DNA of 64,000 bases, taken from positions 248,001 to 312,000 of the forward strand of contig JAIQGL010000001.1 of the NCBI GenBank assembly GCA_020072585.1, in the 5' to 3' direction. Under the pieces are notes generated by a model that saw nothing but the letters and a program-made list of their open reading frames with translations, searched no databases and had not been told where the DNA came from. Positions 1-64,000 of this stretch are shown one piece after another. The DNA comes from Terriglobia bacterium. GTDB lineage: Bacteria; Acidobacteriota; Terriglobia; Terriglobales; Acidobacteriaceae. Made by a program: the position numbers and the translations under genes. The stretch's first letter is position 1. Each line of letters begins with the position of its first letter.

Positions 1-2
1 AG

Positions 3-1097
3 CTGTCTTACGTCGGCTACGTGACCATGAAGTTCGCCCGCGCCCGCCACTGGGAGCCGGACTGGCGCAAGACCTGGGTTTCGATCGGTGCCAATGTGCT
101 GGTTTGGGGCTTCATCTTTCTTTTTCTCGACTTCACCTACATTCATCTGCCCCTTGAAGATAATTCCACGCTGGAAGTAAGCACGCACGTGCCCATGCTG
201 GTGGCGATGCTCGTTCTGTTGTTGTTGTACAAACTCCTGCAAGACCCGCTCAGCAAACTCAGTCACCGGTTTTTGCGTATGCCGTTGCGCACCGGCTTGT
301 TCCCCAATTTCGACCGCATCAAGTTTCTGCGCGCGCGCATTCCGCAGGAAAAACTGCGCAACTCCGCGATCCGCATCATCATGACCGCCACGGACATTCA
401 GCGTGGCGCAGCGCGGTTTTTTTCCAACGCCCCGGTTGAAGTTCTGCTGACCGATCCCGGCGTGAATGAAGAGTTTGTGCGCAAGGAAGTGGAACAGCCG
501 CAGGACCTGGTGCTGGCCGCCGTAGCATCTTCTTCTTACACATTTGCCTACGAAGCAGTCAGCATGGATGGCCGCTTGTGGACCGATGGCGGCATCATGA
601 CCAACCAGCCCGTCCTGCCCGCGCTGCGCCTGGGCGCCGACGTGCTCTTCCTGGTGCTGATTGCGCCGCTTGAAGGCGCGAGCCAGACCGAGGCCATCAA
701 GACGTTTCTTGACGTAGGCGTGCACGCGGTGGACATTCTGATTTCCAAGAATTTCAACTCAGACATTGCCATGCTCAGCAACATCAACCGGTTCTGTTCG
801 GTCTATGCCAATGAGATGGGAGTAAAGCCGGAACAACTGGAGCTGGAGATCGGCAAGCAGCGTTACCGTTTTGTGAAGTTCTTCAACATCGCGCCAGAGA
901 AGCCGCTGGTGGCCGCGGCGCTGGATTTTGACAGCGAAATTATCAGCCCGATCATTGTCCAGGGGTACTGCGATGCGGGTAAGGTCATACAGCAGTTTCT
1001 TGAATATGAGGCGTCCTGTCCTCCGCGCGAATCCAGACGTGTGGTCCGGCTGGCCGCGGAACGTCCCGAAGGAAATTTCAGGGTGACGAAAAAATAG
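3..1097 (+). CDS. Patatin-like phospholipase, 5' end outside the window
   Basis: This is the C-terminal part of a patatin-family serine hydrolase; the frame is open to the left window edge, so the nucleophile motif GxSxG lies upstream and is not seen. The visible part has WTDGGIMTNQPVLPAL, where DGG is the conserved aspartate motif of the patatin Ser-Asp dyad, preceded by an IIMTATDIQRGAARFF segment typical of the family core. Between the missing N-terminus and this core sits an insert with two strongly hydrophobic stretches (around the VLVWGFIFLFLDF and LVAMLVLLLLYKLL segments), so the enzyme is probably membrane-anchored. Family knowledge suggests a lipid acyl hydrolase; the substrate cannot be read from the sequence. 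The gene faces the PAP2 gene convergently. Confidence 0.75.
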   Translation: MSYVGYVTMKFARARHWEPDWRKTWVSIGANVLVWGFIFLFLDFTYIHLPLEDNSTLEVSTHVPMLVAMLVLLLLYKLLQDPLSKLSHRFLRMPLRTGLFPNFDRIKFLRARIPQEKLRNSAIRIIMTATDIQRGAARFFSNAPVEVLLTDPGVNEEFVRKEVEQPQDLVLAAVASSSYTFAYEAVSMDGRLWTDGGIMTNQPVLPALRLGADVLFLVLIAPLEGASQTEAIKTFLDVGVHAVDILISKNFNSDIAMLSNINRFCSVYANEMGVKPEQLELEIGKQRYRFVKFFNIAPEKPLVAAALDFDSEIISPIIVQGYCDAGKVIQQFLEYEASCPPRESRRVVRLAAERPEGNFRVTKK

Positions 1098-1216
1098 GAG
1101 CGAAGGGTGCATTCAGCCGGTCTTCGTCACAGACGAGGGCCATCATAAAGTTAGGCAGGGGCGTCGTCGCTTCCATGCGGCCCGGAGAATGCAGCATGCT
1201 CCACGTGGCGGTTTAG

Positions 1217-1921
1217 TTAGGAGGCAATCTGCCTTGAGTTCTTGCGCACTTTCCTCACATGATCGAGCACGATCACCGTTCCCACCCAAACCGTTGCCGC
1301 CAGATATCCGGCCAGAACGTCGCTGGGGTAATGCACTCCCAGATAAATGCGTGATATGCCAATGGCGACGACCAGCGCAGCGGCAATCACCCAGATCACC
1401 ACGCGCAACCAAACAGATTTAGTACGGGCGCTGAGCAGCCCGGCCATCACGCCGTAAAAACAAAGCGAGGACAATGCATGCCCACTGGGAAAACTGTAAT
1501 ACCTGGCCGGTGAGCCAAAGAACGCCGCAGGACGAACGCGATGGTAGGCGTATTTCAGCGCAAGGTCGAGCAGCACGGAGCCGATCATCGCAATGGCGAG
1601 CCACAGAGCAGCGCGCTTCCAGCGAAGTTTGGCAAAGACCATGAACGCGATCACAACCTCGACCAGAAGAATCTCATAGCCCAGGAGAGAAATGGCATGC
1701 ATCACCCTGGTCATGCCGGCAGAGGCATACCCGTGAACCCAGTCGCGGACGACCTGGTCAAAATGCTGGGTATCGCCTTCAAGCACCTCGCTTCCAAGCT
1801 TGGCAAAAAGGAAGAGCGCAAGCACGGCCACGGCCATGCTGGCCACGATCGCAGCTTCAAACAGCGCCGTTGGCTGGGGCGCTTCCTCGGGGCCGGCAAG
1901 CTGGTCGTTAGCGTCGGGCAT
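1217..1921 (-). CDS. PAP2-family membrane phosphatase
   Basis: A 234-residue integral membrane protein carrying the three-part type 2 phosphatidic acid phosphatase signature: KYAYHRVRP (KX6RP), SFPSGHA (PSGH) and SRIYLGVHYPSDV (SRX5HX3D). Several hydrophobic helices surround them. Family members remove phosphate from lipid phosphates such as phosphatidate or undecaprenyl pyrophosphate at the outer face of the membrane; which one is used here is not decidable. Its start overlaps the end of the upstream glycosyltransferase gene by 14 bases, so the two are probably translated together, and a lipid-linked sugar pathway is a reasonable guess. Confidence 0.85.
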   Translation of the reverse strand: MPDANDQLAGPEEAPQPTALFEAAIVASMAVAVLALFLFAKLGSEVLEGDTQHFDQVVRDWVHGYASAGMTRVMHAISLLGYEILLVEVVIAFMVFAKLRWKRAALWLAIAMIGSVLLDLALKYAYHRVRPAAFFGSPARYYSFPSGHALSSLCFYGVMAGLLSARTKSVWLRVVIWVIAAALVVAIGISRIYLGVHYPSDVLAGYLAATVWVGTVIVLDHVRKVRKNSRQIAS

Positions 1922-2969
1922 TGCGGGCCTTTGCGGTGAAAGTTACGATGAGCTCGTCCAGCTTCGCCAGAAGTGCGCCGTTGCCGGTGCGCGGATAGGA
2001 GGCCAGCTTCTCTGCGTACACCGGCAGGTTGAACAAAAACGATTCGATCTTTTCCTTAGTCGGTTCTTTCCACCATGCGCCGTAGCCAAGTTTATCGATG
2101 TAATAAGCGTTGAAGGTCTGTTCAAACTGGTTCTTGACCGGCATGGCAAGGTAGGGCTTACCCAGGTGAAGAGCTTCGCTCACCAGGGAAAAACCGGCAT
2201 TCGCGATCACGGCCTTTGCCCCCGCCAGGTCGCGCAGAAACCCGTCCATGCTGGGCTTCTTGAACAAAATGTTGCCTTCCTGTCCTTCTGTGCCGAAGCC
2301 ATAGGCGATGAACTTGCAGCGGACCTGCTTGAGCAGCGCGGCCAGCTCTTTTGCCGGCGAAGTTACGTAGACCAGTACATGGTCGCCGGTCTGGGCCGTG
2401 GTGGAAAGCACTTCCTGACGCACGATGGGAGAAAAGAGAAAGGTGTTGCGCTTAGTAACAGGTGCGGGAAAAAACGAGAGCACAATGTATGCGTCTGCCC
2501 GCGGCGTCATCATACGGGTCACCAGCCTAACCGCTGCGGCATCGCGCTGGAAGCCGCGCGGCAGGGAAACGCGTGTATTCGTGATGGCGTGCTGGTTGTC
2601 AATGGCAATGACCGGCAGGCGCTTGTGGTGCCCAACGTGGCTGGTGAGCGGCTCAAAATCCGTGATGACCAGCTCAATGTTTTTTTCGTCGGCCAGGCGG
2701 GAAAGCTCTTTCAGGCTGCGGGCTGCGCGCGGCGCTTTGAACAGGTTGCTGGCCACGGTGCGCTTATAGCGCACGCGGTTGTTCACGTAGCTGAGCTGGA
2801 ATCCAAAAATCTCCGTGACCGGGAAGCTTTCACTCAAGTTGCGCAGCCCACGATCAAACGAGACCACGTGCACATTGTGTCCGCGTTGCTTGAGGTGAGT
2901 GATGATTTCTTTGGCGCGCGTGGAGTGACCAGAACCTTCGCCGTTGACACCGTAAAGAATATTCGCCAT
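1908..2969 (-). CDS. MJ1255/VC2487-type glycosyltransferase
   Basis: A 353-residue protein starting with ILYGVNGEGSGHSTRAKEI, the glycine-rich N-terminal loop of GT-B fold glycosyltransferases related to family 28 (MurG-like), in the subgroup usually annotated MJ1255 or VC2487. A second glycine- and alanine-rich region with GFSLVSEALHLGKPYLAMPV resembles the nucleotide-sugar binding site of MurG-type enzymes (conserved E after the GG/GF loop). It is likely to transfer a sugar to a lipid or wall acceptor; donor and acceptor are unknown. It is the third gene of a minus-strand cluster running from about 4045 to 1217 and overlaps the PAP2 phosphatase that follows. Confidence 0.75.
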   Translation of the reverse strand: MANILYGVNGEGSGHSTRAKEIITHLKQRGHNVHVVSFDRGLRNLSESFPVTEIFGFQLSYVNNRVRYKRTVASNLFKAPRAARSLKELSRLADEKNIELVITDFEPLTSHVGHHKRLPVIAIDNQHAITNTRVSLPRGFQRDAAAVRLVTRMMTPRADAYIVLSFFPAPVTKRNTFLFSPIVRQEVLSTTAQTGDHVLVYVTSPAKELAALLKQVRCKFIAYGFGTEGQEGNILFKKPSMDGFLRDLAGAKAVIANAGFSLVSEALHLGKPYLAMPVKNQFEQTFNAYYIDKLGYGAWWKEPTKEKIESFLFNLPVYAEKLASYPRTGNGALLAKLDELIVTFTAKARNARR

Positions 2970-3020
2970 GGGATGATGGCAAGTATATCGTTTCGCCGAT
3001 TCAGGAAGGGGGAACCGGGA

Positions 3021-3560
3021 TCAGGCTGGCGTCTGGGCGGACTTGGCGCGAGACTTTGCCAGCGAACTCAAGCCGCGCAACACCATGTTGAAGTGACCGC
3101 CGTTGCTGGTAACAAACTTCAGCCGGTTGCCGCGCCCGAGATAAGATTCCGGACGGGCCGTCTCAATTTCCTGCCAGAACCAGCGCTGCATGCGCCTCAG
3201 GTCAAAGGCGTTTCCGTTCCGGGTATAGAGGGCCTGTGCTGGTCCCAGGGTGAACCAGTCATGCTTCACGAAAGATTTGTACTCTCTCTCCGCAGCATCC
3301 CCTGGAAAGATGTACCACTCGTCAAAGATCTCAAACGGGATGGCGGAAACGTTGTCACCGACGGGAACATGCAAAGAGCGCCCGGAAACGCGCCATCCCC
3401 GTTCCATCTCTTCAGATGTGGGATGGAGAGGGCCGGCGTCAAAAGAGGTGATGACGATGTTCTTGTTGGCGGCCACCGCCGGACAAATTTGCAGCACGTC
3501 ATAAATTTCATGGGCTGAGGTTTCCAGCCACCGATACTCGCCTTGTACACCGTGAAACAT
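3021..3560 (-). CDS. Unrecognised protein in the glycosyltransferase cluster
   Basis: About 179 residues beginning MFHGVQGEYRW. I chose the ATG at 3560 because it has a good ribosome-binding site (GAGGAAGG immediately upstream); the frame stays open upstream to 3620 but would overlap the preceding gene. The protein has no signal peptide or membrane helix, is rich in Trp, Phe and acidic residues (for example EIFDEWYIFPGD and RRMQRWFWQEIE), and I cannot assign a family. It sits 17 bases after the carbonic-anhydrase-like gene and 51 bases before the glycosyltransferase, all on the same strand, so co-expression is likely. Confidence 0.6.
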   Translation of the reverse strand: MFHGVQGEYRWLETSAHEIYDVLQICPAVAANKNIVITSFDAGPLHPTSEEMERGWRVSGRSLHVPVGDNVSAIPFEIFDEWYIFPGDAAEREYKSFVKHDWFTLGPAQALYTRNGNAFDLRRMQRWFWQEIETARPESYLGRGNRLKFVTSNGGHFNMVLRGLSSLAKSRAKSAQTPA

Positions 3561-3577
3561 GCCTTCCTCTACAACAT

Positions 3578-4045
3578 TCACGCAATCCGGGCCGCACCCA
3601 GACTGTTTTCGGCTTCCCACACGCCTTCAAAGTCAACAAAGTAACCGCGTACGTTCAGCTCCGGAATTTCCCCTTGCAGGAAGTTCAACGCCCGATGCAG
3701 GTCTTGCCTGTGGTTTTCTGCTTCTCTGTCCGTATCATGCTCAAATGCAGCCAGACCGCCATAAGCGCCGCAATCAGAGTGGAGCATCAGCAAGACCGTG
3801 TGCGTACCATGCAGGCGCATGGACTTCCGGACCTGCTCCAGAACAAACTGGCGGTCGGCTTCATTTTCGTCTCCGGCCAGGCACTTGGCGCCTCCCGCTA
3901 CCAGAATAGGATCGAAAGACATCACACCGATGCGCTTGGTCAGCTTGCGCAGCACCAGGTCAAAGCGATGGTCAAAACACCACACAATTGCAGCGTCAGC
4001 CGTGTATCTTTCCCGAGGAGATTGGAAATGGAATATCTTGCGAAT
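3578..4045 (-). CDS. Carbonic-anhydrase-like small protein, probable ATT start
   Basis: The conserved part runs from RKIFHFQSPRERYTADAAIV to the end, with WCFDHRFDLVLRKL, VLLMLHSDCGAYGG and a GGAKCLAG segment. The HSDCGAYGG segment resembles the zinc-ligand region HxxC(G) of beta-carbonic anhydrases, but other ligands are not obvious, so catalysis is uncertain. The open frame extends to 4195, yet that extension contains a good -10 box (TATAAT, 4075-4070) and does not look like protein. No ATG, GTG or TTG lies between the promoter and the conserved part; GAGGTG followed four bases later by ATT at 4045 is the best initiation site. This start is inferred. The product would have 155 residues. Confidence 0.6.
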   Translation of the reverse strand: MRKIFHFQSPRERYTADAAIVWCFDHRFDLVLRKLTKRIGVMSFDPILVAGGAKCLAGDENEADRQFVLEQVRKSMRLHGTHTVLLMLHSDCGAYGGLAAFEHDTDREAENHRQDLHRALNFLQGEIPELNVRGYFVDFEGVWEAENSLGAARIA

Positions 4046-4069
4046 AGGGCACCTCAGTTGTGCTGACTT

Positions 4070-4075
4070 ATTATA
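4070..4075 (-). promoter_or_regulatory. -10 box TATAAT of the 4045-1217 cluster
   Basis: On the minus strand a perfect TATAAT precedes the GAGGTG ribosome-binding site and the ATT codon at 4045 by about 20-25 bases. The -35 region is poor (GCTTCC-like at 17 bases), so the match rests on the -10 box and its position. If correct, it excludes the long N-terminal extension of the downstream gene. Confidence 0.45.
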
Positions 4076-4237
4076 GTCGGGGAAAGAGTGAGGAAGCCTT
4101 AAGAATCGCTCGCACCCATGCGCGGACCACCCGAAAAATGACCTGGAAAGTGTGCAACTCTCGCCGGGGCGGAACCTAAGAATCCCGGCGCTCAAAGATT
4201 CTCTCTCCCCGTATACTCTTCTAGTTCCGGAGAAACC

Positions 4238-5914
4238 ATGAATTTTGCCCAGCGTTGGACCAAGTTCTCGATTGCCGCTTTCATTCTTAGCCTTGCCCTT
4301 TCAATCCCGGCTGCCGCCTCCAGCATTACCTTCAAAATCACGTTGCCGGCTACACAGCCGCAGCCGCTCACGGGACGGCTCTACGTGATTATTGCCCGGG
4401 CCAATGATCCTGAGCCACGGCTACAGGTGGGCGGTTGGCGGTCACGAACGGAGTTGATCGCCATCGACGTGCAGGGGCTGCAGCCAGGGCAGGCGGCCAC
4501 GCTCGACCCGTTGACGCTGGGCTATCCGCTCAAGTCAGTGCGCGAGCTTCCCGCCGGCGACTATTACGTCCAGGCACTGCTGAATGTGTATACACGCTTC
4601 CAACGCTCTGACGGCAATACCATCTGGGCGCACATGGACCAGTGGGAAGGCCAGCAGTTCAACAAGTCCCCGGGCAACTTATACAGTGAAGCCGGGCATT
4701 TCCACCTTGATCCGCTCACGGGATATGAGATCCGGTTGAGCCTGGATAAAAAGATCGGCACGCCGCTTCCGCCGGGTGACACGCAGTATGTAAAACACAT
4801 CAGGATACAGAGCAAGCTGCTCACGCAGTTCTGGGGACAGCCCATCTACCTTGGCGCCACGGTGCTTTTGCCGGAAGGTTATGAAACGCATCCGAACGCG
4901 CACTACCCGGTGCTCTATGAGCAGGGGCACTTCAGCCTGCGCGCGCCGCTCGGGTTCTCCACTGAGCAATCTCCGGCGGACCTGCCGGTGCGTGAGGGCC
5001 GCATCTCCGGGCCGGAGTTGTACAAGCGCTGGACGGGAGTCAACTTCCCGCGCATGATCGCGGTCACCTTCCAGCACCCGACAGTCTACTTTGACGACTC
5101 CTATGCCGTGAATTCCGTCAACAACGGACCTTACGGTGACGCGATCATGAACGAACTGATTCCATACGTGGAGGAACACTTCCGCATCATCCGCCAGCCG
5201 TACGCGCGCGTTTTGTCCGGCGGATCGACCGGCGGCTGGGAGTCGCTCGCGCTGCAGGTGTTTCATCCCGAGTTTTTCGGCGGAACGTGGACTTTTTATC
5301 CTGACCCGGTCGATTTCAGCCGTTATCAGTTGGTGGATATCTATAACGACAACAGCGCCTTCCTCGCGCCCAACTATGACCCGCCCATCCCGGAGCGCCC
5401 CATGTCCCGCACGCCGGAGGGACAAGTGGATGTGACCATGCGACAGATGAGCCAACTAGAGGATGTCCTGGGCACGCACGGACGCTCCGGGCAGCAGTTT
5501 GAAGCCTGGGAGGCCGTCTATGGCCCCGTGGGAGTGGACGGCTATCCCAAGCCGCTGTGGGACAAAACGACCGGCAAGATTGATCCGACAGTTGCCCTTT
5601 ATATGCGCAACCACGGCTACGACCTGCGCTATTACCTGGAGCAGAACTGGCCCAGGATCGGCCCCCAGCTGGTGGGCAAGCTGCATATCTATTGCGGCGA
5701 TATGGACCATTTCTACCTAAACCTGGCGGTGTACAAGCTGGAAGATGCGCTCAATCGCCTCAGCAATCCTGCGTACGGCGGATCGTTTGAGTACGGCCGC
5801 CCGATGAAGGGCCATGGTTGGACTCCGCTCAACCAGGCGCAGTTACTGACCGTGATGGCGAACCACATCACGCTGAATGCACCGGCGGGCGCGGATGCGT
5901 CGTGGAAGTATTAG
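4238..5914 (+). CDS. Secreted alpha/beta-hydrolase esterase
   Basis: A 558-residue exported protein: the first 27 residues form a signal peptide (hydrophobic core FSIAAFILSLALSIP, then AAAS). After a beta-rich N-terminal region it shows an enterochelin-esterase-like catalytic domain, with the nucleophile elbow in RVLSGGSTGGWESLALQVF (Ser in GGSTGG) and a late histidine region near MKGHGWTPLNQ. Large putative esterases of this type (COG2382-like) hydrolyse ester bonds outside the cytoplasm; the substrate is unknown. It is transcribed divergently from the carbonic-anhydrase-like cluster, with GGAGA upstream of the ATG. Confidence 0.75.
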   Translation: MNFAQRWTKFSIAAFILSLALSIPAAASSITFKITLPATQPQPLTGRLYVIIARANDPEPRLQVGGWRSRTELIAIDVQGLQPGQAATLDPLTLGYPLKSVRELPAGDYYVQALLNVYTRFQRSDGNTIWAHMDQWEGQQFNKSPGNLYSEAGHFHLDPLTGYEIRLSLDKKIGTPLPPGDTQYVKHIRIQSKLLTQFWGQPIYLGATVLLPEGYETHPNAHYPVLYEQGHFSLRAPLGFSTEQSPADLPVREGRISGPELYKRWTGVNFPRMIAVTFQHPTVYFDDSYAVNSVNNGPYGDAIMNELIPYVEEHFRIIRQPYARVLSGGSTGGWESLALQVFHPEFFGGTWTFYPDPVDFSRYQLVDIYNDNSAFLAPNYDPPIPERPMSRTPEGQVDVTMRQMSQLEDVLGTHGRSGQQFEAWEAVYGPVGVDGYPKPLWDKTTGKIDPTVALYMRNHGYDLRYYLEQNWPRIGPQLVGKLHIYCGDMDHFYLNLAVYKLEDALNRLSNPAYGGSFEYGRPMKGHGWTPLNQAQLLTVMANHITLNAPAGADASWKY

Positions 5915-6011
5915 GCAGCACAGCCTCTGGGAGGCTATCTTTCTTTCCCTCGTCACACTGAAGCCAGAAAAAGCTTGACAGCCTTATATCTATCTGCGAC
6001 GGTTGTCATAG

Positions 6012-6278
6012 ATGGCTAGTTACTCCACACGCGAAGCAGCCAGAAAGTTGGGGCTCCAAGGTGCCACCCTGGCCCGATATATTGTGGTTGGGAAGCTGCC
6101 AAGCCCTGAGGTCGTGATTACCGGCAAGACCACAACGCATAGATGGACGGACGAAGACATCGAAAACGTCCGCAAGCTCCTGCCCAAAATCGCCAACGGC
6201 AGGAAAACCCGCTACCAGAAGCTGCGGGCCAAACAGAAGGGAACCAAACCGCAGACCAAAAAGAAGCAAAAACCATGA
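6012..6278 (+). CDS. Small MerR/excisionase-type helix-turn-helix protein
   Basis: An 88-residue basic protein. Residues 1-55 (YSTREAARKLGLQGATLARY then HRWTDEDIENVRKLL) match the winged helix-turn-helix layout of MerR-like or excisionase-like DNA-binding proteins. The last 30 residues are almost entirely Lys, Arg, Gln and Thr, as in proteins that bind nucleic acid non-specifically. There is no effector domain. It is followed within 70 bases by another small gene with a very strong ribosome-binding site. Target and role are unknown. Confidence 0.65.
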   Translation: MASYSTREAARKLGLQGATLARYIVVGKLPSPEVVITGKTTTHRWTDEDIENVRKLLPKIANGRKTRYQKLRAKQKGTKPQTKKKQKP

Positions 6279-6344
6279 CGGGCAGCGCCCGGTGCTTCAA
6301 CACCGAACGCGCCCTAACCGAAGTCGCCTATCAAGGAGGCAACC

Positions 6345-6779
6345 ATGGCTGTTCATAAAGCTATACGCTCCAATTCCTTGGCGCAACCCGCGCGCCGCCG
6401 CCCCAACCTTCAACCAAACGGCCTCGAATCAAAAGACTTCCAAGCAACAGATCTACAGCTAAAAGACCCGCGGCCAAAAGAACCGCAACTGAAATCCGAG
6501 CTGTTTGAAGCCATTCGCCACCTGAACCGCGGCCTTGGCGTGGCTCTGTCCTCACTCGACTCGCTGCAACGCAAAGACCGCTTGCAAGCGCCGGGCATCT
6601 TCCCTCGCGACCTTCTGCTCTCCTGCCGCAATCGCACGGAAGCACTCCGCGCCCAGATCAACCGCGACCTACTCCATTTGATTGCCGGACATGAGGAACA
6701 GGAGGCCGAACGCTTCAGCCAACTCTGCGGCCAGCCCGCAGAGTCTTCCTCAAACCCCAGGCGCAACCGCTGCTCCTAA
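6345..6779 (+). CDS. Unrecognised protein with a pentapeptide-like segment
   Basis: A 144-residue protein with a strong ribosome-binding site (AAGGAGG, seven bases before the ATG). Residues 20-50 show a five-residue rhythm (GLESK DFQAT DLQLK DPRPK), resembling degenerate pentapeptide repeats, followed by a helical region (SELFEAIRHLNRGLG and the following 80 residues) rich in Arg and Leu. No family recognised. The same five-residue, 15-base rhythm occurs in a different gene near 41.2 kb. It is probably co-transcribed with the small HTH gene upstream. Confidence 0.5.
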   Translation: MAVHKAIRSNSLAQPARRRPNLQPNGLESKDFQATDLQLKDPRPKEPQLKSELFEAIRHLNRGLGVALSSLDSLQRKDRLQAPGIFPRDLLLSCRNRTEALRAQINRDLLHLIAGHEEQEAERFSQLCGQPAESSSNPRRNRCS

Positions 6780-6905
6780 CCGTCACACTTTGTCCATGGG
6801 CGGCCCGTCTCGCCACGTGCCGCCCACCGGCCGAGTGCCCCAGCGAGCTGACATTCGCATGGTGCCGTGCCTTTGTCCGCTGCGGGCAGCCCTGAGGGGT
6901 GAAGT

Positions 6906-8036
6906 CTATTTCTTTCTTGGCGCCTTCGCGGCAGCGGCGTCCACCTTGGCCAGCAGGTCCTTCGCTGGTTGCTGGTAGGGGCCCTGCATCGCCGCGAGCT
7001 CGCCCAGCGTCGCTTTTGCTTCCGGGAGCTTGCCGGTCTTGGCGTAGGCGAATCCCAGCCGGTAGAGCGCCGCGGCATAAGCGTCAGGATTGGTCTTCAG
7101 CTCTACTGAAGCGGTCTTCAACTCCGCGATGGCCGGCACATTTTTTTCCTGCTTGAGCATTGCGTAGCCGAGCGCGGAATGGGCCAGGCCGGAATAGAGT
7201 GCGAGTTTGTTTTCGTCGGTGGCGGTCTGCCCCTTGGCAAGGTCCAGCGCCTTGAGAGCATAGGTTTCCGCGCGCGCGGCGAAGGTGGCATCAGCGCTTT
7301 CCGCGAAGGCATTGGCTAAGGCCGCCAGCATGCTGATGCTGTTGGGATTGGCAGCGAGCGCTTTTTCCCCGAAAGTGACCAGGCGCGCCGATTCGTTTGT
7401 CTGCCCTAGCGTGTAGACGGCCATTTGCATCACCTGGTCTTCAAAGCGCGAACCGGGGAAAGCGGCGATATAGCGCTCGATATAGCCCATGCGCTTCTTG
7501 GGATTCTCTTCCGCCACCATGGCATTGAGCCCCGTGACTTCCAGGTATTCATACGACTGGCGGAACGGCTCCTGCTCCTGCTGCACGCGCAACTTGAACT
7601 CTTCCGGGTCCATGCCTTCCGGTTTGGTTTGCTTGGTGATCCCGTTGAAGGCATCGCCGCCGCGCACGGCGCAATCCACCACCTTGTCATTGGCCTTGGC
7701 CTTCTGGGCAACCGTGGCCAGCGCAATGAGAATGTCGAGATTACCGGGTTGCAAGGCGGAGGCTTTTTCGCCATACTCCATGGCCTTGGCGGTGTCGCCC
7801 TGGTCCATGTATTGCTGCGAGAGCTGCCAATTGCCATAGGCCACGGCTTGCTGATTGGAAGCGAATTGCTGGAGAAATTCCTGCAACATGGTCAGGCGCT
7901 TGGCCGCGTCCTGTTCCGCGGAGATGGCCTGGAGCGCCTTGTCTTCAGGGGTCCCCGCGGGAATCATGATGCGCGTGACCTGGGCGCCGGCGGTGAAGGT
8001 CGAGAGCAGAACGAAACAGAGAAACAAGCGTTTCAT
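6906..8036 (-). CDS. Secreted tetratricopeptide-repeat protein
   Basis: 376 residues from an ATG at 8036 preceded by CAGGAGGTG. The N-terminus (MKRLFLCFVLLSTFTAGAQ) is a signal peptide. The rest is almost all alpha-helical repeats of TPR type: AMEYGEKASALQPGNLDILIA and later ALAANPNSISMLAALANAFA and ALYRLGFAYAKTGKLPEAKA have the canonical small-residue and Pro spacing. There is no catalytic domain, so a scaffold or binding role in the periplasm is the most that can be said. The frame continues upstream of 8036 but the ribosome-binding site and the signal peptide fix the start. Confidence 0.8.
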   Translation of the reverse strand: MKRLFLCFVLLSTFTAGAQVTRIMIPAGTPEDKALQAISAEQDAAKRLTMLQEFLQQFASNQQAVAYGNWQLSQQYMDQGDTAKAMEYGEKASALQPGNLDILIALATVAQKAKANDKVVDCAVRGGDAFNGITKQTKPEGMDPEEFKLRVQQEQEPFRQSYEYLEVTGLNAMVAEENPKKRMGYIERYIAAFPGSRFEDQVMQMAVYTLGQTNESARLVTFGEKALAANPNSISMLAALANAFAESADATFAARAETYALKALDLAKGQTATDENKLALYSGLAHSALGYAMLKQEKNVPAIAELKTASVELKTNPDAYAAALYRLGFAYAKTGKLPEAKATLGELAAMQGPYQQPAKDLLAKVDAAAAKAPRKK

Positions 8037-8106
8037 GCCGCACCTCCTGGTTGTGCTAGAAATCGTAGCGCCGCGCCGGGCCGGGAGCAAGCGAAAATCG
8101 GCACGC

Positions 8107-8553
8107 TCAGACGCCGATGTCCTCATTCCACAGTTTTGGGTTCTTGCGAATGAACTCTTCCATCATCCGAATGCATTCCTCGCTTTGCACAACTTCAATT
8201 GAAATGCCGCGTGCGCGGAGAAGCTCTTCTTCGCCCATGAAGGTGCGGTTCTCGCCGATGATGACGCGGCGAATCCCGTAAAGCAGGATCGCGCCGGAGC
8301 ACATGGAGCAGGGAGACAGCGTGGTATAGAGAACGCATTCGCGATAGACAGCGGCGGATTGGCGGCCGGCATTTTCCAGCGCGTCCATTTCGCCATGCAG
8401 GATGGCGCTGCCTTTCTGCACACGGCGGTTGTGACCATGGCCGATGATCTTGTCGCGGTGCACCAGGACCGAGCCGATGGGGATACCGCCTTCCTCCAGC
8501 CCCAGGCGGGCTTCCTGGATCGCGGCCTGAAGAAACGGGTCAGTAGCAGGCAT
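8107..8553 (-). CDS. Cytosine deaminase of the yeast (Fcy1) type
   Basis: A 148-residue zinc-dependent deaminase. Zinc and catalytic residues are visible: HGE at residues 53-55 (His ligand and proton-shuttling Glu) and PCSMC at 81-85 (two Cys ligands). From memory of the yeast enzyme, the match is unusually extended: EEGGIPIGSVL, KGSAILHGEMDALENAGR, YTTLSPCSMCSGAI, YGIRRVIIGEN and the C-terminal LWNEDIG, whose Trp and Asp contact cytosine in Fcy1. The enzyme should convert cytosine to uracil in pyrimidine salvage. Most bacteria use the unrelated amidohydrolase CodA, so this is notable. TadA (tRNA adenosine deaminase) is the main alternative, but the C-terminal signature argues against it. Confidence 0.8.
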   Translation of the reverse strand: MPATDPFLQAAIQEARLGLEEGGIPIGSVLVHRDKIIGHGHNRRVQKGSAILHGEMDALENAGRQSAAVYRECVLYTTLSPCSMCSGAILLYGIRRVIIGENRTFMGEEELLRARGISIEVVQSEECIRMMEEFIRKNPKLWNEDIGV

Positions 8554-8792
8554 GGTTTGCTCCTGAGCAAAACCTTACCACGGGAGGGGGATCGCCGACA
8601 TCGCGCGGGAACGCCGTCATCGCACGTCATCGGATCGAACCGATGCTGCCTACCCGATCTTTCCCCAATTCCTCTGTTCCACTGTGTTTCAAGGTTTTGG
8701 ATTTCGATCTTATCAGTGTCATCTGTGTGAATCAGGGGCGGGGGTTGTCGAGGGGGCAGAGAGGAGTCAGAGATAGAACCTGTCGTCAAGCA
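8554..8792. repeat. Intergenic stretch with a dispersed-repeat-like segment
   Basis: No gene seen. Bases around 8695-8745 read ATCTTATCAGTGTCATCTGT followed by GTGAATCAGGGG, resembling the frequent environmental-genome intergenic repeat built on phrases such as ATCAGTGTCATCTGTG. Related phrases occur near 32134, 44358 and 49282. No promoter could be assigned with confidence. Confidence 0.35.
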
Positions 8793-8827
8793 AGAAAAAA
8801 TGGCCTGGACTACCTTCTATCCAGGCC
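8793..8827 (-). terminator. Intrinsic terminator after the TonB-domain gene
   Basis: On the minus strand an 8-bp perfect stem GGCCTGGA / TCCAGGCC with a 10-base loop is followed by ATTTTTTC. It lies about 30 bases after the stop of the gene ending at 8857. Confidence 0.85.
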
Positions 8828-8856
8828 GAATCAGCAGGAGATGCGAAGGTAAGGGA

Positions 8857-9219
8857 CTATGGACCGGCAAAATCGAATTTGACTACCACGGACGATTCTT
8901 CCGCGGCAGGCTCATATTTCCATTTCATAACAGCAGTGACAACCGCCTGGATCAGCACTGGATTGCCGCCCAGGGCTTTTACGTCTTTCACCCTGCCATC
9001 TGTTGCAATCAGCAGTTCAACGCGAGCGCTTCCGCTAATGTTATTTCTTCTGGCCAGTTCGGGATAAACAGGTTCTATCCGGCTTTTCAATTTTCGAGAG
9101 GTTGTTTGCGCGCTAGCCGGAAAGAAAGTAAGAAACCCAATGATTGCCAGTATGCTGGTGTAAACCAATGGACCCATCCAACGGGGGCGTACATGGCGAC
9201 GAATGGAATTCCAATTCAC
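8857..9219 (-). CDS. TonB C-terminal domain protein
   Basis: About 120 residues if initiated at the GTG at 9219, chosen because AGGAGA lies four bases upstream; the frame extends to 9321 without a better site. A hydrophobic stretch (VYTSILAIIGFLTFFPASA) acts as signal or anchor and is followed directly by a TonB-type C-terminal domain: PVYPELARRNNISGSARVEL, then DGRVKDVKALGGNP and AVMKWKYEPA. Family members span the periplasm or act as free-standing energy-transducer-like proteins; the short linker here makes contact with an outer-membrane receptor across the whole periplasm unlikely. It ends in front of a strong terminator. Confidence 0.75.
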   Translation of the reverse strand: MNWNSIRRHVRPRWMGPLVYTSILAIIGFLTFFPASAQTTSRKLKSRIEPVYPELARRNNISGSARVELLIATDGRVKDVKALGGNPVLIQAVVTAVMKWKYEPAAEESSVVVKFDFAGP

Positions 9220-9371
9220 TGCTTCTCCTAGAATGTCTGCGTTCGCGGCTTGCCATGATCCCGCTTGCAGACGGCACGTTGAGTGCATCCTAAGCCAGAA
9301 TGATAGAGGCGGGAAAGTCACTAAAGTAACCCTGTAACATGCCGGTAACTAAGAGTGGGACGAGTTGAACT

Positions 9372-10673
9372 TTAACTTGAAGACTGAGCACTGGTGGCAG
9401 AAGACTCCGGGGTCGCATTCGCAGGCGAAGCGATGCCAGGAGCGTCCGAACGGCCGCGCACCATGAAGTATCCACAGGCTGAAATCAACGCCAGAAAGCC
9501 CGCGCAGGCGATGAATAGAGGCCGAATACCAAGTTTTTGCGCGAGAAATCCAGAGAGCAACAGCCCGAACACCTGGGCGAGCGAAATCAGCGACATAAAA
9601 GTACTGCTGACGCGGCCCACCATGACCGGGGGCGTTTCCTGCTGTGACATGGTTTGCGCCGGCACCCATACAAAAGCAATGGCAAAGCCCATGGTGAAAG
9701 TACTTAGAGCAGCCATGGGGGTACTGCGGAAAGCTCCCAGCAGGGCCGCCGAAATGCCGAGAGAAAAGAGTCCGCCCAGCACAACGTGCGCTTTGGAGCG
9801 GTTGCGCACCAGCCGGGTGACAAGCTGTGTGCCCACGATCAGGCCTACGCCTACCATGGCGCTGATCGCGCCAAACATGAAAGAGCCGGCATGGAGCGTG
9901 TCGCGAATGTAGATGGAAATCAGCGGACTAAACGCACTTAGCACAAAGAAGGCCATCGCCATGGCGATGAATACGAAAGCCAGCCCCGCATGGGTGAAAA
10001 TAAACTTGTTGCCGGCCAGAAAATCCTGGGTAAGCGACTTGACCGTTTTCTCGCCCTGTGCGCGCGCTGGGCGGAGGATGATCAGCCCGGAAATCATGGC
10101 GGCGGAAAAAATAAAACTAGCAACGTCAAGGTAGAAACAAGCCTTTTCCGTCAGCCAAGCCACCAGCATACCTGCGGCTGCGGGCGACAACAGGCGCACA
10201 ACATAAAAAGCCTGGGCCATAAGCGCGTTGGCTGCCAGCAATCCCTCCGGCGGCACAATGGTGCGCACCGTCACGGATTGTGCCGGAGCAAAAAAACTGG
10301 AAACCGCGCTTAGGGCGATAAAGATGGCCGAGATCTGAGCAACATCGCGCGCAAAGACAAGCAACAGAATGAGCCCGGCGCGGATGAGATCACTGGCAAT
10401 CATCAGGCGCTTGACGTTCCAATGATCAACAAAGACGCCAGCAACCGGGCTGATGACGGCAAGCGGCAGCATATAGGCGATGGTCACAGCCGTGACCTGC
10501 AATGCCGTCCCGTGCCAGCGGAACGTGATGAGGCTGATGACGCCGAACAAGGCAAGGAAGTCGCCAAAGATGCTGACAAACTGCGCCAGCCAGAGCGTGC
10601 GGAACGGCTTGAACTTCAAGATCGTCTTGAGTGTATAAGCCGCTGGAGAAGTTGTTTCAGCTGGGGAAGCCAT
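9372..10673 (-). CDS. MFS exporter (EntS/MefA-like)
   Basis: A 433-residue polytopic membrane protein with about 12 hydrophobic segments. The start (KFKPFRTLWLAQFVSIFGD), the loop after helix 2 (GVFVDHWNVKRLMIASDLIR) and SSFFAPAQSVTVRTIVP are the conserved landmarks of the MFS_3 group containing EntS and macrolide exporters. It probably exports a small molecule with proton exchange; the substrate is unknown. A 30-residue low-complexity tail rich in Ala, Ser and Thr ends the protein. The gene stands alone, divergent from the receiver-like gene. Confidence 0.8.
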   Translation of the reverse strand: MASPAETTSPAAYTLKTILKFKPFRTLWLAQFVSIFGDFLALFGVISLITFRWHGTALQVTAVTIAYMLPLAVISPVAGVFVDHWNVKRLMIASDLIRAGLILLLVFARDVAQISAIFIALSAVSSFFAPAQSVTVRTIVPPEGLLAANALMAQAFYVVRLLSPAAAGMLVAWLTEKACFYLDVASFIFSAAMISGLIILRPARAQGEKTVKSLTQDFLAGNKFIFTHAGLAFVFIAMAMAFFVLSAFSPLISIYIRDTLHAGSFMFGAISAMVGVGLIVGTQLVTRLVRNRSKAHVVLGGLFSLGISAALLGAFRSTPMAALSTFTMGFAIAFVWVPAQTMSQQETPPVMVGRVSSTFMSLISLAQVFGLLLSGFLAQKLGIRPLFIACAGFLALISACGYFMVRGRSDAPGIASPANATPESSATSAQSSS

Positions 10674-10998
10674 TGACCGTCTCGAGTGTCTCTGATTGGA
10701 AGCTTATCGCACGTAGCTTGCTTGTGCCGCGAGCGAGGAAGAAAAATTCATTTCGAAGAAAAAATTCGGGCTGGGGTCCTGTATTATTTCGCAGCAGAAT
10801 CGGCGGCAATTCCATTTTGCCCGGCATTGCAATGACCGGATTCGATACCGGCAATGGTTTATTGGAGTCTTTAATTGAGGGTCTGTTTTGGCCCTCTCTA
10901 AGTAATTGAAAATAGGCGAGTAATGGTGTGGGCCTGTTCGAAATGAAAAAAGCAATTTAGAGTAGTACGTAACTTGGTTGCACAGGAAACACCCCCGA
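10674..10998. other. Divergent intergenic region, no gene seen
   Basis: It separates the MFS gene from the receiver-like gene. A short hairpin-forming sequence, GAGGG with a 10-base loop and CCCTC (10877-10896), and an ATTGCAAT palindrome near 10827 within a Gly/Cys-poor GC-rich context are present; neither can be assigned. Confidence 0.3.
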
Positions 10999-11379
10999 AT
11001 GTCTCAACACGCTCCCCCCGCCACGTTGCTTCTGATCGTGGCAACTGAACCCGCGTTGCGCTTGCGGCTGGATTGGCTGGAACGCGCGGGATACCGCGTA
11101 AGAACAGCTTGCAGCCTGAAAGAAGTGGACCAGGCCTGCAATGGCCAGGCGTTTGACATCATCCTGATTGCCGATACCGTGGAGCCGCGCATGAAGAAGG
11201 CGATCAGCCATACGGTCAGGTACTACCTTCCTGAAGCGCCGATCCTGCAGATGGGACGCATCCGCCCGGATATTGATGGTGGCAATAGTTTCGTAACCGG
11301 CGATTCGCGCGAAGGAGTGCTGGAATCCGTATCAAAAATTCTGAAGCGCCGCGATGACATCAGACCCGCGGCGATCTAG
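10999..11379 (+). CDS. Stand-alone response-regulator receiver-like protein
   Basis: About 126 residues from the ATG at 10999 (AGGAAA upstream). The fold pattern of a receiver domain is visible: TLLLIVATEPALRLRLDWLERAGY, a central QAFDIILIADT with a possible phospho-acceptor Asp, and a late beta strand. The acidic cluster at the N-terminus is reduced and the conserved Thr/Lys are not clear, so it may be a pseudo-receiver. There is no output domain. A strong terminator follows. Confidence 0.55.
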   Translation: MSQHAPPATLLLIVATEPALRLRLDWLERAGYRVRTACSLKEVDQACNGQAFDIILIADTVEPRMKKAISHTVRYYLPEAPILQMGRIRPDIDGGNSFVTGDSREGVLESVSKILKRRDDIRPAAI

Positions 11380-11420
11380 CACAAAAGGGCGACTGCGAGC
11401 CTGGGCGACATTTTCATGGT

Positions 11421-11458
11421 AAAAAAAAGAGGAACCTTGAGCGGTTCCTCTTTTTATT
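11421..11458. terminator. Bidirectional intrinsic terminator
   Basis: Between two convergent genes: A-tract, GAGGAACC, loop TTGAGC, GGTTCCTC, T-tract. Symmetric A and T runs let it work on both strands. Confidence 0.9.
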
Positions 11459-11487
11459 TGGCTGAGCATTGATTGGTTGAGCAAAAG

Positions 11488-13104
11488 CTATTTTGGTGCT
11501 GATGTGCCGGCATCGGCAGTCTTCAAGCCAATGGCATCGCCCGAGAGAACGAGTTCAACACGGCGGTTCGCCTGGCGTCCTTCAGCAGTGTCATTGGATG
11601 CAACGGGCTGCGTCTTGCCAAGACCGCGCGATACGATGGAGCTGTCCGCGATCCCCTGTTGCACCAGATAGTCGCGCACGGCGCGCGCGCGGTTTTCTGA
11701 AAGCTTCTGGTTGTATTCGTCACTTCCCACGGCGTCCGTGTGGCCTTCCACTTCAAGATGCAGTCCCGGGTGTGCGATGACGATGCCGCTCACCTTGGCC
11801 AGCCGCTCACGCGCACCGGAGAGCAATTCAAAACTGCCGGTCTTGAAGAGGACGTCAGACATGTTGGCGATCAGGCCCCGGGCTGTATCGCGCGTGGACA
11901 GGATTGTGTTCAGCTGTTGCAGAAGCTGCGCGCGCAGGTCAGCTTTTTCCTGCTCCGCCTGCTGGCGCAGACGGTCGGATTCTTCAGCGGCCTTACGGGC
12001 CTTGTCTGCTTCCACGGCCAGAGCCTGCTTTTGTTGCTCTGCGGCGGCACGGGCGGTATCTGCTTCTTTACGCGCGCTCTCTGCTTCCTGCCGTGCCTTT
12101 TCGGCCTCCGCCTTCATGCGCTCCGCGTCAGCCTGGGCAGCCTGCGCCGCTGCTTTGGCTTGCTCAGCCTGGACACGGGCATCTTCTGCGGACTTACGGC
12201 GCTGTGCTTCATCCATGGCGTCCTGCCGGGCTTTGGCTTCACGGTCTTCCGCGGCCTTCTTGTCCGCGGCCGCCTTGGCCTGGGCTTCTTCCTCCGCTTT
12301 TTGCTTCACAGCCATCACGCGGGCTTCCTCGGCGGTGCTTACGGTTTCCCGCGCCAGCGTTTCCACGGTGCTTTTATCGCGCTTCTGAACGTAAGCTTCT
12401 TCCGCTTGCCTGAGCTGCTGCGTGGCCTTGGTCAGGATGGAAGGGGCGTATTTGTCAGCGGTCGCTAGATTGGCGATGCGCACGGCGTTGCGCGCCTCAA
12501 ACAGCACACGCGGCGTTTTGCGGTCGATGCCGAAGATAGCGTCCTGGATCTTGGTGTTGGTGGCGGAGTAGGTGCCGCGTCCCAGCAGTTCGTATTTGGC
12601 TTCAATGTTTTCCTGGCGGCCCACCGTTGATGCGCCGACAACGTTTTCCATCACCACCATGTTGCCCGGCTGGTTGACGGCGAAGTAGGGCTCCGCGGTC
12701 ACGATCATGCCGAACGTCTGCATGTCCGTGATGGCCTTGACGCGGCTTCCATTGTGATCAACCACGAGTTCGCCCAGGTTGACCGCGCGGCCTTCCGGGG
12801 AGATGGCCCACAGCACCAGCGATAGATATTCCAGGCCAAATTTGGTGGGATCATCCAGGCCTTCAAATTTGGCGTCGATTTCCACGCTGCTCTTCTTGCC
12901 CGCGACCTTGGCTTCACCGGAGGCATTTTGCATGAGTTCCGTGCCATGAAAGTCGATCTTCACGGCATCGCCGCGCAGCCGGTAATTGACAGCTTTGGTG
13001 GTGCGATGCACCGGCGCCGATTGCGGCGCGGCGGACTGGGCCAGTCCAACGGCGCTGAATGCGGCCAAACAGAGAAACAGGAAAAACGCCAGACATTTTT
13101 TCAT
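11488..13104 (-). CDS. OmpA-family protein with long coiled coil
   Basis: 538 residues. Residues 1-23 form a signal peptide (MKKCLAFFLFLCLAAFSAVG). A beta-rich N-terminal region is followed at about 235-395 by a long Ala/Lys/Glu-rich heptad region (repeats such as AAEQQKQALAVEADKARKAA) predicted to be a coiled coil. The C-terminus, about 410-525, is an OmpA-like peptidoglycan-binding domain: TGSFELLSGARERLAKVSGI, VEGHTDAVGSDEYNQKLSENR, RGLGKTQPVASNDT and GRQANRRVEL. It is probably an outer-membrane or periplasmic cell-envelope tether that reaches the wall. The gene ends against the bidirectional terminator. Confidence 0.85.
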   Translation of the reverse strand: MKKCLAFFLFLCLAAFSAVGLAQSAAPQSAPVHRTTKAVNYRLRGDAVKIDFHGTELMQNASGEAKVAGKKSSVEIDAKFEGLDDPTKFGLEYLSLVLWAISPEGRAVNLGELVVDHNGSRVKAITDMQTFGMIVTAEPYFAVNQPGNMVVMENVVGASTVGRQENIEAKYELLGRGTYSATNTKIQDAIFGIDRKTPRVLFEARNAVRIANLATADKYAPSILTKATQQLRQAEEAYVQKRDKSTVETLARETVSTAEEARVMAVKQKAEEEAQAKAAADKKAAEDREAKARQDAMDEAQRRKSAEDARVQAEQAKAAAQAAQADAERMKAEAEKARQEAESARKEADTARAAAEQQKQALAVEADKARKAAEESDRLRQQAEQEKADLRAQLLQQLNTILSTRDTARGLIANMSDVLFKTGSFELLSGARERLAKVSGIVIAHPGLHLEVEGHTDAVGSDEYNQKLSENRARAVRDYLVQQGIADSSIVSRGLGKTQPVASNDTAEGRQANRRVELVLSGDAIGLKTADAGTSAPK

Positions 13105-13341
13105 GGCAATGCCTCACTTCAGGTTTTATTTCTTTGGATCAGTTCGGTATAACTCTATGTGACTCTGGGTATTATGAAAAGAGCACCGGGTAACAACAGG
13201 GCACATTGCACTTTGGTGACTCCCTGGAGCGAAAATGCAAATTTCGCCGGAAAACGTACACAGCGCCCGGTTCGATGCAGCTACCCGCCCCGCCCGCCGG
13301 GGCGATCATAACTTGCTTTCAAGCGAAAGGAAACTCAAAAG

Positions 13342-13884
13342 ATGCAGCGAAAATATTTGGCAGTTGGAGTCATGTTTGTCCTGATGATCGCGGCGCTGGC
13401 CATCGCGCAGCAGCCTCCGCAAGACAAGAGCAAGCGGCCCAGTCCTCCGGGCACGGCCGAAGTCACTCTCAAAAACAAGAAAGTCACCATCGAATACAGC
13501 CGTCCTTTTCTCAAGGGCAGGAAAGTGGGCCAGGAACTCGCGCCTTACGGCAAGGTGTGGCGTACGGGAGCCAATGAAGCCACCGCGCTGACCACGGAAG
13601 TTAACCTGAATATCGGCGGTGTGAAGGTGCCCGCGGGCAAGTACACACTGTACACTCTGCCGTCGGAAGGCACGTGGAAGCTCATCATCAACAAGCAGAC
13701 CGGCCAGTGGGGCACGCAGTATGACGAGAGCCAGGACCTGGCGCGCGTCGACATGAAGAAAAGCGCTTTGCCGCAGTCCGTGGAGCAGTTCACCATCTCC
13801 TTTGACAAGAAAGGGGAAAGCACGGCAGAGCTGAACCTGGATTGGGAGAATACGCGCGTTTCAGTGGCTGTAAAAGCTGAGTAG
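13342..13884 (+). CDS. DUF2911 exported protein
   Basis: 180 residues with an N-terminal signal peptide (YLAVGVMFVLMIAALAIAQQ). The remaining beta-rich domain carries the DUF2911 landmarks RPFLKGRKVGQELAPYGKVW, RTGANEATALTT, VPAGKYTLYTLPSEGTWKLI and NKQTGQWGTQYD. The family is common in Acidobacteria and Bacteroidetes and has no known function. AAAGGA lies upstream of the ATG. It is divergent from the OmpA-family gene. Confidence 0.85.
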   Translation: MQRKYLAVGVMFVLMIAALAIAQQPPQDKSKRPSPPGTAEVTLKNKKVTIEYSRPFLKGRKVGQELAPYGKVWRTGANEATALTTEVNLNIGGVKVPAGKYTLYTLPSEGTWKLIINKQTGQWGTQYDESQDLARVDMKKSALPQSVEQFTISFDKKGESTAELNLDWENTRVSVAVKAE

Positions 13885-13923
13885 GTTCAGACGGGGACGA
13901 TTGTACGGGGTGGCAGCGGCAGG

Positions 13924-14472
13924 CTAGAGTTCGCAACCGCTGCTGCTACCGCCGCCGGATGAGAGTCTTCCACTGCTGCTTGTGCTTGAGCCGGGAATAA
14001 AGAAATGCACTTCTCCGCTTTGCGTGGAAGAGACTGTGCAGCGGCCACTCACGGTTGATTCCGGTGACGCGTTGACCGTGTAACCCGTGGTGGGCTTGTT
14101 GCCGTCTCCCACGATGTCAAACACATAACCGTTCTTGAGTCCGCTGGTCAGCGATTCATCCATGATGATGCATGCGCTGGTGCTGGTGGGTTTTTCACAG
14201 GTAGTGCCGTGGCTGCCCAGATTTACCAGGCTCGGCGAATAACCCACTTCCGGATAGGTATTGAAATACAAAGTTTCCGCGGTGTGGATCGTCTTGACTG
14301 AGGCCACCGCCGCCGCTTCATTGGCGCGCATCTTGCCATGAATCAGGTTCGGAATTGCAATCGCCGCGATGATCAGAATGACCATCACGACAACCAAGGC
14401 CTCCACCAGGGAAAACCCGGCGTGTTTCGATCCTGCGCGATTGATAGAAGCTTGTGTTCTTACCATGGGCAT
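13924..14472 (-). CDS. Type IV pilin-like (prepilin) protein
   Basis: 182 residues. The class III leader ends in KHAG, followed by FSLVEALVVVMVILI with Glu at position +5, the signature for prepilin peptidase cleavage and N-methylation. The body has a helical spine (MRANEAAAVASVKTIHTAET) and then a beta-rich head with Cys pairs (TTCEKPTSTSAC; GRC near the end). The C-terminus is a short Ser/Gly-rich tail ending in SSGCEL. It could be a major pilin or a pseudopilin of a type II secretion machine; no assembly genes lie nearby, so the role is open. Confidence 0.85.
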   Translation of the reverse strand: MPMVRTQASINRAGSKHAGFSLVEALVVVMVILIIAAIAIPNLIHGKMRANEAAAVASVKTIHTAETLYFNTYPEVGYSPSLVNLGSHGTTCEKPTSTSACIIMDESLTSGLKNGYVFDIVGDGNKPTTGYTVNASPESTVSGRCTVSSTQSGEVHFFIPGSSTSSSGRLSSGGGSSSGCEL

Positions 14473-14877
14473 AGCACAAAGGTAACGCCTTAAGGTGAGT
14501 ACTAGGATACCCTAAAACTTCAGCTTCTCTGATTATTAAATCTCTAATGTTGGCAGAAAATATGCCCTAGGATTTAAGTGCTTTCAATTCAATGAGGCTG
14601 GAGTTACTTCGGTTTGCAGTCGAGGCAGATCGAGGTTGCAAACAAGTGCACACCCAGTGTTTCCGGGCCTAAAAAGGCTGCCTTTAAGATTTCTAATTCC
14701 ATTTTAATCAGGCTTCCAAAGAAGCACTGCTAGCTTTGCACGGTACGAGGTGGTTATGTGCGAGCTCATCGTTTTTTACGTGCCGGCAAACTTTCAATCG
14801 TCTCCGGCAAAGTGGATGCCGCCATCAGAGCGGGGAAAGATCATCGAGTTTCAGGTGAAGCAGGCCAAAAAATCAGC
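14473..14877. other. AT-richer intergenic region upstream of the pilin gene
   Basis: No gene seen; GC is visibly lower than in the flanking genes. The motif ACCCTAA (minus orientation TTAGGGT) near 14507 lies close to the pilin start. A similar ACCCTAAGGG occurs near 60298. No confident promoter or RNA gene. Confidence 0.3.
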
Positions 14878-17502
14878 TTAGGCAGCGGACCGATCGTCAT
14901 CAGACACGCCGGCGCTTTTTGCCAATGCATCCCCCTGAGCCTGGTCCCTGTCCGGCAACAGTTCATCTTCTGAGCCTGGTCGATTCGCGGCAAACGGAAG
15001 AAACACGGCGCAGCATGTGCCGTGGAGCGCTTCGCCGGTGCGGCTCCGCACACGCAAACTGCCTTGATGCTTCTGCACAATGCCCTGACTCACCCACAAG
15101 CCCAGGCCGGTACCCTTGGAATTCTTGGTGGAAAAGAAGGGCTCAAAGATCTGCGACATGTTTTCCGCCGGAATGCCGCAGCCATCGTCAGCCACCGCCA
15201 CGCGAATGCCCGCGCGGCCCTGCCCGTCATGCCCCTGTCTCACGCGAATATTGATGTTACCCGGCGCCGTGATGGCCTCAATCGCATTCAAGACAAGGTT
15301 GGAAAACACCTGCCGCAACTCAGTGGGAAACGCCGCCAGCGGGCCGACATCACTGAAATCCTTATGCACCGTAATCCGGCCCTGCTCAATCCTCTCGTCA
15401 TAGGCGGCCAGGACTTCCTCGAACAAGTGCGGCACGGAACTCATGACTGGCGAGGAAATTTCACGGTAGAAGCCAAGTGTCTGCTTGGTGATGTGGACCA
15501 CGCGCGCCAGCTCCTCTTCCGCGGTCCTGACATAGACCAGGGCGGACTCCGGCATTTTGGAGTTGGTGCGCAGGATGTAAAGCGCGTTCATCACCGAGGC
15601 CAGCGGGTTGTTGATCTCATGCGCGATGCTGGCCGCCAGGCGGCCGGTGGCGGCAATTTTTTCCGACTGCCGGAGCGTTTGCTCCGTGGCTTTGCGCGAG
15701 GTCACGTCCATGGCCACGCCGAGCATGCGGACAGGTATTTCGCCCATCACAATGGTGCGTCCGCGCGCTTCCAGCCAGTGCAGGCTTTTATCGGCAAGCA
15801 CCACCCGGTATTGCACCTCATACTCGCCCTTCTTTGCCAGCGCGTCAGTAATGGACTGGTGCACGTGCTGGCGGTCTTCAGCAAAAATGCTCTCCATCCA
15901 GCTTTCATAGCGGCCATCAAATTTTTCCACTTCAATTCCATGCAGGCGGCGGATCTCGTCAGACCATGCCAGTTCGCCGGTTTGCAGGTCCCATTCCCAG
16001 ATGCCGATTCCGACATATTGCTGCGCCAGCTGCATGCTCTCCTTGCCGCGCTCCAGTGTTTCCTGAGCGCGCCTGGTTTCAGCAATCTGCTCCTGCGCCT
16101 CACGGTAGAGACGAACGTTGTCAATGGCCACGGAGGCCATATGCGTCAGCTGGACCAGGATGGCTTCATCGTCGGGGGAAAATTCACCGGCCAGTTTCTG
16201 GGAGAGCTGGATCAGGCCAAGGTTCCTGCCATCGCGCGTGAGCAGCGGCGCGGCCAGCCAGCCGTAGCGCGTGGCGTCCGTCGCCCGGCGCACGGGACCC
16301 CAGGCATTGGAGCGCGATCCTGCGTGCAGCCGGACAGGTTTGTTGAGCTTGCACGCCAGCATGAACATCTCAGAACTCTCTTTGGCAAACTCCAGCGCGG
16401 TTTGCCCTTCCGCCACGGAGACACAGGTAATGCTGCGGTTCCAGTCGCCTCTGGGTAGCAGGGTGGTCAGCGCCTGGCGGGCGCCAATGATGTTTCTGGC
16501 CTGATCGGTGATGACCTGAAGCAAAGAGTCCACAGCCAGCGCGGAATTAATTTTGACCGCGGCTTCCGCCAGCGAGCGCAGCACTGCGGTACGTTGCTGC
16601 TCAGCCGCCAATGTCTGGAGGGACTCATGGTAGAGGCGGGCATTATCCAGCGCATTGGCGGCCTGCCGGGCGTATAGCTCAACCAGGCGCGACTGGCGGT
16701 CATTGGGAGAGTGCGGCTTGCGGAAGAACGTTACCACCACGCCCAGTGCGTCGCCACGGGCGTTGATGATTGGCATGCTGAAGATAGAGCGGAAGCCAAT
16801 CTGGGTGGCCGCATCAATAAACGGAAAATATGTTCCGGACCTGTCGATGTCTTCAATCAGCACGCGGTGATCAGGAGAAAAAAACGATGCCGGCAGCTCG
16901 CCAAACAGCTTGATCTGCGGGGCCGTGAAGCCGGCAAAAGTTGCCACCTGCAAGGTTTTGCTGGAGCGTTCAGGGAGCAGGAGCAGCATTGCCAGGTCAG
17001 TTTTTTGGAGCGCCGCAATGGAGGCCAAAACGTCATTCAGCAATCGCTGCAACTCCAGGTTGCTGGAAAGGCGCACGCTTAGATCATGAAAGCGCTTGAG
17101 ATCGCTGCGCTGCGATTCAAGTTCGTCACGCAGCCGCGCAAGATCGGTGTTGAGCCTGCCCGCGACCATTTCAGCGGCAGACCACTTCTGCCGCGCCAGG
17201 CCCACAACCAGCGCCACCGCGATCAGCAGCGCCGACCATAGTTCATTGCTGGAGACGGAGGTTTCCGGCTGATAGAGATAGGCGAAGGCGTTCAGCGCGG
17301 CAGTATTCAGCAGCACTCCAACCACGGCGGCAGGCAGTCCGCCAACCACCGCGGAGATGCATGCGGCAGCAATGAAAAACACCGCTACACCGGGATGGAA
17401 AATGGGCAGGCTATATCTGGCCACGCTCCACGCAGCCACAGGCAACAAGAATGTGATGACCCACGAAACCACACGCAGGCGAGCCGTAGGGGAGGGATAC
17501 AT
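14878..17502 (-). CDS. Membrane sensor histidine kinase with two GAF domains and a PAS domain
   Basis: 874 residues. The first 105 residues hold about four membrane helices similar to the KdpD-type (DUF4118) membrane module, then a short coiled linker, GAF domain 1 (about 130-300), GAF domain 2 (about 310-470), a PAS/PAC segment (about 490-610; WEWDLQTGELAWSDEIRRLH and YRVVLADKSLHWLEARG), a HisKA dimerisation domain with the phospho-acceptor in SIAHEINNPLASVMNALYIL, and an HATPase domain with LVLNAIEAI (N box), VADDGCGIP (G1), IFEPFFSTKNSKGTGLGL (F and G2). The HEINNP type is typical of NtrB-like kinases. No response regulator is adjacent, so its partner is elsewhere. Confidence 0.92.
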   Translation of the reverse strand: MYPSPTARLRVVSWVITFLLPVAAWSVARYSLPIFHPGVAVFFIAAACISAVVGGLPAAVVGVLLNTAALNAFAYLYQPETSVSSNELWSALLIAVALVVGLARQKWSAAEMVAGRLNTDLARLRDELESQRSDLKRFHDLSVRLSSNLELQRLLNDVLASIAALQKTDLAMLLLLPERSSKTLQVATFAGFTAPQIKLFGELPASFFSPDHRVLIEDIDRSGTYFPFIDAATQIGFRSIFSMPIINARGDALGVVVTFFRKPHSPNDRQSRLVELYARQAANALDNARLYHESLQTLAAEQQRTAVLRSLAEAAVKINSALAVDSLLQVITDQARNIIGARQALTTLLPRGDWNRSITCVSVAEGQTALEFAKESSEMFMLACKLNKPVRLHAGSRSNAWGPVRRATDATRYGWLAAPLLTRDGRNLGLIQLSQKLAGEFSPDDEAILVQLTHMASVAIDNVRLYREAQEQIAETRRAQETLERGKESMQLAQQYVGIGIWEWDLQTGELAWSDEIRRLHGIEVEKFDGRYESWMESIFAEDRQHVHQSITDALAKKGEYEVQYRVVLADKSLHWLEARGRTIVMGEIPVRMLGVAMDVTSRKATEQTLRQSEKIAATGRLAASIAHEINNPLASVMNALYILRTNSKMPESALVYVRTAEEELARVVHITKQTLGFYREISSPVMSSVPHLFEEVLAAYDERIEQGRITVHKDFSDVGPLAAFPTELRQVFSNLVLNAIEAITAPGNINIRVRQGHDGQGRAGIRVAVADDGCGIPAENMSQIFEPFFSTKNSKGTGLGLWVSQGIVQKHQGSLRVRSRTGEALHGTCCAVFLPFAANRPGSEDELLPDRDQAQGDALAKSAGVSDDDRSAA

Positions 17503-17929
17503 TTTTCTCGTTTACTCCTGCTCTAAAGTGAGCTGTTGCAGACGAGTGGCCATTCGAGCATAGCACGCATTGGAGCATGAATTCCCAGCCTGGCTAGGGC
17601 ATTAGGACGAGATGAGCAGTGAACTGATCGAGAGAAGCAGCAGGAATATAGCAACGGCGCCATGGGTCAAAAGATGCCGTGAATTGAGCAACCGTACATG
17701 CTGAGCGATGGTCTTGAATCTAAGAAAAAACCAAGACACGGTGCAAGCGTTGCCGGAGCCACCTTGCGGCTGGTCAACCTGGATATCGCCGCGAGTGCCA
17801 AAAGCGCAATTGTCAGAAAACTTCCAAACAGTCCAGTACTTGGTAATGGCCAGGTTACCGGCGAGTCTCTTCCGCCACAGAGGGACAAGGGCTTAGATTT
17901 TATGAAGTAATGGCGCATACTGAGAAACG
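17503..17929. other. Intergenic region, no gene seen
   Basis: Short open frames exist on both strands (for example 17698-17910) but none has a ribosome-binding site or recognisable content. It marks the left edge of a block of mostly unrecognised genes. Confidence 0.3.
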
Positions 17930-18466
17930 ATGGTAACCAATCAGTCTAATGAAACGCTATTTGTCGTTGTAGCAAAATTTTTGGGTGAAATTCGGGAAGT
18001 CGTAGGATTCAAAATAAACCGAAAGGGAGAATTCTTCACCTTCCCACCATATGCCCGCCTTCCTGGGGCAGTCGATTTTCATAGCTCCAAGCATGTTTCT
18101 GGCGAGAGGCATTTCGCGTGCCGCGTGGGTAAGAATCGTCAACCGATGCAGGAAACGAAGGTACAACTTCAACCCCTCTCCAATTTCTCTGGCATAGAAC
18201 CTTTAATGAGCATGTCCTGTCTGAAAGGGCAATTCTCAAACTTGCTGTTACCCGGCACTAATGAAGGCGAAGTGATCTCCTTGGACTTGGATTCAGCCGA
18301 TTTTAATGATGACATCTTTTTTGTAAAGATGTATCTCCTGCAACCTAACAGAGAAGATTTAGTCCCACTGCCCCTTGAGGTCGGTCCACGCATTCTTCAT
18401 TTGATCAGGCAAGTCACACCTTGGATTGCCGTAGATCTATTTCAACAAAGTACGAAGTTATTCTAG
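17930..18466 (+). CDS. Unrecognised cytoplasmic protein
   Basis: 178 residues starting MVTNQSNETLFVVVAKFLGE. No signal peptide or membrane helix; a mixed alpha/beta composition with lower GC and different codon use than the neighbours. Residues near the middle (LPGTNEGEVISLDLDSADFN) form an acidic segment. No family recognised. The gene precedes the small secreted peptide gene by 90 bases on the same strand, with a possible promoter between them. Confidence 0.45.
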   Translation: MVTNQSNETLFVVVAKFLGEIREVVGFKINRKGEFFTFPPYARLPGAVDFHSSKHVSGERHFACRVGKNRQPMQETKVQLQPLSNFSGIEPLMSMSCLKGQFSNLLLPGTNEGEVISLDLDSADFNDDIFFVKMYLLQPNREDLVPLPLEVGPRILHLIRQVTPWIAVDLFQQSTKLF

Positions 18467-18502
18467 AGCCATTTGAGTCTTTGTCTTTTCCGTCTTTCTC
18501 CG

Positions 18503-18516
18503 GGCTATGCTCTTGC
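18503..18516 (+). promoter_or_regulatory. Possible sigma-54 type promoter core
   Basis: The sequence GGCTATGCTCTTGC has the GG and GC pairs at the exact sigma-54 spacing (-24 GG, ten bases, -12 GC) and the GGC and TTGC cores, but not the middle consensus. It lies 40 bases before the start of the 46-residue peptide gene. Suggestive only. Confidence 0.3.
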
Positions 18517-18555
18517 GGTGTGTATCCCTCCAGAACACACAACCAAGGAGCAAAT

Positions 18556-18696
18556 ATGAAAAAGACGATTGTCAGACTGATTCTCGCGGCAGCTGCGCTG
18601 CTGGCGCTGTCCGCAACAACCGCAATGGCTGATGGTGGGGGATTGCCGCCACTGTGCAAGCCGGGCCAGCCACAATGCCCCGTAATTGCCGGCTAA
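18556..18696 (+). CDS. 46-residue secreted peptide with two cysteines
   Basis: Starts at an ATG with AAGGAGC six bases upstream. Residues 1-25 make a textbook signal peptide (basic MKKTIVR, hydrophobic core LILAAAALLALSA, cleavage site AMA), leaving a 21-residue mature peptide DGGGLPPLCKPGQPQCPVIA plus a final Gly. It is rich in Gly and Pro, with cysteines at 34 and 41 that could form one disulfide. The stop is followed by a strong hairpin and then by a seven-helix membrane protein and a third overlapping gene. A second peptide gene in the same position before a similar membrane protein is found at 60132-60013. Family unknown; a signalling or substrate peptide is an inference. Confidence 0.65.
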   Translation: MKKTIVRLILAAAALLALSATTAMADGGGLPPLCKPGQPQCPVIAG

Positions 18697-18706
18697 ATTC
18701 CTGTGG

Positions 18707-18729
18707 GGGGCCGGTGCTAAACTGGCCCC
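18707..18729 (+). promoter_or_regulatory. Strong intercistronic hairpin between peptide and membrane-protein genes
   Basis: GGGGCCGG, loop TGCTAAA, CTGGCCCC: an 8-bp stem with one G-U pair, lying 10 bases after the peptide stop and ending 4 bases before the next ATG. There is no T-tract, so it is more likely to stabilise the peptide message or to limit translation of the membrane protein than to terminate transcription fully. Confidence 0.6.
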
Positions 18730-18733
18730 TTAC

Positions 18734-19495
18734 ATGCCCTTGGAAGCAATAAGCCTTATCACGCTGATAGCCTCCCTGGCCCTAGAAATCTGGCTGGGCA
18801 TCCTGCTTTTTCGGCGTTCCGTTCAAAAGGATTTTCCGCTGTTCGTCGCCTTCATTGGGACTTCAATCCCCATATCGGCGGCGCGGTTGCTGACCATGCA
18901 TCAGTACCACGCTTATTATTACGTATTCTGGAGTTCAGAAGCACTCCTGATCCTGCTCAGCGTGTCTGCGTTAAATCAAGTTTTCTGGCGAACTTACGAT
19001 GGTTTTCGTTTCCTCTGGTGGTTCCGGCTGATCTACTACGGAGCTATCGCGTTGGCCTTGGCCATCGCGATCCGTAACGCCATCCTGAATCCGCCGGTCC
19101 AGCAGCACCCGGAGATCGCTTTCATCGTAGATGCCGAGATCGCCGCCAACATGGTCAGGGCCGGGATCGTGGCCGTATATGCCGTGATGGTTCGTCCGAT
19201 GGTCATTGAGTTTCGGCGCTATCCCTTCGGGATCGTGGCTGGTTTTGGAGCATCGAGCCTAGGGCCAGTCCTGGCATTCTTCGCGCTTTCGGTTTCTGGA
19301 ACAAAATATGGAAACTTTGCCAAAATATTCTCCACTCTGTCATATATTTTTGCCCTGGTAATTTGGCTGCGGATGTTCAGCCTGCCAGACACGGAAGAAA
19401 AAGAATGGAAACCGCCGATCCCACCCGAGGAGATGGCAAGAACGGTGCGCGGGTATATTGACGCGCTCGGGTTTTCCGGGAAGAAGAAAAAATGA
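18734..19495 (+). CDS. Seven-helix membrane protein of unknown family, peptide-linked
   Basis: About 253 residues from the ATG at 18734 (MPLEAISLITLIASL); a TTG 48 bases upstream would put the intercistronic hairpin inside the coding region and is less likely. Seven hydrophobic segments can be counted, ending in ALVIWLRMFSLPDTEEKE and a charged cytoplasmic tail of about 40 residues (WKPPIPPEEMARTVRGYID then a Lys tail). No catalytic motif is visible. Helices 1-3 resemble those of the protein at 60003-59140 in length, spacing and the pattern of a charged loop after helix 1. Its stop overlaps the next start (ATGA). No ribosome-binding site is obvious, so translation may depend on the peptide gene. 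Confidence 0.65.
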   Translation: MPLEAISLITLIASLALEIWLGILLFRRSVQKDFPLFVAFIGTSIPISAARLLTMHQYHAYYYVFWSSEALLILLSVSALNQVFWRTYDGFRFLWWFRLIYYGAIALALAIAIRNAILNPPVQQHPEIAFIVDAEIAANMVRAGIVAVYAVMVRPMVIEFRRYPFGIVAGFGASSLGPVLAFFALSVSGTKYGNFAKIFSTLSYIFALVIWLRMFSLPDTEEKEWKPPIPPEEMARTVRGYIDALGFSGKKKK

Positions 19496-20088
19496 TCTGC
19501 TTGGCAATTGCGTTTCTGGTGTTGGCCTTCTGCTGGCTTCGATTCGTCACACGGCTCTCCCAACGGACAGTCCATGATGTGTACCCGTTCTTTCGCCGGA
19601 TTGAAGGCGAAATTTTATATGGCAGCTTCCATCCGGACCCGGAGCACAATTTCAAATCCACTCACAGCCCAGAGGAATTCAGAAAGTGGCAGTGGAAGCG
19701 CATCCATTTGGCGATTCATCTATGCCGGGACATCACCGGCAATTGCCAATTGTTGATGAACTGGGCGGCCTATGAACGCAAAACTAATTGGCATTCATTC
19801 CCGGATGAGCTGCGGAGAGGACTACGCGAGTTTCAGATAGCTTGCCTGCACTCTCGCACAGCGTCTTTCTCCGTTCGCTTTCGGCTGCGCTTGTGGCTCG
19901 TTCGCATGAGGATGTTTCCTTTTTTGCCTATGCCGAGTTTCAGCAAAATCAGCAGTCACAGTGACACCTTGTACGCCTTCTACAAGACCGCCGAGGCAAT
20001 GGCCGAAGTTATAAGCATGACTCACGGCGAAAAAATTCACCAGAACATGCTTGCAGTGCTGGGAACGGTGACCTTGGACAGCGACTAG
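19492..20088 (+). CDS. Single-helix protein overlapping the seven-helix gene
   Basis: 198 residues. The ATG overlaps the previous stop by four bases, indicating translational coupling. One N-terminal membrane helix (LAIAFLVLAFCWLRFVTRL) is followed by a soluble region rich in Arg, His, Phe and Trp (for example SPEEFRKWQWKRIHLAIHLC) that is predicted mainly helical. No family recognised. Its position suggests that it works with the seven-helix protein, as an accessory or output subunit. The second peptide locus lacks an equivalent gene. Confidence 0.6.
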   Translation: MICLAIAFLVLAFCWLRFVTRLSQRTVHDVYPFFRRIEGEILYGSFHPDPEHNFKSTHSPEEFRKWQWKRIHLAIHLCRDITGNCQLLMNWAAYERKTNWHSFPDELRRGLREFQIACLHSRTASFSVRFRLRLWLVRMRMFPFLPMPSFSKISSHSDTLYAFYKTAEAMAEVISMTHGEKIHQNMLAVLGTVTLDSD

Positions 20089-20155
20089 CTTGCGATGCCA
20101 ATTCTGACATTGGCGTATCGAAGGGCTCGGACACCGTTTTTGGCAGACATCCCAC

Positions 20156-21622
20156 TCATCGAGCGACCTTGAGTTTCATCTCTGGCAACTCGCGCACTAA
20201 GCTAGTACCGCCGCCAAAGGAATTGGAATTGTCCATGCTCACGCTAAATATTCCAAACCAGTATTTATGAATCAAATCCTCGGGGCCGTTTTTGTCTAAA
20301 AAAAAAGCAAATAACGCGTCCTTACCGCTATCGAAATATATGGGCTTTCCGTCCTTCAAAATCTCGTAACTGAGCGTCGCGTCCTGGCCAGCCGCAATAA
20401 CCGGAATTTCATCAAACACAAGGGTATACCGGCCCGATGCAGATTTTACGTCGTGTACTTTAACCATCCTCACTGCCTCACTTCCGTAATTGTGCAGCCA
20501 AAGAATGGGATGACCTGGTTTTATGGAGTCCCAAAAGTTGCGGGTTCCGTCGCGCTTTAGTGTTTCGAGCACGATGTGATGAATAGCAATCTTTCTGTCC
20601 AATGGTTTCTCTGTGTCGCTACGCTCCTCTCTGATCTGAGTCTTGGATTTGATTTGGTCAAGCAATCTCTGTTCTTTAGCGTCTGAGGATGCTTTCATTA
20701 ACGAAGTCACGTAGGTGCTATAAAAATGGGTTTTTCGTGCCTCAACCCCAAGCACTTTTGCAATATCGTGTACGAGTTGGTGGATTTGGTTATCTGAATC
20801 GCATGAAAGACCGGTGATTCCGGGCAGAGGGCCCCGGAGCTGTTCTGCAGTCAGACCCGCCGCGAAAACTGGCGCTAGATGGCGTTCAGCTCCCCATCGC
20901 GCTCCAAGTTCAAAAAGAACCCACGTAGAATTCAGACTGTACTGAGTCAGCAATGCGATGAACGATTTCGCATTCAGCAACTCGCGCTTTAACTGTTCGT
21001 CTGTCTTCGTTCCCACAGATAAGCGATGGCCGTCTACGCTCGTACACCTGATTGCCTCTGGAGCGACAGGCAACGCGTTCTTAAGCAATTCAGTCAATGC
21101 GGCTGCAATGGCCGTGTCGAGATTGCTATGCGAAATGAAAATGCTGATCTCGTTGGAGGCTTGCGAGGCAGGCTCGCGTGCTGCCTCAGTAGGGTTTGGA
21201 GACGTTTGTTCAGAAGTCATATTTTGCCGGTCATCGGAGCTAGAGCTATTTGCGGAGATATCAAATCCATCTGCTGCGAGAGACTCCCGGAGCTCTTTCA
21301 AAAGTGCTGAATCCTTGCCTTCTTTGAGCGCAAGCACTACAAGTTTCCTGAGGACGTTCTCTGTAAAATACGGCGGCATGACTTGACCAAAATGTGAGTT
21401 TTTATCGCCAAATTTACACACAAACAAGTCAGATACTATTTCTGTCCAGTTGAACGAGTAGGCGGACGATGCCAAGTCAATGAATATTGGCGGGAAACTC
21501 GCATCAAAGAGCTTCGCTTTCCAGAACTGTCGAGCGTCCTGGGGAGTCAAGGCCCAATCCGGCAAGAGTCGCTCTAATGTTCGGCGTACCAACCCTAACG
21601 TCGGTTGGGAGAATTCAGGCAT
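20156..21622 (-). CDS. Three-part TIR-domain protein
   Basis: 488 residues with a central TIR domain at about 157-290: EISIFISHSNLDTAIAAALT (beta A and box 1), SFIALLTQYSLNSTWVLFEL and the helix LFELGARWGAERHLAPVF, where Glu238 sits in the position of the catalytic glutamate of NAD-cleaving TIR domains. Residues 1-125 are a helical N-terminal domain that I do not recognise; after a Ser/Glu-rich linker and the TIR domain comes a C-terminal beta-rich domain (about 340-488; PGHPILWLHNYGSEAVRMVK, IPVIAAGQDATLSYEILKDG). Such domain layouts occur in bacterial immune effectors, but no partner gene is adjacent. NADase activity is inferred from the family. Confidence 0.75.
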   Translation of the reverse strand: MPEFSQPTLGLVRRTLERLLPDWALTPQDARQFWKAKLFDASFPPIFIDLASSAYSFNWTEIVSDLFVCKFGDKNSHFGQVMPPYFTENVLRKLVVLALKEGKDSALLKELRESLAADGFDISANSSSSDDRQNMTSEQTSPNPTEAAREPASQASNEISIFISHSNLDTAIAAALTELLKNALPVAPEAIRCTSVDGHRLSVGTKTDEQLKRELLNAKSFIALLTQYSLNSTWVLFELGARWGAERHLAPVFAAGLTAEQLRGPLPGITGLSCDSDNQIHQLVHDIAKVLGVEARKTHFYSTYVTSLMKASSDAKEQRLLDQIKSKTQIREERSDTEKPLDRKIAIHHIVLETLKRDGTRNFWDSIKPGHPILWLHNYGSEAVRMVKVHDVKSASGRYTLVFDEIPVIAAGQDATLSYEILKDGKPIYFDSGKDALFAFFLDKNGPEDLIHKYWFGIFSVSMDNSNSFGGGTSLVRELPEMKLKVAR

Positions 21623-21636
21623 GTACTTATTTTATC

Positions 21637-21699
21637 GGGATAATCTGTTGGGATAATTTTGCCTTGACGAAAGCGAACAAAAGACGATATATTATCGTC
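21637..21699. promoter_or_regulatory. Repeated GGGATAAT boxes and a 7-3-7 inverted repeat before the TIR gene
   Basis: Two GGGATAAT copies (21637-21644 and 21650-21657) lie just upstream of the TIR start, 13 bases apart. Further upstream, GACGATA TAT TATCGTC (21683-21699) is a perfect inverted repeat of 7-bp arms around a 3-base spacer. Both look like operator sites for a dedicated regulator; no adjacent regulator gene is seen. Confidence 0.5.
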
Positions 21700-22137
21700 G
21701 GCCCACAGCCTTGCAAGGAAGCTCTTTGACAATCCGTGACAAGGGGCAACAATCCAGAAGATACCCAAGGTGACGTGTGTCACGTCCCCGGCTATTGACT
21801 AGAATGTAACAATGGCGGTTCGGGTAGGGCGAAAATCGAAAGCGCGATTGGAGGTCGAAAGGAGCCGAAAAAGGGGCTTCGACAGTTCAGTGACAGTCTT
21901 GTCGAATTGCACTTTGCTCTTTGTTTGCAACAAACAGCTCATAAGGGGGGTGGGGGTGGCGAAAAGTTTACTAAAAAATTAACAAAACCACCTCGGCGGC
22001 GCGGCCCTGACGCTACCAGACCGATGCCAAATAGCTGCCGCGCTCTCTTCGCATCTGAACAAAAATGGTTTGAAAGCAATCCGTGGATAGCCGCTGTTTC
22101 CCGTAATGCCTAGAGTGGAGTTGCGGAGAACAAACAT
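21700..22137. other. Divergent intergenic region with a G-tract repeat element
   Basis: No gene seen. Within it TTTGTTTGCAACAAA (21920-21934) followed by a GGGGGGTGGGGG tract (21945-21956) forms an element that recurs inverted at 38165-38203. An AAAGCGCG resembling the E. coli ada box (AAAGCGCA) lies at 21839-21846, but it is 290 bases from the ada start. Confidence 0.4.
21772..21786. promoter_or_regulatory. Perfect inverted repeat GACGTG TGT CACGTC
   Basis: A 6-3-6 palindrome in the 515-bp region shared by the divergent TIR and ada genes, about 150 bases from the TIR start. Probably an operator; the regulator is unknown. Confidence 0.45.
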
Positions 22138-23193
22138 ATGCAGCTACAAACATCTGGCAATGCAGGTCAAAAATGGTCGCTGGTGCTGGCGCGTGACGCC
22201 AAGGCCGACGGCCGGTTCGTCTACGCGGTGAAATCCACCGGAGTTTTTTGCCGTCCTTCATGCCCCAGCCGCAGGCCGCGGCGTGAGAACGTGGAGTTTT
22301 TTGATTCGCCCATACAGGCGCAGCAGGCGGGATACAGGGCATGCCGGCGCTGCACGCCCCTGGAACGCAATCCGCAGTCGCAAAAAGTTGAGGCGGCCTG
22401 CCGCTATATCGACCAGAATCTGGACATCACGCTGAGTCTGACGGCCATTTCGCGCCATGTGGCGATCAGTCCATTCCATTTTCAGCGGATGTTCAAGCGG
22501 ATGCTGGGAATCAGCCCGCGCGAATATCAGCAGGCGCGCCGCGCAGGAAAGTTTCGCCAGGCGCTGCTGAATGAAGGCAGCGTGACGGAGGCGATCTACG
22601 AAGCCGGTTACAGCTCCAGCAGCCGGGCCTATGAAAGTATTCCCGCCCAGCTGGGGATGACTCCGTCAGCCTTCCGGAGCGGCGGCGAGGGGGTTGAGAT
22701 TCGTTGCACGGTGATCTCAACCGAGTTGGGGATGTTGCTGGTTGCCACCACGGCGCGCGGTGTCTGCTCTGTGCGCTTTGGCGAAAGCGAAGCCGCCCTG
22801 ATGCGCGAACTGAAACGTGATTTTGAGGCTGCGGAGATCCGTCGTGACGACCAGGCGATGGAGCCGGTGGCAACGCAGGTAAAACAGTTGCTGACCGGAT
22901 CGGCGGCATCACTGAATATTCCGCTTGATCTGCGCGGCACGGCGTTCCAGCAAATGGTATGGAAAGAATTGCGGCGCATCCCGGCGGGCCAGACGCGCAG
23001 TTATGCCGATGTAGCGAAGACCATTGGCCGGCCTAAGGCTGTGCGGGCCGTGGCGAATGCATGCGCGTCAAACCCGGTTGCGCTGGTGGTGCCGTGCCAT
23101 CGCGTGGTGCAGAAGAATGGCAGTCTGGCCGGGTACCGCTGGGGCGTGAAGAGGAAGGCGGCGTTGCTGGAAAAGGAAGCAGCCGGCAAATAG
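22138..23193 (+). CDS. ada: Ada: bifunctional DNA alkyl-repair protein and transcription activator
   Basis: 351 residues with all four parts of full-length Ada. The N-terminal zinc domain has FCRPSCP and CRRC (Cys38, 42, 69, 72); Cys38 is the methylphosphotriester acceptor. An AraC-type helix-turn-helix region follows (about 85-180; VEAACRYIDQNLDITLSLTA and ISPFHFQRMFKRMLGISPRE). The C-terminal part is O6-methylguanine methyltransferase with the active site VVPCHRVV (Cys320) preceded by RAVANACASNP. Methylation of Cys38 converts family members into activators of their own gene. GGAGA precedes the ATG. Confidence 0.95.
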   Translation: MQLQTSGNAGQKWSLVLARDAKADGRFVYAVKSTGVFCRPSCPSRRPRRENVEFFDSPIQAQQAGYRACRRCTPLERNPQSQKVEAACRYIDQNLDITLSLTAISRHVAISPFHFQRMFKRMLGISPREYQQARRAGKFRQALLNEGSVTEAIYEAGYSSSSRAYESIPAQLGMTPSAFRSGGEGVEIRCTVISTELGMLLVATTARGVCSVRFGESEAALMRELKRDFEAAEIRRDDQAMEPVATQVKQLLTGSAASLNIPLDLRGTAFQQMVWKELRRIPAGQTRSYADVAKTIGRPKAVRAVANACASNPVALVVPCHRVVQKNGSLAGYRWGVKRKAALLEKEAAGK

Positions 23194-23261
23194 TAACTAG
23201 CCATTCCAAAATTCGTTGCGCCGCGCGGCAAGCTACCCATATGCCAAAGAGGTCAAAAATT

Positions 23262-23654
23262 ATGCCAGGAGAACGACAGCCTTCTCGGCCCATCGAAGCC
23301 TACAAGGCGATCATTGATCAGCTGGTCACCGAGACAAGTCACGGTGTCAATGAGAGGCTTGTTCGTGAGCAAGGCATCTTCAGGGGAGCCAGGGACGAGC
23401 AAGGTATCCATGCATTCGTTCAGTCCCTGACGACTGAGCAGCGGTCGACGCTGGCGCAGATGCTTCAGACTGAACGCATCGGGGCGATTCACGACGTATT
23501 AGCCGTCTTTACATGGTGGATCTTGGCCCGCAAGGTCGGCTTGACGTTCCGAGGTGAAGCGATGCCGGTGGAACTCAGCGGCATGGGTCTCCACGGGGAC
23601 TACATTGGTCGTCTGGGTGATTGGGAATGGCCCGGCGACGGCGATCCGGCCTGA
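23262..23654 (+). CDS. Small unrecognised protein downstream of ada
   Basis: About 130 residues from the ATG at 23262, which has an AGAGG-type ribosome-binding site; an ATG at 23241 and an open frame reaching into ada are less likely. The sequence is mainly helical in its first half (YKAIIDQLVTETSHGVNERL), then contains IHDVLAVFTWWILARKVGLT and a Gly-rich acidic end (GDYIGRLGDWEWPGDGDP). I cannot assign a family. The gap to ada is 68 bases on the same strand, so it may be read from the same transcript. Confidence 0.55.
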   Translation: MPGERQPSRPIEAYKAIIDQLVTETSHGVNERLVREQGIFRGARDEQGIHAFVQSLTTEQRSTLAQMLQTERIGAIHDVLAVFTWWILARKVGLTFRGEAMPVELSGMGLHGDYIGRLGDWEWPGDGDPA

Positions 23655-23751
23655 GTCTACCGTCGCCGCTGACGTTGTCGCGGGCGAAACTTCGCCATTT
23701 GCGCCGGCGGTTGAGTTGGGTAGGCTAGCTCCAAGTGGCAGAGGCCAAGGG

Positions 23752-24648
23752 CTACTTTTTCAGCAAAAACGAGAAGCCCTGAAACTTGTATTCTGACCAG
23801 TGCTCGGCTTTCACCGGTTTGATCTTCCCGCTGCGGACCTGTTTCATGGCGGCGAGCACGCGCGGAAGATCGGCCGGATCGCCTACTGCAATGTTGTGGG
23901 CGGTTAAGAGCAGCTGTGCTCTCATCGATATCATCTTTTTTATAGATACTTCGTAAGCATCCAGATCGGTTTCCGGGCGAAAGAGAAAGATCGGTCCGGG
24001 ATAATACATGTCGCCGGTGAAGAGCAGCCGGTCGTGCGCGTCCCAGAGCGAGATGGAATCGGGCGTGTGGCCGGGCGTTGAGATCACTTCCAGCACGTGT
24101 CCACCAAGATCGACCTTTTCGCCGCCGTGGATCCAGTCAGTGATATGGAACGGCTTTACGGCATACGATTTGGCATCAAACCCCGCGGGCAATTCGCCGC
24201 AGATTGCGTCCGGGCCAATCTCTTCCTGCGCCGCGGCAACGGAACCCTTGGCGTGCTCGCGGGTGAAAGGAGTGTCCATGCCGTAAATCCGGCTGAACCG
24301 CCAGTTGTCGCTCACGTGGTCATTGTGCGTGTGTGAGTTCATCACGCTGACCGGCAGTTGCGTCAGGCCTTCCACCATTTTTTTTATGTTGCTGATGCCC
24401 ATGCCGGTGTCAAAGAGCAGAGCCTGCTTTTGGCCGACAATCAGGTAGGAGATGATTTCTTCCTGCTGGTGCGGCTCATAGATAGCGAAGAGGCCGGGGC
24501 GAATGCGATACACCTCAAACCATTTGTCCGGCACGTCCACCCGTTCCAGCTTGCGGTATTCAGGACGCGGCAGAGCGCGGCACCATTCCGGCTTTTGTCC
24601 AGACTGCGAGGCTAACAGCGCGATGAGAATGCCTGCGGCAAGATTCAT
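23752..24648 (-). CDS. Exported metallo-beta-lactamase-fold hydrolase
   Basis: 298 residues with a short N-terminal signal (AAGILIALLASQSG). The MBL metal site is visible: SHTHNDHVSD (HxHxDH), a later TPGHTPDSI (His) and LLFTGDMYYPG (Asp), and a final VTAHN-like His. The binding site for two metals is complete. Many relatives are lactonases, phosphodiesterases or glyoxalase II-like hydrolases; the substrate is unknown. A terminator separates it from the gene upstream. Confidence 0.8.
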   Translation of the reverse strand: MNLAAGILIALLASQSGQKPEWCRALPRPEYRKLERVDVPDKWFEVYRIRPGLFAIYEPHQQEEIISYLIVGQKQALLFDTGMGISNIKKMVEGLTQLPVSVMNSHTHNDHVSDNWRFSRIYGMDTPFTREHAKGSVAAAQEEIGPDAICGELPAGFDAKSYAVKPFHITDWIHGGEKVDLGGHVLEVISTPGHTPDSISLWDAHDRLLFTGDMYYPGPIFLFRPETDLDAYEVSIKKMISMRAQLLLTAHNIAVGDPADLPRVLAAMKQVRSGKIKPVKAEHWSEYKFQGFSFLLKK

Positions 24649-24721
24649 TGAGGTCTTTCCCTGTGAATGTGATCAGCCAAGGATACCTGTTTCAAACCAG
24701 TGTGAGTAGAGGAACGGCATG

Positions 24722-24752
24722 AAAAAGGCGCCCTTTGCCACAGGCGCCTTTT
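24722..24752 (-). terminator. Intrinsic terminator of the Pro/Gln-rich gene
   Basis: On the minus strand AAAAGGCGCC, a 10-base loop, GGCGCCTTTTT. It lies 20 bases after the stop at 24773. Confidence 0.85.
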
Positions 24753-24772
24753 GAGTGATCTGTTCCGGCTGC

Positions 24773-25342
24773 TTACTGCTTTGGCTGCGGCGGTGGTTGC
24801 TGCTGCTGCGACGGCGGCGCCTGCTGCTGCACCATCTGATCAAATTTTTTCTTCTGATCGTCATTCAACGAGGTGCGGACCTTGGAGATGGTAGCTTCGC
24901 GCAGAGCCTGGATCTTCTGGATCTTATCTTCACGCGCGAGCGAGTTGTCCTGCACTACCGTCATGGCTTGGGTGTGCTGGTCTTCCAGCGCCGTTTTGAC
25001 CTTGGCCTGCTGGTCCACTGACAGGTTCAGCTGGTCTGCCAATGACCGTACCTGATCGTCGATGGTGGGATGGCCTGCCGGAGGAGCGCTCTGTGATTGT
25101 GGTGCGGTTCCCGGTTGCTGCTGGCCTGGCTGCGTCGCGCCCTGATTTTGTGAAGGCTGGTCTGGCAACGGCTGAGTCTGCGCAGGCTGGGTCTGCGAGG
25201 GCTGTGCTGGCTGCATGGAGCCTTGCGGCGGTTGTTGCCGCGGAGGTTGCGTCGCCGGATTGCCGGCCGGGTTCTGCGATGCGAATGCTCCCACTGCAAA
25301 AAAGAATGTGCAGGTTAAAAGTGCGGTCTTGATACTTTTCAT
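24773..25342 (-). CDS. Spy/CpxP-like periplasmic protein with Pro/Gln-rich linker
   Basis: 189 residues. A signal peptide (MKSIKTALLTCTFFFAVGAF) is followed by a low-complexity Pro/Gln/Thr/Ser linker (about 22-85) and a helical domain (about 90-175; DQLNLSVDQQAKVKTALEDQ, then SLNDDQKKKFDQMVQQ) in which the LT/LN...Q pattern of Spy/CpxP-like proteins is repeated twice. It ends in a PPPSQQQQPPPQPKQ-like tail. A periplasmic chaperone or stress role is inferred from the family. The gene at 25995-25576 encodes a shorter paralogue. Confidence 0.65.
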   Translation of the reverse strand: MKSIKTALLTCTFFFAVGAFASQNPAGNPATQPPRQQPPQGSMQPAQPSQTQPAQTQPLPDQPSQNQGATQPGQQQPGTAPQSQSAPPAGHPTIDDQVRSLADQLNLSVDQQAKVKTALEDQHTQAMTVVQDNSLAREDKIQKIQALREATISKVRTSLNDDQKKKFDQMVQQQAPPSQQQQPPPQPKQ

Positions 25343-25525
25343 TGGTCCTTGGTCTCCTTCAGGGTGTGTGGCCAGTCCTAGTGTGATGCGTATTTTCGCT
25401 CAAGGAGGGCAGACCAGCTCACGATCCGCGAAAGTTTCAAGGCAGAGATCCTGATCGAGCAGCGCTGGATTCAAACAGCAACTTTGTTGGAGGCGGAGTC
25501 TGGAGCAAATAATAATAAAGAAAAC

Positions 25526-25556
25526 AAAAAGGGCGTCCGCCATGGCGAACGCCCTT
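25526..25556 (-). terminator. Intrinsic terminator of the His-rich Spy-like gene
   Basis: On the minus strand AAGGGCGT and ACGCCCTT enclose a TCGCCATGGCGG region (itself able to extend the stem), followed by TTTTTG. Confidence 0.85.
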
Positions 25557-25575
25557 CGGAATGTTTTGGTTTGTT

Positions 25576-25995
25576 TTATTTGTGGTCTTTATCGTGGCCG
25601 TGTGAGTGCATCTGGTCTTCCATATCTTTCATCATGGCATCAAATTTCGGCTTCTGCTCGTCGTTCAGGATCTCGCGCACTTTGCTATGCGCTGAATCAT
25701 GCAGACTCTGCATCTTTGCATGCTTGTCGTCCTTTGACATGGAGTCATCCTTCATCATGGCCTCCATTTGCTGATGATGCTCTTCCATGATGGCCTTGAC
25801 CCTGGTTTGCTGGTCCGCGGACAGGTTTAGCTTGGTTGAAAGCTCCTTCACGTGCTCGTCAACGTTGCCCATTTCATGGCCCATTTGGCCGTGTCTGTGT
25901 TCTCCGGACCCCTTGGCCGGGGGATTCTGCTGAGCAAGAGCTGCCATGGCAAACAGGCAAGCCGCGAGTACAGTTAAGAGTCGAATCTGTTTCAT
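25576..25995 (-). CDS. His-rich Spy-like periplasmic protein
   Basis: 139 residues with a signal peptide (QIRLLTVLAACLFAMAALAQ), a His/Gly/Met-rich stretch (SGEHRHGQMGHEMGN) and a helical region with two repeats of the LN...DQQ/DEQ pattern (STKLNLSADQQTRVKAIMEE, LNDEQKPKFDAMMKD), ending HSHGHDKDHK. The His and Met clusters suggest binding of copper, nickel or zinc, by analogy with CpxP, CnrX and Spy-type proteins; there is no measurement. It is clearly related to the adjacent 24773-25342 gene and probably arose by duplication; both have their own terminators. Confidence 0.7.
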   Translation of the reverse strand: MKQIRLLTVLAACLFAMAALAQQNPPAKGSGEHRHGQMGHEMGNVDEHVKELSTKLNLSADQQTRVKAIMEEHHQQMEAMMKDDSMSKDDKHAKMQSLHDSAHSKVREILNDEQKPKFDAMMKDMEDQMHSHGHDKDHK

Positions 25996-26185
25996 GAATT
26001 ATTCTCCATTTCACTGCTTATTGGGCGATACGAACGCCCGTTGCGGTCCAGACCACAGACCGCCTAAGCCGTATCCATGAGAACACAAACGGAGATGGAA
26101 GTGAAAGTGGAGCCCGAACAGCGGCCAGAGTTCCGAGCCTAATCAAGGCCCTGACTGTTCACTTCGTTCCAGTACTCGGTAGCCG

Positions 26186-26533
26186 CTAGTCGCCAAATCC
26201 CTGCTTGCGCATGAATTGCAGCGTGGCACTCAGACGCGCATAGTCCTGATCACTGAGTGCAATGAAGCGAAAGGGATAGGTACAGGAACCGACTTGCGGC
26301 GGCAGAAATTCCACCAATCCGCTCACCGGTCCGGAGAGCGTGTTGACCTTGGCTTCCGCAATGGTTGCGCTACCGATGCTGACGGGAAATTCGGCCAGGC
26401 CTCCCGTGAGCGAGATCTTCTGCAACACGGCTGAAACCTGATGGCCGCCCAGATTAAAACGAATGGACTCATTGTTGGGAACACGCACCCGTGGGGAACG
26501 CGTTTTGCTTTGCGATTGGGGATAGTGTGGCAT
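26186..26533 (-). CDS. PilZ-like domain protein
   Basis: About 115 residues from the ATG at 26533, which is only a moderate start (GGATG-type site upstream); the open frame runs to 26740. The order of elements (RVRVPNNESIRFNLGGHQVS, KISLTGGLAEFP, then VEFLPPQ and YPFRFIALSDQDYARLS) fits a PilZ fold: an RxxxR-like basic N-terminus and a (D/N)xSxxG-like turn, here SLTGG. Canonical c-di-GMP binding residues are only partly kept, so ligand binding is uncertain. It lies on the same strand as the TPR gene, 232 bases downstream of it. Confidence 0.5.
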   Translation of the reverse strand: MPHYPQSQSKTRSPRVRVPNNESIRFNLGGHQVSAVLQKISLTGGLAEFPVSIGSATIAEAKVNTLSGPVSGLVEFLPPQVGSCTYPFRFIALSDQDYARLSATLQFMRKQGFGD

Positions 26534-26765
26534 GGATCTATCATCCACGTTTTCCCCCGCCACCAAAAGATTACTGAAGCTGTTGCCCACGGCGGCAGAG
26601 CGCGATGTTCTTTCGATGCCGAGCACAGAAAAATTTAAAAAGGGGAAGGGGCGGTTGTTACAACCGCCGCCCCGGTAAAAGTGGAGTGTACAAACTTGAG
26701 AGAGCATCACGCGCGTCCCGCGCAGTGAAAGGAGCGGCAAGAGGCGGTGTGAACAGCGACGAATA

Positions 26766-28247
26766 TCAGCGCTGTGCCGCTGTGGCCGTGTCGCGCATTG
26801 GGTCGGCCACTACTACCTGCTCGATGCTGGGAAGATGCGAGCGCTTGAGTTCAGCGCGGAGTTTTGTGGCTTCTTCCTGGTTGCCGGTTTTTTCATAGGC
26901 CAGAGCCAGTTGCTCCATGGCGATCAGGTGCGTGAAAAGGTCTTCCTCTTCCAGGTGAGAGACCGCGTCAGGATACTTGCCCTGCGCCAGGGCCAGCATG
27001 CCCGCTGCGGAGTGATAGTTCTGGCGAATAAGATTGCTGCCGTTGCGGGAAGAAAGCTTCTGCAAATCGCTGACGGCGCCGGCGATAGTGCTGGTCTTTC
27101 CCGCTTTGGCCGCTCGCCAGGCGCGAATCAGGAGCACGCGGGAAAACGCCAAGTCAAGGTTCTCCGCCGCCATGGAATGGTCTTCGCGGACCACTTTCTC
27201 CGCCGCGTCCAGGTGCGCCATGGCGTGCCCGAAGTCCGGAGCATACATTGCCATATAGCGATGGCAGTCAGCTTCCATGTCAAACATCCCCATTTCGTGT
27301 GCAAGCTGGGCGACCTTGGCGTAACTCTGGTCGGCCATCTCGTGGTTGCCCTCGCGCACATAAGTGAGGGAAAGCTGCGCCATGTAGCTGATCTGGGTGC
27401 GCTGGTTGGTGGCCATCTGGATGGCCTTTTCATATTCGGCGCGTGCGCGTGGCTCGTCGCCCATCAGGGCATAGGTATCGGCAATGCCCAATTGTGAACT
27501 GAAGAATTTGGAATCAAGCTTGAGCGCCTTGCGGTAATGCTCCAGCGCCTTGTTGTATTCACCGGCCATGCGCAGCACCTCAGCCCATGAATCCTGCGGG
27601 TTGGGTTCCTGCGGTTTCAACCGGGCGTAGTGCTCAAACATCTGGAAGGACTTTTCGAATTGCGGACCGTAGCTGGCGTACAGATAGCCGAGCTGGTTCA
27701 GAGCAGGGGTGTAATCGGGGTCGAGGGCATGGGCGCGCTCCAGCAGCGACTGTCCTTTTTCCCGATTGCGCTGCAATACCATCCACCGGCCTGCCTGGAA
27801 CAAAAGCCATTTGTCTTTGGGGTAGAGTTCCACCACATCATTGATTGCCGCGATGGCGGAAACAAAGTTGCCTTCCTTGGCGCCGGCGAACCATTGCACC
27901 AGCAGCTGTTCGCCGCGGCTGGCCTGCGGTGCCAGACGCCGTGCGGCCGCGCGGGCCGAGGCTTCTTCCTTGGGATCAGGCGTGTAGAAGCTCACGTAAA
28001 GATGGGCGAGCGCAAAGCCCGGGTCTTTTTTGGCCGCTGCCCGCCACGCTTGCAGAGCTTCAGGCAGACGCCAGTTCTCGCGATAGGCACGCCCATCCAG
28101 GAACAGCTGGCGCGCCTCCGGCGACTGCGTCGTCAAGGGAATCTCAGCAGCAGCGGGAGCTTCTTTCGTGCTGGCCCGGAGGGAACTGCCTGCAAAACAA
28201 AGCGTGAAAAACCAAATTCCAATTAAGAAACGGCGAATAATCAACAC
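26766..28247 (-). CDS. Secreted TPR protein, paralogue set member 1
   Basis: 493 residues starting at GTG (no good ribosome-binding site; a TTG one codon later is possible). Signal peptide at the N-terminus (LIGIWFFTLCFAGSSLRA). The repeats AAKKDPGFALAHLYVSFYTP, RAHALDPDYTPALNQLGYLY and ALKLDSKFFSSQLGIADTYA show the canonical TPR pattern, about ten units. Its layout, including an early LTTQSPEARQLFLDGRAYRE and the end segment VVADPMRDTA, closely follows the proteins at 32927-34423 and 34561-36003. The set is likely exported and binds an unknown partner. Confidence 0.8.
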   Translation of the reverse strand: MLIIRRFLIGIWFFTLCFAGSSLRASTKEAPAAAEIPLTTQSPEARQLFLDGRAYRENWRLPEALQAWRAAAKKDPGFALAHLYVSFYTPDPKEEASARAAARRLAPQASRGEQLLVQWFAGAKEGNFVSAIAAINDVVELYPKDKWLLFQAGRWMVLQRNREKGQSLLERAHALDPDYTPALNQLGYLYASYGPQFEKSFQMFEHYARLKPQEPNPQDSWAEVLRMAGEYNKALEHYRKALKLDSKFFSSQLGIADTYALMGDEPRARAEYEKAIQMATNQRTQISYMAQLSLTYVREGNHEMADQSYAKVAQLAHEMGMFDMEADCHRYMAMYAPDFGHAMAHLDAAEKVVREDHSMAAENLDLAFSRVLLIRAWRAAKAGKTSTIAGAVSDLQKLSSRNGSNLIRQNYHSAAGMLALAQGKYPDAVSHLEEEDLFTHLIAMEQLALAYEKTGNQEEATKLRAELKRSHLPSIEQVVVADPMRDTATAAQR

Positions 28248-28365
28248 GGTAATTTAAGCACTCCCTGCGCTTGGGGGGAAACCTAATGTAGCACCGCTGG
28301 TTTGCCGGGCCGAGTTACGTGGGTACATGCGCAGCGGTGTGAGAGAGTGGCTACAATGATCGCTC

Positions 28366-29019
28366 ATGAATTTGACGATTGAAAAACTGCCGATCGACAA
28401 ACTTTTTTCGCTGGTCGATTTTCTGGGCGTGTTTGTGGGCGCGCTGGGCGGAGCGTTGGCTGCGGTGCGCGATACGCGCTACAAATACGACCTGGTCGGC
28501 GTGACCGGGCTGGCGCTGGCCTCAGCGCTGGGCGGCGGCATCACCAGAGACTTGATTCTGCAAAAGGGGCCGCCGCTGGCTTTTGCTGACGCGCGATATC
28601 TGATGGCAGCGCTGGCCGGCGCGGTGATCGGCATGCTGTTCGCGCAACGGGTCGGGAAGAACACGGAGCGCGCCATCATCTTTATGGATGCGGCGGCATT
28701 GGGATTGTTCTCCGTCGCGGGCAGCACGCGCGCCATCAATGCCGGCATGAGCCGTCTGCCCGGTCTGTTGCTGGGCGCCACCACGGCGGTGGGCGGAGGC
28801 TGTATCCGCGATGTGCTGAGCGGGCGCACGCCTAAGATCTTTGAGCACGGCGAACTCTACGCGATTGCGGCGGCGTTTGGCGCAGCCGCCTTTCTGGTGT
28901 GCGACTCGTTGAAGCTGCCGCGCGAAATATCCACTGCGGCCGGCACGGCGTGCGGGTTTGGCCTGAGAATGCTGGCCCTGCGCTATCACTGGAAGACACG
29001 ATCGATCAGGACGGATTAG
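28366..29019 (+). CDS. TRIC-type (UPF0126) membrane channel protein
   Basis: 217 residues with about seven membrane helices and two internally repeated halves. Each half has the GGG-R-D signature: SALGGGITRDLIL and AVGGGCIRDVL. The family (TRIC, formerly UPF0126 or YadS-like) forms monovalent cation channels in characterised homologues; here this is inferred. It starts at an ATG 118 bases after the divergent TPR gene and ends at 29019. A metallo-beta-lactamase gene follows after 80 bases. Confidence 0.85.
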   Translation: MNLTIEKLPIDKLFSLVDFLGVFVGALGGALAAVRDTRYKYDLVGVTGLALASALGGGITRDLILQKGPPLAFADARYLMAALAGAVIGMLFAQRVGKNTERAIIFMDAAALGLFSVAGSTRAINAGMSRLPGLLLGATTAVGGGCIRDVLSGRTPKIFEHGELYAIAAAFGAAAFLVCDSLKLPREISTAAGTACGFGLRMLALRYHWKTRSIRTD

Positions 29020-29099
29020 CTCTTGCGTCTCCCTTGTGGTTTGACTCGTGGCGGTCGATTCCATAGACTTCAGCAACGTTCCGCCCCGGAGGTTTCCAT

Positions 29100-30056
29100 C
29101 TGGCCAAGATCACAAAGCAACAGCGCAACAATCGTTGGTTAAAGTCCCTTTGGCTGATAGCCGTCGCGGCCACCCTGACAGCTTCCGCATCGGCCCAGGC
29201 TATCAAGGTCACACTCCTAGGCACTGGAACCCCGCTCCCCAGAATGGACCGATTTGGTCCAAGTATTCTGGTGGAAGCCGGGAATGAGAAGCTGCTCTTT
29301 GATTGCGGACGCGGCGCGGCCCAGCGCATTCACCAGCTCAAAGTTCCTTTTTCGGAAGTCACCGCTTTATTTCTCACCCATCTGCATTCTGACCACACGG
29401 TTGGAATTCCGGACTTGTGGCTGACCGGCTGGGTTCGCGGACGGAAGGCGCCCCTTCGAGTCTGGGGGCCGGCAGGCACGAAAAACATGATGACGCACCT
29501 GGCCCAAGCCTACGAGTTTGATATCCATATCCGTCGTGACGTGGATGAAAAATTTCCCGGCGCGGCGGTTGAGGTCGCGGCCAAAGATATCGGCGAGGGT
29601 GTTGTCTACGAAAGCAATGGAGTGAAGGTGACTGCTTTTACAGTCGACCATGGCGTGGTCAAGCCGGCGCTTGGGTATCGTGTGGATTTTAGCGGACACT
29701 CGGTCGTCCTTTCCGGAGATACCAGGTACTCTGAAAATCTAGTGCGCTTCTCGCAGGGCACGGATGTCTTGATCCACGAAGTGATCGATTCTGAAGCGTT
29801 TCGAGCACAAGTCGGTTTCATCGGCCCCGAGCGAGTGAAAAACGTGATTGCGCATCACACCACTCCGGAACAAGCAGGGACCGTCTTCGCCAAGGTGAAG
29901 CCCAAACTGGCTGTCTATTCACACATCGGACCAGCGGATACGCCGAACGTGATCCCGCTCACTCGGACAACCTATTCCGGCCCCCTGGAAATGGGTGAAG
30001 ACCTAATGGTCATCGAGATCGGGGAGAAAGTGGAGGTCCACCGCCCGCAGCGGTGA
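29100..30056 (+). CDS. Exported MBL-fold hydrolase with probable CTG start
   Basis: About 318 residues. Initiating at the ATG at 29244 would delete the first strand of the fold. Upstream in the same frame is a basic, hydrophobic segment (WLKSLWLIAVAATLTASASA, signal peptide-like) and then IKVTLLGTGTPLPRMDRFG, the conserved start of this MBL subfamily. GGAGG at 29088-29092 is seven bases from a CTG at 29100, so the true start is almost certainly this CTG; no ATG, GTG or TTG lies there. The metal site is intact: FLTHLHSDHTVGIPDL, VLSGDTRYSEN, and AHHTTPEQ. Function is probably hydrolysis of a phosphodiester or ester outside the cytoplasm. Confidence 0.75.
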   Translation: MAKITKQQRNNRWLKSLWLIAVAATLTASASAQAIKVTLLGTGTPLPRMDRFGPSILVEAGNEKLLFDCGRGAAQRIHQLKVPFSEVTALFLTHLHSDHTVGIPDLWLTGWVRGRKAPLRVWGPAGTKNMMTHLAQAYEFDIHIRRDVDEKFPGAAVEVAAKDIGEGVVYESNGVKVTAFTVDHGVVKPALGYRVDFSGHSVVLSGDTRYSENLVRFSQGTDVLIHEVIDSEAFRAQVGFIGPERVKNVIAHHTTPEQAGTVFAKVKPKLAVYSHIGPADTPNVIPLTRTTYSGPLEMGEDLMVIEIGEKVEVHRPQR

Positions 30057-30239
30057 GCCAGCCTACATCCAGCTCATCATAAGTGTCTTCTTGTTTTCGA
30101 GGTTTTCAGGATCGTCGTTAAAATTTATCTCAGCGGGTTTTTTTGGGTGGAGTCGCGCCCCGATACCTGTGTCCTCAGCCAGAAGACCTTAGATCATCTC
30201 GACATGTACAATATGCGCTCTTAATCCCAGGAGTATTCC

Positions 30240-30836
30240 GTGCCACTCACCATCGTTCAAGCTGGAGAGCCTGTCTTGCGCAGCCCAGCACGGGCCCTTC
30301 GTCCCAATGAAATCCGCAGCCGCGAGATCCGCGAGCTGATCCAGCAGATGAAAGAAACCATGTATGCCGCGCCCGGAGTAGGGTTGGCCGCGCCGCAGAT
30401 TGGGCAGGGCATTCAACTGGCGGTAATTGAAGACCGGCAGGAATACATAAAGGACTGGACGCCGGAGCAACTGGCCGAGCGCGAGCGCAAAGCGGAGCCG
30501 TTTCACGTGATCATCAATCCCAGAATTACGCTTCTGGGAGAGGAACGCATTGAGGCCTTTGAGGGCTGCCTGAGCCTGACCAACCTGATGGCCCTGACGC
30601 CACGGGCCCGAAGAGTGCGCGTGGAATGCGTGGATGAAAAAGGCCAGCCCCGTGTAATTGAAGCCAGCGGCTGGTATGCGCGCATTTTGCAGCATGAGGT
30701 CGACCACCTGAAGGGGACGATGTACGTTGACCACATGTATCCGCGCACGCTGATGACGGTGGACAATTTCACCCGGCACTGGAAAGACAAACCAATCAGT
30801 GAAATCAAGGCGGCTCTTCAGCAGGCTACGGGCTGA
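30240..30836 (+). CDS. def: Peptide deformylase
   Basis: 198 residues from a GTG at 30240 (AGGAGT upstream). The three deformylase motifs are present: GVGLAAPQ at 46-53, EGCLS at 108-112 with the Cys ligand at 110, and QHEVDHLKG at 151-159 with His152 and His156 as metal ligands and Glu153 as catalytic residue. It removes the formyl group from the N-terminal Met of new proteins and is essential in most bacteria. A longer insert before motif II (EYIKDWTPEQLAERERKAEP) is seen in some type 1 or Acidobacteria-like enzymes. No formyltransferase gene lies next to it, unlike the usual def-fmt order. Confidence 0.95.
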   Translation: MPLTIVQAGEPVLRSPARALRPNEIRSREIRELIQQMKETMYAAPGVGLAAPQIGQGIQLAVIEDRQEYIKDWTPEQLAERERKAEPFHVIINPRITLLGEERIEAFEGCLSLTNLMALTPRARRVRVECVDEKGQPRVIEASGWYARILQHEVDHLKGTMYVDHMYPRTLMTVDNFTRHWKDKPISEIKAALQQATG

Positions 30837-30978
30837 GAGATGTCTTCTATCTTTAGATTATTTATCTTTCTTATTTGAGGTCCATGAGAACGGTATCTTA
30901 TGTGATGCTCAAAGCTTCGATTTCAGCCCTGAATCGGTTACACTTCCCGTTCCAAAAATCTACCCAAGGATGCACCAC

Positions 30979-32121
30979 ATGAACAAAGCCCTCAGCGCTC
31001 GATTGTTTACCACAATTATCCTTACAGGTGCATTCCTGGCCGGAACCTTGCACGCGTCTGCGCAGGCCGCGGCTGCGCCAGCCAAAGGAGAAGCGCCAAA
31101 GACCGCGGAGCAGGTCTTCAAGAACATTCAGGTGCTGAAAGGCACTCCCGCTGACCAGTTGGAGACGGGCATGCAGTTCATCAGCAATTCTCTGGGCGTG
31201 GAGTGCGAGTTCTGTCACGTGCAGGGCGCACGGGAGAAAGACGACAAGAAAACCAAGCAGACAGCACGCAAGATGATCGAAATGCAGATGGCCATTAATA
31301 AAAACCATTTCAATGGCGACCGCGAGGTGACGTGCTATTCATGCCATCACGGAGCGGAGCGTCCGGCGGGAGTGCCGATGATTGCCGAGGAAGAGCCGAA
31401 GCGCCCCCAGGTCCCGGCGGAAGAAGCGGCGCTGCCTTCGGCCGACCAGATCATTGATAAATACATACAGGCCGTAGGCGGAGCCGAGTCCCTGCAAAAA
31501 ATTACCAGCCGCGTGCAGAAGGCGACGATCAGTTTTGGCGAGCGGCAGTTTCCGGCGGAAGTAGTGGCCAAGGCCCCGAACAAAAGAATTTCCACGGTGC
31601 ATACGCCGAACGGCGACAACATTACTGCCTTTGACGGCCAGGCGGGATGGCTGGGAAATCCCGGCGGACGGCCTCCGCGCGACATGAACCCGCAGGAAAA
31701 TGAGGCGTTCAGCTTTGATGCCACGTTCTACCTGCCGCTGGAAATCAAGAAGATGTTTACGCAGTTGCGGGTGCGTCCAGCGGACAAGATCGGCAGCCAT
31801 GAGGTCTATCAGGTGATTGGCACCAGCCCGGGCAAACCACCACTGCGCATGTTCTTTGACAAAGTGTCCGGCCTGCTGATGCGCACCATCCGTTACGCGG
31901 AGTCTCCCCTGGGACGCAATCCCACACAGGTGGACTACGCGGAATACCGGCTGGATAGCGGCATAAGGCTGCCATTCCAATGGACCGTTGCTCGTCCGCT
32001 GGGCCGTTTTACGATTCAGGTAAGCGAGATCCAGCAGAACGTGCCGGTTGACGATTCGAAATTTGCCAAGCCAGCGGCGGCTGCACCTGCACCGGCAGAG
32101 CAGAAACCGCCTGCGAAGTAA
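30979..32121 (+). CDS. Exported di-haem cytochrome of the reaction-centre cytochrome c type
   Basis: About 380 residues from an ATG at 30979. Signal peptide (LFTTIILTGAFLAGTLHASA) is followed by two c-type haem sites, CEFCH at 76-80 and CYSCH at 119-123, in a layout like the photosynthetic-reaction-centre cytochrome c subunit family (PF02276-type) common in non-photosynthetic Acidobacteria. The C-terminal half (about 150-370) is beta-rich without further haem sites (KITSRVQKATISFGERQFPA, DYAEYRLDSGIRLPFQWTVA) and resembles outer-membrane lipoprotein-like sorting domains. It should be a periplasmic electron carrier; partner unknown. Confidence 0.8.
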   Translation: MNKALSARLFTTIILTGAFLAGTLHASAQAAAAPAKGEAPKTAEQVFKNIQVLKGTPADQLETGMQFISNSLGVECEFCHVQGAREKDDKKTKQTARKMIEMQMAINKNHFNGDREVTCYSCHHGAERPAGVPMIAEEEPKRPQVPAEEAALPSADQIIDKYIQAVGGAESLQKITSRVQKATISFGERQFPAEVVAKAPNKRISTVHTPNGDNITAFDGQAGWLGNPGGRPPRDMNPQENEAFSFDATFYLPLEIKKMFTQLRVRPADKIGSHEVYQVIGTSPGKPPLRMFFDKVSGLLMRTIRYAESPLGRNPTQVDYAEYRLDSGIRLPFQWTVARPLGRFTIQVSEIQQNVPVDDSKFAKPAAAAPAPAEQKPPAK

Positions 32122-32133
32122 GAAAACCTTTTC

Positions 32134-32211
32134 GCCGCAGATGAACGAGAGATCGTTGCTGATAAATCGGTAAGTGTTGGATTCTCAGCACAATCTGGCG
32201 TGATCTGCGGC
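32134..32211. repeat. Inverted-repeat element GCCGCAGAT
   Basis: GCCGCAGAT (32134-32142) and ATCTGCGGC (32203-32211) enclose about 60 bases in the gap after the cytochrome gene. The phrase GCCGCAGAT also starts a hairpin region near 57314 and belongs to a common dispersed intergenic repeat type. Confidence 0.4.
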
Positions 32212-32398
32212 AATTTGCCTACCCCTTCGCGCACACCACCTGACGCAAGGTGTGGACGATTCGACCAGACCCCCTCAGCGCCTCTCATTCCATCTTCGCT
32301 GAATAGCCCTTTATTTAACTGCATCTCATTGCAATTAAAGGCACCTATTACCTCAGTAATCTTATTGTTCTTCCCATTTCGGCATAGACTGCCGAGTC

Positions 32399-32854
32399 AT
32401 GAATATTGGAAGCCGTTTTATTGTCTTGCTTTTGCTGGTTGCAGGCCTGGGAGCTTTTTCTGAAGCCAAGCAACTGGCAGTGATTGTCGACAAGACGAAT
32501 AGTCTCGGAGGATTGTCCGCGCCCGATCTGGTCAAGGTGTTCAAGTTTGATAGTCACAAATGGCCTGACGGACGCCCGGTCATCCTCGTTCTCCGCGATC
32601 CTTCCACTCCGGAAATGCAGACCGCGATCCAGAAGCTTTATCACATGCAGGTCGACGAATTTAAGGCCCTGCTGGCAGCACACGCGAGCGGTGTGATCGT
32701 CGTCCGCTCGGAAGAAGAGCTTCTGAAATCGGTGGAATCCATTCCCGGGGCGGTTGGTCTGGTCGACGTGTATTCCATTAACGGCCGCGTCAACGTTCTG
32801 AAAGTTGACGGCAAGCTCCCACTGGAGCAGGGATATTTTCTCAAGGGCAACTGA
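32399..32854 (+). CDS. Exported PstS-like small-ligand-binding domain
   Basis: 151 residues with a signal peptide (RFIVLLLLVAGLGAFSEA). The rest resembles one lobe of a phosphate-type periplasmic binding protein: AVIVDKTNSLGGLSAPDLVK, VFKFDSHKWPDGRPVILVLR and a SIPGAVGLVDVYSINGRVNV strand pattern with the GAVG turn of PstS-like proteins. It is about half the usual length of a substrate-binding protein and there is no permease gene nearby, so it is not a complete transport system. The gene is 72 bases before the next TPR gene and may share its transcript. Confidence 0.55.
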   Translation: MNIGSRFIVLLLLVAGLGAFSEAKQLAVIVDKTNSLGGLSAPDLVKVFKFDSHKWPDGRPVILVLRDPSTPEMQTAIQKLYHMQVDEFKALLAAHASGVIVVRSEEELLKSVESIPGAVGLVDVYSINGRVNVLKVDGKLPLEQGYFLKGN

Positions 32855-32926
32855 GCCCCGGAACAAGCATTTAAGCCGCCGGGCGCGCCAATCGTCAGCC
32901 GCGGCACCAGCAGTAAAGGAGTAACG

Positions 32927-34423
32927 ATGAGGTCGATCAAAGTTTCCATTTTGGCGGTGCTGCTCGTGAATCTTGGGCTGCGCGTGTTTGCGCACGATAC
33001 GCCCACGAGCATGCACATCTCCACCAAATCGCCGCAGGCCCATGCTTTCTTTGAAAAAGGCCTGGAGAAAATGGAGATGCTGCACATTGAGGATGGTTTG
33101 CAGAATCTGCGCAACGCCGTGAAGGCAGATCCGCAGTTCGCGCTGGGACACATTTTCCTCATGTTTTTTTCGCAGGATCCCACGGAGCAGGTAGCTGAGC
33201 GCGAAAAAGCCCTGGCCACAAGCTCTTCCGCCAATGCGGAAGAAAAGCTGATCATTGATTGGCTGGCCAACGCCAGCCAGGCGCATATGCTTCCGGCCAT
33301 TCAGGCCATGAATGAGGTTCTCCAGAATTATCCGCGTGACAAGCATCTGCACTGGCTCGCCGGCTGGTGGTTGCTGGTGGACCATAACCAAGCTTCGCGC
33401 GCGGCTGTCCTGTTTGAGCGCGTGATGGAAATCGACCCCAAGTTTGCCGACGCCTATAACGAAGCCGCATATTGCTATGCGCGCCAGAACAACTTTGAGA
33501 AAGCTTTCGCCAATATCAAGCACTATACCGAACTCGTCCCCAATGAGCCCAACCCGCAAGATACGTTTGCTGAAATCTCGCGCATGGCCGGACGGTTTGA
33601 AGACGCGCTCACGCATTACCGTATGTCTCTCAAGATTGATCCAACGTTCCATGAGTCACAGCTCGGCCTGGGCGATACCTACGCTCTAATGGGCGACCAG
33701 AACAAGGCCCGCGCCGAATATGCCAAGGCAATTGAATCGGCATCGCCGGCGCAGAAGGTGCTCTGGTCATTACAGGCCGCCACAACGTATGTGCGCGAAG
33801 GCGATCTGGCCTCCGCGGACAAGGCTTTTAGCGCGGTTGCTGAGCAGGCCCATGCCAAAGATTTTGCCAACCTTGAGTCTGAAGCTTACCGCAGCATGTC
33901 TATGTACCAGTTGGAAGCGGCGGCTTCACTCCGCCTGCTGGACAAAGCCGCGGCCGTGCTCAAGGAAGACCACAAAGTTCCGCAGTCCCTGCTGAACCAG
34001 GAACTGGCGATTGTGCTGCGTACGCGCGTGGAGCGCGCAATCGCAGGCAACAACAAGGAGCTGGCTGCCGCCACACTCAAGCAGTTGCAGGAACTGGCTG
34101 AAGCCAACAGCGCTGATGGCCTGATTGAAACCGCTCTGCACGGCGCAACCGGGGCCGTGGCGCTGGCCGCGGGCAATTACGCTGACGCAGTGAACAACTT
34201 TGAGGACGATGATTCCAACGCTATCTCCATGCGCGGCCTGATTACTGCTTATGAAAAGAACGGGCAGGAAGGGAACGCGCGGCGTCTGGGCGCCAAGCTG
34301 GCGGCGCTGAACGTTCCGCTGATTGAGCAGGCGCTGGTGGTGCCGGAATTCCGCAAGCAGCGTGCAGCCATGACGGCAAAGACCAACCCCGCGCTTGATC
34401 CGCGGGCCAAATATTTGAAGTAG
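32927..34423 (+). CDS. Secreted TPR protein, paralogue set member 2
   Basis: 498 residues with AAAGGAG six bases before the ATG. Signal peptide at the N-terminus (KVSILAVLLVNLGLRVFA). TPR units such as AVKADPQFALGHIFLMFFSQ, RVMEIDPKFADAYNEAAYCY and SLKIDPTFHESQLGLGDTYA follow. It shares the segment MHISTKSPQAHAFFEKGLEK, in which a Lys/Arg/Phe box replaces a repeat, with the other two set members. It lies in tandem with the third member, 137 bases away, and a hairpin separates them. Confidence 0.8.
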   Translation: MRSIKVSILAVLLVNLGLRVFAHDTPTSMHISTKSPQAHAFFEKGLEKMEMLHIEDGLQNLRNAVKADPQFALGHIFLMFFSQDPTEQVAEREKALATSSSANAEEKLIIDWLANASQAHMLPAIQAMNEVLQNYPRDKHLHWLAGWWLLVDHNQASRAAVLFERVMEIDPKFADAYNEAAYCYARQNNFEKAFANIKHYTELVPNEPNPQDTFAEISRMAGRFEDALTHYRMSLKIDPTFHESQLGLGDTYALMGDQNKARAEYAKAIESASPAQKVLWSLQAATTYVREGDLASADKAFSAVAEQAHAKDFANLESEAYRSMSMYQLEAAASLRLLDKAAAVLKEDHKVPQSLLNQELAIVLRTRVERAIAGNNKELAAATLKQLQELAEANSADGLIETALHGATGAVALAAGNYADAVNNFEDDDSNAISMRGLITAYEKNGQEGNARRLGAKLAALNVPLIEQALVVPEFRKQRAAMTAKTNPALDPRAKYLK

Positions 34424-34452
34424 CACCGGCATGGAGCGCATTCATCCTTCCG

Positions 34453-34500
34453 CCAAACCTGTTTCGATCTTCTATCTTTGATCTTCGAGACAGGTTTTGG
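34453..34500 (+). terminator. Hairpin between the two tandem TPR genes
   Basis: CCAAACCTGTTTCGA and TCGAGACAGGTTTTGG can pair over about 13 bp with one G-U and one bulge. The following sequence lacks a clean T-run, so termination may be partial, allowing read-through into the next TPR gene. Confidence 0.4.
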
Positions 34501-34560
34501 CTGCTGGTTTGATACGAGCTTGCTGCTTTGCGTAAGAAAAAAACTTACCAACGGACCACC

Positions 34561-36003
34561 ATGACAAAACCCCGATCGCTGGCTGTCATCCTCCTGTTGT
34601 CCTCTTTGTCCCTGGCCCACGCCGCCGGGATGGAAATCACTACCAAATCGCAGCAGGCGCGTACCGCGTTTAAAGACGGCATGGCCAAGATGGAAACGCT
34701 GCACCGGGAGCCGGCGCTGGAAAGCTGGCGCGCGGCAGCCAAGGCAGATCCGGATTTCGCGCTGGCGCACGCTTTCCTGGCCATGCTTTCGCGCGATCCC
34801 GTGGAGCAGGTGGCGGAACGCGACAAAGCGCTGGCGTCAAGAAGTTCTGCTGGGCCGGAAGAGCAACTCATTGTTGACTGGGTGGCCAACGCCAGCCAGG
34901 GCCACTGGGTCCCGGCCATCCAGGCGATGAATGAAGTGCTGCGGCAGAGCCCGCATGACAAGCATCTGGCCTGGCTCGCAGGGCTGTGGCTGACCAACCA
35001 GCGGCAGTCTGACCACGCCATCAGGATGTTTGAGCGTGCCACCAAAATTGATCCCAAATTTGCCGACCCATGGAACCAGGCCGCGTATTGCTATGCGCGC
35101 CTGCGGAACTTCGATAAGGCGTTTACCTACATGAAGCGCTATGCGGAGCTGCTGCCGCATGAAGCCAATCCCATGGATTCGCTCGCCGAGCTCTCGCGCA
35201 TGGCTGGACGCTTTGATGACGCGCTCAAGTATTACCACGCGTCGCTCAAGATCGATCCCGGCTTCATTGAATCGCAGGCCGGCCTGGGTGATACCTACGC
35301 CCTGATGGGTGAAGAGGCCCGTGCCCGCGCCGAATATGCCGCGGCCATTGAGAAAGCTACAACGCGCGTGCAGAGCGTGATGTTTGCCTTGCAGTCGGCG
35401 GCAACCTACGCGCGCGAACAGGATTTTGTCCACGCAGATACGGCGTTTCAGCAGGTGGCGCAGCAGGCCCACAGCAAAGACCTGGGAACGCTGGAGGCCG
35501 AAGCGTGGCGCATGATGTCCGTCTACCAGAAAAACAACGTTCGCGCCATGGAGCTGATGGCCAAGGCTGAAGCCGCACTGCATGAGCAGCACAGCATGTC
35601 CGCCACCGCGCGCGAGCAGGAGCTGGCCATCATTCTGCGGACCCGCTCCGGACGCGCCATCCACGATGGCAGCATGTCCGCGGCGCAGACCGCTCTCAAG
35701 CAGCTCAGGAAGCTTGCCGCCGGCAACAACAGCGGACAGGTCCAGTTTGCGCTGCACGGCGCGGAAGGCGCCATGCTGATGGCCCAGGGCAAATATGAGC
35801 AGGCCATCTCCAACCTGGCGGACGACGACAAGAACCCGTTCTCCATGCAGCGTCTGATCGTGGCCTACACCAAAACCGGCGCTCGTGACGCGGCTGCCCG
35901 CATGTCCCAGACGCTGGCCCACTATTACGAACCCACCATCGAGCAGGCCGTGGTGGTGCCGGAGTTTACCAAGGGGCTGGTCGCAATGAAGGACAAGAAC
36001 TAA
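34561..36003 (+). CDS. Secreted TPR protein, paralogue set member 3
   Basis: About 480 residues from the ATG at 34561; an upstream TTG at 34528 is possible. Signal peptide (SLAVILLLSSLSLAHAAG). It follows member 2 almost block by block: ITTKSQQARTAFKDGMAKME, AKADPDFALAHAFLAMLSRD, DPVEQVAERDKALASRSSAG, TKIDPKFADPWNQAAYCYAR, SLKIDPGFIESQAGLGDTYA, ending with VVVPEFTKGLVAM. The close match and tandem order point to a recent local duplication. A strong terminator lies between it and the convergent EXORDIUM-like gene. Confidence 0.8.
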   Translation: MTKPRSLAVILLLSSLSLAHAAGMEITTKSQQARTAFKDGMAKMETLHREPALESWRAAAKADPDFALAHAFLAMLSRDPVEQVAERDKALASRSSAGPEEQLIVDWVANASQGHWVPAIQAMNEVLRQSPHDKHLAWLAGLWLTNQRQSDHAIRMFERATKIDPKFADPWNQAAYCYARLRNFDKAFTYMKRYAELLPHEANPMDSLAELSRMAGRFDDALKYYHASLKIDPGFIESQAGLGDTYALMGEEARARAEYAAAIEKATTRVQSVMFALQSAATYAREQDFVHADTAFQQVAQQAHSKDLGTLEAEAWRMMSVYQKNNVRAMELMAKAEAALHEQHSMSATAREQELAIILRTRSGRAIHDGSMSAAQTALKQLRKLAAGNNSGQVQFALHGAEGAMLMAQGKYEQAISNLADDDKNPFSMQRLIVAYTKTGARDAAARMSQTLAHYYEPTIEQAVVVPEFTKGLVAMKDKN

Positions 36004-36099
36004 GGGCTGGACGCTCGCTTATCCCATCGCTATTCGCACCGCACTGCTTCGAACTCCTTTATGAAACACCTCTAACCGATTCGGCTCCGGTCTGCCGTG

Positions 36100-36137
36100 A
36101 AATAAACATCCGGCCCGAGTTCTCCCCAGGCCGGATG
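36100..36137. terminator. Bidirectional intrinsic terminator
   Basis: CATCCGGCC (36107-36115) and GGCCGGATG (36129-36137) form a 9-bp perfect stem with a 13-base loop. T-rich sequence follows on both strands (TTTATTT on minus, GTTTTGGTT on plus). It serves the convergent genes ending at 36003 and 36153. Confidence 0.8.
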
Positions 36138-36152
36138 GTTTTGGTTGCTGCG

Positions 36153-37829
36153 CTACTGGATGACCAGAGTCGCGGTTGTCGAGTGACTCAGACTGCCGCT
36201 GACGCCGGTGATGGTTAAGGTTCGGGTGTTTCTGGTTGCCCGTCTGTTCACCACCACTGAGAGGGTTGAAGTTCCTGATCCCGTGACGGTCGTGGGGCTA
36301 AAGGTTGCTGTTACGCGCGATCCCAGTCCTGCGACGCTCAGGCTTACCGTGCCAGAGAATCCATTCACCGCGCCGATCGTTACCGTGTAATTCCCCGTGG
36401 TTCCACGGGTCACGTTGAGGCTGGCGGGCGAAACGGAAATCGTAAAGTCCGGTGTGCCGCCTACTGGATTCACTACCAGCTTGACGGTGCTGGAGTGCAC
36501 CAGGGCGCCGCTCGTTCCCGTGATGGTCAACGTGTAAGTGCCGGCCGGCGTGGTTATGCTGGTGGTCACTGACAAGGTTGAAGAACCTGAGCCGGCCACT
36601 GAAGCCGGGCTGAAGCTGGCGCTGGCGCCCGCCGGCAAGCCACTGACGCTGAAGCTGACAGTGCCGGTGAAGCCGCCAGAGGCAGTCGCGGTCGCCGTGT
36701 ACGACGTGCCTGCGCCCGCTGTGACCGTTTGCGATGCCGGTGATGCCGTTACGGAGAAGTCCGGCCCGGTCTGTACCGGGAAATTCACGCAGTTACTCGC
36801 CGAGTTGGAGAATTCCAACTGGATGACATACGAGGTGCCGTTGGCGACGTACGTTCCTTGCTGGCCGTTGCAGATGTCGCCAATTTCGCCATTGGTCATG
36901 TCATACCAGGCCAGCGGTGGGGCGAAGGTGGTTGCGATGCCCACAAACGCGTCGGTCATGGCTTCAACCAGCTCGTGGCTGGTGACGGAGGTGTAGTTGC
37001 CGAACGTCGTCGATGCGCCGCATCCTGAGGCGCAACCGCTGCCGGCCTGCATGTCAGGCATTACGCCGTACAGAACATTCTTCCCGCTGAACAGAGTTGA
37101 TGTGGTGCCGTGATAGGCGCAGAATCCGCCCGCAACGCAGCTTGAAGATCCGCCCTGGGTGATCGTCTTTCCCGGTGGGAAATAGATCATATAAAGGGTA
37201 TTCGGGTGGCCTGTGGCGTCAATAAGAGGCGCCGGCAGGTGTCCCGCGGTGATCTGGGCCAGAAGTTCTGACTGGATCTGCGCGTCTGTGATGGTGGAAC
37301 CGTTGTTTCCGGCTGCTGGAACAATCTGAAACAGCCCGCCGAACGTGCCGTTCCCGAAGGTCTGCCCTGTGCCACCTGAAACTGGCGTGTTGTACTGCTG
37401 TAGCAGCGTGATCAGTCCGGTGCTGGTGATGTCACTGAAGAAATTGCCCATGCTGGGCGTGGTGGTTCCGGCTACTTGTGCGTTGTAGGAGCCGCTTCCG
37501 TACAGCACCTGCACCACCTGGACGTTGGAGATGATCGGTCCGCCAAAGTAGGTCAGGTGGGCGCCTGCGGGGGCCGCCAAGCCTACGGCGGCGCTGTTGG
37601 GATCGTTGGGATCGCGGAACGGAACGCCGTGGAAAGCAGGCCCGGCATGCACCACCGGTACCACAGGCAGGACCTGGGCCGAATTTCCGGCTGGCGCCCC
37701 TTGTTGGGGGGCGCCGGCATCTGTACTAACGGATTGTGAAACCTGCGCCAGGGCGGGCAGGGTGCTGAAAAGCAGCAGACTTGCTACACAAAGAAACATC
37801 CACGCGGGGTGACGTGTGCGCTGAAACAT
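36153..37829 (-). CDS. Secreted EXORDIUM-like protein with Ig-like repeats
   Basis: 558 residues. A signal peptide (about 1-28) leads into a phosphate-induced-protein/EXORDIUM-like domain (about 85-355): HLTYFGGPIISNVQVVQVLY, then YFPPGKTITQGGSSSCV and TSHELVEAMTDAFVGIAT, where H285-E286 and D293 form a metallopeptidase-like HExxxxxxD pattern also present in the plant family. Two Ig-like domains follow (about 358-455 and 462-558), each with Thr/Ser-rich strands such as ASPASQTVTAGAGTSYTATA. Enzymatic activity is not established for the family. A longer paralogue is at 51394-53493. Confidence 0.75.
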   Translation of the reverse strand: MFQRTRHPAWMFLCVASLLLFSTLPALAQVSQSVSTDAGAPQQGAPAGNSAQVLPVVPVVHAGPAFHGVPFRDPNDPNSAAVGLAAPAGAHLTYFGGPIISNVQVVQVLYGSGSYNAQVAGTTTPSMGNFFSDITSTGLITLLQQYNTPVSGGTGQTFGNGTFGGLFQIVPAAGNNGSTITDAQIQSELLAQITAGHLPAPLIDATGHPNTLYMIYFPPGKTITQGGSSSCVAGGFCAYHGTTSTLFSGKNVLYGVMPDMQAGSGCASGCGASTTFGNYTSVTSHELVEAMTDAFVGIATTFAPPLAWYDMTNGEIGDICNGQQGTYVANGTSYVIQLEFSNSASNCVNFPVQTGPDFSVTASPASQTVTAGAGTSYTATATASGGFTGTVSFSVSGLPAGASASFSPASVAGSGSSTLSVTTSITTPAGTYTLTITGTSGALVHSSTVKLVVNPVGGTPDFTISVSPASLNVTRGTTGNYTVTIGAVNGFSGTVSLSVAGLGSRVTATFSPTTVTGSGTSTLSVVVNRRATRNTRTLTITGVSGSLSHSTTATLVIQ

Positions 37830-38433
37830 TCATGATCTCCTAGAGCCGGAATTGCTTAAGCCGGAATTGCCAATGGGATAAAAGGCCAGACCTTGCTGTG
37901 CATATGAATGCGCTTATGAACTATGAATGCGTAAAGCCCTACACGAAAGTAGTGTGCCCAGAGTGTACTAACGAGCAGTGGTCGATGCAATCGGGAAACT
38001 CAGATTTTTATTCGGAAATTCGGGCTCTTAACTTTATTTCCCGTTATGAAATCGCAAATCTTCTCGTCTCCATGGGGTGGGGCAGTGGTAGGTTTTCAAT
38101 TTTCACTTTGGGAATTCCGGCGATTTTGGCAATTTCTGTGGCCCTCTGCCTGTACCCCTCAGCCGGACCCCACCCAGGGGGTAGGTTTTTTGTTGCAAAC
38201 AAAAGACGAAGTTGTATTCGATAAGGCAGTCATGAGACGGTCGAAGCTCTTTTTTTTGCTGATTTTGAGGTTGAACTTGGCTAATGGCGAATGGCCAGCT
38301 GCGAATTGCTGATTTTCAATGACCTGCCCACACTTCCACCCTTGAGGGCTGCGTTACTGTAGCGCGTTTTGGAGAGAGAATCAATGGCGAAATTGTAGGG
38401 TTAGGCTGGAAAGAGGACTTATAGCTGATCCGC
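37830..38433. other. Long intergenic region with a G-tract repeat element
   Basis: No gene is supported in about 600 bases. At 38165-38203 a C/G-tract (CCCCACCCAGGGGGTAGG) followed by TTTGTTGCAAACAAA is the reverse-complement arrangement of the element at 21920-21959. Remaining sequence is AT-richer and featureless. Confidence 0.4.
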
Positions 38434-38910
38434 TCATTGCACCTCGCCGGCCTTTGACTCACGTTTGACTCGAGTCCATTCCTTTTTAAGATAAGCTTGG
38501 GTGGCATTTCGCAGATCAACGAGAAGCTTTTGAAGCTCTGGCGTGTAAACACCACTAGAAGCCAATCTTACAGACTGCTCGACATATTGCTGAATTGACT
38601 GGTCTTCCACGTCATGTGGATTAAGATGCAAAATGATCTGATGCATCAATGTGTCCCGCTCTTGCAAAAGCTCGCTGATGTTGCGTTTGCCTGTGGATGG
38701 GATCTCAGGATTTAGGACTCGGACGCTCACAGCAATAAACGCCGCGACCTTATCCCTGAGAGAATCGATCCACTTTAACCGAGAAGTTGTTACGGTATTT
38801 ATGTAAGCAGCTCTTCGGTTATTGAAAATACTGTAAAGGAGGTTGCTCAACGCAACCAGAAAAGTAGCAATGATGCCCGCTAGGGCTATCTTGTCTTTAG
38901 GGTCGATCAT
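38434..38910 (-). CDS. Small membrane-anchored protein of unknown function
   Basis: 158 residues beginning MIDPKDKIALAGIIATFLVA, with one N-terminal membrane helix and then NNRRAAYINTVTTSRLKWID, a pattern I have seen in uncharacterised phage-related and environmental membrane proteins. The rest is predicted helical and charged, ending AYLKKEWTRVKRESKAGEVQ. Lower GC than its neighbours. No operon partner is visible; an acquired accessory gene is possible. Confidence 0.55.
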   Translation of the reverse strand: MIDPKDKIALAGIIATFLVALSNLLYSIFNNRRAAYINTVTTSRLKWIDSLRDKVAAFIAVSVRVLNPEIPSTGKRNISELLQERDTLMHQIILHLNPHDVEDQSIQQYVEQSVRLASSGVYTPELQKLLVDLRNATQAYLKKEWTRVKRESKAGEVQ

Positions 38911-38983
38911 GTGCCGTTCTCAGTTATTGTCTCGTAAATGGTAACAATTTGGATCGGGTTTCCTGAGCCTACTGCTTGATATT

Positions 38984-39196
38984 ATGCATTCCATGGATAA
39001 AACCGAAGACGCTTATCTGCTTGAGCTCCGGGACCGCAATACCTGTCCGTTTTGTGGAAAAATTATTCCTGAAGGAGCCAAAGTGATCCGTGGTAAAGGG
39101 ACTTTTTGCAGTCTCGATTGTGTTGCACGCTTTAACGAGCCAGAATTCACAATGCGAGCACAGCATCTTGCAGAAATTTCACGCCGCCAGCATTGA
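38984..39196 (+). CDS. Small zinc-ribbon-like protein
   Basis: 70 residues. CPFCGKIIPEG and CSLDCVARF contain two CxxC pairs (the second CSLDC is CxxxC) that could hold one zinc ion; the stretch resembles small zinc fingers of the treble-clef kind. No good ribosome-binding site is seen before the ATG at 38984 or the one at 38993. Function unknown. Confidence 0.5.
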   Translation: MHSMDKTEDAYLLELRDRNTCPFCGKIIPEGAKVIRGKGTFCSLDCVARFNEPEFTMRAQHLAEISRRQH

Positions 39197-39486
39197 TCCT
39201 CAATAGATACTATTTGTTTTTCATTCGCTTGTGCTAGCCTGTAATCTGTGGAAATCAAGTAAGTTTCTCCGGAAAATCTGGTGACAGGTTCAACCTTTGG
39301 GGAGAAACACTACTCTTACACAATGAGTGGAATTTTCCAAGTTTGCACATTTGCTGGTGCCACTCCCGAGAACTTTTGAATGGTATTCTCAAGCGCAATA
39401 TTGTGCATCATTGGAAAGCCGAGGGATGCAGATCCCACCAGCCCGGCATCCGCAGAAAACAATTTACATTCAGGGGCTATATACGT

Positions 39487-40689
39487 ATGTCCACGTCAGA
39501 GGTAAGTAGCAGAGTTCGTTTGTTTCCTGATTTGCTCGGTGAGATTCCGGAAACGAGCCGAGCAGAAGGAATGCTACCCTCGCAGGAGATCAGGGATTTA
39601 ATTTCCAAGGGGCATATTCGCACTCCTTCTTATGAACCGATCACAGAACGCCAAATTCAGCCAGCCAGTCTCGATTTGCGGTTAGGCGATGTGGGCTATC
39701 GGGTTCAAGCCAGCTTTGTACCCCAGAACTCAACCGTCGAACAAGGAATTGCAGATGCGGGTCTAAAAATGAGCCGGGTGGACTTGACGAGGCCCACAGT
39801 TTTTGAAAAAGGCTGTGTCTACATTGTGCCGTTACAAGAAGAACTTGAGCTGCCCGACGACATCTCTGCTAGGGCTAATCCCAAGAGCAGCACTGGTCGG
39901 CTGGATGTCTTTACTCGTCTCATCACAGACCATGGCGTCTACTTTGATCATGTGCATCCTGGATACAAAGGCAGACTGTATGCCGAGATTGCATCCCGCA
40001 CATTCACCGTTATAGTGAGTGCTGGAATGACGCTAAATCAGGTGCGGTTTGCCCGGGGCAATCCTAAGTCATCAGATCGGGCAACAACTGAGCTTGAGAA
40101 AACAGTGATGCAAAAAGAGGAGGCACTTGTCTATGGCGAAGGCGGTGCCCCGGCCAAAGCACGCATTGGAAAGCAGAGTATATTGCTTTCAGTAAATTTG
40201 CAGGCCAGTGATGCCTCTGAAGCCGTCGCCTACCAGGCAAGAAAGAACGCACCGGTTATTGACCTGACTAAGATCAATTTTTATAACCAGGAAGAATTTT
40301 GGGACATTAGGCGCGATCCCGGAAAGCGAGGCCTGATATTGGAGCCTGGTGACTTTTATATTTTAGCTTCCAAAGAGAAGGTCAGTGTTCCTCCAGATTG
40401 GGCCGCAGAGATGGTTTCCATGGACCAAGATATCGGCGAGTTCCGTATGCATTATGCAGGTTTTTTTGATCCCGGCTTTGGCTATGGTGGGGGCGAAGTT
40501 AGAGGTACTCAAGCTGTCCTTGAGGTCCGAGCTCATGAGGTTCCATTCCGCATTGAGCATGACCAGATTATGGCAAGGCTAAAGTACATTCCCTTACGCT
40601 CTCGTCCAGACAAAATTTATGGAACTGACATCGGCTCGTCTTATCAGCGTCAGGGGCTTGCGTTAAGTAAACACTTCAAGAGGTCTTAG
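39487..40689 (+). CDS. dcd: Two-domain dCTP deaminase (2'-deoxycytidine 5'-triphosphate deaminase)
   Basis: About 400 residues from the ATG at 39487, chosen because the upstream in-frame extension does not match the family. It belongs to the long deaminase form (PF06559-type): residues 45-200 include REIQPASLDLRLGD-like RQIQPASLDLRLG, PKSSTGRLDVFTRL and a second, related half from about 220 with RRDPGKRGLILEPGDFYILA and FRIEHDQIMARLKYI. The enzyme produces dUTP from dCTP for thymidylate synthesis. Standard bacterial Dcd has about 190 residues, so this is the fused, double-length type known from Alphaproteobacteria. No nucleotide-metabolism neighbours are next to it. Confidence 0.85.
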   Translation: MSTSEVSSRVRLFPDLLGEIPETSRAEGMLPSQEIRDLISKGHIRTPSYEPITERQIQPASLDLRLGDVGYRVQASFVPQNSTVEQGIADAGLKMSRVDLTRPTVFEKGCVYIVPLQEELELPDDISARANPKSSTGRLDVFTRLITDHGVYFDHVHPGYKGRLYAEIASRTFTVIVSAGMTLNQVRFARGNPKSSDRATTELEKTVMQKEEALVYGEGGAPAKARIGKQSILLSVNLQASDASEAVAYQARKNAPVIDLTKINFYNQEEFWDIRRDPGKRGLILEPGDFYILASKEKVSVPPDWAAEMVSMDQDIGEFRMHYAGFFDPGFGYGGGEVRGTQAVLEVRAHEVPFRIEHDQIMARLKYIPLRSRPDKIYGTDIGSSYQRQGLALSKHFKRS

Positions 40690-40805
40690 TAGAGTTCGTC
40701 GAAGCGATGAGCGTTGGCCGAGCAGCATCTATTCTCAAATTGAGAAATGTCCCATCTCCAATTTTTGCGAGAGGCGGGTTGATAACTTGTCTTTGCGCAT
40801 CCCCT

Positions 40806-41216
40806 TCACATCCTGATCAGCATCTCCGCAAAGTCCGCTGATACGACCATGCAGCGCCTTATTTCGCAGCCGGCAGGCAGATTGAGCGTGGACGCCAGGC
40901 CAGGAGAGCCAGCATCAGAGAATAGCCGCAGGGTTTCGGCGTCCGCTTCTTCGGGACGTACCTCAATCATGAGCGAATAGAAGCGCTTCTCCGGCGCGCC
41001 CGCCGATGCGTCGCAGCCCCCCGGCGCCTTACCACCGGAGACCTGCGCAACCGCATCGACTGTAGGGGAGCCGGAAAGCCGCGACCAGGGCGCGAACCAC
41101 AGACCAAACCGCAGAACCGACTTGAGACCAGATCGAATACCCAGGCCCATTGCTCTGAAGATCCGTGTCCTGAAGACCTGCGTTCTGAAGATCCGCGTTC
41201 TGAAGGTCCACGCCAT
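40806..41216 (-). CDS. Unrecognised protein over a 15-bp tandem repeat
   Basis: About 136 residues from the ATG at 41216 (GGAG upstream), MAWTFRTRIFRTQVFRTRIF. The N-terminus is encoded by a 4-copy 15-bp tandem repeat; the C-terminal part (KRFYSLMIEVRPEEADAETL to SADFAEMLIRM) looks like a folded alpha/beta domain without a known family. In another frame of the same strand the repeat reads DLQNA DLQNA GLQDT DLQSN, a canonical pentapeptide repeat, for 60 residues only. Which frame is used, or whether a frameshift has separated them, cannot be settled by eye. The gene at 6345 has a similar 5-residue rhythm. Confidence 0.4.
   Translation of the reverse strand: MAWTFRTRIFRTQVFRTRIFRAMGLGIRSGLKSVLRFGLWFAPWSRLSGSPTVDAVAQVSGGKAPGGCDASAGAPEKRFYSLMIEVRPEEADAETLRLFSDAGSPGLASTLNLPAGCEIRRCMVVSADFAEMLIRM
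41155..41214. repeat. Four-copy 15-bp tandem repeat
   Basis: Copies at 41155-41169, 41170-41184, 41185-41199 and 41200-41214, consensus CTGAAGATCCGCGTT on the plus strand. Differences between copies are mostly single bases, so the array is either old or under coding constraint. Confidence 0.75.
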
Positions 41217-41339
41217 CGCTGGCTCCGTCCGTTCCCCCGTCCGGCGTCTTAGCGGGAGACGCCGGCTGCGGGCCTTTCTGCGCAGGCTTAAGTAAGCATC
41301 CAAAGCTTGAAGAGGTTCGGCTAGTTACTCAAAATAATA

Positions 41340-41359
41340 GTGTTCAGTATACAGAACAC
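41340..41359. promoter_or_regulatory. 20-bp operator-like inverted repeat GTGTTCAGTATACAGAACAC
   Basis: The two halves pair except for one central A-A mismatch. The core CAGTATACAG resembles Xre/P22-type repressor sites and contains a TATACA that could be a -10 box. It lies at the 5' end of the XRE gene. Confidence 0.55.
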
Positions 41360-41708
41360 ATTGAAATTGCGCAATGCCGATGATGCAGTTGTGGCTGGCA
41401 AAGTCAGCAAGAAGCTCAAATACAAGCGCAAGGCAGAGACCCTCAAGCAGGCCATCGGCGCGGTGGTGACCCAGCTCCGGGTGGAAAAAGATTGGTCTCA
41501 GGCGGAACTCTCCGTCCGGTCCGGTTACGGCCGTCCCTGGATCAGCCAGTTGGAAAACGGCAAGGTCAATCCCAGGCTGGAATTGATCATCGCCTTCGCC
41601 GACACTTTCAGGCTGAAGCTCTCACAGTTCTTCGCTCGCGCCGAACGCAAGCATTTGAAGCGCAAACCCACCGCGCTCGTCTCCGTAAGGTCTAAAAAGA
41701 GAAGCTAA
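41340..41708 (+). CDS. XRE-family transcription regulator
   Basis: About 105-122 residues. The Xre helix-turn-helix is clear at about 38-90: LKQAIGAVVTQLRVEKDWSQ, AELSVRSGYGRPWISQLENG and KVNPRLELIIAFADTF. It has a Lys/Arg-rich tail. The first possible start, GTG at 41340, lies inside a 20-bp inverted repeat, which suggests that translation begins at a downstream codon (TTG 41361, TTG 41367 or GTG 41391) and that the palindrome is the autoregulatory operator. Regulated genes are probably this gene and possibly the divergent unknown gene at 41216. Confidence 0.75.
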   Translation: MFSIQNTLKLRNADDAVVAGKVSKKLKYKRKAETLKQAIGAVVTQLRVEKDWSQAELSVRSGYGRPWISQLENGKVNPRLELIIAFADTFRLKLSQFFARAERKHLKRKPTALVSVRSKKRS

Positions 41709-41760
41709 AGCTGTTTTCGGAGTGTCGCCCCTCCGGGGCTTAGCCTGATTTCTTTGCCTA

Positions 41761-41800
41761 CCCACCCTTCCGGCTTCGCATTCGCTCGCCTTAGGGTGGG
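41761..41800. repeat. REP-like hairpin element
   Basis: CCCACCCT (41761-41768) and AGGGTGGG (41793-41800) form an 8-bp stem around a 24-base loop. The surrounding 41720-41850 includes GCCCCTCCGGGGC and GCGCCCTTCGGGC short palindromes. No gene is seen in 41709-41996. Confidence 0.5.
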
Positions 41801-41996
41801 CTAACGTCGCATCACGCTTACTGCGCTGAATGACGGGGGTGAGCGCCCTTCGGGCTGGTTCAAGATTTGCTCGGAATACGCGCAAAAGCGGCCAATCCTG
41901 ACGTTCTAGCGGATGACGTCTTTTTCACAAGGATGCAGCTACCTCCCCGGTTCATGTATCCTTGTTTTTCTTTCAATTACAGGCGAGGGACAATCA

Positions 41997-43133
41997 ATGA
42001 GGGCAAGGACTTTTTCGGCCTTATGCGGCGTTATGGCTGGTCTGGTGGTTTGTGTTGCCGGCTTTCTTTCCGGCTGTGCCAGCGGGCACAAGGAGTTTGC
42101 TTATGTGACGGGGCAGGGCACCAATGAGGTCTTTGAGTTCCGCGTGCAAAACAACGGCACGCTGGCGCCGCTGGGGACGCCGAATTTTCCTGTCGGATCA
42201 AATCCCTCGGCCCTTGCGCCGCACACCTCTGGCGACTTCCTTTATATAGCCGATTTTTCCGGCAATGATGTGACCCTGCTGGACATCAACAAGAGCAACG
42301 GCAATCTTTCCATACCGGTGACCACCAGCATTGTTGTGCCGGTGAATCCGCCCAACATTTTTAATACCGGGACCGGGCCGATCTCGCTGGCCATGTCGCC
42401 GGTTGCGCCGTTCCTGTTTGTGGCCAACCAGGTGTCCGGCAACATCACGGTTTTTACCGTTGATCCGGGCACAGGCAGCCTGGGCGCGGTGGCCAACTCT
42501 CCGTTTCTGATTACTCCGGCATCGAACCCGCATTCGCTCGCGGTATCGCCCAAAGGCGACTTCCTGTTTGTGGCCAATACCACGCAGGGGACCGTGGCGG
42601 TATTTGCCATCGGAAACAATGGAGTGCTGACCGCGGCGGCAGGCTCTCCGTTTTCCATGGGCGCAGGCGCTACGCCGAACCAGGTCGTGGTCGGGCGTGA
42701 TGGCCGCTTCCTCTACGTGACGGATTCGGCCAACAACGCTGTTCTGGGATTCGCCATCCAGACGAACGGAACGCTGGCGGCAATCAACGGTTCGCCTTTT
42801 GCCGCGGGAGCCGCGCCCGGCGGCCTGGGCATCGATCCTCAGGGGGCGTTGCTGTTTGCCGCCAATGCGGGATCGAATAACGTTTCCGCGTACGTGATTG
42901 ACGCCAACTCGGGAGCGCTGGGCCCGGTGAGCGGATCTCCTTTCGCCACCGGTGGCGTCGGCCCTTCCGCTGTGGCCGTCAACTCGACCACCACGGCCGT
43001 CTATGTGACCGACTTTATCAGCCATGACATTGCTGCATTCTCCATATCCTCCACCGGCGCGCTTAAGCCGTTGACCGGTTCACCCTTTGGCGTGGCCACG
43101 GCTGCCTCGTCGATTTCGCTCGTAACCCGGTAA
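41997..43133 (+). CDS. Lipoprotein with YVTN-type beta-propeller
   Basis: About 378 residues from the ATG at 41997 (GAGGGA upstream). A lipobox LSGC follows a hydrophobic stretch (AGLVVCVAGF), so it is probably an outer-surface lipoprotein. The remainder consists of about seven repeats of the YVTN/lactonase (6-phosphogluconolactonase-like) propeller: GDFLYIADFSGNDVTLLDIN, PFLFVANQVSGNITVFTVDP, GDFLFVANTTQGTVAVFAIG, GRFLYVTDSANNAVLGFAIQ and ALLFAANAGSNNVSAYVIDA. Acidobacteria carry many such proteins; none has a proven role. The upstream frame is open but lacks a start. Confidence 0.8.
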   Translation: MRARTFSALCGVMAGLVVCVAGFLSGCASGHKEFAYVTGQGTNEVFEFRVQNNGTLAPLGTPNFPVGSNPSALAPHTSGDFLYIADFSGNDVTLLDINKSNGNLSIPVTTSIVVPVNPPNIFNTGTGPISLAMSPVAPFLFVANQVSGNITVFTVDPGTGSLGAVANSPFLITPASNPHSLAVSPKGDFLFVANTTQGTVAVFAIGNNGVLTAAAGSPFSMGAGATPNQVVVGRDGRFLYVTDSANNAVLGFAIQTNGTLAAINGSPFAAGAAPGGLGIDPQGALLFAANAGSNNVSAYVIDANSGALGPVSGSPFATGGVGPSAVAVNSTTTAVYVTDFISHDIAAFSISSTGALKPLTGSPFGVATAASSISLVTR

Positions 43134-43317
43134 AAATGGTCACTCGGTAAAAATGGTGACTCCGCAAGAAGAGACTCGCTAAAGACGGCAATCGGCAGAA
43201 GTAAAAAGCTTAAAGTCAGCAATCCGTCCGGGCGAGTCCGGCACCGCGAGTGCAACTGCCACCATGCACTCCTGGTGCTTGTAGGCGGTTTTTGAACATG
43301 CTAAATACACCAGTACG

Positions 43318-44346
43318 ATGGAGTCGGTGTATCAGAACGAAGAGGTTGTCAGCGAGGAGCAACTCACCCCACAGGAGCAGCTCCGCATGCAATGGCGGCA
43401 GCAGCCCGGTCCCATTCCATTTCTCCGCCAGAAAAATGTGATTGACCAGAATGCTGAACTGCTCCCCTTTGCGGCCACCGCCGGACTGCCGGGCTGGATC
43501 ACTCCCGGGCTTTTTGCGCTCCAGGGGCTGGTGCTGATTGCGGTGGTTCTCTCCGCCCTGAACTGGCAGATGACGCGCCACTCCGGCAAGCTGGAAGACG
43601 AAATTACCGCGCTACAGGCGAACGTGCAGATTGAGGTCAAGCGGCAGGAAGAAATCATTGCCGCCACGCAAGCGGAGATCAAAAGGATCTCAACCTCGGC
43701 CCATGAGACCTTCAAGCTGCGTTTTTCTGACCGGCCCCTGGGCCGCGCGGAGGCCCTGGCGTTTCTCGACGCTTCGCTTGCGGGAACGCAAAAATCTGAA
43801 GAGCAATACAAACAAAAGATGGCGGCGCAGGAGCGTGAGCTGCGCGCCCGGCAGAGCGCGCTGGCTGTTGCCAACTCCGGCAGCCCGCTGATCTTCTCGC
43901 TGGCATTGCTGATGGCTGCGGGCCTGTTCAGCAAGGGAGCGCAGAAAGACTTTTCCCGTAATCGCCACGCCCGCCGGCTGGCCGACTACTATCTCTACTT
44001 TGCCACCACGGAAGGCCTATGGCCCAACCTGGTGCTGCTGGCGTTTTTGCATGTGGCTTTAAGCGGCAACGCCTACGGCCTGAGCGGACTTTTCTTGAGC
44101 GTGGGCCCGCTCTTCTGGGTGGTCTTCTGGATCGGCTTCTATTTTCTGCTGCTGCGCTACTTTGTGATGTTGGCGCGTGAACTCTACAAGGCCATTCAGG
44201 TCCGGCAGCCCGCGAACGAATGGGCGCTGGATAACAGGATCCTGCTCCGTGTCCACAACAGCTTTCTGCTGGTCTTTGTGGGAATGGAAGCAGTGTTTCT
44301 GTCGCTGTGTTATGCGTTTTACATATTGCAGAAAAACCTGGTTTAG
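43318..44346 (+). CDS. Multi-pass membrane protein with a cytoplasmic coiled-coil segment
   Basis: 342 residues. A polar N-terminus (about 1-60; EEQLTPQEQLRMQWRQQPGP) precedes a membrane helix (FALQGLVLIAVVLSALNWQM), a helical coiled region of about 70 residues (LEDEITALQANVQIEVKRQE), and then about four to five further helices (IFSLALLMAAGLF; PLFWVVFWIGFYFLLLRYFV; LLVFVGMEAVFLSLCYAFYI). No family recognised. Only a weak ribosome-binding site is seen. It could be a cell-envelope scaffold; there is no neighbour to help. Confidence 0.55.
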   Translation: MESVYQNEEVVSEEQLTPQEQLRMQWRQQPGPIPFLRQKNVIDQNAELLPFAATAGLPGWITPGLFALQGLVLIAVVLSALNWQMTRHSGKLEDEITALQANVQIEVKRQEEIIAATQAEIKRISTSAHETFKLRFSDRPLGRAEALAFLDASLAGTQKSEEQYKQKMAAQERELRARQSALAVANSGSPLIFSLALLMAAGLFSKGAQKDFSRNRHARRLADYYLYFATTEGLWPNLVLLAFLHVALSGNAYGLSGLFLSVGPLFWVVFWIGFYFLLLRYFVMLARELYKAIQVRQPANEWALDNRILLRVHNSFLLVFVGMEAVFLSLCYAFYILQKNLV

Positions 44347-44357
44347 CCGCAGGCGAT

Positions 44358-44436
44358 TTAGCCGCGAATTTGCGCGAGTCAACATGAATCACTGCTTATT
44401 TTTCGATTCGCGCTTTTCGCGTTGATTCGCGGCTAA
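44358..44436. repeat. Inverted repeat TTAGCCGCGAAT
   Basis: TTAGCCGCGAAT (44358-44369) and ATTCGCGGCTAA (44425-44436) are perfect 12-bp arms around 55 bases, with further inner pairing (GCGCGAGTCAAC against GTTGATTCGCG). It overlaps the stop of the decarboxylase gene and may act as a transcript end. Confidence 0.6.
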
Positions 44437-45878
44437 TCCGATTTTGCCGCCAGCACCAGCAGCTCCCACGCCTCCATCACGTCTTTCCACGTGGTTTCAA
44501 GATTGCCGATCGCCAGCCGCAGCGTCAGTCTTCCGTTCAGCACCGTACTGGCGATGAAGACGCGGCCTGAAGCGTTGACCTTCTCCATGATCGCGCGGTT
44601 TTCATCGTCAGAACCTTTGTAGCGGAAGCAGACCACTGACAACGGCACAGGAGCGACGCGCTCAAACCTGGGGTGCGCATCCACCAGCGCCGCGAAGTCC
44701 TTGGCCCACTGGATGTGCGAGCGCAGCATGGCTTGAATGCGCTCGCGTCCGAAGTAGCGCATCACAAACCACAGCTTTAGAGCGCGAAAGCGATGGCCGA
44801 GCGGCACGCCGTAGTCCATCAGGTTGTGGGCGCGCGGATCATCCTGGGTCTTGAGATAATCTGGAGTGAGAGAGAAAGCCCGGCGCAGAATGTCCGGCCG
44901 TCGCGTGTAGAACGCGCTCAGGTCAATGGGCGTGAGCAGCCACTTGTGGGCATTGAGCACGAGCGAGTGCGCCCTTTCCGTTCCGGACATGATGTGTCTC
45001 TGCTCCGGCAGGACCGCGGCTGCACCGGCGTAGGCGCAATCCACATGCAGCCACAGGCCGTGCTTCTCCGCGATGTCCGCAATCTGCGGCACGGGATCAA
45101 TGCTGGTGGAAGAAGTTGTTCCTACCGTGGCTACAACGCAGAATGGCCGCTTGCCCGCTCGCTTGTCTTCTTCGATCATGCGCGCCAATTCGTCCGCACG
45201 CATGCGGAACTCGACGTCAGACGGGACCTTGCGAATATTCTTCTGGCCCACGCCGACGGCAATGGCCCCTTTTTCGATCGACATGTGTGACTGGTCTGAC
45301 ATGTAAAGGACCATGTCATTGCGGCTTCCCGTAGTCCGCGCTTCAGGGTCGAGCATTTCCCGCGCGCACACAATCGCGTGCATGCTGCTGGTGGAAGCTG
45401 TGTCATAGACGATGCCGAACCATTCGTCGGACAGGCCGATCCACTGGCGCAGCCAGTCCAGCGCGCGCTGCTCCAGCTCCGCTACCGCGGGAGAAGTTTT
45501 CCAGTGCAGTCCATTGGTGTTGAGCGCCGCGGCCAGCATCTCGCCCAGAATCGCCGGCGTTGATCCGGTGCAGGCAAAGTAGGCAAAGAAGCGTGGATGG
45601 TTCCACTGCGTGACCGCGGGCATGATCAGGCGGTCAAAGTCGCGCAGAATGGCGTCAAACGGCTCGCCCTGCTCGGGCGCCGATTGCGGTAGCGCGTCCA
45701 GCAGGTCGCCGGGTTTGGTCTGCGCCAGCACCGGCATTTCAGAAACGGAGCTCAAATATTTGGCGATCCAGTCCACGGTTTCATGGCCAGCGCGACGGAA
45801 ATCTTCTACATAGGCCTGCCAATCGCCTTCTTGTTTGGCGGCCGCGGCCGCAGTTTTATGGTCGGTAGTTTTGCTCAT
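44433..45878 (-). CDS. PLP-dependent aromatic-L-amino-acid decarboxylase
   Basis: 481 residues of the group II decarboxylase family. The PLP lysine is in LVLNAHKWLLTPIDL (Lys312); other landmarks are DQSHMSIEKGA (His198, stacking on PLP), GLWLHVDCAYAGAAAVL (Asp280 and the following Ala) and NHPRFFAYFACTGSTPAILG near the N-terminus. Substrates of family members are tyrosine, DOPA, tryptophan or phenylalanine; the exact one cannot be read. Its start overlaps the end of the VOC gene by four bases. The pair is divergent from the aromatic-biosynthesis attenuator operon, which supports a link to aromatic amino acid metabolism. Confidence 0.85.
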   Translation of the reverse strand: MSKTTDHKTAAAAAKQEGDWQAYVEDFRRAGHETVDWIAKYLSSVSEMPVLAQTKPGDLLDALPQSAPEQGEPFDAILRDFDRLIMPAVTQWNHPRFFAYFACTGSTPAILGEMLAAALNTNGLHWKTSPAVAELEQRALDWLRQWIGLSDEWFGIVYDTASTSSMHAIVCAREMLDPEARTTGSRNDMVLYMSDQSHMSIEKGAIAVGVGQKNIRKVPSDVEFRMRADELARMIEEDKRAGKRPFCVVATVGTTSSTSIDPVPQIADIAEKHGLWLHVDCAYAGAAAVLPEQRHIMSGTERAHSLVLNAHKWLLTPIDLSAFYTRRPDILRRAFSLTPDYLKTQDDPRAHNLMDYGVPLGHRFRALKLWFVMRYFGRERIQAMLRSHIQWAKDFAALVDAHPRFERVAPVPLSVVCFRYKGSDDENRAIMEKVNASGRVFIASTVLNGRLTLRLAIGNLETTWKDVMEAWELLVLAAKSD

Positions 45879-46303
45879 GCTTTTTCGCGCCGTGCTGACG
45901 GTGAATCGCCAAGCTCGCGGCCAATCTCCCAGTGATGTCCGAAAGGATCAACAATACGCCCCACACGCCAGCCGTGCATCTCGCTTACAGGAACCACCAC
46001 AGTTGCGCCGGCAGCGACTGCGCGCTTGAACATAGCGTCCGGATCGGCAACCGTCAGGACCATCCGCACGGTACCGCCGCCAAGCGACTCAGGACTGAAG
46101 TTGTGGTGCTGCGGAGATTCGTCGCCCAGCCAGAACTCCGCGCCGTTGACGGAAAGCCGTGCGACCACGGCCCCGTCAGGGGCATCAATGCGGAAGACCT
46201 CTGCTGCCCCAAACGCCGACTTGTAAAACTCAACAGCTTTGGCGCCCTGCCGGACGGAAAGCCAGGGTGCAATGGTGCACTGAAATGAAGAAATTGCTGT
46301 CAA
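45875..46303 (-). CDS. VOC-family (glyoxalase-like) protein
   Basis: 142 residues with the paired beta-alpha-beta-beta-beta modules of the vicinal oxygen chelate superfamily: PWLSVRQGAKAVEFYKSAFG, VARLSVNGAEFWLGDESPQH, MVLTVADPDAMFKRAVAAGA and GRIVDPFGHHWEIG. Metal ligands are not all evident, as in the PhnB-like subgroup. It starts the two-gene minus-strand unit with the decarboxylase (overlap ATGA). Whether it acts on a decarboxylase product is unknown. Confidence 0.8.
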   Translation of the reverse strand: MTAISSFQCTIAPWLSVRQGAKAVEFYKSAFGAAEVFRIDAPDGAVVARLSVNGAEFWLGDESPQHHNFSPESLGGGTVRMVLTVADPDAMFKRAVAAGATVVVPVSEMHGWRVGRIVDPFGHHWEIGRELGDSPSARREKA

Positions 46304-46347
46304 TGTGGCTCCTTAAAGAAGGATCTCATGTAAATTCGTTAACTTTC

Positions 46348-46377
46348 TTGACAACACCCGGGAATCTAGACTACTAT
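46348..46377 (+). promoter_or_regulatory. Promoter of the aromatic leader-attenuator operon
   Basis: TTGACA (46348-46353), spacer of 18 bases, TACTAT (46372-46377, four of six matches). Transcription would begin just before the leader peptide start at 46387, or within a few bases of it. Confidence 0.65.
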
Positions 46378-46386
46378 CCGCTGAGC

Positions 46387-46476
46387 ATGCACGCCAGCCG
46401 ATTTACCTTCGCGTTTACTTACCGCTACTACTTTACGGGTAGCGGCTACGCGGATGGTGTGCTGACAACGCAATAA
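46387..46476 (+). CDS. Phe/Tyr-rich leader peptide of an attenuator
   Basis: A 29-residue open frame starting MHASRFTFAFTYRYYFTGSG and continuing YADGVLTTQ: four Phe and four Tyr, clustered at residues 6-16. It precedes a Phe/Tyr-pathway operon and overlaps alternative RNA hairpins, exactly as in E. coli pheL/pheA or trpL. Low charged Phe- or Tyr-tRNA would stall ribosomes at the cluster and favour the antiterminator. There is no obvious ribosome-binding site other than GAG seven bases upstream, so translation could be weak. Confidence 0.8.
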   Translation: MHASRFTFAFTYRYYFTGSGYADGVLTTQ

Positions 46477-46533
46477 AAAGTTAGACATCATAAATCACCG
46501 CAAGCCGCGATCCCCGAAAGGGTCGCGGTTTTT
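46422..46533 (+). terminator. Attenuator: pause hairpin, antiterminator and intrinsic terminator
   Basis: Hairpin 1:2 pairs CCGCTAC (46422-46428, containing Tyr codons) with GTAGCGG (46439-46445). The antiterminator 2:3 pairs GCGGCT (46442-46447) with AGCCGC (46503-46508). The terminator 3:4 pairs CCGCGATCC with GGGTCGCGG (46505-46528, one wobble) and is followed by TTTTTG. Arms 1:2 and 2:3 exclude each other, as do 2:3 and 3:4, the layout of a classical ribosome-mediated attenuator. The terminator ends 20 bases before the chorismate mutase start. Confidence 0.85.
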
Positions 46534-46552
46534 GCTTTTCAGGGAGCTTTCT

Positions 46553-46960
46553 ATGAGCCAGCAGCAAAACGGCGCTGGAGACAAAACGCTGGACGAATGG
46601 CGGCGGCAGATCGACGCGCTGGATAGTGAGTTGGTCCGTTTGCTCAACCAGCGTGCCGCCATCGCGTGTGAAATTGCCGTGATTAAGGTTGCGGCGGGCC
46701 TGCCGGCGTATGACGGCAATCGTGAAAGCCAGGTTCTGGCCCGCGTGGCGCAAAAGAACCTGGGACCGCTCGACGAGCAGAGCATCACGGCGATCTTCCG
46801 CGGCATTATCCAGGAGACGCGCCGGCTGGGCACGCGGAGGATGGAAGCTTCTTCTGAAATCCCGAACCCTGAGCTTGCCGAAGGGGAGGGAACTCTACGT
46901 TCTTCGGGAACGGCGGGAAATCAGAAGTTGCATTCAGCGACGAGGAAGTCGTTTCAATAG
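46553..46960 (+). CDS. aroQ: Chorismate mutase, AroQ type
   Basis: About 135 residues from the ATG at 46553 (AGGGAG upstream). The AroQ helical fold is clear: LDEWRRQIDALDSELVRLLN, QRAAIACEIAVIKVAAGLPA and YDGNRESQVLARVAQKNLGP, followed by SITAIFRGIIQETRRLG. Arg of the first helix and RES near the middle belong to the active site of the family. It converts chorismate to prephenate for Phe and Tyr. After residue 105 the sequence becomes unlike the family and contains a REP-like phrase (PELAEGEG), which may be an insertion that altered the C-terminus. It stands first in the attenuator operon. Confidence 0.9.
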   Translation: MSQQQNGAGDKTLDEWRRQIDALDSELVRLLNQRAAIACEIAVIKVAAGLPAYDGNRESQVLARVAQKNLGPLDEQSITAIFRGIIQETRRLGTRRMEASSEIPNPELAEGEGTLRSSGTAGNQKLHSATRKSFQ

Positions 46961-47063
46961 GGATCCCTCACCCGCGATTGAGATCATGCGGCGCACGCAA
47001 GGGCATTGCTGTTGCGGGTTCGGGATTTCAGAAAAAGGGCAATGTCATAAAGGGAGCATTTTT

Positions 47064-48101
47064 ATGGTGATCAATATGGCAGCAGGCGCTTCAGAGGCGG
47101 AACTTCAGCACGTGATTGATCGGATCGTGGAATGCGGATTTCAACCGCACGTCACGCGCGGTGCGGAGCGGGCCATTGTGGCCGCGGTGGGCTCGGGCGG
47201 ATCGCGCATGGCGCTGGAAGCTCTCAAGGCTGCGCCCGGCGTGGAAGACGTTGTGCCCATCGCGCATCCATTTAAGCTGGTGAGCAAGCTGGCCAAGAGC
47301 GGACGCACGCAGGTCGACGTCGGCGGCGTGATGATCGGCGGTGAAGACGCTGTGGTGATTGCCGGGCCGTGTTCGGTTGAATCGCGTGAGCAGCTTTTCT
47401 CCACCGCTCGCGCCATCAAGGCCGCAGGCGCCACGCTTCTGCGCGGCGGAGCCTACAAACCGCGTACTTCGCCGTATGACTTCCAGGGCCTGGGCATTGA
47501 GGCCTTAAGGCTGTTGCGTGAGGTCCGCGAAGAAACCGGCCTGCCCGTGGTCACCGAGGTCATGAGCACGAATGACATCCAGCTCATCAGCGACCATGCG
47601 GACATGCTACAGGTGGGCGCGCGCAACATGCAGAACTATGACCTGCTGCGCCAGCTCGCCAAGGCCAGCAAGCCCATCCTGCTCAAGCGCGGCCCCTCGG
47701 CCAGCGTAAAAGAGTGGCTGCTGGCGGCGGAGTATCTTCTTGCCGGCGGCAACAGCAACGTGGTGCTGTGCGAGCGCGGCATCAAGACCTTTGAAAGCGA
47801 GATGACGCGCAACACGCTTGATCTGGCCGCCGTTGCGCTGGTGCGTGAACTTTCGCATCTTCCTGTGCTCGCTGATCCATCGCACGGCACCGGCAAACGC
47901 GAACTGATTGCTCCGGCAAGCCGTGCCGCGCTGGCCATTGGCGCTGATGGATTGATTATTGAAGTCCATCCCTGCCCGGAGCGCGCTCTCTCGGATGGCG
48001 CGCAGTCACTCAACCTGGAGGAATTCGCGCGGCTTATGAGCGGACTTTCCGCGCCGATCCGGAATGTGGCTGCCGCCGCAACAGTTGCAATGGGCAGGTA
48101 G
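47064..48101 (+). CDS. aroF: DAHP synthase, type I beta with N-terminal regulatory-like domain
   Basis: About 345 residues from the ATG at 47064 (AGGGAG upstream). Residues 1-75 ([40 protein letters not shown]) form the ferredoxin-like N-terminal domain found in Thermotoga-type and Bacillus-type enzymes, which binds aromatic amino acids for feedback inhibition. The TIM-barrel follows, with [61 protein letters not shown] and [16 protein letters not shown]. It condenses phosphoenolpyruvate and erythrose 4-phosphate into DAHP, the first step of aromatic biosynthesis. Being second in the attenuator operon places the first step and the Phe/Tyr branch under one control. Confidence 0.93.
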
Positions 48102-48182
48102 GAAGTGGCCGGGCGCATACGCGTTGCCTTTGCATGCTGACGGCTGGGTGCGGACAAGCTGTCATGTAGACTAATGCAACAC

Positions 48183-48279
48183 GGAAGCGCATGGGGTCCG
48201 GTGACCCTTCCGGTCTTCAAAACCGGCGAGAGTTAGCTTTGCTGGCTCTGGTGAGTTCGACTCTCACACGCTTCCGCCA
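48183..48279 (+). tRNA. selC: tRNA-Sec (selenocysteine), anticodon TCA
   Basis: 97 bases including an encoded CCA. The acceptor arm GGAAGCG (48183-48189) pairs with CGCTTCC (48269-48275); the anticodon arm is CCGGT-CTTCAAA-ACCGG with TCA in the loop; there is a long variable arm (GAGAGTTAGC ... GCTGGCTCT region) and the T arm GTGAG-TTCGACT-CTCAC. An extended acceptor/T stem, a long extra arm and TCA together define tRNA-Sec. It means the organism decodes UGA as selenocysteine; selA, selB and selD are not in the window. The 3' end of the gene is repeated downstream. Confidence 0.92.
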
Positions 48280-48672
48280 CTTTCTTGAACAGCCTTCTTG
48301 CAGAGATCCTTCGACTCCGCTTCGGCAGACCTCAGCGTCGCTCAGGATTTCGGCTGCGGGCTCAGACGCCCGCAAAACGCCTCAAGTTTCGACTCTCACA
48401 CGCTTCCGCCATTTTCTTGAACAGCCTTCTTGCAGAGATCCTTCGACTCCGTTTCGGCAGACCTCAGCGTCGCTCAGGATTTCGGCTGCGGGCTCAGACG
48501 CCCGCAAAACGCTCAAGTTCGACTCTCACACGCTTCCGCTATTTTCTTTAACAGTCTTCTTGCAGAGATCCTTCGACTCCGCTTCGGCAGACCTCAGCGT
48601 CGCTCAGGATTTCGGCTGCGGGCTCAGACGCCCGCAAAACGCCTCAAGTTCGACTCTCACACGCTTCCGCCA
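48256..48672 (+). repeat. Tandem array carrying four copies of the tRNA-Sec 3' end
   Basis: The 24-base segment TTCGACTCTCACACGCTTCC plus GCCA recurs at 48256-48279 (in the tRNA itself), 48388-48411, 48518-48541 (last bases GCTA) and 48649-48672. Periods are 132, 130 and 131 bases. The intervening roughly 107 bases are nearly identical in the three units, with TCCTTCGACTCCGCTTCGGC, CTCAGCGTCGCTCAGGATTT and a GCGGGCTCAGACGCCCGC palindrome. The units therefore repeat both a REP-like sequence and an attachment-site-like tRNA end. Confidence 0.9.
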
Positions 48673-48679
48673 ATTACGT

Positions 48680-49222
48680 TTAGGCCAGGTGCACGTTCGG
48701 CTCGGCTTCGGGCGCTGCGATACCTTCCGGCAATCGTCCGCCGTTATATTCCATCAGCCGGTTCTTCCATTTCAGAAAGTCGGTAATGGTCTGCGGCTCA
48801 ATACGGACTTCCACGCGGCGCAGGCTGGCCAGCAGCAGGTTCATCTCGCGCATCAGGCCGGTTTCACCGCGCTGGCTCTGGCGGCACGGCTTCACCGCCA
48901 TGCGGACTTCGCGGGATTTGCATTCCAGCAGTCCCCATTTCTTCGGCAGCTCGTCTGCCGTGATGAGCCCCTGCGGAACGAGATAGAAGCGCTCGCAACC
49001 CATGGCCAGCTCAGGATCTTTGCGGAAGGGCTTTTCGCGGTCGGCAAAAAAGTCGGCGCGTGAGACCTTGCACTCCACAATCACGGACCGGCATGCGCCT
49101 TTCCATGCGATCACGTCCGGCGTCTCGCCGCTGGCGCATGTCTGCTCTGAAAGGACAATGCCACAACGATATCTTCCGCGAAGCCACTGCTCGGCCATCC
49201 GTACAAGCTGCTGATGGGTCAT
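48680..49222 (-). CDS. PD-(D/E)XK-fold nuclease-like protein (MmcB-like)
   Basis: 180 residues. ETPDVIAWKGACRSVIVECK followed by VSRADFFADREKPFRKDPEL has the PD-...-(D/E)xK layout of the restriction-endonuclease fold (Asp, then ECK) as in MmcB/DNA-repair-like proteins. The N-terminal helix (QQLVRMAEQWLRGRYRCGIV) and C-terminal region are not diagnostic. It may cleave or bind DNA; the substrate is unknown. The gene ends eight bases from the last copy of the tRNA-Sec 3' end repeat, so it could have entered the site along with the array, or be the native neighbour. Confidence 0.6.
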   Translation of the reverse strand: MTHQQLVRMAEQWLRGRYRCGIVLSEQTCASGETPDVIAWKGACRSVIVECKVSRADFFADREKPFRKDPELAMGCERFYLVPQGLITADELPKKWGLLECKSREVRMAVKPCRQSQRGETGLMREMNLLLASLRRVEVRIEPQTITDFLKWKNRLMEYNGGRLPEGIAAPEAEPNVHLA

Positions 49223-49281
49223 GCTTCCTGTTGTAACGCAGAATCAGGCGGAGGGAAAGTATTTTGGGTGGGTCAAAGATA

Positions 49282-49317
49282 AAATCCACCACGGAGATAC
49301 GGAGGCACGGAGAAAAG
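49282..49317. repeat. Dispersed-repeat fragment ACGGAGGCACGGAGA
   Basis: CCACCACGGAGATACGGAGG followed by CACGGAGAAAAG is the widely distributed intergenic phrase with a short period of ACGGAGG/CACGGAG units; here only two to three units. Confidence 0.5.
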
Positions 49318-49602
49318 TTAGCGAGATGAACGCAGTGCTTGTTTTTTTAGTGCACGGGTCTGCGGCACGAGAAAGAAAAAACAGGTTTGCGCAGTAGGCC
49401 AATGAGTGGCCTGGAGGGGCAGGTTACGATGAGGTTTGCGAAAAGCTGAACGGGCTGCATCAAGGGCGGCGAGGGCGACAAAGCTGCTTAGACTACGCCT
49501 CTCGAGCTTCGCCGCTTTTTGCACAGCCTTGTATTCCTCAGTTGTAAAGTATGCGAACACCTTTTTACTGAGATCCTCGTCAGCTCTGCGCCGGGAGCGC
49601 AT
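49318..49602 (-). CDS. Ribbon-helix-helix-like small protein
   Basis: About 94 residues from the ATG at 49602. Residues 10-55 (SKKVFAYFTTEEYKAVQKAA, KLERRSLSSFVALAALDAAR) resemble the beta-alpha-alpha fold of CopG/DUF1778-type antitoxins and regulators: a short strand followed by two helices with the S-S-F-V turn. No partner toxin gene is adjacent. The C-terminal 40 residues are basic and probably unstructured. A DNA-binding role is inferred from the fold. Confidence 0.5.
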   Translation of the reverse strand: MRSRRRADEDLSKKVFAYFTTEEYKAVQKAAKLERRSLSSFVALAALDAARSAFRKPHRNLPLQATHWPTAQTCFFFLVPQTRALKKQALRSSR

Positions 49603-49731
49603 TGGCTCGGTTCTCTTCACGGAACAAAGTTTACACTGTCGGCCAAAGTTTGCCGCCAGGAAAGCATTCAAAAGAAGTAGAGCGCCGTAGGTGCGGCACC
49701 ATTTAGATCATAGGTGAGATTCCGCGCTCCC

Positions 49732-49947
49732 TTACAGGTCCCAAAAGATCGTTCTGAGGCTTACACCCAGGCCACCAGCCAGCAGTTCGATGTTCCGCAG
49801 ACATGGCTCCTGCTTGCCGGTTTCCACCAGTGAAACGTAAGGTTGCTCGACGCCCGCCTTTTCGGCCAGCGCGATCTGGCTCAGGCCTTTTTCTTCGCGC
49901 AATTGCCTGAGCCGTTCTCCAAAGCGATCACAAATATCCCTAGACAT
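49732..49947 (-). CDS. Minimal XRE-family regulator
   Basis: 71 residues, essentially one helix-turn-helix: RFGERLRQLREEKGLSQIAL, AEKAGVEQPYVSLVETGKQE, then LRNIELLAGGLGVSLRTIF. It begins 26 bases from a 34-bp perfect palindrome in its own upstream region, which is probably its operator. With only a DNA-binding domain and no partner gene, it could be the surviving part of a toxin-antitoxin or restriction-control module; the adjacent IS110 remnant may have removed the rest. Confidence 0.75.
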   Translation of the reverse strand: MSRDICDRFGERLRQLREEKGLSQIALAEKAGVEQPYVSLVETGKQEPCLRNIELLAGGLGVSLRTIFWDL

Positions 49948-49972
49948 GTATTCAGAATCAGGCTTAATATGT

Positions 49973-50006
49973 TTCTTGGTTATTCGCTATAGCGAATAAC
50001 CAAGAA
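49973..50006. promoter_or_regulatory. 34-bp perfect palindrome, probable XRE operator
   Basis: TTCTTGGTTATTCGCTA and its exact reverse complement abut without spacer (centre 49989/49990). The core TATTCGCTATAGCGAATA has the look of XRE and restriction-control operators. It sits between the XRE start and the transposase remnant, and overlaps the expected promoter of the XRE gene. Confidence 0.8.
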
Positions 50007-50603
50007 TTCGCTCGCTCAAGACTCCAAAGATGCAAGGTTGATTTCCGCCGTTGGATACAGAGGGAAGAGGCCACCTGCCGGCTGTGCCCGAATCGTTCGA
50101 TCTCACCCAACTCTTCCAGCAGTTTCCGTCCTGCCCTGGTCCACAGCTTGTGCTTCTGCTGCACTCCCAGATTCAACGCCAGGTGTTGCAACTGGTTCTT
50201 TACCTGCCGCCGCATCCCCACCAGCTTGTGCCGATGCACCAGTAACTACCGCAGATCTCTCTGTTCCTGGCTCGGTATCACAAACGCGGAAACCGCCCCT
50301 GGATCATCAACCGCAACAGCAACTCCGCATCCCGACGTCCGTCTCTGCTTTCTCACTTCCATCGCCCGAATCCGGCCTGCGTCCCCCAGCCACAGCTCGT
50401 GTCCCAGTTCCGCCAGCAAACGCTCAAACCACAACGTATTCCCGCAGGCTTCCATCCCTACCCGCACCGGACCGGATAATCCGCGGTACAACACCGCCAC
50501 TTCACTCCGCGCGACTCTTCGTTCCGTCTGCTCTCCTGTTTCTGTATCCACCATGGCGATTTGTTGAAAAACTCGGATGGAAATCACAGCCTATAATCTT
50601 CAT
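50007..50603 (-). pseudogene. IS110-family transposase remnant, frame-disrupted
   Basis: Reading from an ATG at 50603 with AAAGGAG upstream, the expected start MKIIGCDFHPSF breaks by a frameshift near 50570 into QQIAMVDTETGEQ. GMEACGNTLWFERLLAELGH and LWLGDAGRIRAMEVRKQ follow, typical of the DEDD domain of IS110 transposases. A compensating pair of frameshifts (about 50300-50350) interrupts a DAELLLRLMIQGRFPRL segment, and an amber codon at 50246-50248 replaces Gln before LLVHRHKLVGMRRQVKNQLQ. The C-terminal third of the element is missing; similarity ends at the palindrome. The remnant is old and inactive. Confidence 0.8.
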
Positions 50604-51393
50604 TGCGGCTCCTTTCGCTCCGAGTCTTGGTTTTCGCAAACTCAAGTCTACTCGGCACTCCGATGGGAGCCGTCGTTGTTATCTAATCAATTTTGGGAAG
50701 ACCTTTCCCACGCTCCCAAAATGAATTGCTCACTGCATGGAGCAAATCCTGCATGACTGAGTCCAGAACAATCTTGAGTCCATTCTTGGTGTTCGTGAAG
50801 CGTTGCGCCTGCTTCGCTGCACATTTCCCCGTCAGGCTGAGGCCTTGCAGATGTAATTCTATGGCGGTCTTACGCAGGAAGAAGTTGTCAGCGCTCCTGG
50901 GCTCTCGCTTGAAACGGTCAGACTGGATACATGCAAAGCCAAAGCGTTTTCTGCATCTCCATCTTCATTCTAAAAAAATAAGAGCGGACTTAACGATGAT
51001 TCGAGTACCGAATTGGGAAGCTGTTGGCATTTTTGACGCCTTGTCACAAAATAAACGTGTCGCGAGTCTCTCCTGTTTAGTAATATGTCGGCAAGTCGAC
51101 TTGGTACGACCTTCGTTATAGGGTTCAAGAGCCGCTCCGCTGATCGCGTTTCTGTTCAAAACAATTCACGCCGATTCCGAACGGCAAAACACAAGGGCTC
51201 CGCAATGGCACCACGATTCCATAAGAAAGAGAAATTAATTTGTACGTCCAGTTGGGCGGATCCTCGTCACGTTAAAACTATTATGCGTCGACCCGATTAC
51301 GGTTCATTATGTCTGCTGCTTTCTTTTTTTCGGCTTCAACTATCCCTAAATGCAAGCTAAAAACGTTCATTTTGAACGCCAAGGAGCAAAAGA
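50604..51393. other. Long region without a supported gene
   Basis: 790 bases with stop codons in most frames; the longest frame (50693-51121) has no ribosome-binding site or family features and a composition (Cys, Arg, Ser rich) typical of non-coding reading. It probably includes the left side of the decayed IS110 element and the promoter of the EXORDIUM-like gene. Confidence 0.35.
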
Positions 51394-53493
51394 ATGTCCC
51401 GATTGTTGCGCGGTACAGCGTTGTTGCTGTTTCTCTTTTTGATTTCTGCAGCCCTGCCCACACTGGCGCAGGTTTCACAACCCAGTAATACAACTGGCGG
51501 CACAGATGCGCCACCGGCCGGAAATTTTGTACAGCCTATCGGGCCCATCCATCATGGCGTTCCGTGGCGAGATCCGAACACAAGTGCAGCAGCAGTAGGC
51601 TTGGCAGCGCCCGCTGGCGCCCATCTGACTTACTTTGGTGGCCCAATTATTTCCAACGTCCAGGTGGTGCAGGTGCTGTACGGTAGCGGTTCCTACAACC
51701 CGCAAGTTGCCGGAACAAGCTCGCCCACCATGGGCAATTTTTTCAGTGATATCACCAGCACGGGACTCATCTCGCTGATGCAACAGTACAACACGCCAGT
51801 TTCGGGAGGCACAGGGCAGACGTTCGGAAACGGCACGTTCGCCGGACTGTTCCAGATTGTTCCGGCAGCGGCCAACAACGGCTCCACTATCACTGACGCG
51901 CAGATCCAGTCGGAAATTCTGGCCCAGATCACCGCGGGACACTTGCCCGCGCCAGTTCTGGATGCCCAGGGTAACCCAAACACCATTTATATGACGTATT
52001 TCCCCCCGGGAAAAACCATTTCGCAAGGCGGATCTTCAAGCTGCGTGGGCGGCGGGTTCTGCGCCTATCACGGCACCACGTCGAGCCTGTTTAACGGGAA
52101 GAATGTTCTGTACGGTGTATTGCCGGACATGCAGGCCGGCAGCGGTTGCGCGACGGGTTGCGGTACATCGACTGTGTTCGGCAACTATACGTCTGTTACC
52201 AGCCACGAATTGGTTGAAGCCATGACTGACGCGTTTGTCGGCATCGCAACCACCTTCTCCGCTCCGCTCGCCTGGTATGACATGACCAACGGAGAAATTG
52301 GTGACATCTGCAACGGCCAGCAAGGTTCGTACACCGCCAATGGCACCACATACACAATCCAGCTGGAATTCTCCAATGCCGCGAATAACTGCGTGAATTT
52401 CCCAGTCGTGGCGGGTCCAAACTACACGCTGTCAGCTTCACCCAGCAGCTTGAGCGTAACGCAGGGAAGCAGCGGCAGTTCCACGATCACTGTTACTCCG
52501 AGCGGCGGATTTACCGGAAGCGTGACGCTCTCGACGTCGGCTCTGCCGTCAGGCGTAACGGCCAGCTTTGGCACGAATCCGACAACAGGAAGCAGCGTAG
52601 TGACTTTCACCGCCAGCTCAACCGCAACCACCGGAACTACGTCGGTAACAATTACCGGCGCGTCAGGAACGCTGAGCCACACAACCTCAATTTCGTTGAC
52701 GGTCAGCGCAGTTGCGACTCCGAACTTCTCGCTGTCGGCCTCGCCTTCGAGCCTGGCCGTAACTCAGGGGTCGAGCGGAAGCAGCACGATCACTGAAACT
52801 CCTTCTGGTGGTTTCACAGGCAGCGTTACTCTGTCGGCCTCTGGTCTGCCGTCTGGCGTGACAGCCAGTTTTGGCACCAATCCGACCACCTCAACCAGCG
52901 TCGTGACGTTTACGGCTAGCACCGCCGCGACCACCGGAACCGCAACCGTAACGATCACCGGCACGTCTGGAACTCTCTCTCACACCACTACTGTCAGCCT
53001 GACCGTGAATCCCGCGGGAGGCACAACGAACCTCATCGTCAATGGCGGATTTGAAGCTGCCACGGCCACTCCGTGGACCCTGACTGCCGGCGTGCTCAAC
53101 ACCTCGGCTTCTGAGCCCCCGCACAGCGGAGCCAAGGACGCCTGGCTCGATGGCTATGGTACGACCCACACCGATACCGCCGATCAGACGGTCACGATTC
53201 CATCGACCGCTACCTCAGCGACCCTGACATTCTGGTTGCATATCGATACGGCGGAAACCACCACGACCACGCAGTTCGACAAGCTGCAGGTCCAGGTGCT
53301 CAACAGTTCCAACACCGTGCTGGCAACGTTAGGCACGTTCTCCAACCTGAACAAGGCTGCTGGCTACAGCCAGAAGTCCTTCAGCGTGCTCAGCTTCAAG
53401 GGCCAGACCGTTAAAATCCGGTTCCTTGGCACTGAGGATTCAAGCCTGCAAACTTCATTCGTGATTGACGACGTGGCATTGAACGTTCAATAA
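51394..53493 (+). CDS. Secreted EXORDIUM-like protein, longer paralogue
   Basis: 699 residues, AAGGAGC before the ATG. Signal peptide (LLLFLFLISAALPTLAQ). The EXORDIUM-like domain (about 70-350) matches the 36153-37829 protein over almost its whole length, including YFGGPIISNVQVVQVLYGSG and TSHELVEAMTDAFVGIATTF. Two Ig-like repeats follow (about 350-440 and 445-540; SPSSLSVTQGSSGSSTITVT and SPSSLAVTQGSSGSSTITET), nearly identical in places, indicating recent internal duplication. The end (about 545-699; NLIVNGGFEAATATPWTLTA, TSFVIDDVAL) is a jelly-roll-like carbohydrate-binding module absent from the shorter paralogue. Probably a cell-surface or extracellular protein. Confidence 0.75.
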   Translation: MSRLLRGTALLLFLFLISAALPTLAQVSQPSNTTGGTDAPPAGNFVQPIGPIHHGVPWRDPNTSAAAVGLAAPAGAHLTYFGGPIISNVQVVQVLYGSGSYNPQVAGTSSPTMGNFFSDITSTGLISLMQQYNTPVSGGTGQTFGNGTFAGLFQIVPAAANNGSTITDAQIQSEILAQITAGHLPAPVLDAQGNPNTIYMTYFPPGKTISQGGSSSCVGGGFCAYHGTTSSLFNGKNVLYGVLPDMQAGSGCATGCGTSTVFGNYTSVTSHELVEAMTDAFVGIATTFSAPLAWYDMTNGEIGDICNGQQGSYTANGTTYTIQLEFSNAANNCVNFPVVAGPNYTLSASPSSLSVTQGSSGSSTITVTPSGGFTGSVTLSTSALPSGVTASFGTNPTTGSSVVTFTASSTATTGTTSVTITGASGTLSHTTSISLTVSAVATPNFSLSASPSSLAVTQGSSGSSTITETPSGGFTGSVTLSASGLPSGVTASFGTNPTTSTSVVTFTASTAATTGTATVTITGTSGTLSHTTTVSLTVNPAGGTTNLIVNGGFEAATATPWTLTAGVLNTSASEPPHSGAKDAWLDGYGTTHTDTADQTVTIPSTATSATLTFWLHIDTAETTTTTQFDKLQVQVLNSSNTVLATLGTFSNLNKAAGYSQKSFSVLSFKGQTVKIRFLGTEDSSLQTSFVIDDVALNVQ

Positions 53494-53544
53494 AAAACCG
53501 TTCAACAAACGGCCGTCCAATGACGTTTGGTCTGTTTGAAATAT

Positions 53545-53572
53545 TCCGGGGCTACGAAGCCCCGGATTTTTT
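53545..53572 (+). terminator. Strong intrinsic terminator
   Basis: TCCGGGGCT, loop ACGA, AGCCCCGGA, then TTTTTT; 9-bp perfect stem. It ends the EXORDIUM-like gene transcript. Confidence 0.9.
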
Positions 53573-53717
53573 GTTTATTCAGGTTCCTTCCCGCATTCGA
53601 AGGGTGATTCCTGTTTCAGTTCCAAAATGGGAATATCTTGATATCCACAGGAAAATCCATTTTTAACAGGAATTTGGTTTGTGCTCTGCTCTCCCACAGT
53701 GGATACTTTTCCAGCCT

Positions 53718-56700
53718 ATGAATATCAAAGCCCTCCCTCTTCGCCTGGCGTTGTGCCTCTTCCTATTTCTTAGCTCAGTCCTGATTTCTCCGCCTCCTGC
53801 GGTAAAAGCCAGCGCCAGTGGCATTGTTATCAGCCAGATTTATGGCGGTGGGGGTAATGCCGGCTCCACATTCAAGAATGACTTCATTGAAATCTTCAAT
53901 GCTGATGGCACGACCGTAAATCTGAACGGATGGTCTGTTCAGTATGCCTCGGCTGCCGGAACAACTTGGCAGGTGACCGCGCTGAGCGGCTCGCTGGCGC
54001 CAGGGCAGTATTTCCTGATCCAGGAAGCACAGGGGGCCGGAGGCACCACCAATCTGCCCGCGCCCAATGCTACGGGCAACATTGCCATGAGCGCTACAGC
54101 GGGCAAAGTAGCGCTCGTTAGCAGCACGGTTGCTCTTTCCGGGGGCTGCCCTGTCGGTGGCGCAATTATCGATTTCGTAGGCTATGGCACCGGCACGGGC
54201 GGAGCTTCCTGTTTTGAAGGCACGGCGGCCGCTCCCACGCTCACCAACACCACGGCCGACCTTCGCAAAAATAACGGACTTCAGGACACGGACAGCAATA
54301 GTGCAGACTTCGCTACCGGCGCTCCTAATCCGCGCAATACCCCGGTTGGCACCACGAATCCGAGCGGCGCTGGGGCCGCAAATCCGGCTTCAGTCATTCA
54401 AGGCGGCACAACTTTGCTGACCGTACTGGTGACTCCTGGAGCTAATCCCACAAGCACAGGAATTGTTGTAACCGGTGATTTGAGCAGCATTGGCGGCTCC
54501 GCTACCGAGCCATTCTTTGACGACGGAACGAACGGCGATGTGACGGCGAACAACAATACCTTCTCGTTCTCCACGGTGGTTACCGTTACGACCACTCCCG
54601 GCGCTAAAAGTCTTCCGATCTCGATTTCTGATGCACAGGGCCGCAGCGGCTCAGCAACCATCAGTCTGACGGTAACGGCAGCGCCGCTGAATCTTTCCAT
54701 CCATGACATTCAGGGTCCTGGCGACACGTCGCCCGTTGTCGGACGGCTGGTTTCCACTAGCGGCATTGTGACTGGCGTGAAGACGAACGGTTTTTTCATC
54801 CAGAATCCTGACAGTGCCGTGGATGCCGATCCAAACACTTCAGAAGGTGTCTTTGTCTTTACTTCCAGCCGCCCCACGGCGGTTGCTACAGTTGGCAATT
54901 TGGTGCAGGTCACGGGCACCGTTGCTGAATTTATTCCCAGTAGCGATCCCAACAGTCCGCCAGCCACGGAGATCTCCGGCTCGCCTGTAATCTCGCTGAT
55001 CAGTAGCGGCAATCCACTTCCGACGCCAATCACGCTGACTGCAACGGACACCAATCCTGCAGGGCCAATCGATCAACTCGAGAAGTATGAAGGCATGCGT
55101 GTCCACGTGGACGTGTTGAACGTAACGGCCCCAACGGACGGCAACGTATCTGAAGCCAATGCGACTTCCACGTCCAACGGTGTCTTCTACGGCGTTCTGC
55201 CTGGCATTGCAAGGCCCTTCCGCGAACCCGGCGTGCAATTGCCTGATCCGCTGCCGGCCGGCGCTCCAGCCAATGTGCCGCGATTCGATGCCAACCCTGA
55301 ACTGATTCGTGTTGACAGCGATGGACTGGTCGGTTCTTCCGCGCTCGATGTCACCAGCGGCGCCACCGTTTCCAGCCTGACCGGGCCACTGGATTTCTCC
55401 ACCCGCTCTTACACGATCCTTACGGATCCAGATTCAGGAGCGGTTGCCAGCGGCAACGGCAGCGCTATCCCTGTGCCCGTTCCCGCGCCCAATGAGTTGA
55501 CCATCGCCAATTTCAACATGGAGCGCTTCTTTGACACCATCAATGATCCGGCCACAAGCGATGTTGCGCTCACGGCCACGGCGTTTGCCAACCGTCTCAA
55601 TAAGGCGTCTCTGGCGATTCGCACGGTGTTGAATACGCCTGACATCGTCGGCGTGGAAGAGATGGAAAACCTCCCCACGCTGCAAGCCGTGGCAGACAAA
55701 GTCAATGCTGATGCGATTGCGGCCGGCCAGCCCAGCCCCAACTACCACGCGTTTCTCGTTGAAGGAAATGATGTTGGCGGAATCGATGTAGGCCTGCTGG
55801 TCAAGGACAGCATCAATGTAATTTCCGTTCAGCAAGCCGGCAAAGACACGACATTTGTCCAGCCCGACGGCACCACGGCCCTGCTCAATGACCGGCCACC
55901 GCTGGTGCTTACCGCCACGGCGTCACAGCCCGGCTCTGATACTTCGCTGCCATTCACCATGGTGGTGAACCATCTGCGCTCATTGCTGGGCATTGACGAT
56001 CCGGTGGATGGTCCGCGCGTCCGTGCCAAACGTGCGGCGCAGGCTGAATTTCTGGCCAACCTGCTGCAGTCGCACCAGGCCGCGGGAGAGAACGTGATCT
56101 CGGTCTGCGATTGCAATGCGTTTGAATTCAGTGACGGCTATGTCGATGTCATAGGCACCATCCTGGGCCGCCCCACTCCAGTGGACCAGGTGGTGAATGC
56201 CAGCCCTGACCTGGTGGACCCCGATTTCACTGATCTTGTCAGCACGCTGCCGCACGACCAGCAATATTCATTCGTGTTTAACGGTAGCGCCCAGGTGCTG
56301 GACCATGTCGTGGTCAATCCGGGCCTGCTCTCCAAGCTGAGCCGGTTCGCCATTGCCAGGAATGATGCAGACTTCCCGGAGGTCTTTCGCAGCGATCCCA
56401 ACCGTCCGGAGCGCATTTCCGATCACGATATGCCGGTGGCTTACTTCACGCTGCCTGAAGCCACTCCTCCAGTGCTGCACTTGCCGGCAGATATCACGGC
56501 AGAGGCCACCAGTGCGGGCGGCGCAATCGTAAGTTATATCGCCACTGCGACTGACGCCGTAGACACAGACGTTGTCGTCACTTGCATGCCCGCATCCGGC
56601 TCACTCTTTCCGCTGGGTGCAACCACCGTGAATTGTTCGGCCACCAACGGCCGCCACAAAACGGCGGAAGGCAGCTTCAACGTTGCGGTGGTTGACACAA

Positions 56701-57284
56701 CCGCGCCGTTTGTTTCGCTCCTCGGTGTGAGCAACGGGGCCACGTATATTCTGGGCGCTGTTCCCGTGGCAACTTGTTCCACCACGGATTCCGCCAGCGG
56801 CGTCGCCACCCCGGCCACGCTTTCCATCGTCGGCGGCACTCCAAACCACGTGGGCCATTTCACCGCTACCTGCAGCGGAGCTACCGACGCAGCGGGCAAT
56901 CATGCTCCACCTGTAAGCGCCAGTTATGATGTGCATTACATCTTTTCCGGCTTCCTGACTGATCTCTCGCCGGATGGACCGGATGGCAAGACTTTCAGGA
57001 TAGGTTCAACCATCAACGTGAAGTGGCAATTGCAGAATGCGCAGGGAGCTTTCATCGTGACCCCGTCCTCCGTAGAGACGATCCAGGTTGCGCCGGATCC
57101 CTCCTGCATTGCCGGCCAGGAGGGTCTTGCCGTTGACGCCAATTTCACCGGCAACGGCCTGCAGGAAAACAATGACAGGTTCCAGTTCAACTGGAAAACT
57201 ACAGGCCTTACGCCAGGGTGCTATGCCTTCTTATTGCCGCTGGATGACGGCACGGTCAACAGCGCCGTGGTGAAATTGCGCTGA
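53718..57284 (+). CDS. ExeM/NucH-type extracellular endonuclease, multi-domain
   Basis: About 1188 residues from the ATG at 53718. Signal peptide, then a lamin-tail domain (about 35-170; ISQIYGGGGNAGSTFKNDFI and LNGWSVQYASAAGTTWQV), an OB-fold-like region (about 330-420; SIHDIQGPGDTSPVVGRLVS), and an endonuclease/exonuclease/phosphatase domain (about 600-910) with NELTIANFNMERFFDTIND, NTPDIVGVEEMENLP (Glu), MVVNHLRS, ISVCDCNAFEFSDGY (a D-x-N variant) and ISDHDMPVAYFTLP (catalytic His). An HYR-type repeat (about 915-990) and a PxKF-like domain at the end follow. ExeM-type enzymes degrade extracellular DNA and contribute to nutrient or phosphate scavenging; here this is inferred from the domain order. 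Confidence 0.85.
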   Translation: MNIKALPLRLALCLFLFLSSVLISPPPAVKASASGIVISQIYGGGGNAGSTFKNDFIEIFNADGTTVNLNGWSVQYASAAGTTWQVTALSGSLAPGQYFLIQEAQGAGGTTNLPAPNATGNIAMSATAGKVALVSSTVALSGGCPVGGAIIDFVGYGTGTGGASCFEGTAAAPTLTNTTADLRKNNGLQDTDSNSADFATGAPNPRNTPVGTTNPSGAGAANPASVIQGGTTLLTVLVTPGANPTSTGIVVTGDLSSIGGSATEPFFDDGTNGDVTANNNTFSFSTVVTVTTTPGAKSLPISISDAQGRSGSATISLTVTAAPLNLSIHDIQGPGDTSPVVGRLVSTSGIVTGVKTNGFFIQNPDSAVDADPNTSEGVFVFTSSRPTAVATVGNLVQVTGTVAEFIPSSDPNSPPATEISGSPVISLISSGNPLPTPITLTATDTNPAGPIDQLEKYEGMRVHVDVLNVTAPTDGNVSEANATSTSNGVFYGVLPGIARPFREPGVQLPDPLPAGAPANVPRFDANPELIRVDSDGLVGSSALDVTSGATVSSLTGPLDFSTRSYTILTDPDSGAVASGNGSAIPVPVPAPNELTIANFNMERFFDTINDPATSDVALTATAFANRLNKASLAIRTVLNTPDIVGVEEMENLPTLQAVADKVNADAIAAGQPSPNYHAFLVEGNDVGGIDVGLLVKDSINVISVQQAGKDTTFVQPDGTTALLNDRPPLVLTATASQPGSDTSLPFTMVVNHLRSLLGIDDPVDGPRVRAKRAAQAEFLANLLQSHQAAGENVISVCDCNAFEFSDGYVDVIGTILGRPTPVDQVVNASPDLVDPDFTDLVSTLPHDQQYSFVFNGSAQVLDHVVVNPGLLSKLSRFAIARNDADFPEVFRSDPNRPERISDHDMPVAYFTLPEATPPVLHLPADITAEATSAGGAIVSYIATATDAVDTDVVVTCMPASGSLFPLGATTVNCSATNGRHKTAEGSFNVAVVDTTAPFVSLLGVSNGATYILGAVPVATCSTTDSASGVATPATLSIVGGTPNHVGHFTATCSGATDAAGNHAPPVSASYDVHYIFSGFLTDLSPDGPDGKTFRIGSTINVKWQLQNAQGAFIVTPSSVETIQVAPDPSCIAGQEGLAVDANFTGNGLQENNDRFQFNWKTTGLTPGCYAFLLPLDDGTVNSAVVKLR

Positions 57285-57298
57285 AATTAAATACACCA

Positions 57299-57354
57299 CG
57301 GGCCTGGGAAGAGTTCGCCGCAGATCGCGAATCTCTCCCGGGCCCGATTTTTTT
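57299..57354 (+). terminator. Intrinsic terminator after the nuclease gene
   Basis: CGGGCCTGGGA pairs with TCTCCCGGGCCCG (imperfect, interrupted by one or two bases) around a 25-base loop that includes GCCGCAGAT, then ATTTTTTTGG. Confidence 0.75.
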
Positions 57355-57379
57355 GGTGACTGCCTGATGGGAACTGCTT

Positions 57380-57811
57380 TTACTTTGGTTTCCCCGGCAG
57401 TAAATAAAACCGCACTGCCATCAGGGCCGATAACGCGATGGATCCCATCAGCAGATCGAAGGCGGTGACGTCCGTGGCCACCATTCTTCGGGCAATCACA
57501 AACATCACAACTTCCACCGCCGCACTGGCGCGATGGAAGAGGAGCAGAAGCCCCAATTCACCGGCAATCGCCAGCAGCAGAATGTTCTGCAGGAGTTGAT
57601 GCAGCGTCTGGTACTCGTCTGAAGCGCGCCACAATTGGGGAAAGCCATGATGGACAATCTGGAAGAGAGCAATGGAGGCTGCAACCATCACCATGACCGC
57701 CAGGACCGTCAGGAAGAAGTGAATGAAGTTTCCCACATGGCTGTTGACGTATTTTTCCAACAGCGTTCCTTCCCTGTTTGCGTTTTCGATGGTTTCACTC
57801 GCGACTGCCAT
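57380..57811 (-). CDS. PsiE-like membrane protein
   Basis: About 143 residues from the ATG at 57811, with a GGAAGG-type ribosome-binding site; the open frame extends further. Four hydrophobic helices (FFLTVLAVMVMVAASIALFQ, LLQNILLLAIAGELGLLLLF, VVMFVIARRMVATDVTAF, LLMGSIALSALMAVRFYL) match the phosphate-starvation-inducible PsiE family layout, including ELGLLLLFHRASAAVEVVMF and IARRMVA. Function of PsiE is unknown; phosphate control is inferred only. The gene ends near the extracellular nuclease gene, with which a phosphate-scavenging theme would fit. Confidence 0.7.
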   Translation of the reverse strand: MAVASETIENANREGTLLEKYVNSHVGNFIHFFLTVLAVMVMVAASIALFQIVHHGFPQLWRASDEYQTLHQLLQNILLLAIAGELGLLLLFHRASAAVEVVMFVIARRMVATDVTAFDLLMGSIALSALMAVRFYLLPGKPK

Positions 57812-57923
57812 TTTCCGGTGCCTTCCTGTTCGTTCGCTCACCAAGTGTGAGTTGCTCTTTGATTGCCGGGATGCCTCGGCCTTGACGGTTCTCCGGACAT
57901 GCCAGATGCGTACAATAACGTAA

Positions 57924-59087
57924 ATGCTCTTTGCCGCCGGAATTCTGAGCCTGCTGATCTGGGGATACCTCTTGCTCGGACGCGGCGGTTTTTGGCGCAT
58001 CCATCACGCCGCTTCGCCGCTGCCCGCTCCTGCTCGGCTCGCCAACGAAAGCCCTGTCCGGATCGCTGTGATTGTTCCGGCACGCAATGAAGCGGATGTC
58101 GTTGGCCGGGCCATCAGTTCATTGCTGCGGCAGGCCGGCCCATACTCACTCCATATTTTTCTGGTGGATGATGGCAGTACTGACGGCACCGCGCAGGCGG
58201 CGCGTGAAGCGGCAGCGCTTGCCGGCCGCGCGGAAATGCTGACCGTCAGCCAGGGGCAACCCCTGGCTCCGGGCTGGTCCGGCAAGTTGTGGGCGATGCA
58301 GCAGGGAATCGGCTTGGCCCGCCTGTCTGCCCCGGATTTTTTTCTATTCACTGATGCGGATGTTGAACACGCGCCCGGCAGCGTTTCTGCCCTGGTTCAG
58401 ATTGCGCGGTCCGGGCCCTATGATCTGGCTTCATTCATGGTGAAGCTTTATTGCGAAACTCCTTCAGAGAAGCTGCTGATTCCTGCATTTGTTTTTTTCT
58501 TCTTCAAGCTTTATCCGCCTGCGTGGATTGCCAATCCCAGCCGTTCCGCCGCCGGCGCCGCCGGAGGCTGCGTCCTCATCCGCCCAGCGGCGTTGGAGCA
58601 GGCAGGCGGACTTGAAGCAATCCGGCAAGAGGTGATTGACGACTGCTCCCTGGCAGCCAGAGTCAAGCGCAGTGGAGGAAGGCTTTGGCTCGGCGCTTCA
58701 GCCACAACCAGGAGCCTCCGTCCGTATGGAAGTTTTTCTGAAATTGGCCGGATGATCTCGCGTAACGCATTTAATCAGTTACATCACTCAAGCTTGTTGC
58801 TCCTGTTGTCCGTGCTGGGAATGGTGGTTACCTATTTGTTGCCGCCGGCGCTCGCGTTATTGAGCAATCGAGCCTGGCCTGCCGCTCTTGGCGCTGTAGC
58901 GTGGATCCTGATGATGCTTAGCTATGTCCCGGTACTTCGCCTCTACCGGCTTAGTCCCTTGTGGGCACTGGCTCTGCCTTTGGCGGCGGTCTTTTATATG
59001 GGCGCAACGTTCCACTCAGCCTGGAAATACTGGACCGGACGCGGCGGCGAGTGGAAGGGAAGAGTCCAGGATCCAGTGGAAAGCTAA
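57924..59087 (+). CDS. hpnB: HpnB-like hopene-associated glycosyltransferase
   Basis: 387 residues. A GT-A family 2 core is seen: VRIAVIVPARNEADVVGRAI, LVDDGSTDGTAQ, FFLFTDADVEHAPGSVSAL, DDCSLAARVKRSGGRLWLG, followed by a membrane region at the C-terminus. FMVKLYCETPSEKLLIPAFV and the repeated Phe before KLYPPAW are close to the HpnB signature in hopanoid clusters. The family is genetically linked to hopanoid synthesis but its reaction is not fully established. No squalene-hopene cyclase is seen nearby, so the gene is outside a hopanoid cluster here. Confidence 0.8.
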   Translation: MLFAAGILSLLIWGYLLLGRGGFWRIHHAASPLPAPARLANESPVRIAVIVPARNEADVVGRAISSLLRQAGPYSLHIFLVDDGSTDGTAQAAREAAALAGRAEMLTVSQGQPLAPGWSGKLWAMQQGIGLARLSAPDFFLFTDADVEHAPGSVSALVQIARSGPYDLASFMVKLYCETPSEKLLIPAFVFFFFKLYPPAWIANPSRSAAGAAGGCVLIRPAALEQAGGLEAIRQEVIDDCSLAARVKRSGGRLWLGASATTRSLRPYGSFSEIGRMISRNAFNQLHHSSLLLLLSVLGMVVTYLLPPALALLSNRAWPAALGAVAWILMMLSYVPVLRLYRLSPLWALALPLAAVFYMGATFHSAWKYWTGRGGEWKGRVQDPVES

Positions 59088-59139
59088 GGCTTATCGAAGG
59101 CGAGGCTGGCGGAAAAGACAGGGCCCAAAAACTTTCAGA

Positions 59140-60003
59140 TCAGGCAGGCAGTTCGGGGCGGCGTTGCTCAGCTTCTTTTTCAGACGCTGCGTCAGGATCC
59201 TCGCCCGGCCTGTTCACCTTGATGCCAACAGCGGCGAAGATACGCTCTTTGGTTACAACTTCATCTTCTGCACCCGGCTTCTGGATCCGGGCCACGGCTT
59301 CAGAAGACAAAGGCACAGCCACAGGGTCGCGATGCGTGATCGTCCAGATCCAGCTCAGCACGGCCACCAGATAGGCAAATTGCCCAACCTGGCTCGATAT
59401 GCTGCGCAGGACCTGGCCCTGGTAGATGCTGATCACAAATCTGGTTGTCGCCTGTACTGTCAGATACAGCACAAAGCCAATCGCAATCTCCGCCACGGAA
59501 GACTTCCAGGTAATGCCCAGGGCTTTCGATTGCACCAGAAGGATCCAGAGCAGGGAAGCGTCCGCCAGAAAGATGGTGCGCTCAATGGTAAGAGGGACTG
59601 CGACAAGGGTCTCTTTGTGATCGGATGGCATCATCACAGAGAGCGCTACCGCGGTGGAGATGCCCAAAACGGCCCAGAAACAGAACCGGGCCACGGTTCG
59701 TCCTGGCAAAGATTCAAAGGGATCCAGCACCTTGACCAGGATTTCCAACAGAACCAGATTGAGCAGGATCGCCTCAATGAAATCGACCGCTGTGTAGGTC
59801 CATAAAAACGCGCTGTGGCTGCCAAACCGCTCTATGGCGAGCGTAAAGATGGAGGCGCCCGCCATATAGAAGAGGTAATAGCCAAAGACCTTCCAGTGCC
59901 GTAAGAACTCCCTGCGTCTGATCAGTGCCCAGCACGCCACCAATTGACAAAGAATGGTGGCGTACCAGAACACGTAGTCAAACGTAAGCAGATGATGCTT
60001 CAT
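59140..60003 (-). CDS. Seven-helix membrane protein of unknown family, second peptide-linked copy
   Basis: About 287 residues from the ATG at 60003, nine bases after the stop of a 39-codon peptide gene. Seven helices can be counted (for example YVFWYATILCQLVACWAL, VDFIEAILLNLVLLEILVK, LVAVLSWIWTITHRDPVAV) and then a 60-residue charged cytoplasmic tail (RIQKPGAEDEVVTKERIFAA). The arrangement of charged residues after helix 1 (RRREFLRHWK) and the long third helix resemble the 18734-19495 protein; overall identity is low. No enzyme motif. The tight spacing to the peptide gene indicates translational coupling. Confidence 0.7.
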   Translation of the reverse strand: MKHHLLTFDYVFWYATILCQLVACWALIRRREFLRHWKVFGYYLFYMAGASIFTLAIERFGSHSAFLWTYTAVDFIEAILLNLVLLEILVKVLDPFESLPGRTVARFCFWAVLGISTAVALSVMMPSDHKETLVAVPLTIERTIFLADASLLWILLVQSKALGITWKSSVAEIAIGFVLYLTVQATTRFVISIYQGQVLRSISSQVGQFAYLVAVLSWIWTITHRDPVAVPLSSEAVARIQKPGAEDEVVTKERIFAAVGIKVNRPGEDPDAASEKEAEQRRPELPA

Positions 60004-60012
60004 CAATAAATC

Positions 60013-60132
60013 TTATTGAAGACTTCCAGCGCCGGTCGTACGCGGAGGAATGGGAATACCACCCGCCGGCGGTTTGTCGGCAATGCTAATCGAACCGAGC
60101 AACAGCAAAAGGTCAATAATAGTGTCGATCAT
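60013..60132 (-). CDS. 39-residue peptide gene upstream of the seven-helix protein
   Basis: ATG at 60132 with AAGGAAGG five to nine bases upstream, stop at 60013. Translation: MIDTIIDLLLLLGSISIADK followed by PPAGGIPIPPRTTGAGSLQ. A hydrophobic N-terminal half (with acidic residues rather than a basic n-region) is followed by a 20-residue tail rich in Gly and Pro. The tail phrase ADKPPAGGIPIPP resembles ADGGGLPPLCKPG of the 18556 peptide in position and composition (Ala-Asp, Gly-Gly, Ile/Leu-Pro), but lacks cysteines. It may be inserted in or exported across the membrane; function unknown. Confidence 0.6.
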   Translation of the reverse strand: MIDTIIDLLLLLGSISIADKPPAGGIPIPPRTTGAGSLQ

Positions 60133-60443
60133 TAGGGAACCTTCCTTAGCCCCGATTTACAGTCTCTCGAGGATTGAGTCGACGGATAGGCAAACTCGCC
60201 CGTGAGCTTGAGAAACTTCTACCACTCCCACACTCACACTGGCCTCCCCTACACGTCCATTTCATATTATTTCGGCTAAGAGCGCGCTAAGCCATATACC
60301 CTAAGGGCTGGCCCTTGAGTTACTTGCCTGGTTCTAAGGGTTCGGTCTGGATTCCGGGCCCAATTTCTTATAAGTTATTGTTTTTAAATTGCTTATAGGG
60401 GTCTCTAGGGTAGAATTGACCACATTTAAGGACAAGGCTGTAT
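60133..60443. promoter_or_regulatory. Divergent region with palindrome and promoter of the TPR gene
   Basis: AAGGGC TG GCCCTT (60303-60316) is a perfect palindrome preceded by ATACCCT. TTGCTT (60389-60394) and TAGAAT (60411-60416) at 16-base spacing form a likely sigma-70 promoter for the gene at 60444. The region serves both the peptide gene and the TPR gene. No other gene seen. Confidence 0.5.
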
Positions 60444-62030
60444 ATGTTATCTCTTAGATGTATGGCAATGATTCGATACGTCCTAATTATATTGATTTTG
60501 GTATTTATCCTTCCCTGTTTGGCACAACAGCCCGAGGCGGGCACCCCATCTCTGGAAGGCCTGGGAAAAATTAACTTCCCGAACTCTTGCGCGCCAGCGG
60601 CTCAGTCTTCACTACTGCAAGGGCTGGGACAGCTTCACTCATTCCAGTATGCCGCGGCCGAAAAGGCTTTTGCTGAAGCTCCCGTGGCCGATCCCCACTG
60701 CGCCATGGCGTATTGGGGCCTGGCCATGACCACCTATCGTCAGCTGTGGGACGGCGTTGACGAAAAAACCCTGATGAAAGGCCGGGGCTATCTGGCCAAA
60801 ATCAGTAAGGATTGGCCGGTAACGGCGCGTGAACGCGAGTACCTGGATGCTCTGGGCAATATTTTCGCTGACAATCGCACCCAGGGCGATGAGCGCATCG
60901 TTGCCTACAGCAAAGCCATGGGAGAGCTCTCGGGTCATTATCCGGATGATGGCGAAGCCAAGTCCTTTTACGCCTTGTCGCTGCTGGCCTTGCCGGCCGG
61001 GGACGATGATACGGAGCTCCGCAAAAAGGTAATCGCACTCCTCAATGAGCTCTCAGCCGCACAGCCGGAGCATCCCGGCGCCGTCCACTATCTGATTCAC
61101 GCAGCGGACACCCCCGAGCTTGCTCCTCTGGGACTGGAAGCAGCGCGGCGCTATGCCAAAATCGCGCCGGCCTCATCGCACGCGTTGCATATGCCGTCGC
61201 ATATCTTTGTGCGCCTTGGCTTCTGGCAGGAGTCCATTGATTCCAATCAGGCTGCCGCCATCGCAGCCGCTCAAGCCACGGAACAACACATGGGAGAAGC
61301 GCATTACCAGTTCCACGCCATGGATTTTCTCAACTATTCCTATATGCAAATCGGCGAGGAAGCCAAGGCACGGCAGATCATTGAAGACCTGAAAAAAGTT
61401 CCGGGCAGGACGGAAGACGTAGCCACGAATGTGCGGATCAATTTCACAACCCGGAACCTGCTGGAGCTGCACCGATGGAAAGATGCGTTGGCGCTGGCGC
61501 CGGAAGGCGATGCCCGGACCCGACAGGCGGTCTTTCTGCTGCGCACCATTGCTGCGGCGCGCACGGGTGATAGCAATGCAGCCGGCCAGAACCTGAAGAG
61601 CCTGAAAAATGCCTTCAAACAGGATCGCTCCAGAGACAAATCGCTGGAGAATTACCGCCGCAAGATCGCGGAAGCATGGCTCGATTTTGCAAAAGGCAAG
61701 CGGGACAAAGCACTCACAAAGATGCGCGCCGTTGCGGACGTGCAGGACCGGGACGATCCCGGTCCATTCACGGTGACTGCCCGCGAAATGCTCGCGGACA
61801 TGCTGCTGGAACTCCACCAGCCGGCGCTGGCCCTCACCGAGTATGAAGCCGTGCTGAAGCTTGCGCCCAACCGATTCAACGCGCTGTACGGAGCGGCGTC
61901 TGCATCGGGAATGGCCGGCGATTCCGGCAAGGCAAAAAGCTATTACAGCAAGCTGCGTGACATCTGCCCGCCACAGGCAGACCGCGAAGAATTGCAGCGT
62001 GCCAGAATACTTGCCGCTGGAAGCAACTGA
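60444..62030 (+). CDS. Secreted TPR protein of the MPSHIF type
   Basis: 528 residues. The start is either the ATG at 60444 or one at 60468; the second gives a cleaner signal peptide (MIRYVLIILILVFILPCLAQ). TPR-like repeats fill the rest: LGQLHSFQYAAAEKAFAEAP, CAMAYWGLAMTTYRQLWDGV, and LTEYEAVLKLAPNRFNALYG. The motif SHALHMPSHIFVRLGFWQES is the hallmark of a widespread uncharacterised TPR family. It is a different family from the three TPR paralogues at 26-36 kb. Confidence 0.8.
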   Translation: MLSLRCMAMIRYVLIILILVFILPCLAQQPEAGTPSLEGLGKINFPNSCAPAAQSSLLQGLGQLHSFQYAAAEKAFAEAPVADPHCAMAYWGLAMTTYRQLWDGVDEKTLMKGRGYLAKISKDWPVTAREREYLDALGNIFADNRTQGDERIVAYSKAMGELSGHYPDDGEAKSFYALSLLALPAGDDDTELRKKVIALLNELSAAQPEHPGAVHYLIHAADTPELAPLGLEAARRYAKIAPASSHALHMPSHIFVRLGFWQESIDSNQAAAIAAAQATEQHMGEAHYQFHAMDFLNYSYMQIGEEAKARQIIEDLKKVPGRTEDVATNVRINFTTRNLLELHRWKDALALAPEGDARTRQAVFLLRTIAAARTGDSNAAGQNLKSLKNAFKQDRSRDKSLENYRRKIAEAWLDFAKGKRDKALTKMRAVADVQDRDDPGPFTVTAREMLADMLLELHQPALALTEYEAVLKLAPNRFNALYGAASASGMAGDSGKAKSYYSKLRDICPPQADREELQRARILAAGSN

Positions 62031-62040
62031 AAAGCGGTGG

Positions 62041-62529
62041 CTATTTGAACCAGCTTCTGGCCAGTTCCGCCTCTTCATAGATGGAGCGAAGCGCAAGCCG
62101 TGTCTCATTGACCAGAAGTGAGCAGCCCACTGCCAGGCCGGTGAAGCCAACGGTACCAGCAACAAAGCTGATCACCACAATGGCTTCAAATAGCCATTTG
62201 TACTGCGAGGAAACCACGCTGGCGCCAAGAATGGAAACTACGCTGGCGGCGGCAAAGCAGCCAATGGCCCCATAGAAAAAACTCATCGCCCGCACCAGCA
62301 GCGCGCCGCGTTTCTCCAGGCGTCCCAGATGGTTGATCCATAATGCCCTGGTTGCGGCATCAATCTCCGCGCCGTGCAGGTCTTTCACCAGCGTTCTGGT
62401 GCGGTCCACTACACGGGCCAGCCGGTTACCGGTACCAAGCGCCAACACGGAGGAGGCATTCGTGAACACAGCGGGAGCGGCGATCAGGGTGAGCACGGCG
62501 AAAGGGCTGTCTGCTACTGGCAGGAACAT
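62041..62529 (-). CDS. DUF2721 membrane protein
   Basis: 162 residues. The family signature lies at the N-terminus: FAVLTLIAAPAVFTNASSVL, ALGTGNRLARVVDRTRTLVK. Two to three more helices follow (FFYGAIGCFAAASVVSILGA, LFEAIVVISFVAGTVGFTGL) and an amphipathic end (LRSIYEEAELARSWF). Function unknown. It is convergent with the TPR gene, the stops being 11 bases apart. Confidence 0.8.
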   Translation of the reverse strand: MFLPVADSPFAVLTLIAAPAVFTNASSVLALGTGNRLARVVDRTRTLVKDLHGAEIDAATRALWINHLGRLEKRGALLVRAMSFFYGAIGCFAAASVVSILGASVVSSQYKWLFEAIVVISFVAGTVGFTGLAVGCSLLVNETRLALRSIYEEAELARSWFK

Positions 62530-62683
62530 GATTCAGTAGTATGCAGCTGCACAACGCTCATTGGGAAGAAACAGCCTTGGTTCAGCCATTAGAACGGTTT
62601 CAGCCGACTTTTCTTGTTTTCCCTGACACACGGCTACTTAGAGAAGATTCGACAGCCGCCAAACGCACCCTTATCCTTGCTGC

Positions 62684-63385
62684 ATGGGCTTTGAATCCAT
62701 TCGCCTGATCACCTTTGATTGTTACGGGACCCTGATTGATTGGGAGAACGGCATGCTGGCCGCGCTGCGTCCGCTGTTCTCACGCGACGGACGACAAGTC
62801 CCTGATACACAGCTACTGGAGGTGTACGGAGATATTGAAGCCGAGATTGAGGCAGGCCCATATTTGCGATACCGCCAGGTGCTGGCGGAGACAGCAAAGC
62901 AGATGGGCCGTCATCTGGGAATTGCAATCTCTGCGGATGAAAGCGCAGGCTTTGCCGAGTCGCTGATCCGATGGAGGCCGTTCGCGGATACGGTTCCAGC
63001 GTTGCAAGCCATGGCGCGGAAGTTCCGGCTGGGAATCATTTCTAATGTTGATGACGACCTTTTTGCCGAGACCAGGAAGAAGCTTGCGCCGGTTGAATTT
63101 GATTTCGTTATTACGGCGCAGCAGGTCCAAAGCTATAAGCCTGCGCTCAGGAATTTTGCAGAGGCCATGCGCCGCAGCGGCCTGAGCAAAGACCAGATCC
63201 TGCACGCGGGCCAGAGCCTTTACCATGACGTGGCTCCGGCAAACATGCTGGGGATAAGCAATGTGTGGGTGAACCGGCCGTCGATCAGACCGGGATCAGG
63301 CGCGGCAAAGCCCGGAAAGGCCCAACCGACCTATGAAGTCCATAGTCTTGCCGAGCTTGCTGCGCTTGTCACCTCTGCGCCTTAA
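62684..63385 (+). CDS. HAD-superfamily hydrolase, haloacid dehalogenase type II-like
   Basis: 233 residues with the four HAD motifs: LITFDCYGTLIDWENG (Asp nucleophile and third-position Tyr in place of the usual Asp, as in type II dehalogenases), GIISNVDDDLF (Ser/Asn), VQSYKPALRNFAEA (Lys) and LHAGQSLYHDVAPANMLG (Asp). The catalytic FDCYGTL motif, not DxD, favours the dehalogenase branch; 2-haloacids or a sugar phosphate are possible substrates. Start ATG at 62684 without a clear ribosome-binding site. It overlaps the end of the convergent gene by four bases. Confidence 0.85.
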   Translation: MGFESIRLITFDCYGTLIDWENGMLAALRPLFSRDGRQVPDTQLLEVYGDIEAEIEAGPYLRYRQVLAETAKQMGRHLGIAISADESAGFAESLIRWRPFADTVPALQAMARKFRLGIISNVDDDLFAETRKKLAPVEFDFVITAQQVQSYKPALRNFAEAMRRSGLSKDQILHAGQSLYHDVAPANMLGISNVWVNRPSIRPGSGAAKPGKAQPTYEVHSLAELAALVTSAP

Positions 63386-63822
63386 GCTGCTTGTTCTTTT
63401 GGAAACAGCATGGGTTCCAGCAATACCTGGCGGGTTTCTTCTGAGGTAAGCCGCTCGTCGGCGGAGTAGAACTCCACCGCTCCCCGGCGAGACTGCCGCA
63501 TGGAGAGCATTCCACCCTCAGGCACACCGCGGCTAAGCTGGTTGATAGCGGAGTAGTTATAGCGGACGTTGCGGTTGTCAAAGTCAGCCGTGAGCGTGAG
63601 TTCCAGCCCAGAGACGGAGTTCCGCACGCGATACGGGTTTTCACCATCTATGGCCAGATCGGCTCCAGAGCGGTGCGTGTTGAACTCGGCCACGTCGGCG
63701 TGCAGCTCCTCACCCAATTTGAGCCAGCGTTCGCGTGCCGCAGAGGCAAACTGGCCTTCGGGATTGGGTTCGTTGACGGATTTCTGAGAGGTTCGGCGAA
63801 GATGTTCCTGTATCCAGCTCAT
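63382..63822 (-). CDS. Unrecognised protein
   Basis: 146 residues beginning MSWIQEHLRRTSQKSVNEPN. It has one region of beta strands (LAIDGENPYRVRNSVSGLEL, TADFDNRNVRYNYSAINQ) and ends LEPMLFPKEQAA; no signal peptide or helix. No family recognised. Its stop overlaps the HAD gene stop in a convergent arrangement, and its start faces the molybdopterin oxidoreductase gene. Confidence 0.5.
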   Translation of the reverse strand: MSWIQEHLRRTSQKSVNEPNPEGQFASAARERWLKLGEELHADVAEFNTHRSGADLAIDGENPYRVRNSVSGLELTLTADFDNRNVRYNYSAINQLSRGVPEGGMLSMRQSRRGAVEFYSADERLTSEETRQVLLEPMLFPKEQAA

Positions 63823-63903
63823 GTTTCATGGGATGGTACATCCCGCAAAGCGGATGGCCGAATGGCCGTGAAGGATTAGAATAACCCATGGGAGATTGGT
63901 CTT

Positions 63904-64000
63904 ATGACCGTTCCATCCAAGAGCCGCCTGACCCAGCCACTGGTCCGGCACAATGGCGCCCATCGTGTTGCCTCATGGGATGAGGCGCTGGAGCGCGTAA
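63904..64000 (+). CDS. Molybdopterin oxidoreductase, start only (cut by the window edge)
   Basis: Thirty-two residues are visible from the ATG at 63904 (GGGAG upstream): SRLTQPLVRHNGAHRVASWD followed by EALERV. This is the segment that follows the N-terminal iron-sulfur domain in formate dehydrogenase and related molybdopterin enzymes, where R(L)T.PL(I/V)R..G....SWDEAL is diagnostic. Upstream the frame is closed by a stop at 63877-63879, so an iron-sulfur domain would be missing from this reading frame. Whether the gene truly starts here or uses an unusual arrangement cannot be seen. Confidence 0.55.
   Translation, partial: MTVPSKSRLTQPLVRHNGAHRVASWDEALERV

Follow-up and report, generated by a model that had tools for sequence, protein, structure and literature searches.

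The window, a stretch of 64,000 nucleotides from the genome of a Terriglobia bacterium, carries a complete gene for tRNA-Sec (selC) at positions 48183–48279 of the forward strand, called by ARAGORN and by the Rfam model RF01852 with 73.9 bits. This is the only RNA family that Rfam finds between 47500 and 49500 at E ≤ 1. The 3′ end of the gene is part of a tandem repeat, reported by TRF as a single array from 48254 to 48672 with a period of 132, 3.2 copies and 96% matches. The 24-nt selC end, TTCGACTCTCACACGCTTCCGCCA, starts at 48256, 48388, 48518 and 48649, with spacings of 132, 130 and 131, and its third copy reads CTA in place of CCA. TRF also located three other short tandem repeats in the window (25152–25204, 41154–41209 and 43128–43162).

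Each unit is built, in this order, from a tRNA end (24 nt), a spacer X1 (25 nt), an element Q (80–81 nt) that ends in CTCAA, and one G leading into the next tRNA end; the joint of unit 1 contains one T more than those of the other units. The array starts and stops with a tRNA end, which gives four ends and three copies of Q. The trailer past the last copy (ATTACG...) is unlike X1 (CTTTCTTG...), and, as regards a possible terminator or processing role of the hairpins, there is no U-run after hairpin 2 of Q in the window. The features are:

48183..48279, + strand: selC, complete tRNA-Sec with UCA anticodon and encoded CCA (ARAGORN; Rfam RF01852)
48256..48279, + strand: 24-nt end, copy 1, within selC; the site of the Q-end junction is the T-loop GTTCGA
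48280..48304, + strand: X1 of unit 1, 25-nt locus-specific spacer
48305..48385, + strand: Q copy 1, two-hairpin, REP-like, with CTCAA end; followed by G and the extra T, then TTCGA
48388..48411, + strand: selC 3′ end, copy 2
48412..48436, + strand: X1 of unit 2
48437..48516, + strand: Q copy 2, one C fewer ahead of CTCAA
48518..48541, + strand: selC 3′ end, copy 3, CTA for CCA
48542..48566, + strand: X1 of unit 3
48567..48647, + strand: Q copy 3
48649..48672, + strand: selC 3′ end, copy 4; read as the displaced native end, by analogy with the empty-site comparisons
48673..48692, + strand: X2, trailer beyond the last copy, unlike X1; probably the native flank, from the comparison of G003 with G001

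An earlier note, made from the letters alone, had described the locus as a tandem array of roughly 131 bp in which the selC 3′ end is repeated, and its coordinates and the 24-nt length agree with ARAGORN, Rfam and TRF. Its spacer of about 107 nt with palindromes was also correct. Where it saw four units, each with end and spacer, the four tRNA ends are present but there are only three spacers, the array closing with a tRNA end. The spacer is indeed the same in all units, yet it is a composite of the 25-nt locus-specific X1 and the 80–81-nt dispersed element Q. The near identity of the copies holds: the three full units are 96–97% identical, spacers included, and differ by point changes and 1-nt indels. 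A CRISPR array, which the note had dismissed, is ruled out because the spacers do not differ among units and are as alike as the rest of the unit. An assembly artefact, which it had named as a possible objection, appears unlikely from the sequences, because the units differ in these small ways and because the arrangement of a tRNA gene, Q and a copy of the tRNA end recurs in independent genomes. An integrase gene tied to the unit, which it had suggested as a search target, was not seen by eye beside the array among the ORFs at 44–54 kb.

A dispersed hairpin element

When the array was searched against its own genome, 16 places were returned; the other 15 cover mainly Q, so that the search for the spacer proposed in the note succeeded for its Q part, while the X1 part proved specific to the locus. 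A pattern made of hairpin 2 and CTCAA, which does not include the junction, was found at 67 places in nine genomes of the genus, 16 of them in the genome of the window, and its reversed control gave no match in these nine genomes; Q thus behaves as a dispersed hairpin repeat of the REP kind. It consists of two hairpins. The closing base pair of the stem covaries, with CGCC..CGGCTCAA in 72 of 115 copies and CGGC..CGCCTCAA in 37; pairing is thus kept in 109 of the 115, and 101 have an exact inner stem of 6 nt, in a set that includes loci selected for T-loops. The consensus g-aGgTCCTT contains no GTAG.

Among 20 near-complete genomes of the family, only two hold the exact Q pattern (18 and 4 copies), and the pattern of Q with its junction had no match in a viral contig collection that was scanned for phage carriers. 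Some copies lie within other repeats. At four loci (L003, L006, L030, L033) Q is nested within a second, simple REP hairpin at its CTTCGACT site, and at four others in G004 and G005 (L018, L029, L048, L057) it lies within another repeated intergenic motif, roughly TTTAGATnTTGGGATG...GGGAGGGG.

Junctions and target genes

Beside many copies of Q, a gene end is seen twice, intact ahead of the element and as a fragment past it. Q is fused through its 3′ end (CTCAA) to a position within the gene; this is mostly [C/G]TT, and in tRNA genes usually the T-loop GTTCRA. A direct repeat that starts from the Q end (score of 10 or more) was detected for 30 of 63 genus copies, as against 5.8% when the upstream flanks were swapped, and for 14 of 22 copies in two other genera (controls, 3.2%); the remaining 33 and 8 copies have no detectable gene-end repeat. 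This test is unselected, in that the search pattern excludes the junction. Copies inside arrays were counted singly. The 63 are the distinct sequences from the 67 places, with at least two (G003:C7 and G003:C25) left out and two places overlapping. The bases after CTCAA are [CG]TT in 54 of 85 cases (background 3.1%), and 80 of the 85 have T in the third place. With T-loops set aside, [CG]TT accounts for 39 of 70 junctions and CTT is the commonest site (31 of 70).

We then scanned 84,980 species for Q joined to CTCAAGTTCRANTC, a pattern selected for T-loops. The scan returned 55 matches in 45 stretches, all acidobacterial by record title (Acidobacteria, Acidobacteriales, Acidobacteriaceae, Terriglobia and Terriglobales, and the genera Acidobacterium, Occallatibacter, Sulfotelmatobacter and Acidiferrum, the last two of which we count as acidobacterial). 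For 35 of the 55, ARAGORN called a tRNA no more than 600 nt upstream. In 30 of these 35, across ten isotypes, the fragment after Q is the T-loop-to-CCA end of that upstream tRNA with 0–3 mismatches; in three more (L122, L123, L148) the excess of mismatches comes from a 1-nt deletion, and in the remaining two (L147, L153) another or a broken tRNA follows Q. Among the 20 matches in which no tRNA was called are a tmRNA (L120, called by ARAGORN), tRNA ends that are truncated or diverged, contig ends and one split tRNA (L139); 17 of them, together with L147 and L153, were inspected by eye. The tRNAs are split at L139 and L147, while at L153 a tRNA-Gln lies ahead of Q and the end of another tRNA behind it. 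At L119 and L149 the matching tRNA is absent ahead of Q.

Two of these loci show further peculiarities. At L147, 27 ARAGORN calls are clustered and Q lies, by eye, within a Trp-like tRNA between the anticodon arm and the T-loop. Just upstream of Q at about position 1600 of L118, a tRNA-Arg-like gene recognized by eye, for which ARAGORN made no call, contains an internal 26-bp tandem duplication from the D loop to the anticodon, which could be real or an assembly error.

The earlier note had taken the element to be specific to selC. This did not hold, since the same arrangement is found at many tRNAs, a tmRNA and the ends of protein genes. The latter, named from a reading of their translations, include the 3′ ends of genes for an E2 acyltransferase (L055), an ABC-F ATPase (L047) and a DedA-like protein (L031). 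Antisense targets are the starts of infA (L053, L073), lysC (L036) and mutM (L083, L084), as well as the 5′ ends of genes for tRNA-Ser (L039), tRNA-Thr (L067) and tRNA-Gln (L300). A tRNA gene, Q and a copy of the tRNA end are also found in the isolate Occallatibacter savannae (tRNA-Val, L156) and in G082, a 3.7-Mb genome of the family in about 8 contigs. The note had also allowed for a common REP repeat that merely abuts the tRNA; the hairpin part is indeed dispersed, yet the joint to the tRNA is exact and recurrent.

A simple tandem duplication of the selC 3′ end and its trailer, by slippage or unequal crossover and with no mobile element, would account for the 96–97% identity of the window units, and such a process probably contributed to their number. 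As the origin of the structure it is highly improbable: Q is dispersed genome-wide, the same junction of Q to the T-loop occurs at many tRNAs with different spacers, and the arrays that can be read to their end (the window, L007, L124/L125, L144, L146) stop in a tRNA end and not in a spacer.

Which copy is new

Direct repeats of variable length that start exactly at the Q end could also arise if Q transposed with a long target-site duplication (10–75 bp) and the copies diverged later, and the insertions at L302 and L307/L308, which have near-identical repeats and no spacer, fit a plain target-site duplication. In most of the listed tRNA cases, however, X1 differs from the trailer behind the fragment, with the tRNA parts identical or nearly so, although in some (e.g. 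L134, L141, L143) X1 and the trailer have their first bases in common. Drift after a duplication should leave the functional upstream copy closer to an empty relative. For three protein genes, the downstream and the upstream copy of the gene end were scored separately against relatives with an empty site.

For the E2 gene, the downstream copy matched at 49 of 55 positions and the upstream copy at 39 of 55 (G007), or 45 and 36 of 55 against G000. For the ABC-F gene, where the comparison is limited to 43 nt of gene end, the values were 42 and 30 of 43 (G007) and 32 and 24 of 43 (G000). The gene in G003 ends ...FKGTYAEYQTVQV and stop, followed by Q and then by FKGTYEEYQAAQQQMAVSK and stop, and it is the second of these endings that the empty G007 carries. 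The DedA-like gene gave 41 and 27 of 46 against G000 and a weaker difference, 31 and 27 of 40, against G008. To the left of the junction, 90 nt of gene match at native levels (80/90 and 80/90 with G007, 73/90 with G000), which puts the start of the foreign tract right at the junction or no more than a few bases away. Judged by these identities, it is the downstream fragment that is native in all three genes, whereas the intact copy, which is diverged, came with Q as a newcomer; the insert supplies the gene end and the native one is displaced. A target-site duplication followed by drift predicts the reverse, and we regard it as quite unlikely. As whole explanations, pure slippage and pure target duplication were rejected on the points raised against each.

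Old insertions of Q might instead have spread between lineages by ordinary homologous recombination, taking foreign gene ends along. In G004, the stop codon of both the E2 and the ABC-F gene is immediately followed by Q (L192, L184); this is a donor-like allele with no gene-end repeat, as such a spread would allow. In three of three genes, however, both change-overs fall within a few bases of the junction, where recombination would place them anywhere, and this makes the explanation very unlikely. The two G004 loci are in themselves candidates for the donor form. A search of 398 family genomes for the donors of the E2, ABC-F and DedA ends gave no close one: at E ≤ 0.01, 12 genomes matched, of which two were the source loci; the best other match was the E2 gene of G008 (79%), and the rest were pieces of 23–55 nt.

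Other loci agree to varying degrees. By eye, the sequence that follows the fragment is native at infA (G001), mutM (G003, G007) and lysC (G002). The comparison for infA of G004 (L073) favours neither side as native, and at tRNA-Asn of G005 X1 is closer than X2 to the genus-native trailer, which stands against the simplest donor story. At selC, the sequence does not distinguish a donor end from a native one.

selC in other genomes

The varied numbers of units that the note had proposed to look for were found: among the genus genomes, extra selC ends number three in G000, one in G003, two in G004 and at least two in G007, which has a sequence gap, while G001, G002 and G006 have none. In G003 the trailer after the last copy resembles, by eye, that of the empty G001. 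In a sample of 120 family genomes there were 65 selC matches at 64 bits or more, and seven of 50 inspected, from five genera, have at least one extra end. A three-unit stack with mixed spacers also occurs in O. savannae (L150), where no complete tRNA was called ahead of it, and the selC locus of G004 (L010) has mixed joints, of which two lie in the anticodon loop and the third in the T-loop. Mixed spacers or joints within one array point to separate insertions, whereas the near-identical units of the window allow tandem amplification too. The note's view of an insertion-type structure at a tRNA 3′ end, with repeated insertion, tandem amplification or both, remains the best account of the array.

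Other irregularities at selC were noticed. In G002, a second, diverged tRNA-Sec (L020, C190; ARAGORN SeC) exists besides the usual one (L015). In G003, a degenerate selC piece at which no tRNA was called is followed by a native-type selC trailer (L019, C2), apparently the relic of an excised or decayed island. In G001, a 54-nt second copy of the 3′ part of selC lies about 6 kb from the gene (L013 and L021, C30); with an integrase-like ORF beside the fragment, this looks by eye like an ordinary island.

Relation to known systems

The closest precedent is the RtT array (rttR, Tpr) of Escherichia coli tyrT/tyrV, first described around 1979; tRNA-end arrays were therefore known before that of the window. 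The earlier note knew of no described element with this structure, but the gross architecture is the same: a tRNA gene followed by tandem, palindrome-rich units, each ending in the 3′ end of the host tRNA. In E. coli tyrTV (L241) the units are 178 bp long and each closes with the last 17–19 nt of tRNA-Tyr to CCA; tyrV has four ends, its own included, and three spacers, and one more unit lies between tyrT and tyrV. Of 5,426 E. coli genomes, 4,680 contain a 65-nt RtT hairpin piece, at 1 to 9 places each with a median of 2 (neighbouring copies may count as a single place). RtT differs from the window in sequence and hairpins, and its junction is shifted deeper into the T arm by about 5 nt (AATCC); the Rfam RtT model had no match at 47500–49500. 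To our knowledge, arrays like that at tyrT have so far been left without a mechanism.

Islands, ICEs and satellites that target tRNA genes restore the gene with their own copy of its end and leave the native end as a fragment, as we observe at the three protein genes. Such islands carry an integrase and are kilobases long, whereas the units described here are non-coding, of about 100–200 bp (130–132 bp in the window, with no integrase gene in the element), and have many unrelated targets. For archaeal tRNA-targeting islands, sizes of about 9–23 kb are given in PMC9897764.

This shared logic, with its gene-end replacement and exact common core, raises the question of a tiny circular satellite that carries a gene end as attP and relies on a tyrosine or serine integrase supplied in trans, arrays being tandem integrations. 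The distance of 6 kb between selC and its second fragment in G001 would suit it, as would tyrosine-recombinase-like matches below the integron cut-off in nine of nine genus genomes. The crossover core, however, would have to be short (about 3–12 bp in the three protein genes) and differs at every gene, the only conserved end being that of Q, and a single integrase would have to accept dozens of unrelated cores. There is also no integrase gene by eye beside the window array, and the integron integrase model (TIGR02249) exceeded its cut-off in none of the nine genus genomes, weaker recombinase matches being present in all nine and equally in all 14 controls. We consider such a satellite unlikely. 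Integron cassettes likewise carry a folded single-strand site (attC) at the 3′ end of a small cassette and are joined at a GTT-type point. Q differs in that CTT is its commonest site outside T-loops, and by eye it has neither the box symmetry of attC nor matching outer boxes.

Q shares with REP/BIME elements and with the ends of IS200/IS605 elements that it is a short, dispersed, extragenic hairpin followed by a fixed cut point, and TCAA is also the right end of IS608. It does not have the GTAG/GGAG tag of REPs of the RAYT type, and none of the 12 Y1 genes inspected flanks it as a RAYT gene would. Elements of the IS200/IS605 kind are cleaved after a right end that a hairpin guides, and have a conserved target tetranucleotide to the left of the insert. 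Q has a fixed CTCAA end, which is part of the search pattern, a covarying hairpin and preferred bases to the right of the joint; a conserved left flank was not seen by eye. Y1_Tnp genes are present in all nine genus genomes (62 PF01797 matches), and for the 12 of these 62 that were inspected neither Q nor a complete REP pattern lies within 1.5 kb (less at contig ends), only scattered 7-mers. According to PMC2817692, IS200-type elements make no larger target duplications, and the repeats of Q at its targets are unlike their transposition in this respect.

A proposed model of gene-end cassettes

We propose that the window array consists of three small, non-coding 'gene-end cassettes' stacked at selC. 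The cassette mechanism as a whole is probable, and the insertion reading itself is held with somewhat greater confidence. A cassette would comprise the end of the target gene from an internal NTT site, the short spacer X1 and Q ending in ...CTCAA. It would land at the same NTT site of a resident gene, so that its own gene end completes the gene and the resident end, in tRNAs usually the piece from the T-loop to CCA, is pushed downstream as a fragment.

We infer that folded Q is the substrate of a strand-cutting enzyme, a nuclease-ligase, whose cut falls just behind CTCAA. Where DNA is exposed as a single strand, the enzyme would then join this end to a [C/G]TT site, a motif to which T-loops generally conform. 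To complete the other end, the cut would prime copying from the donor's allele of that gene, and the insertion would thereby be harmless. Copying from the same gene's donor allele would explain both the change-over at the cut and the fitting type of gene, and the split tRNAs (L139, L147) and the joint at L153 would be failures of this step. The match of genes may also come from selection alone, if insertions with a wrong end are lost. At selC, the number would have risen to three by repeated rounds or by unequal exchange between near-identical units. The copies of Q that have no gene-end repeat indicate that Q also moves, or decays, in other ways.

As for the enzyme, our best guess is a trans-acting Y1/HUH transposase of the IS200/REP type; it is a doubtful one, because none of the 12 inspected Y1 genes lies near Q and IS200-type elements are not known to leave larger repeats at their targets.

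Implications

The 3′ ends of tRNA genes are classic landing sites of mobile DNA. Here, the same architecture at many tRNAs and protein genes with empty relatives allows the new copy to be identified. In the literature searched, which covered few subscription papers and included passages of PMC3733652, PMC6006769, PMC9897764, PMC2817692 and PMC3174227, we found no description of tRNA-end or gene-end duplication by REP-like elements in acidobacteria, nor of dispersed hairpins that deliver variant gene ends to tRNA and protein genes alike.

It is conceivable, and we put this forward tentatively, that these units represent an acidobacterial class of mobile unit in which a non-coding hairpin travels with a diverged host-gene end and is inserted at the same point of the gene in other lineages. 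Such a unit, with one end site-specific and the other set by homology, would swap gene ends between species harmlessly and would stack at tRNA genes such as selC. For annotation, downstream tRNA ends and gene-end fragments in these genomes may be displaced native pieces and not decayed pseudogenes. An element with a spare gene end can land inside a gene and leave it unbroken, which suggests that an insertion need not be a kilobase-sized, integrase-bearing island to restore a gene end, and that bacterial lineages may exchange short gene ends.
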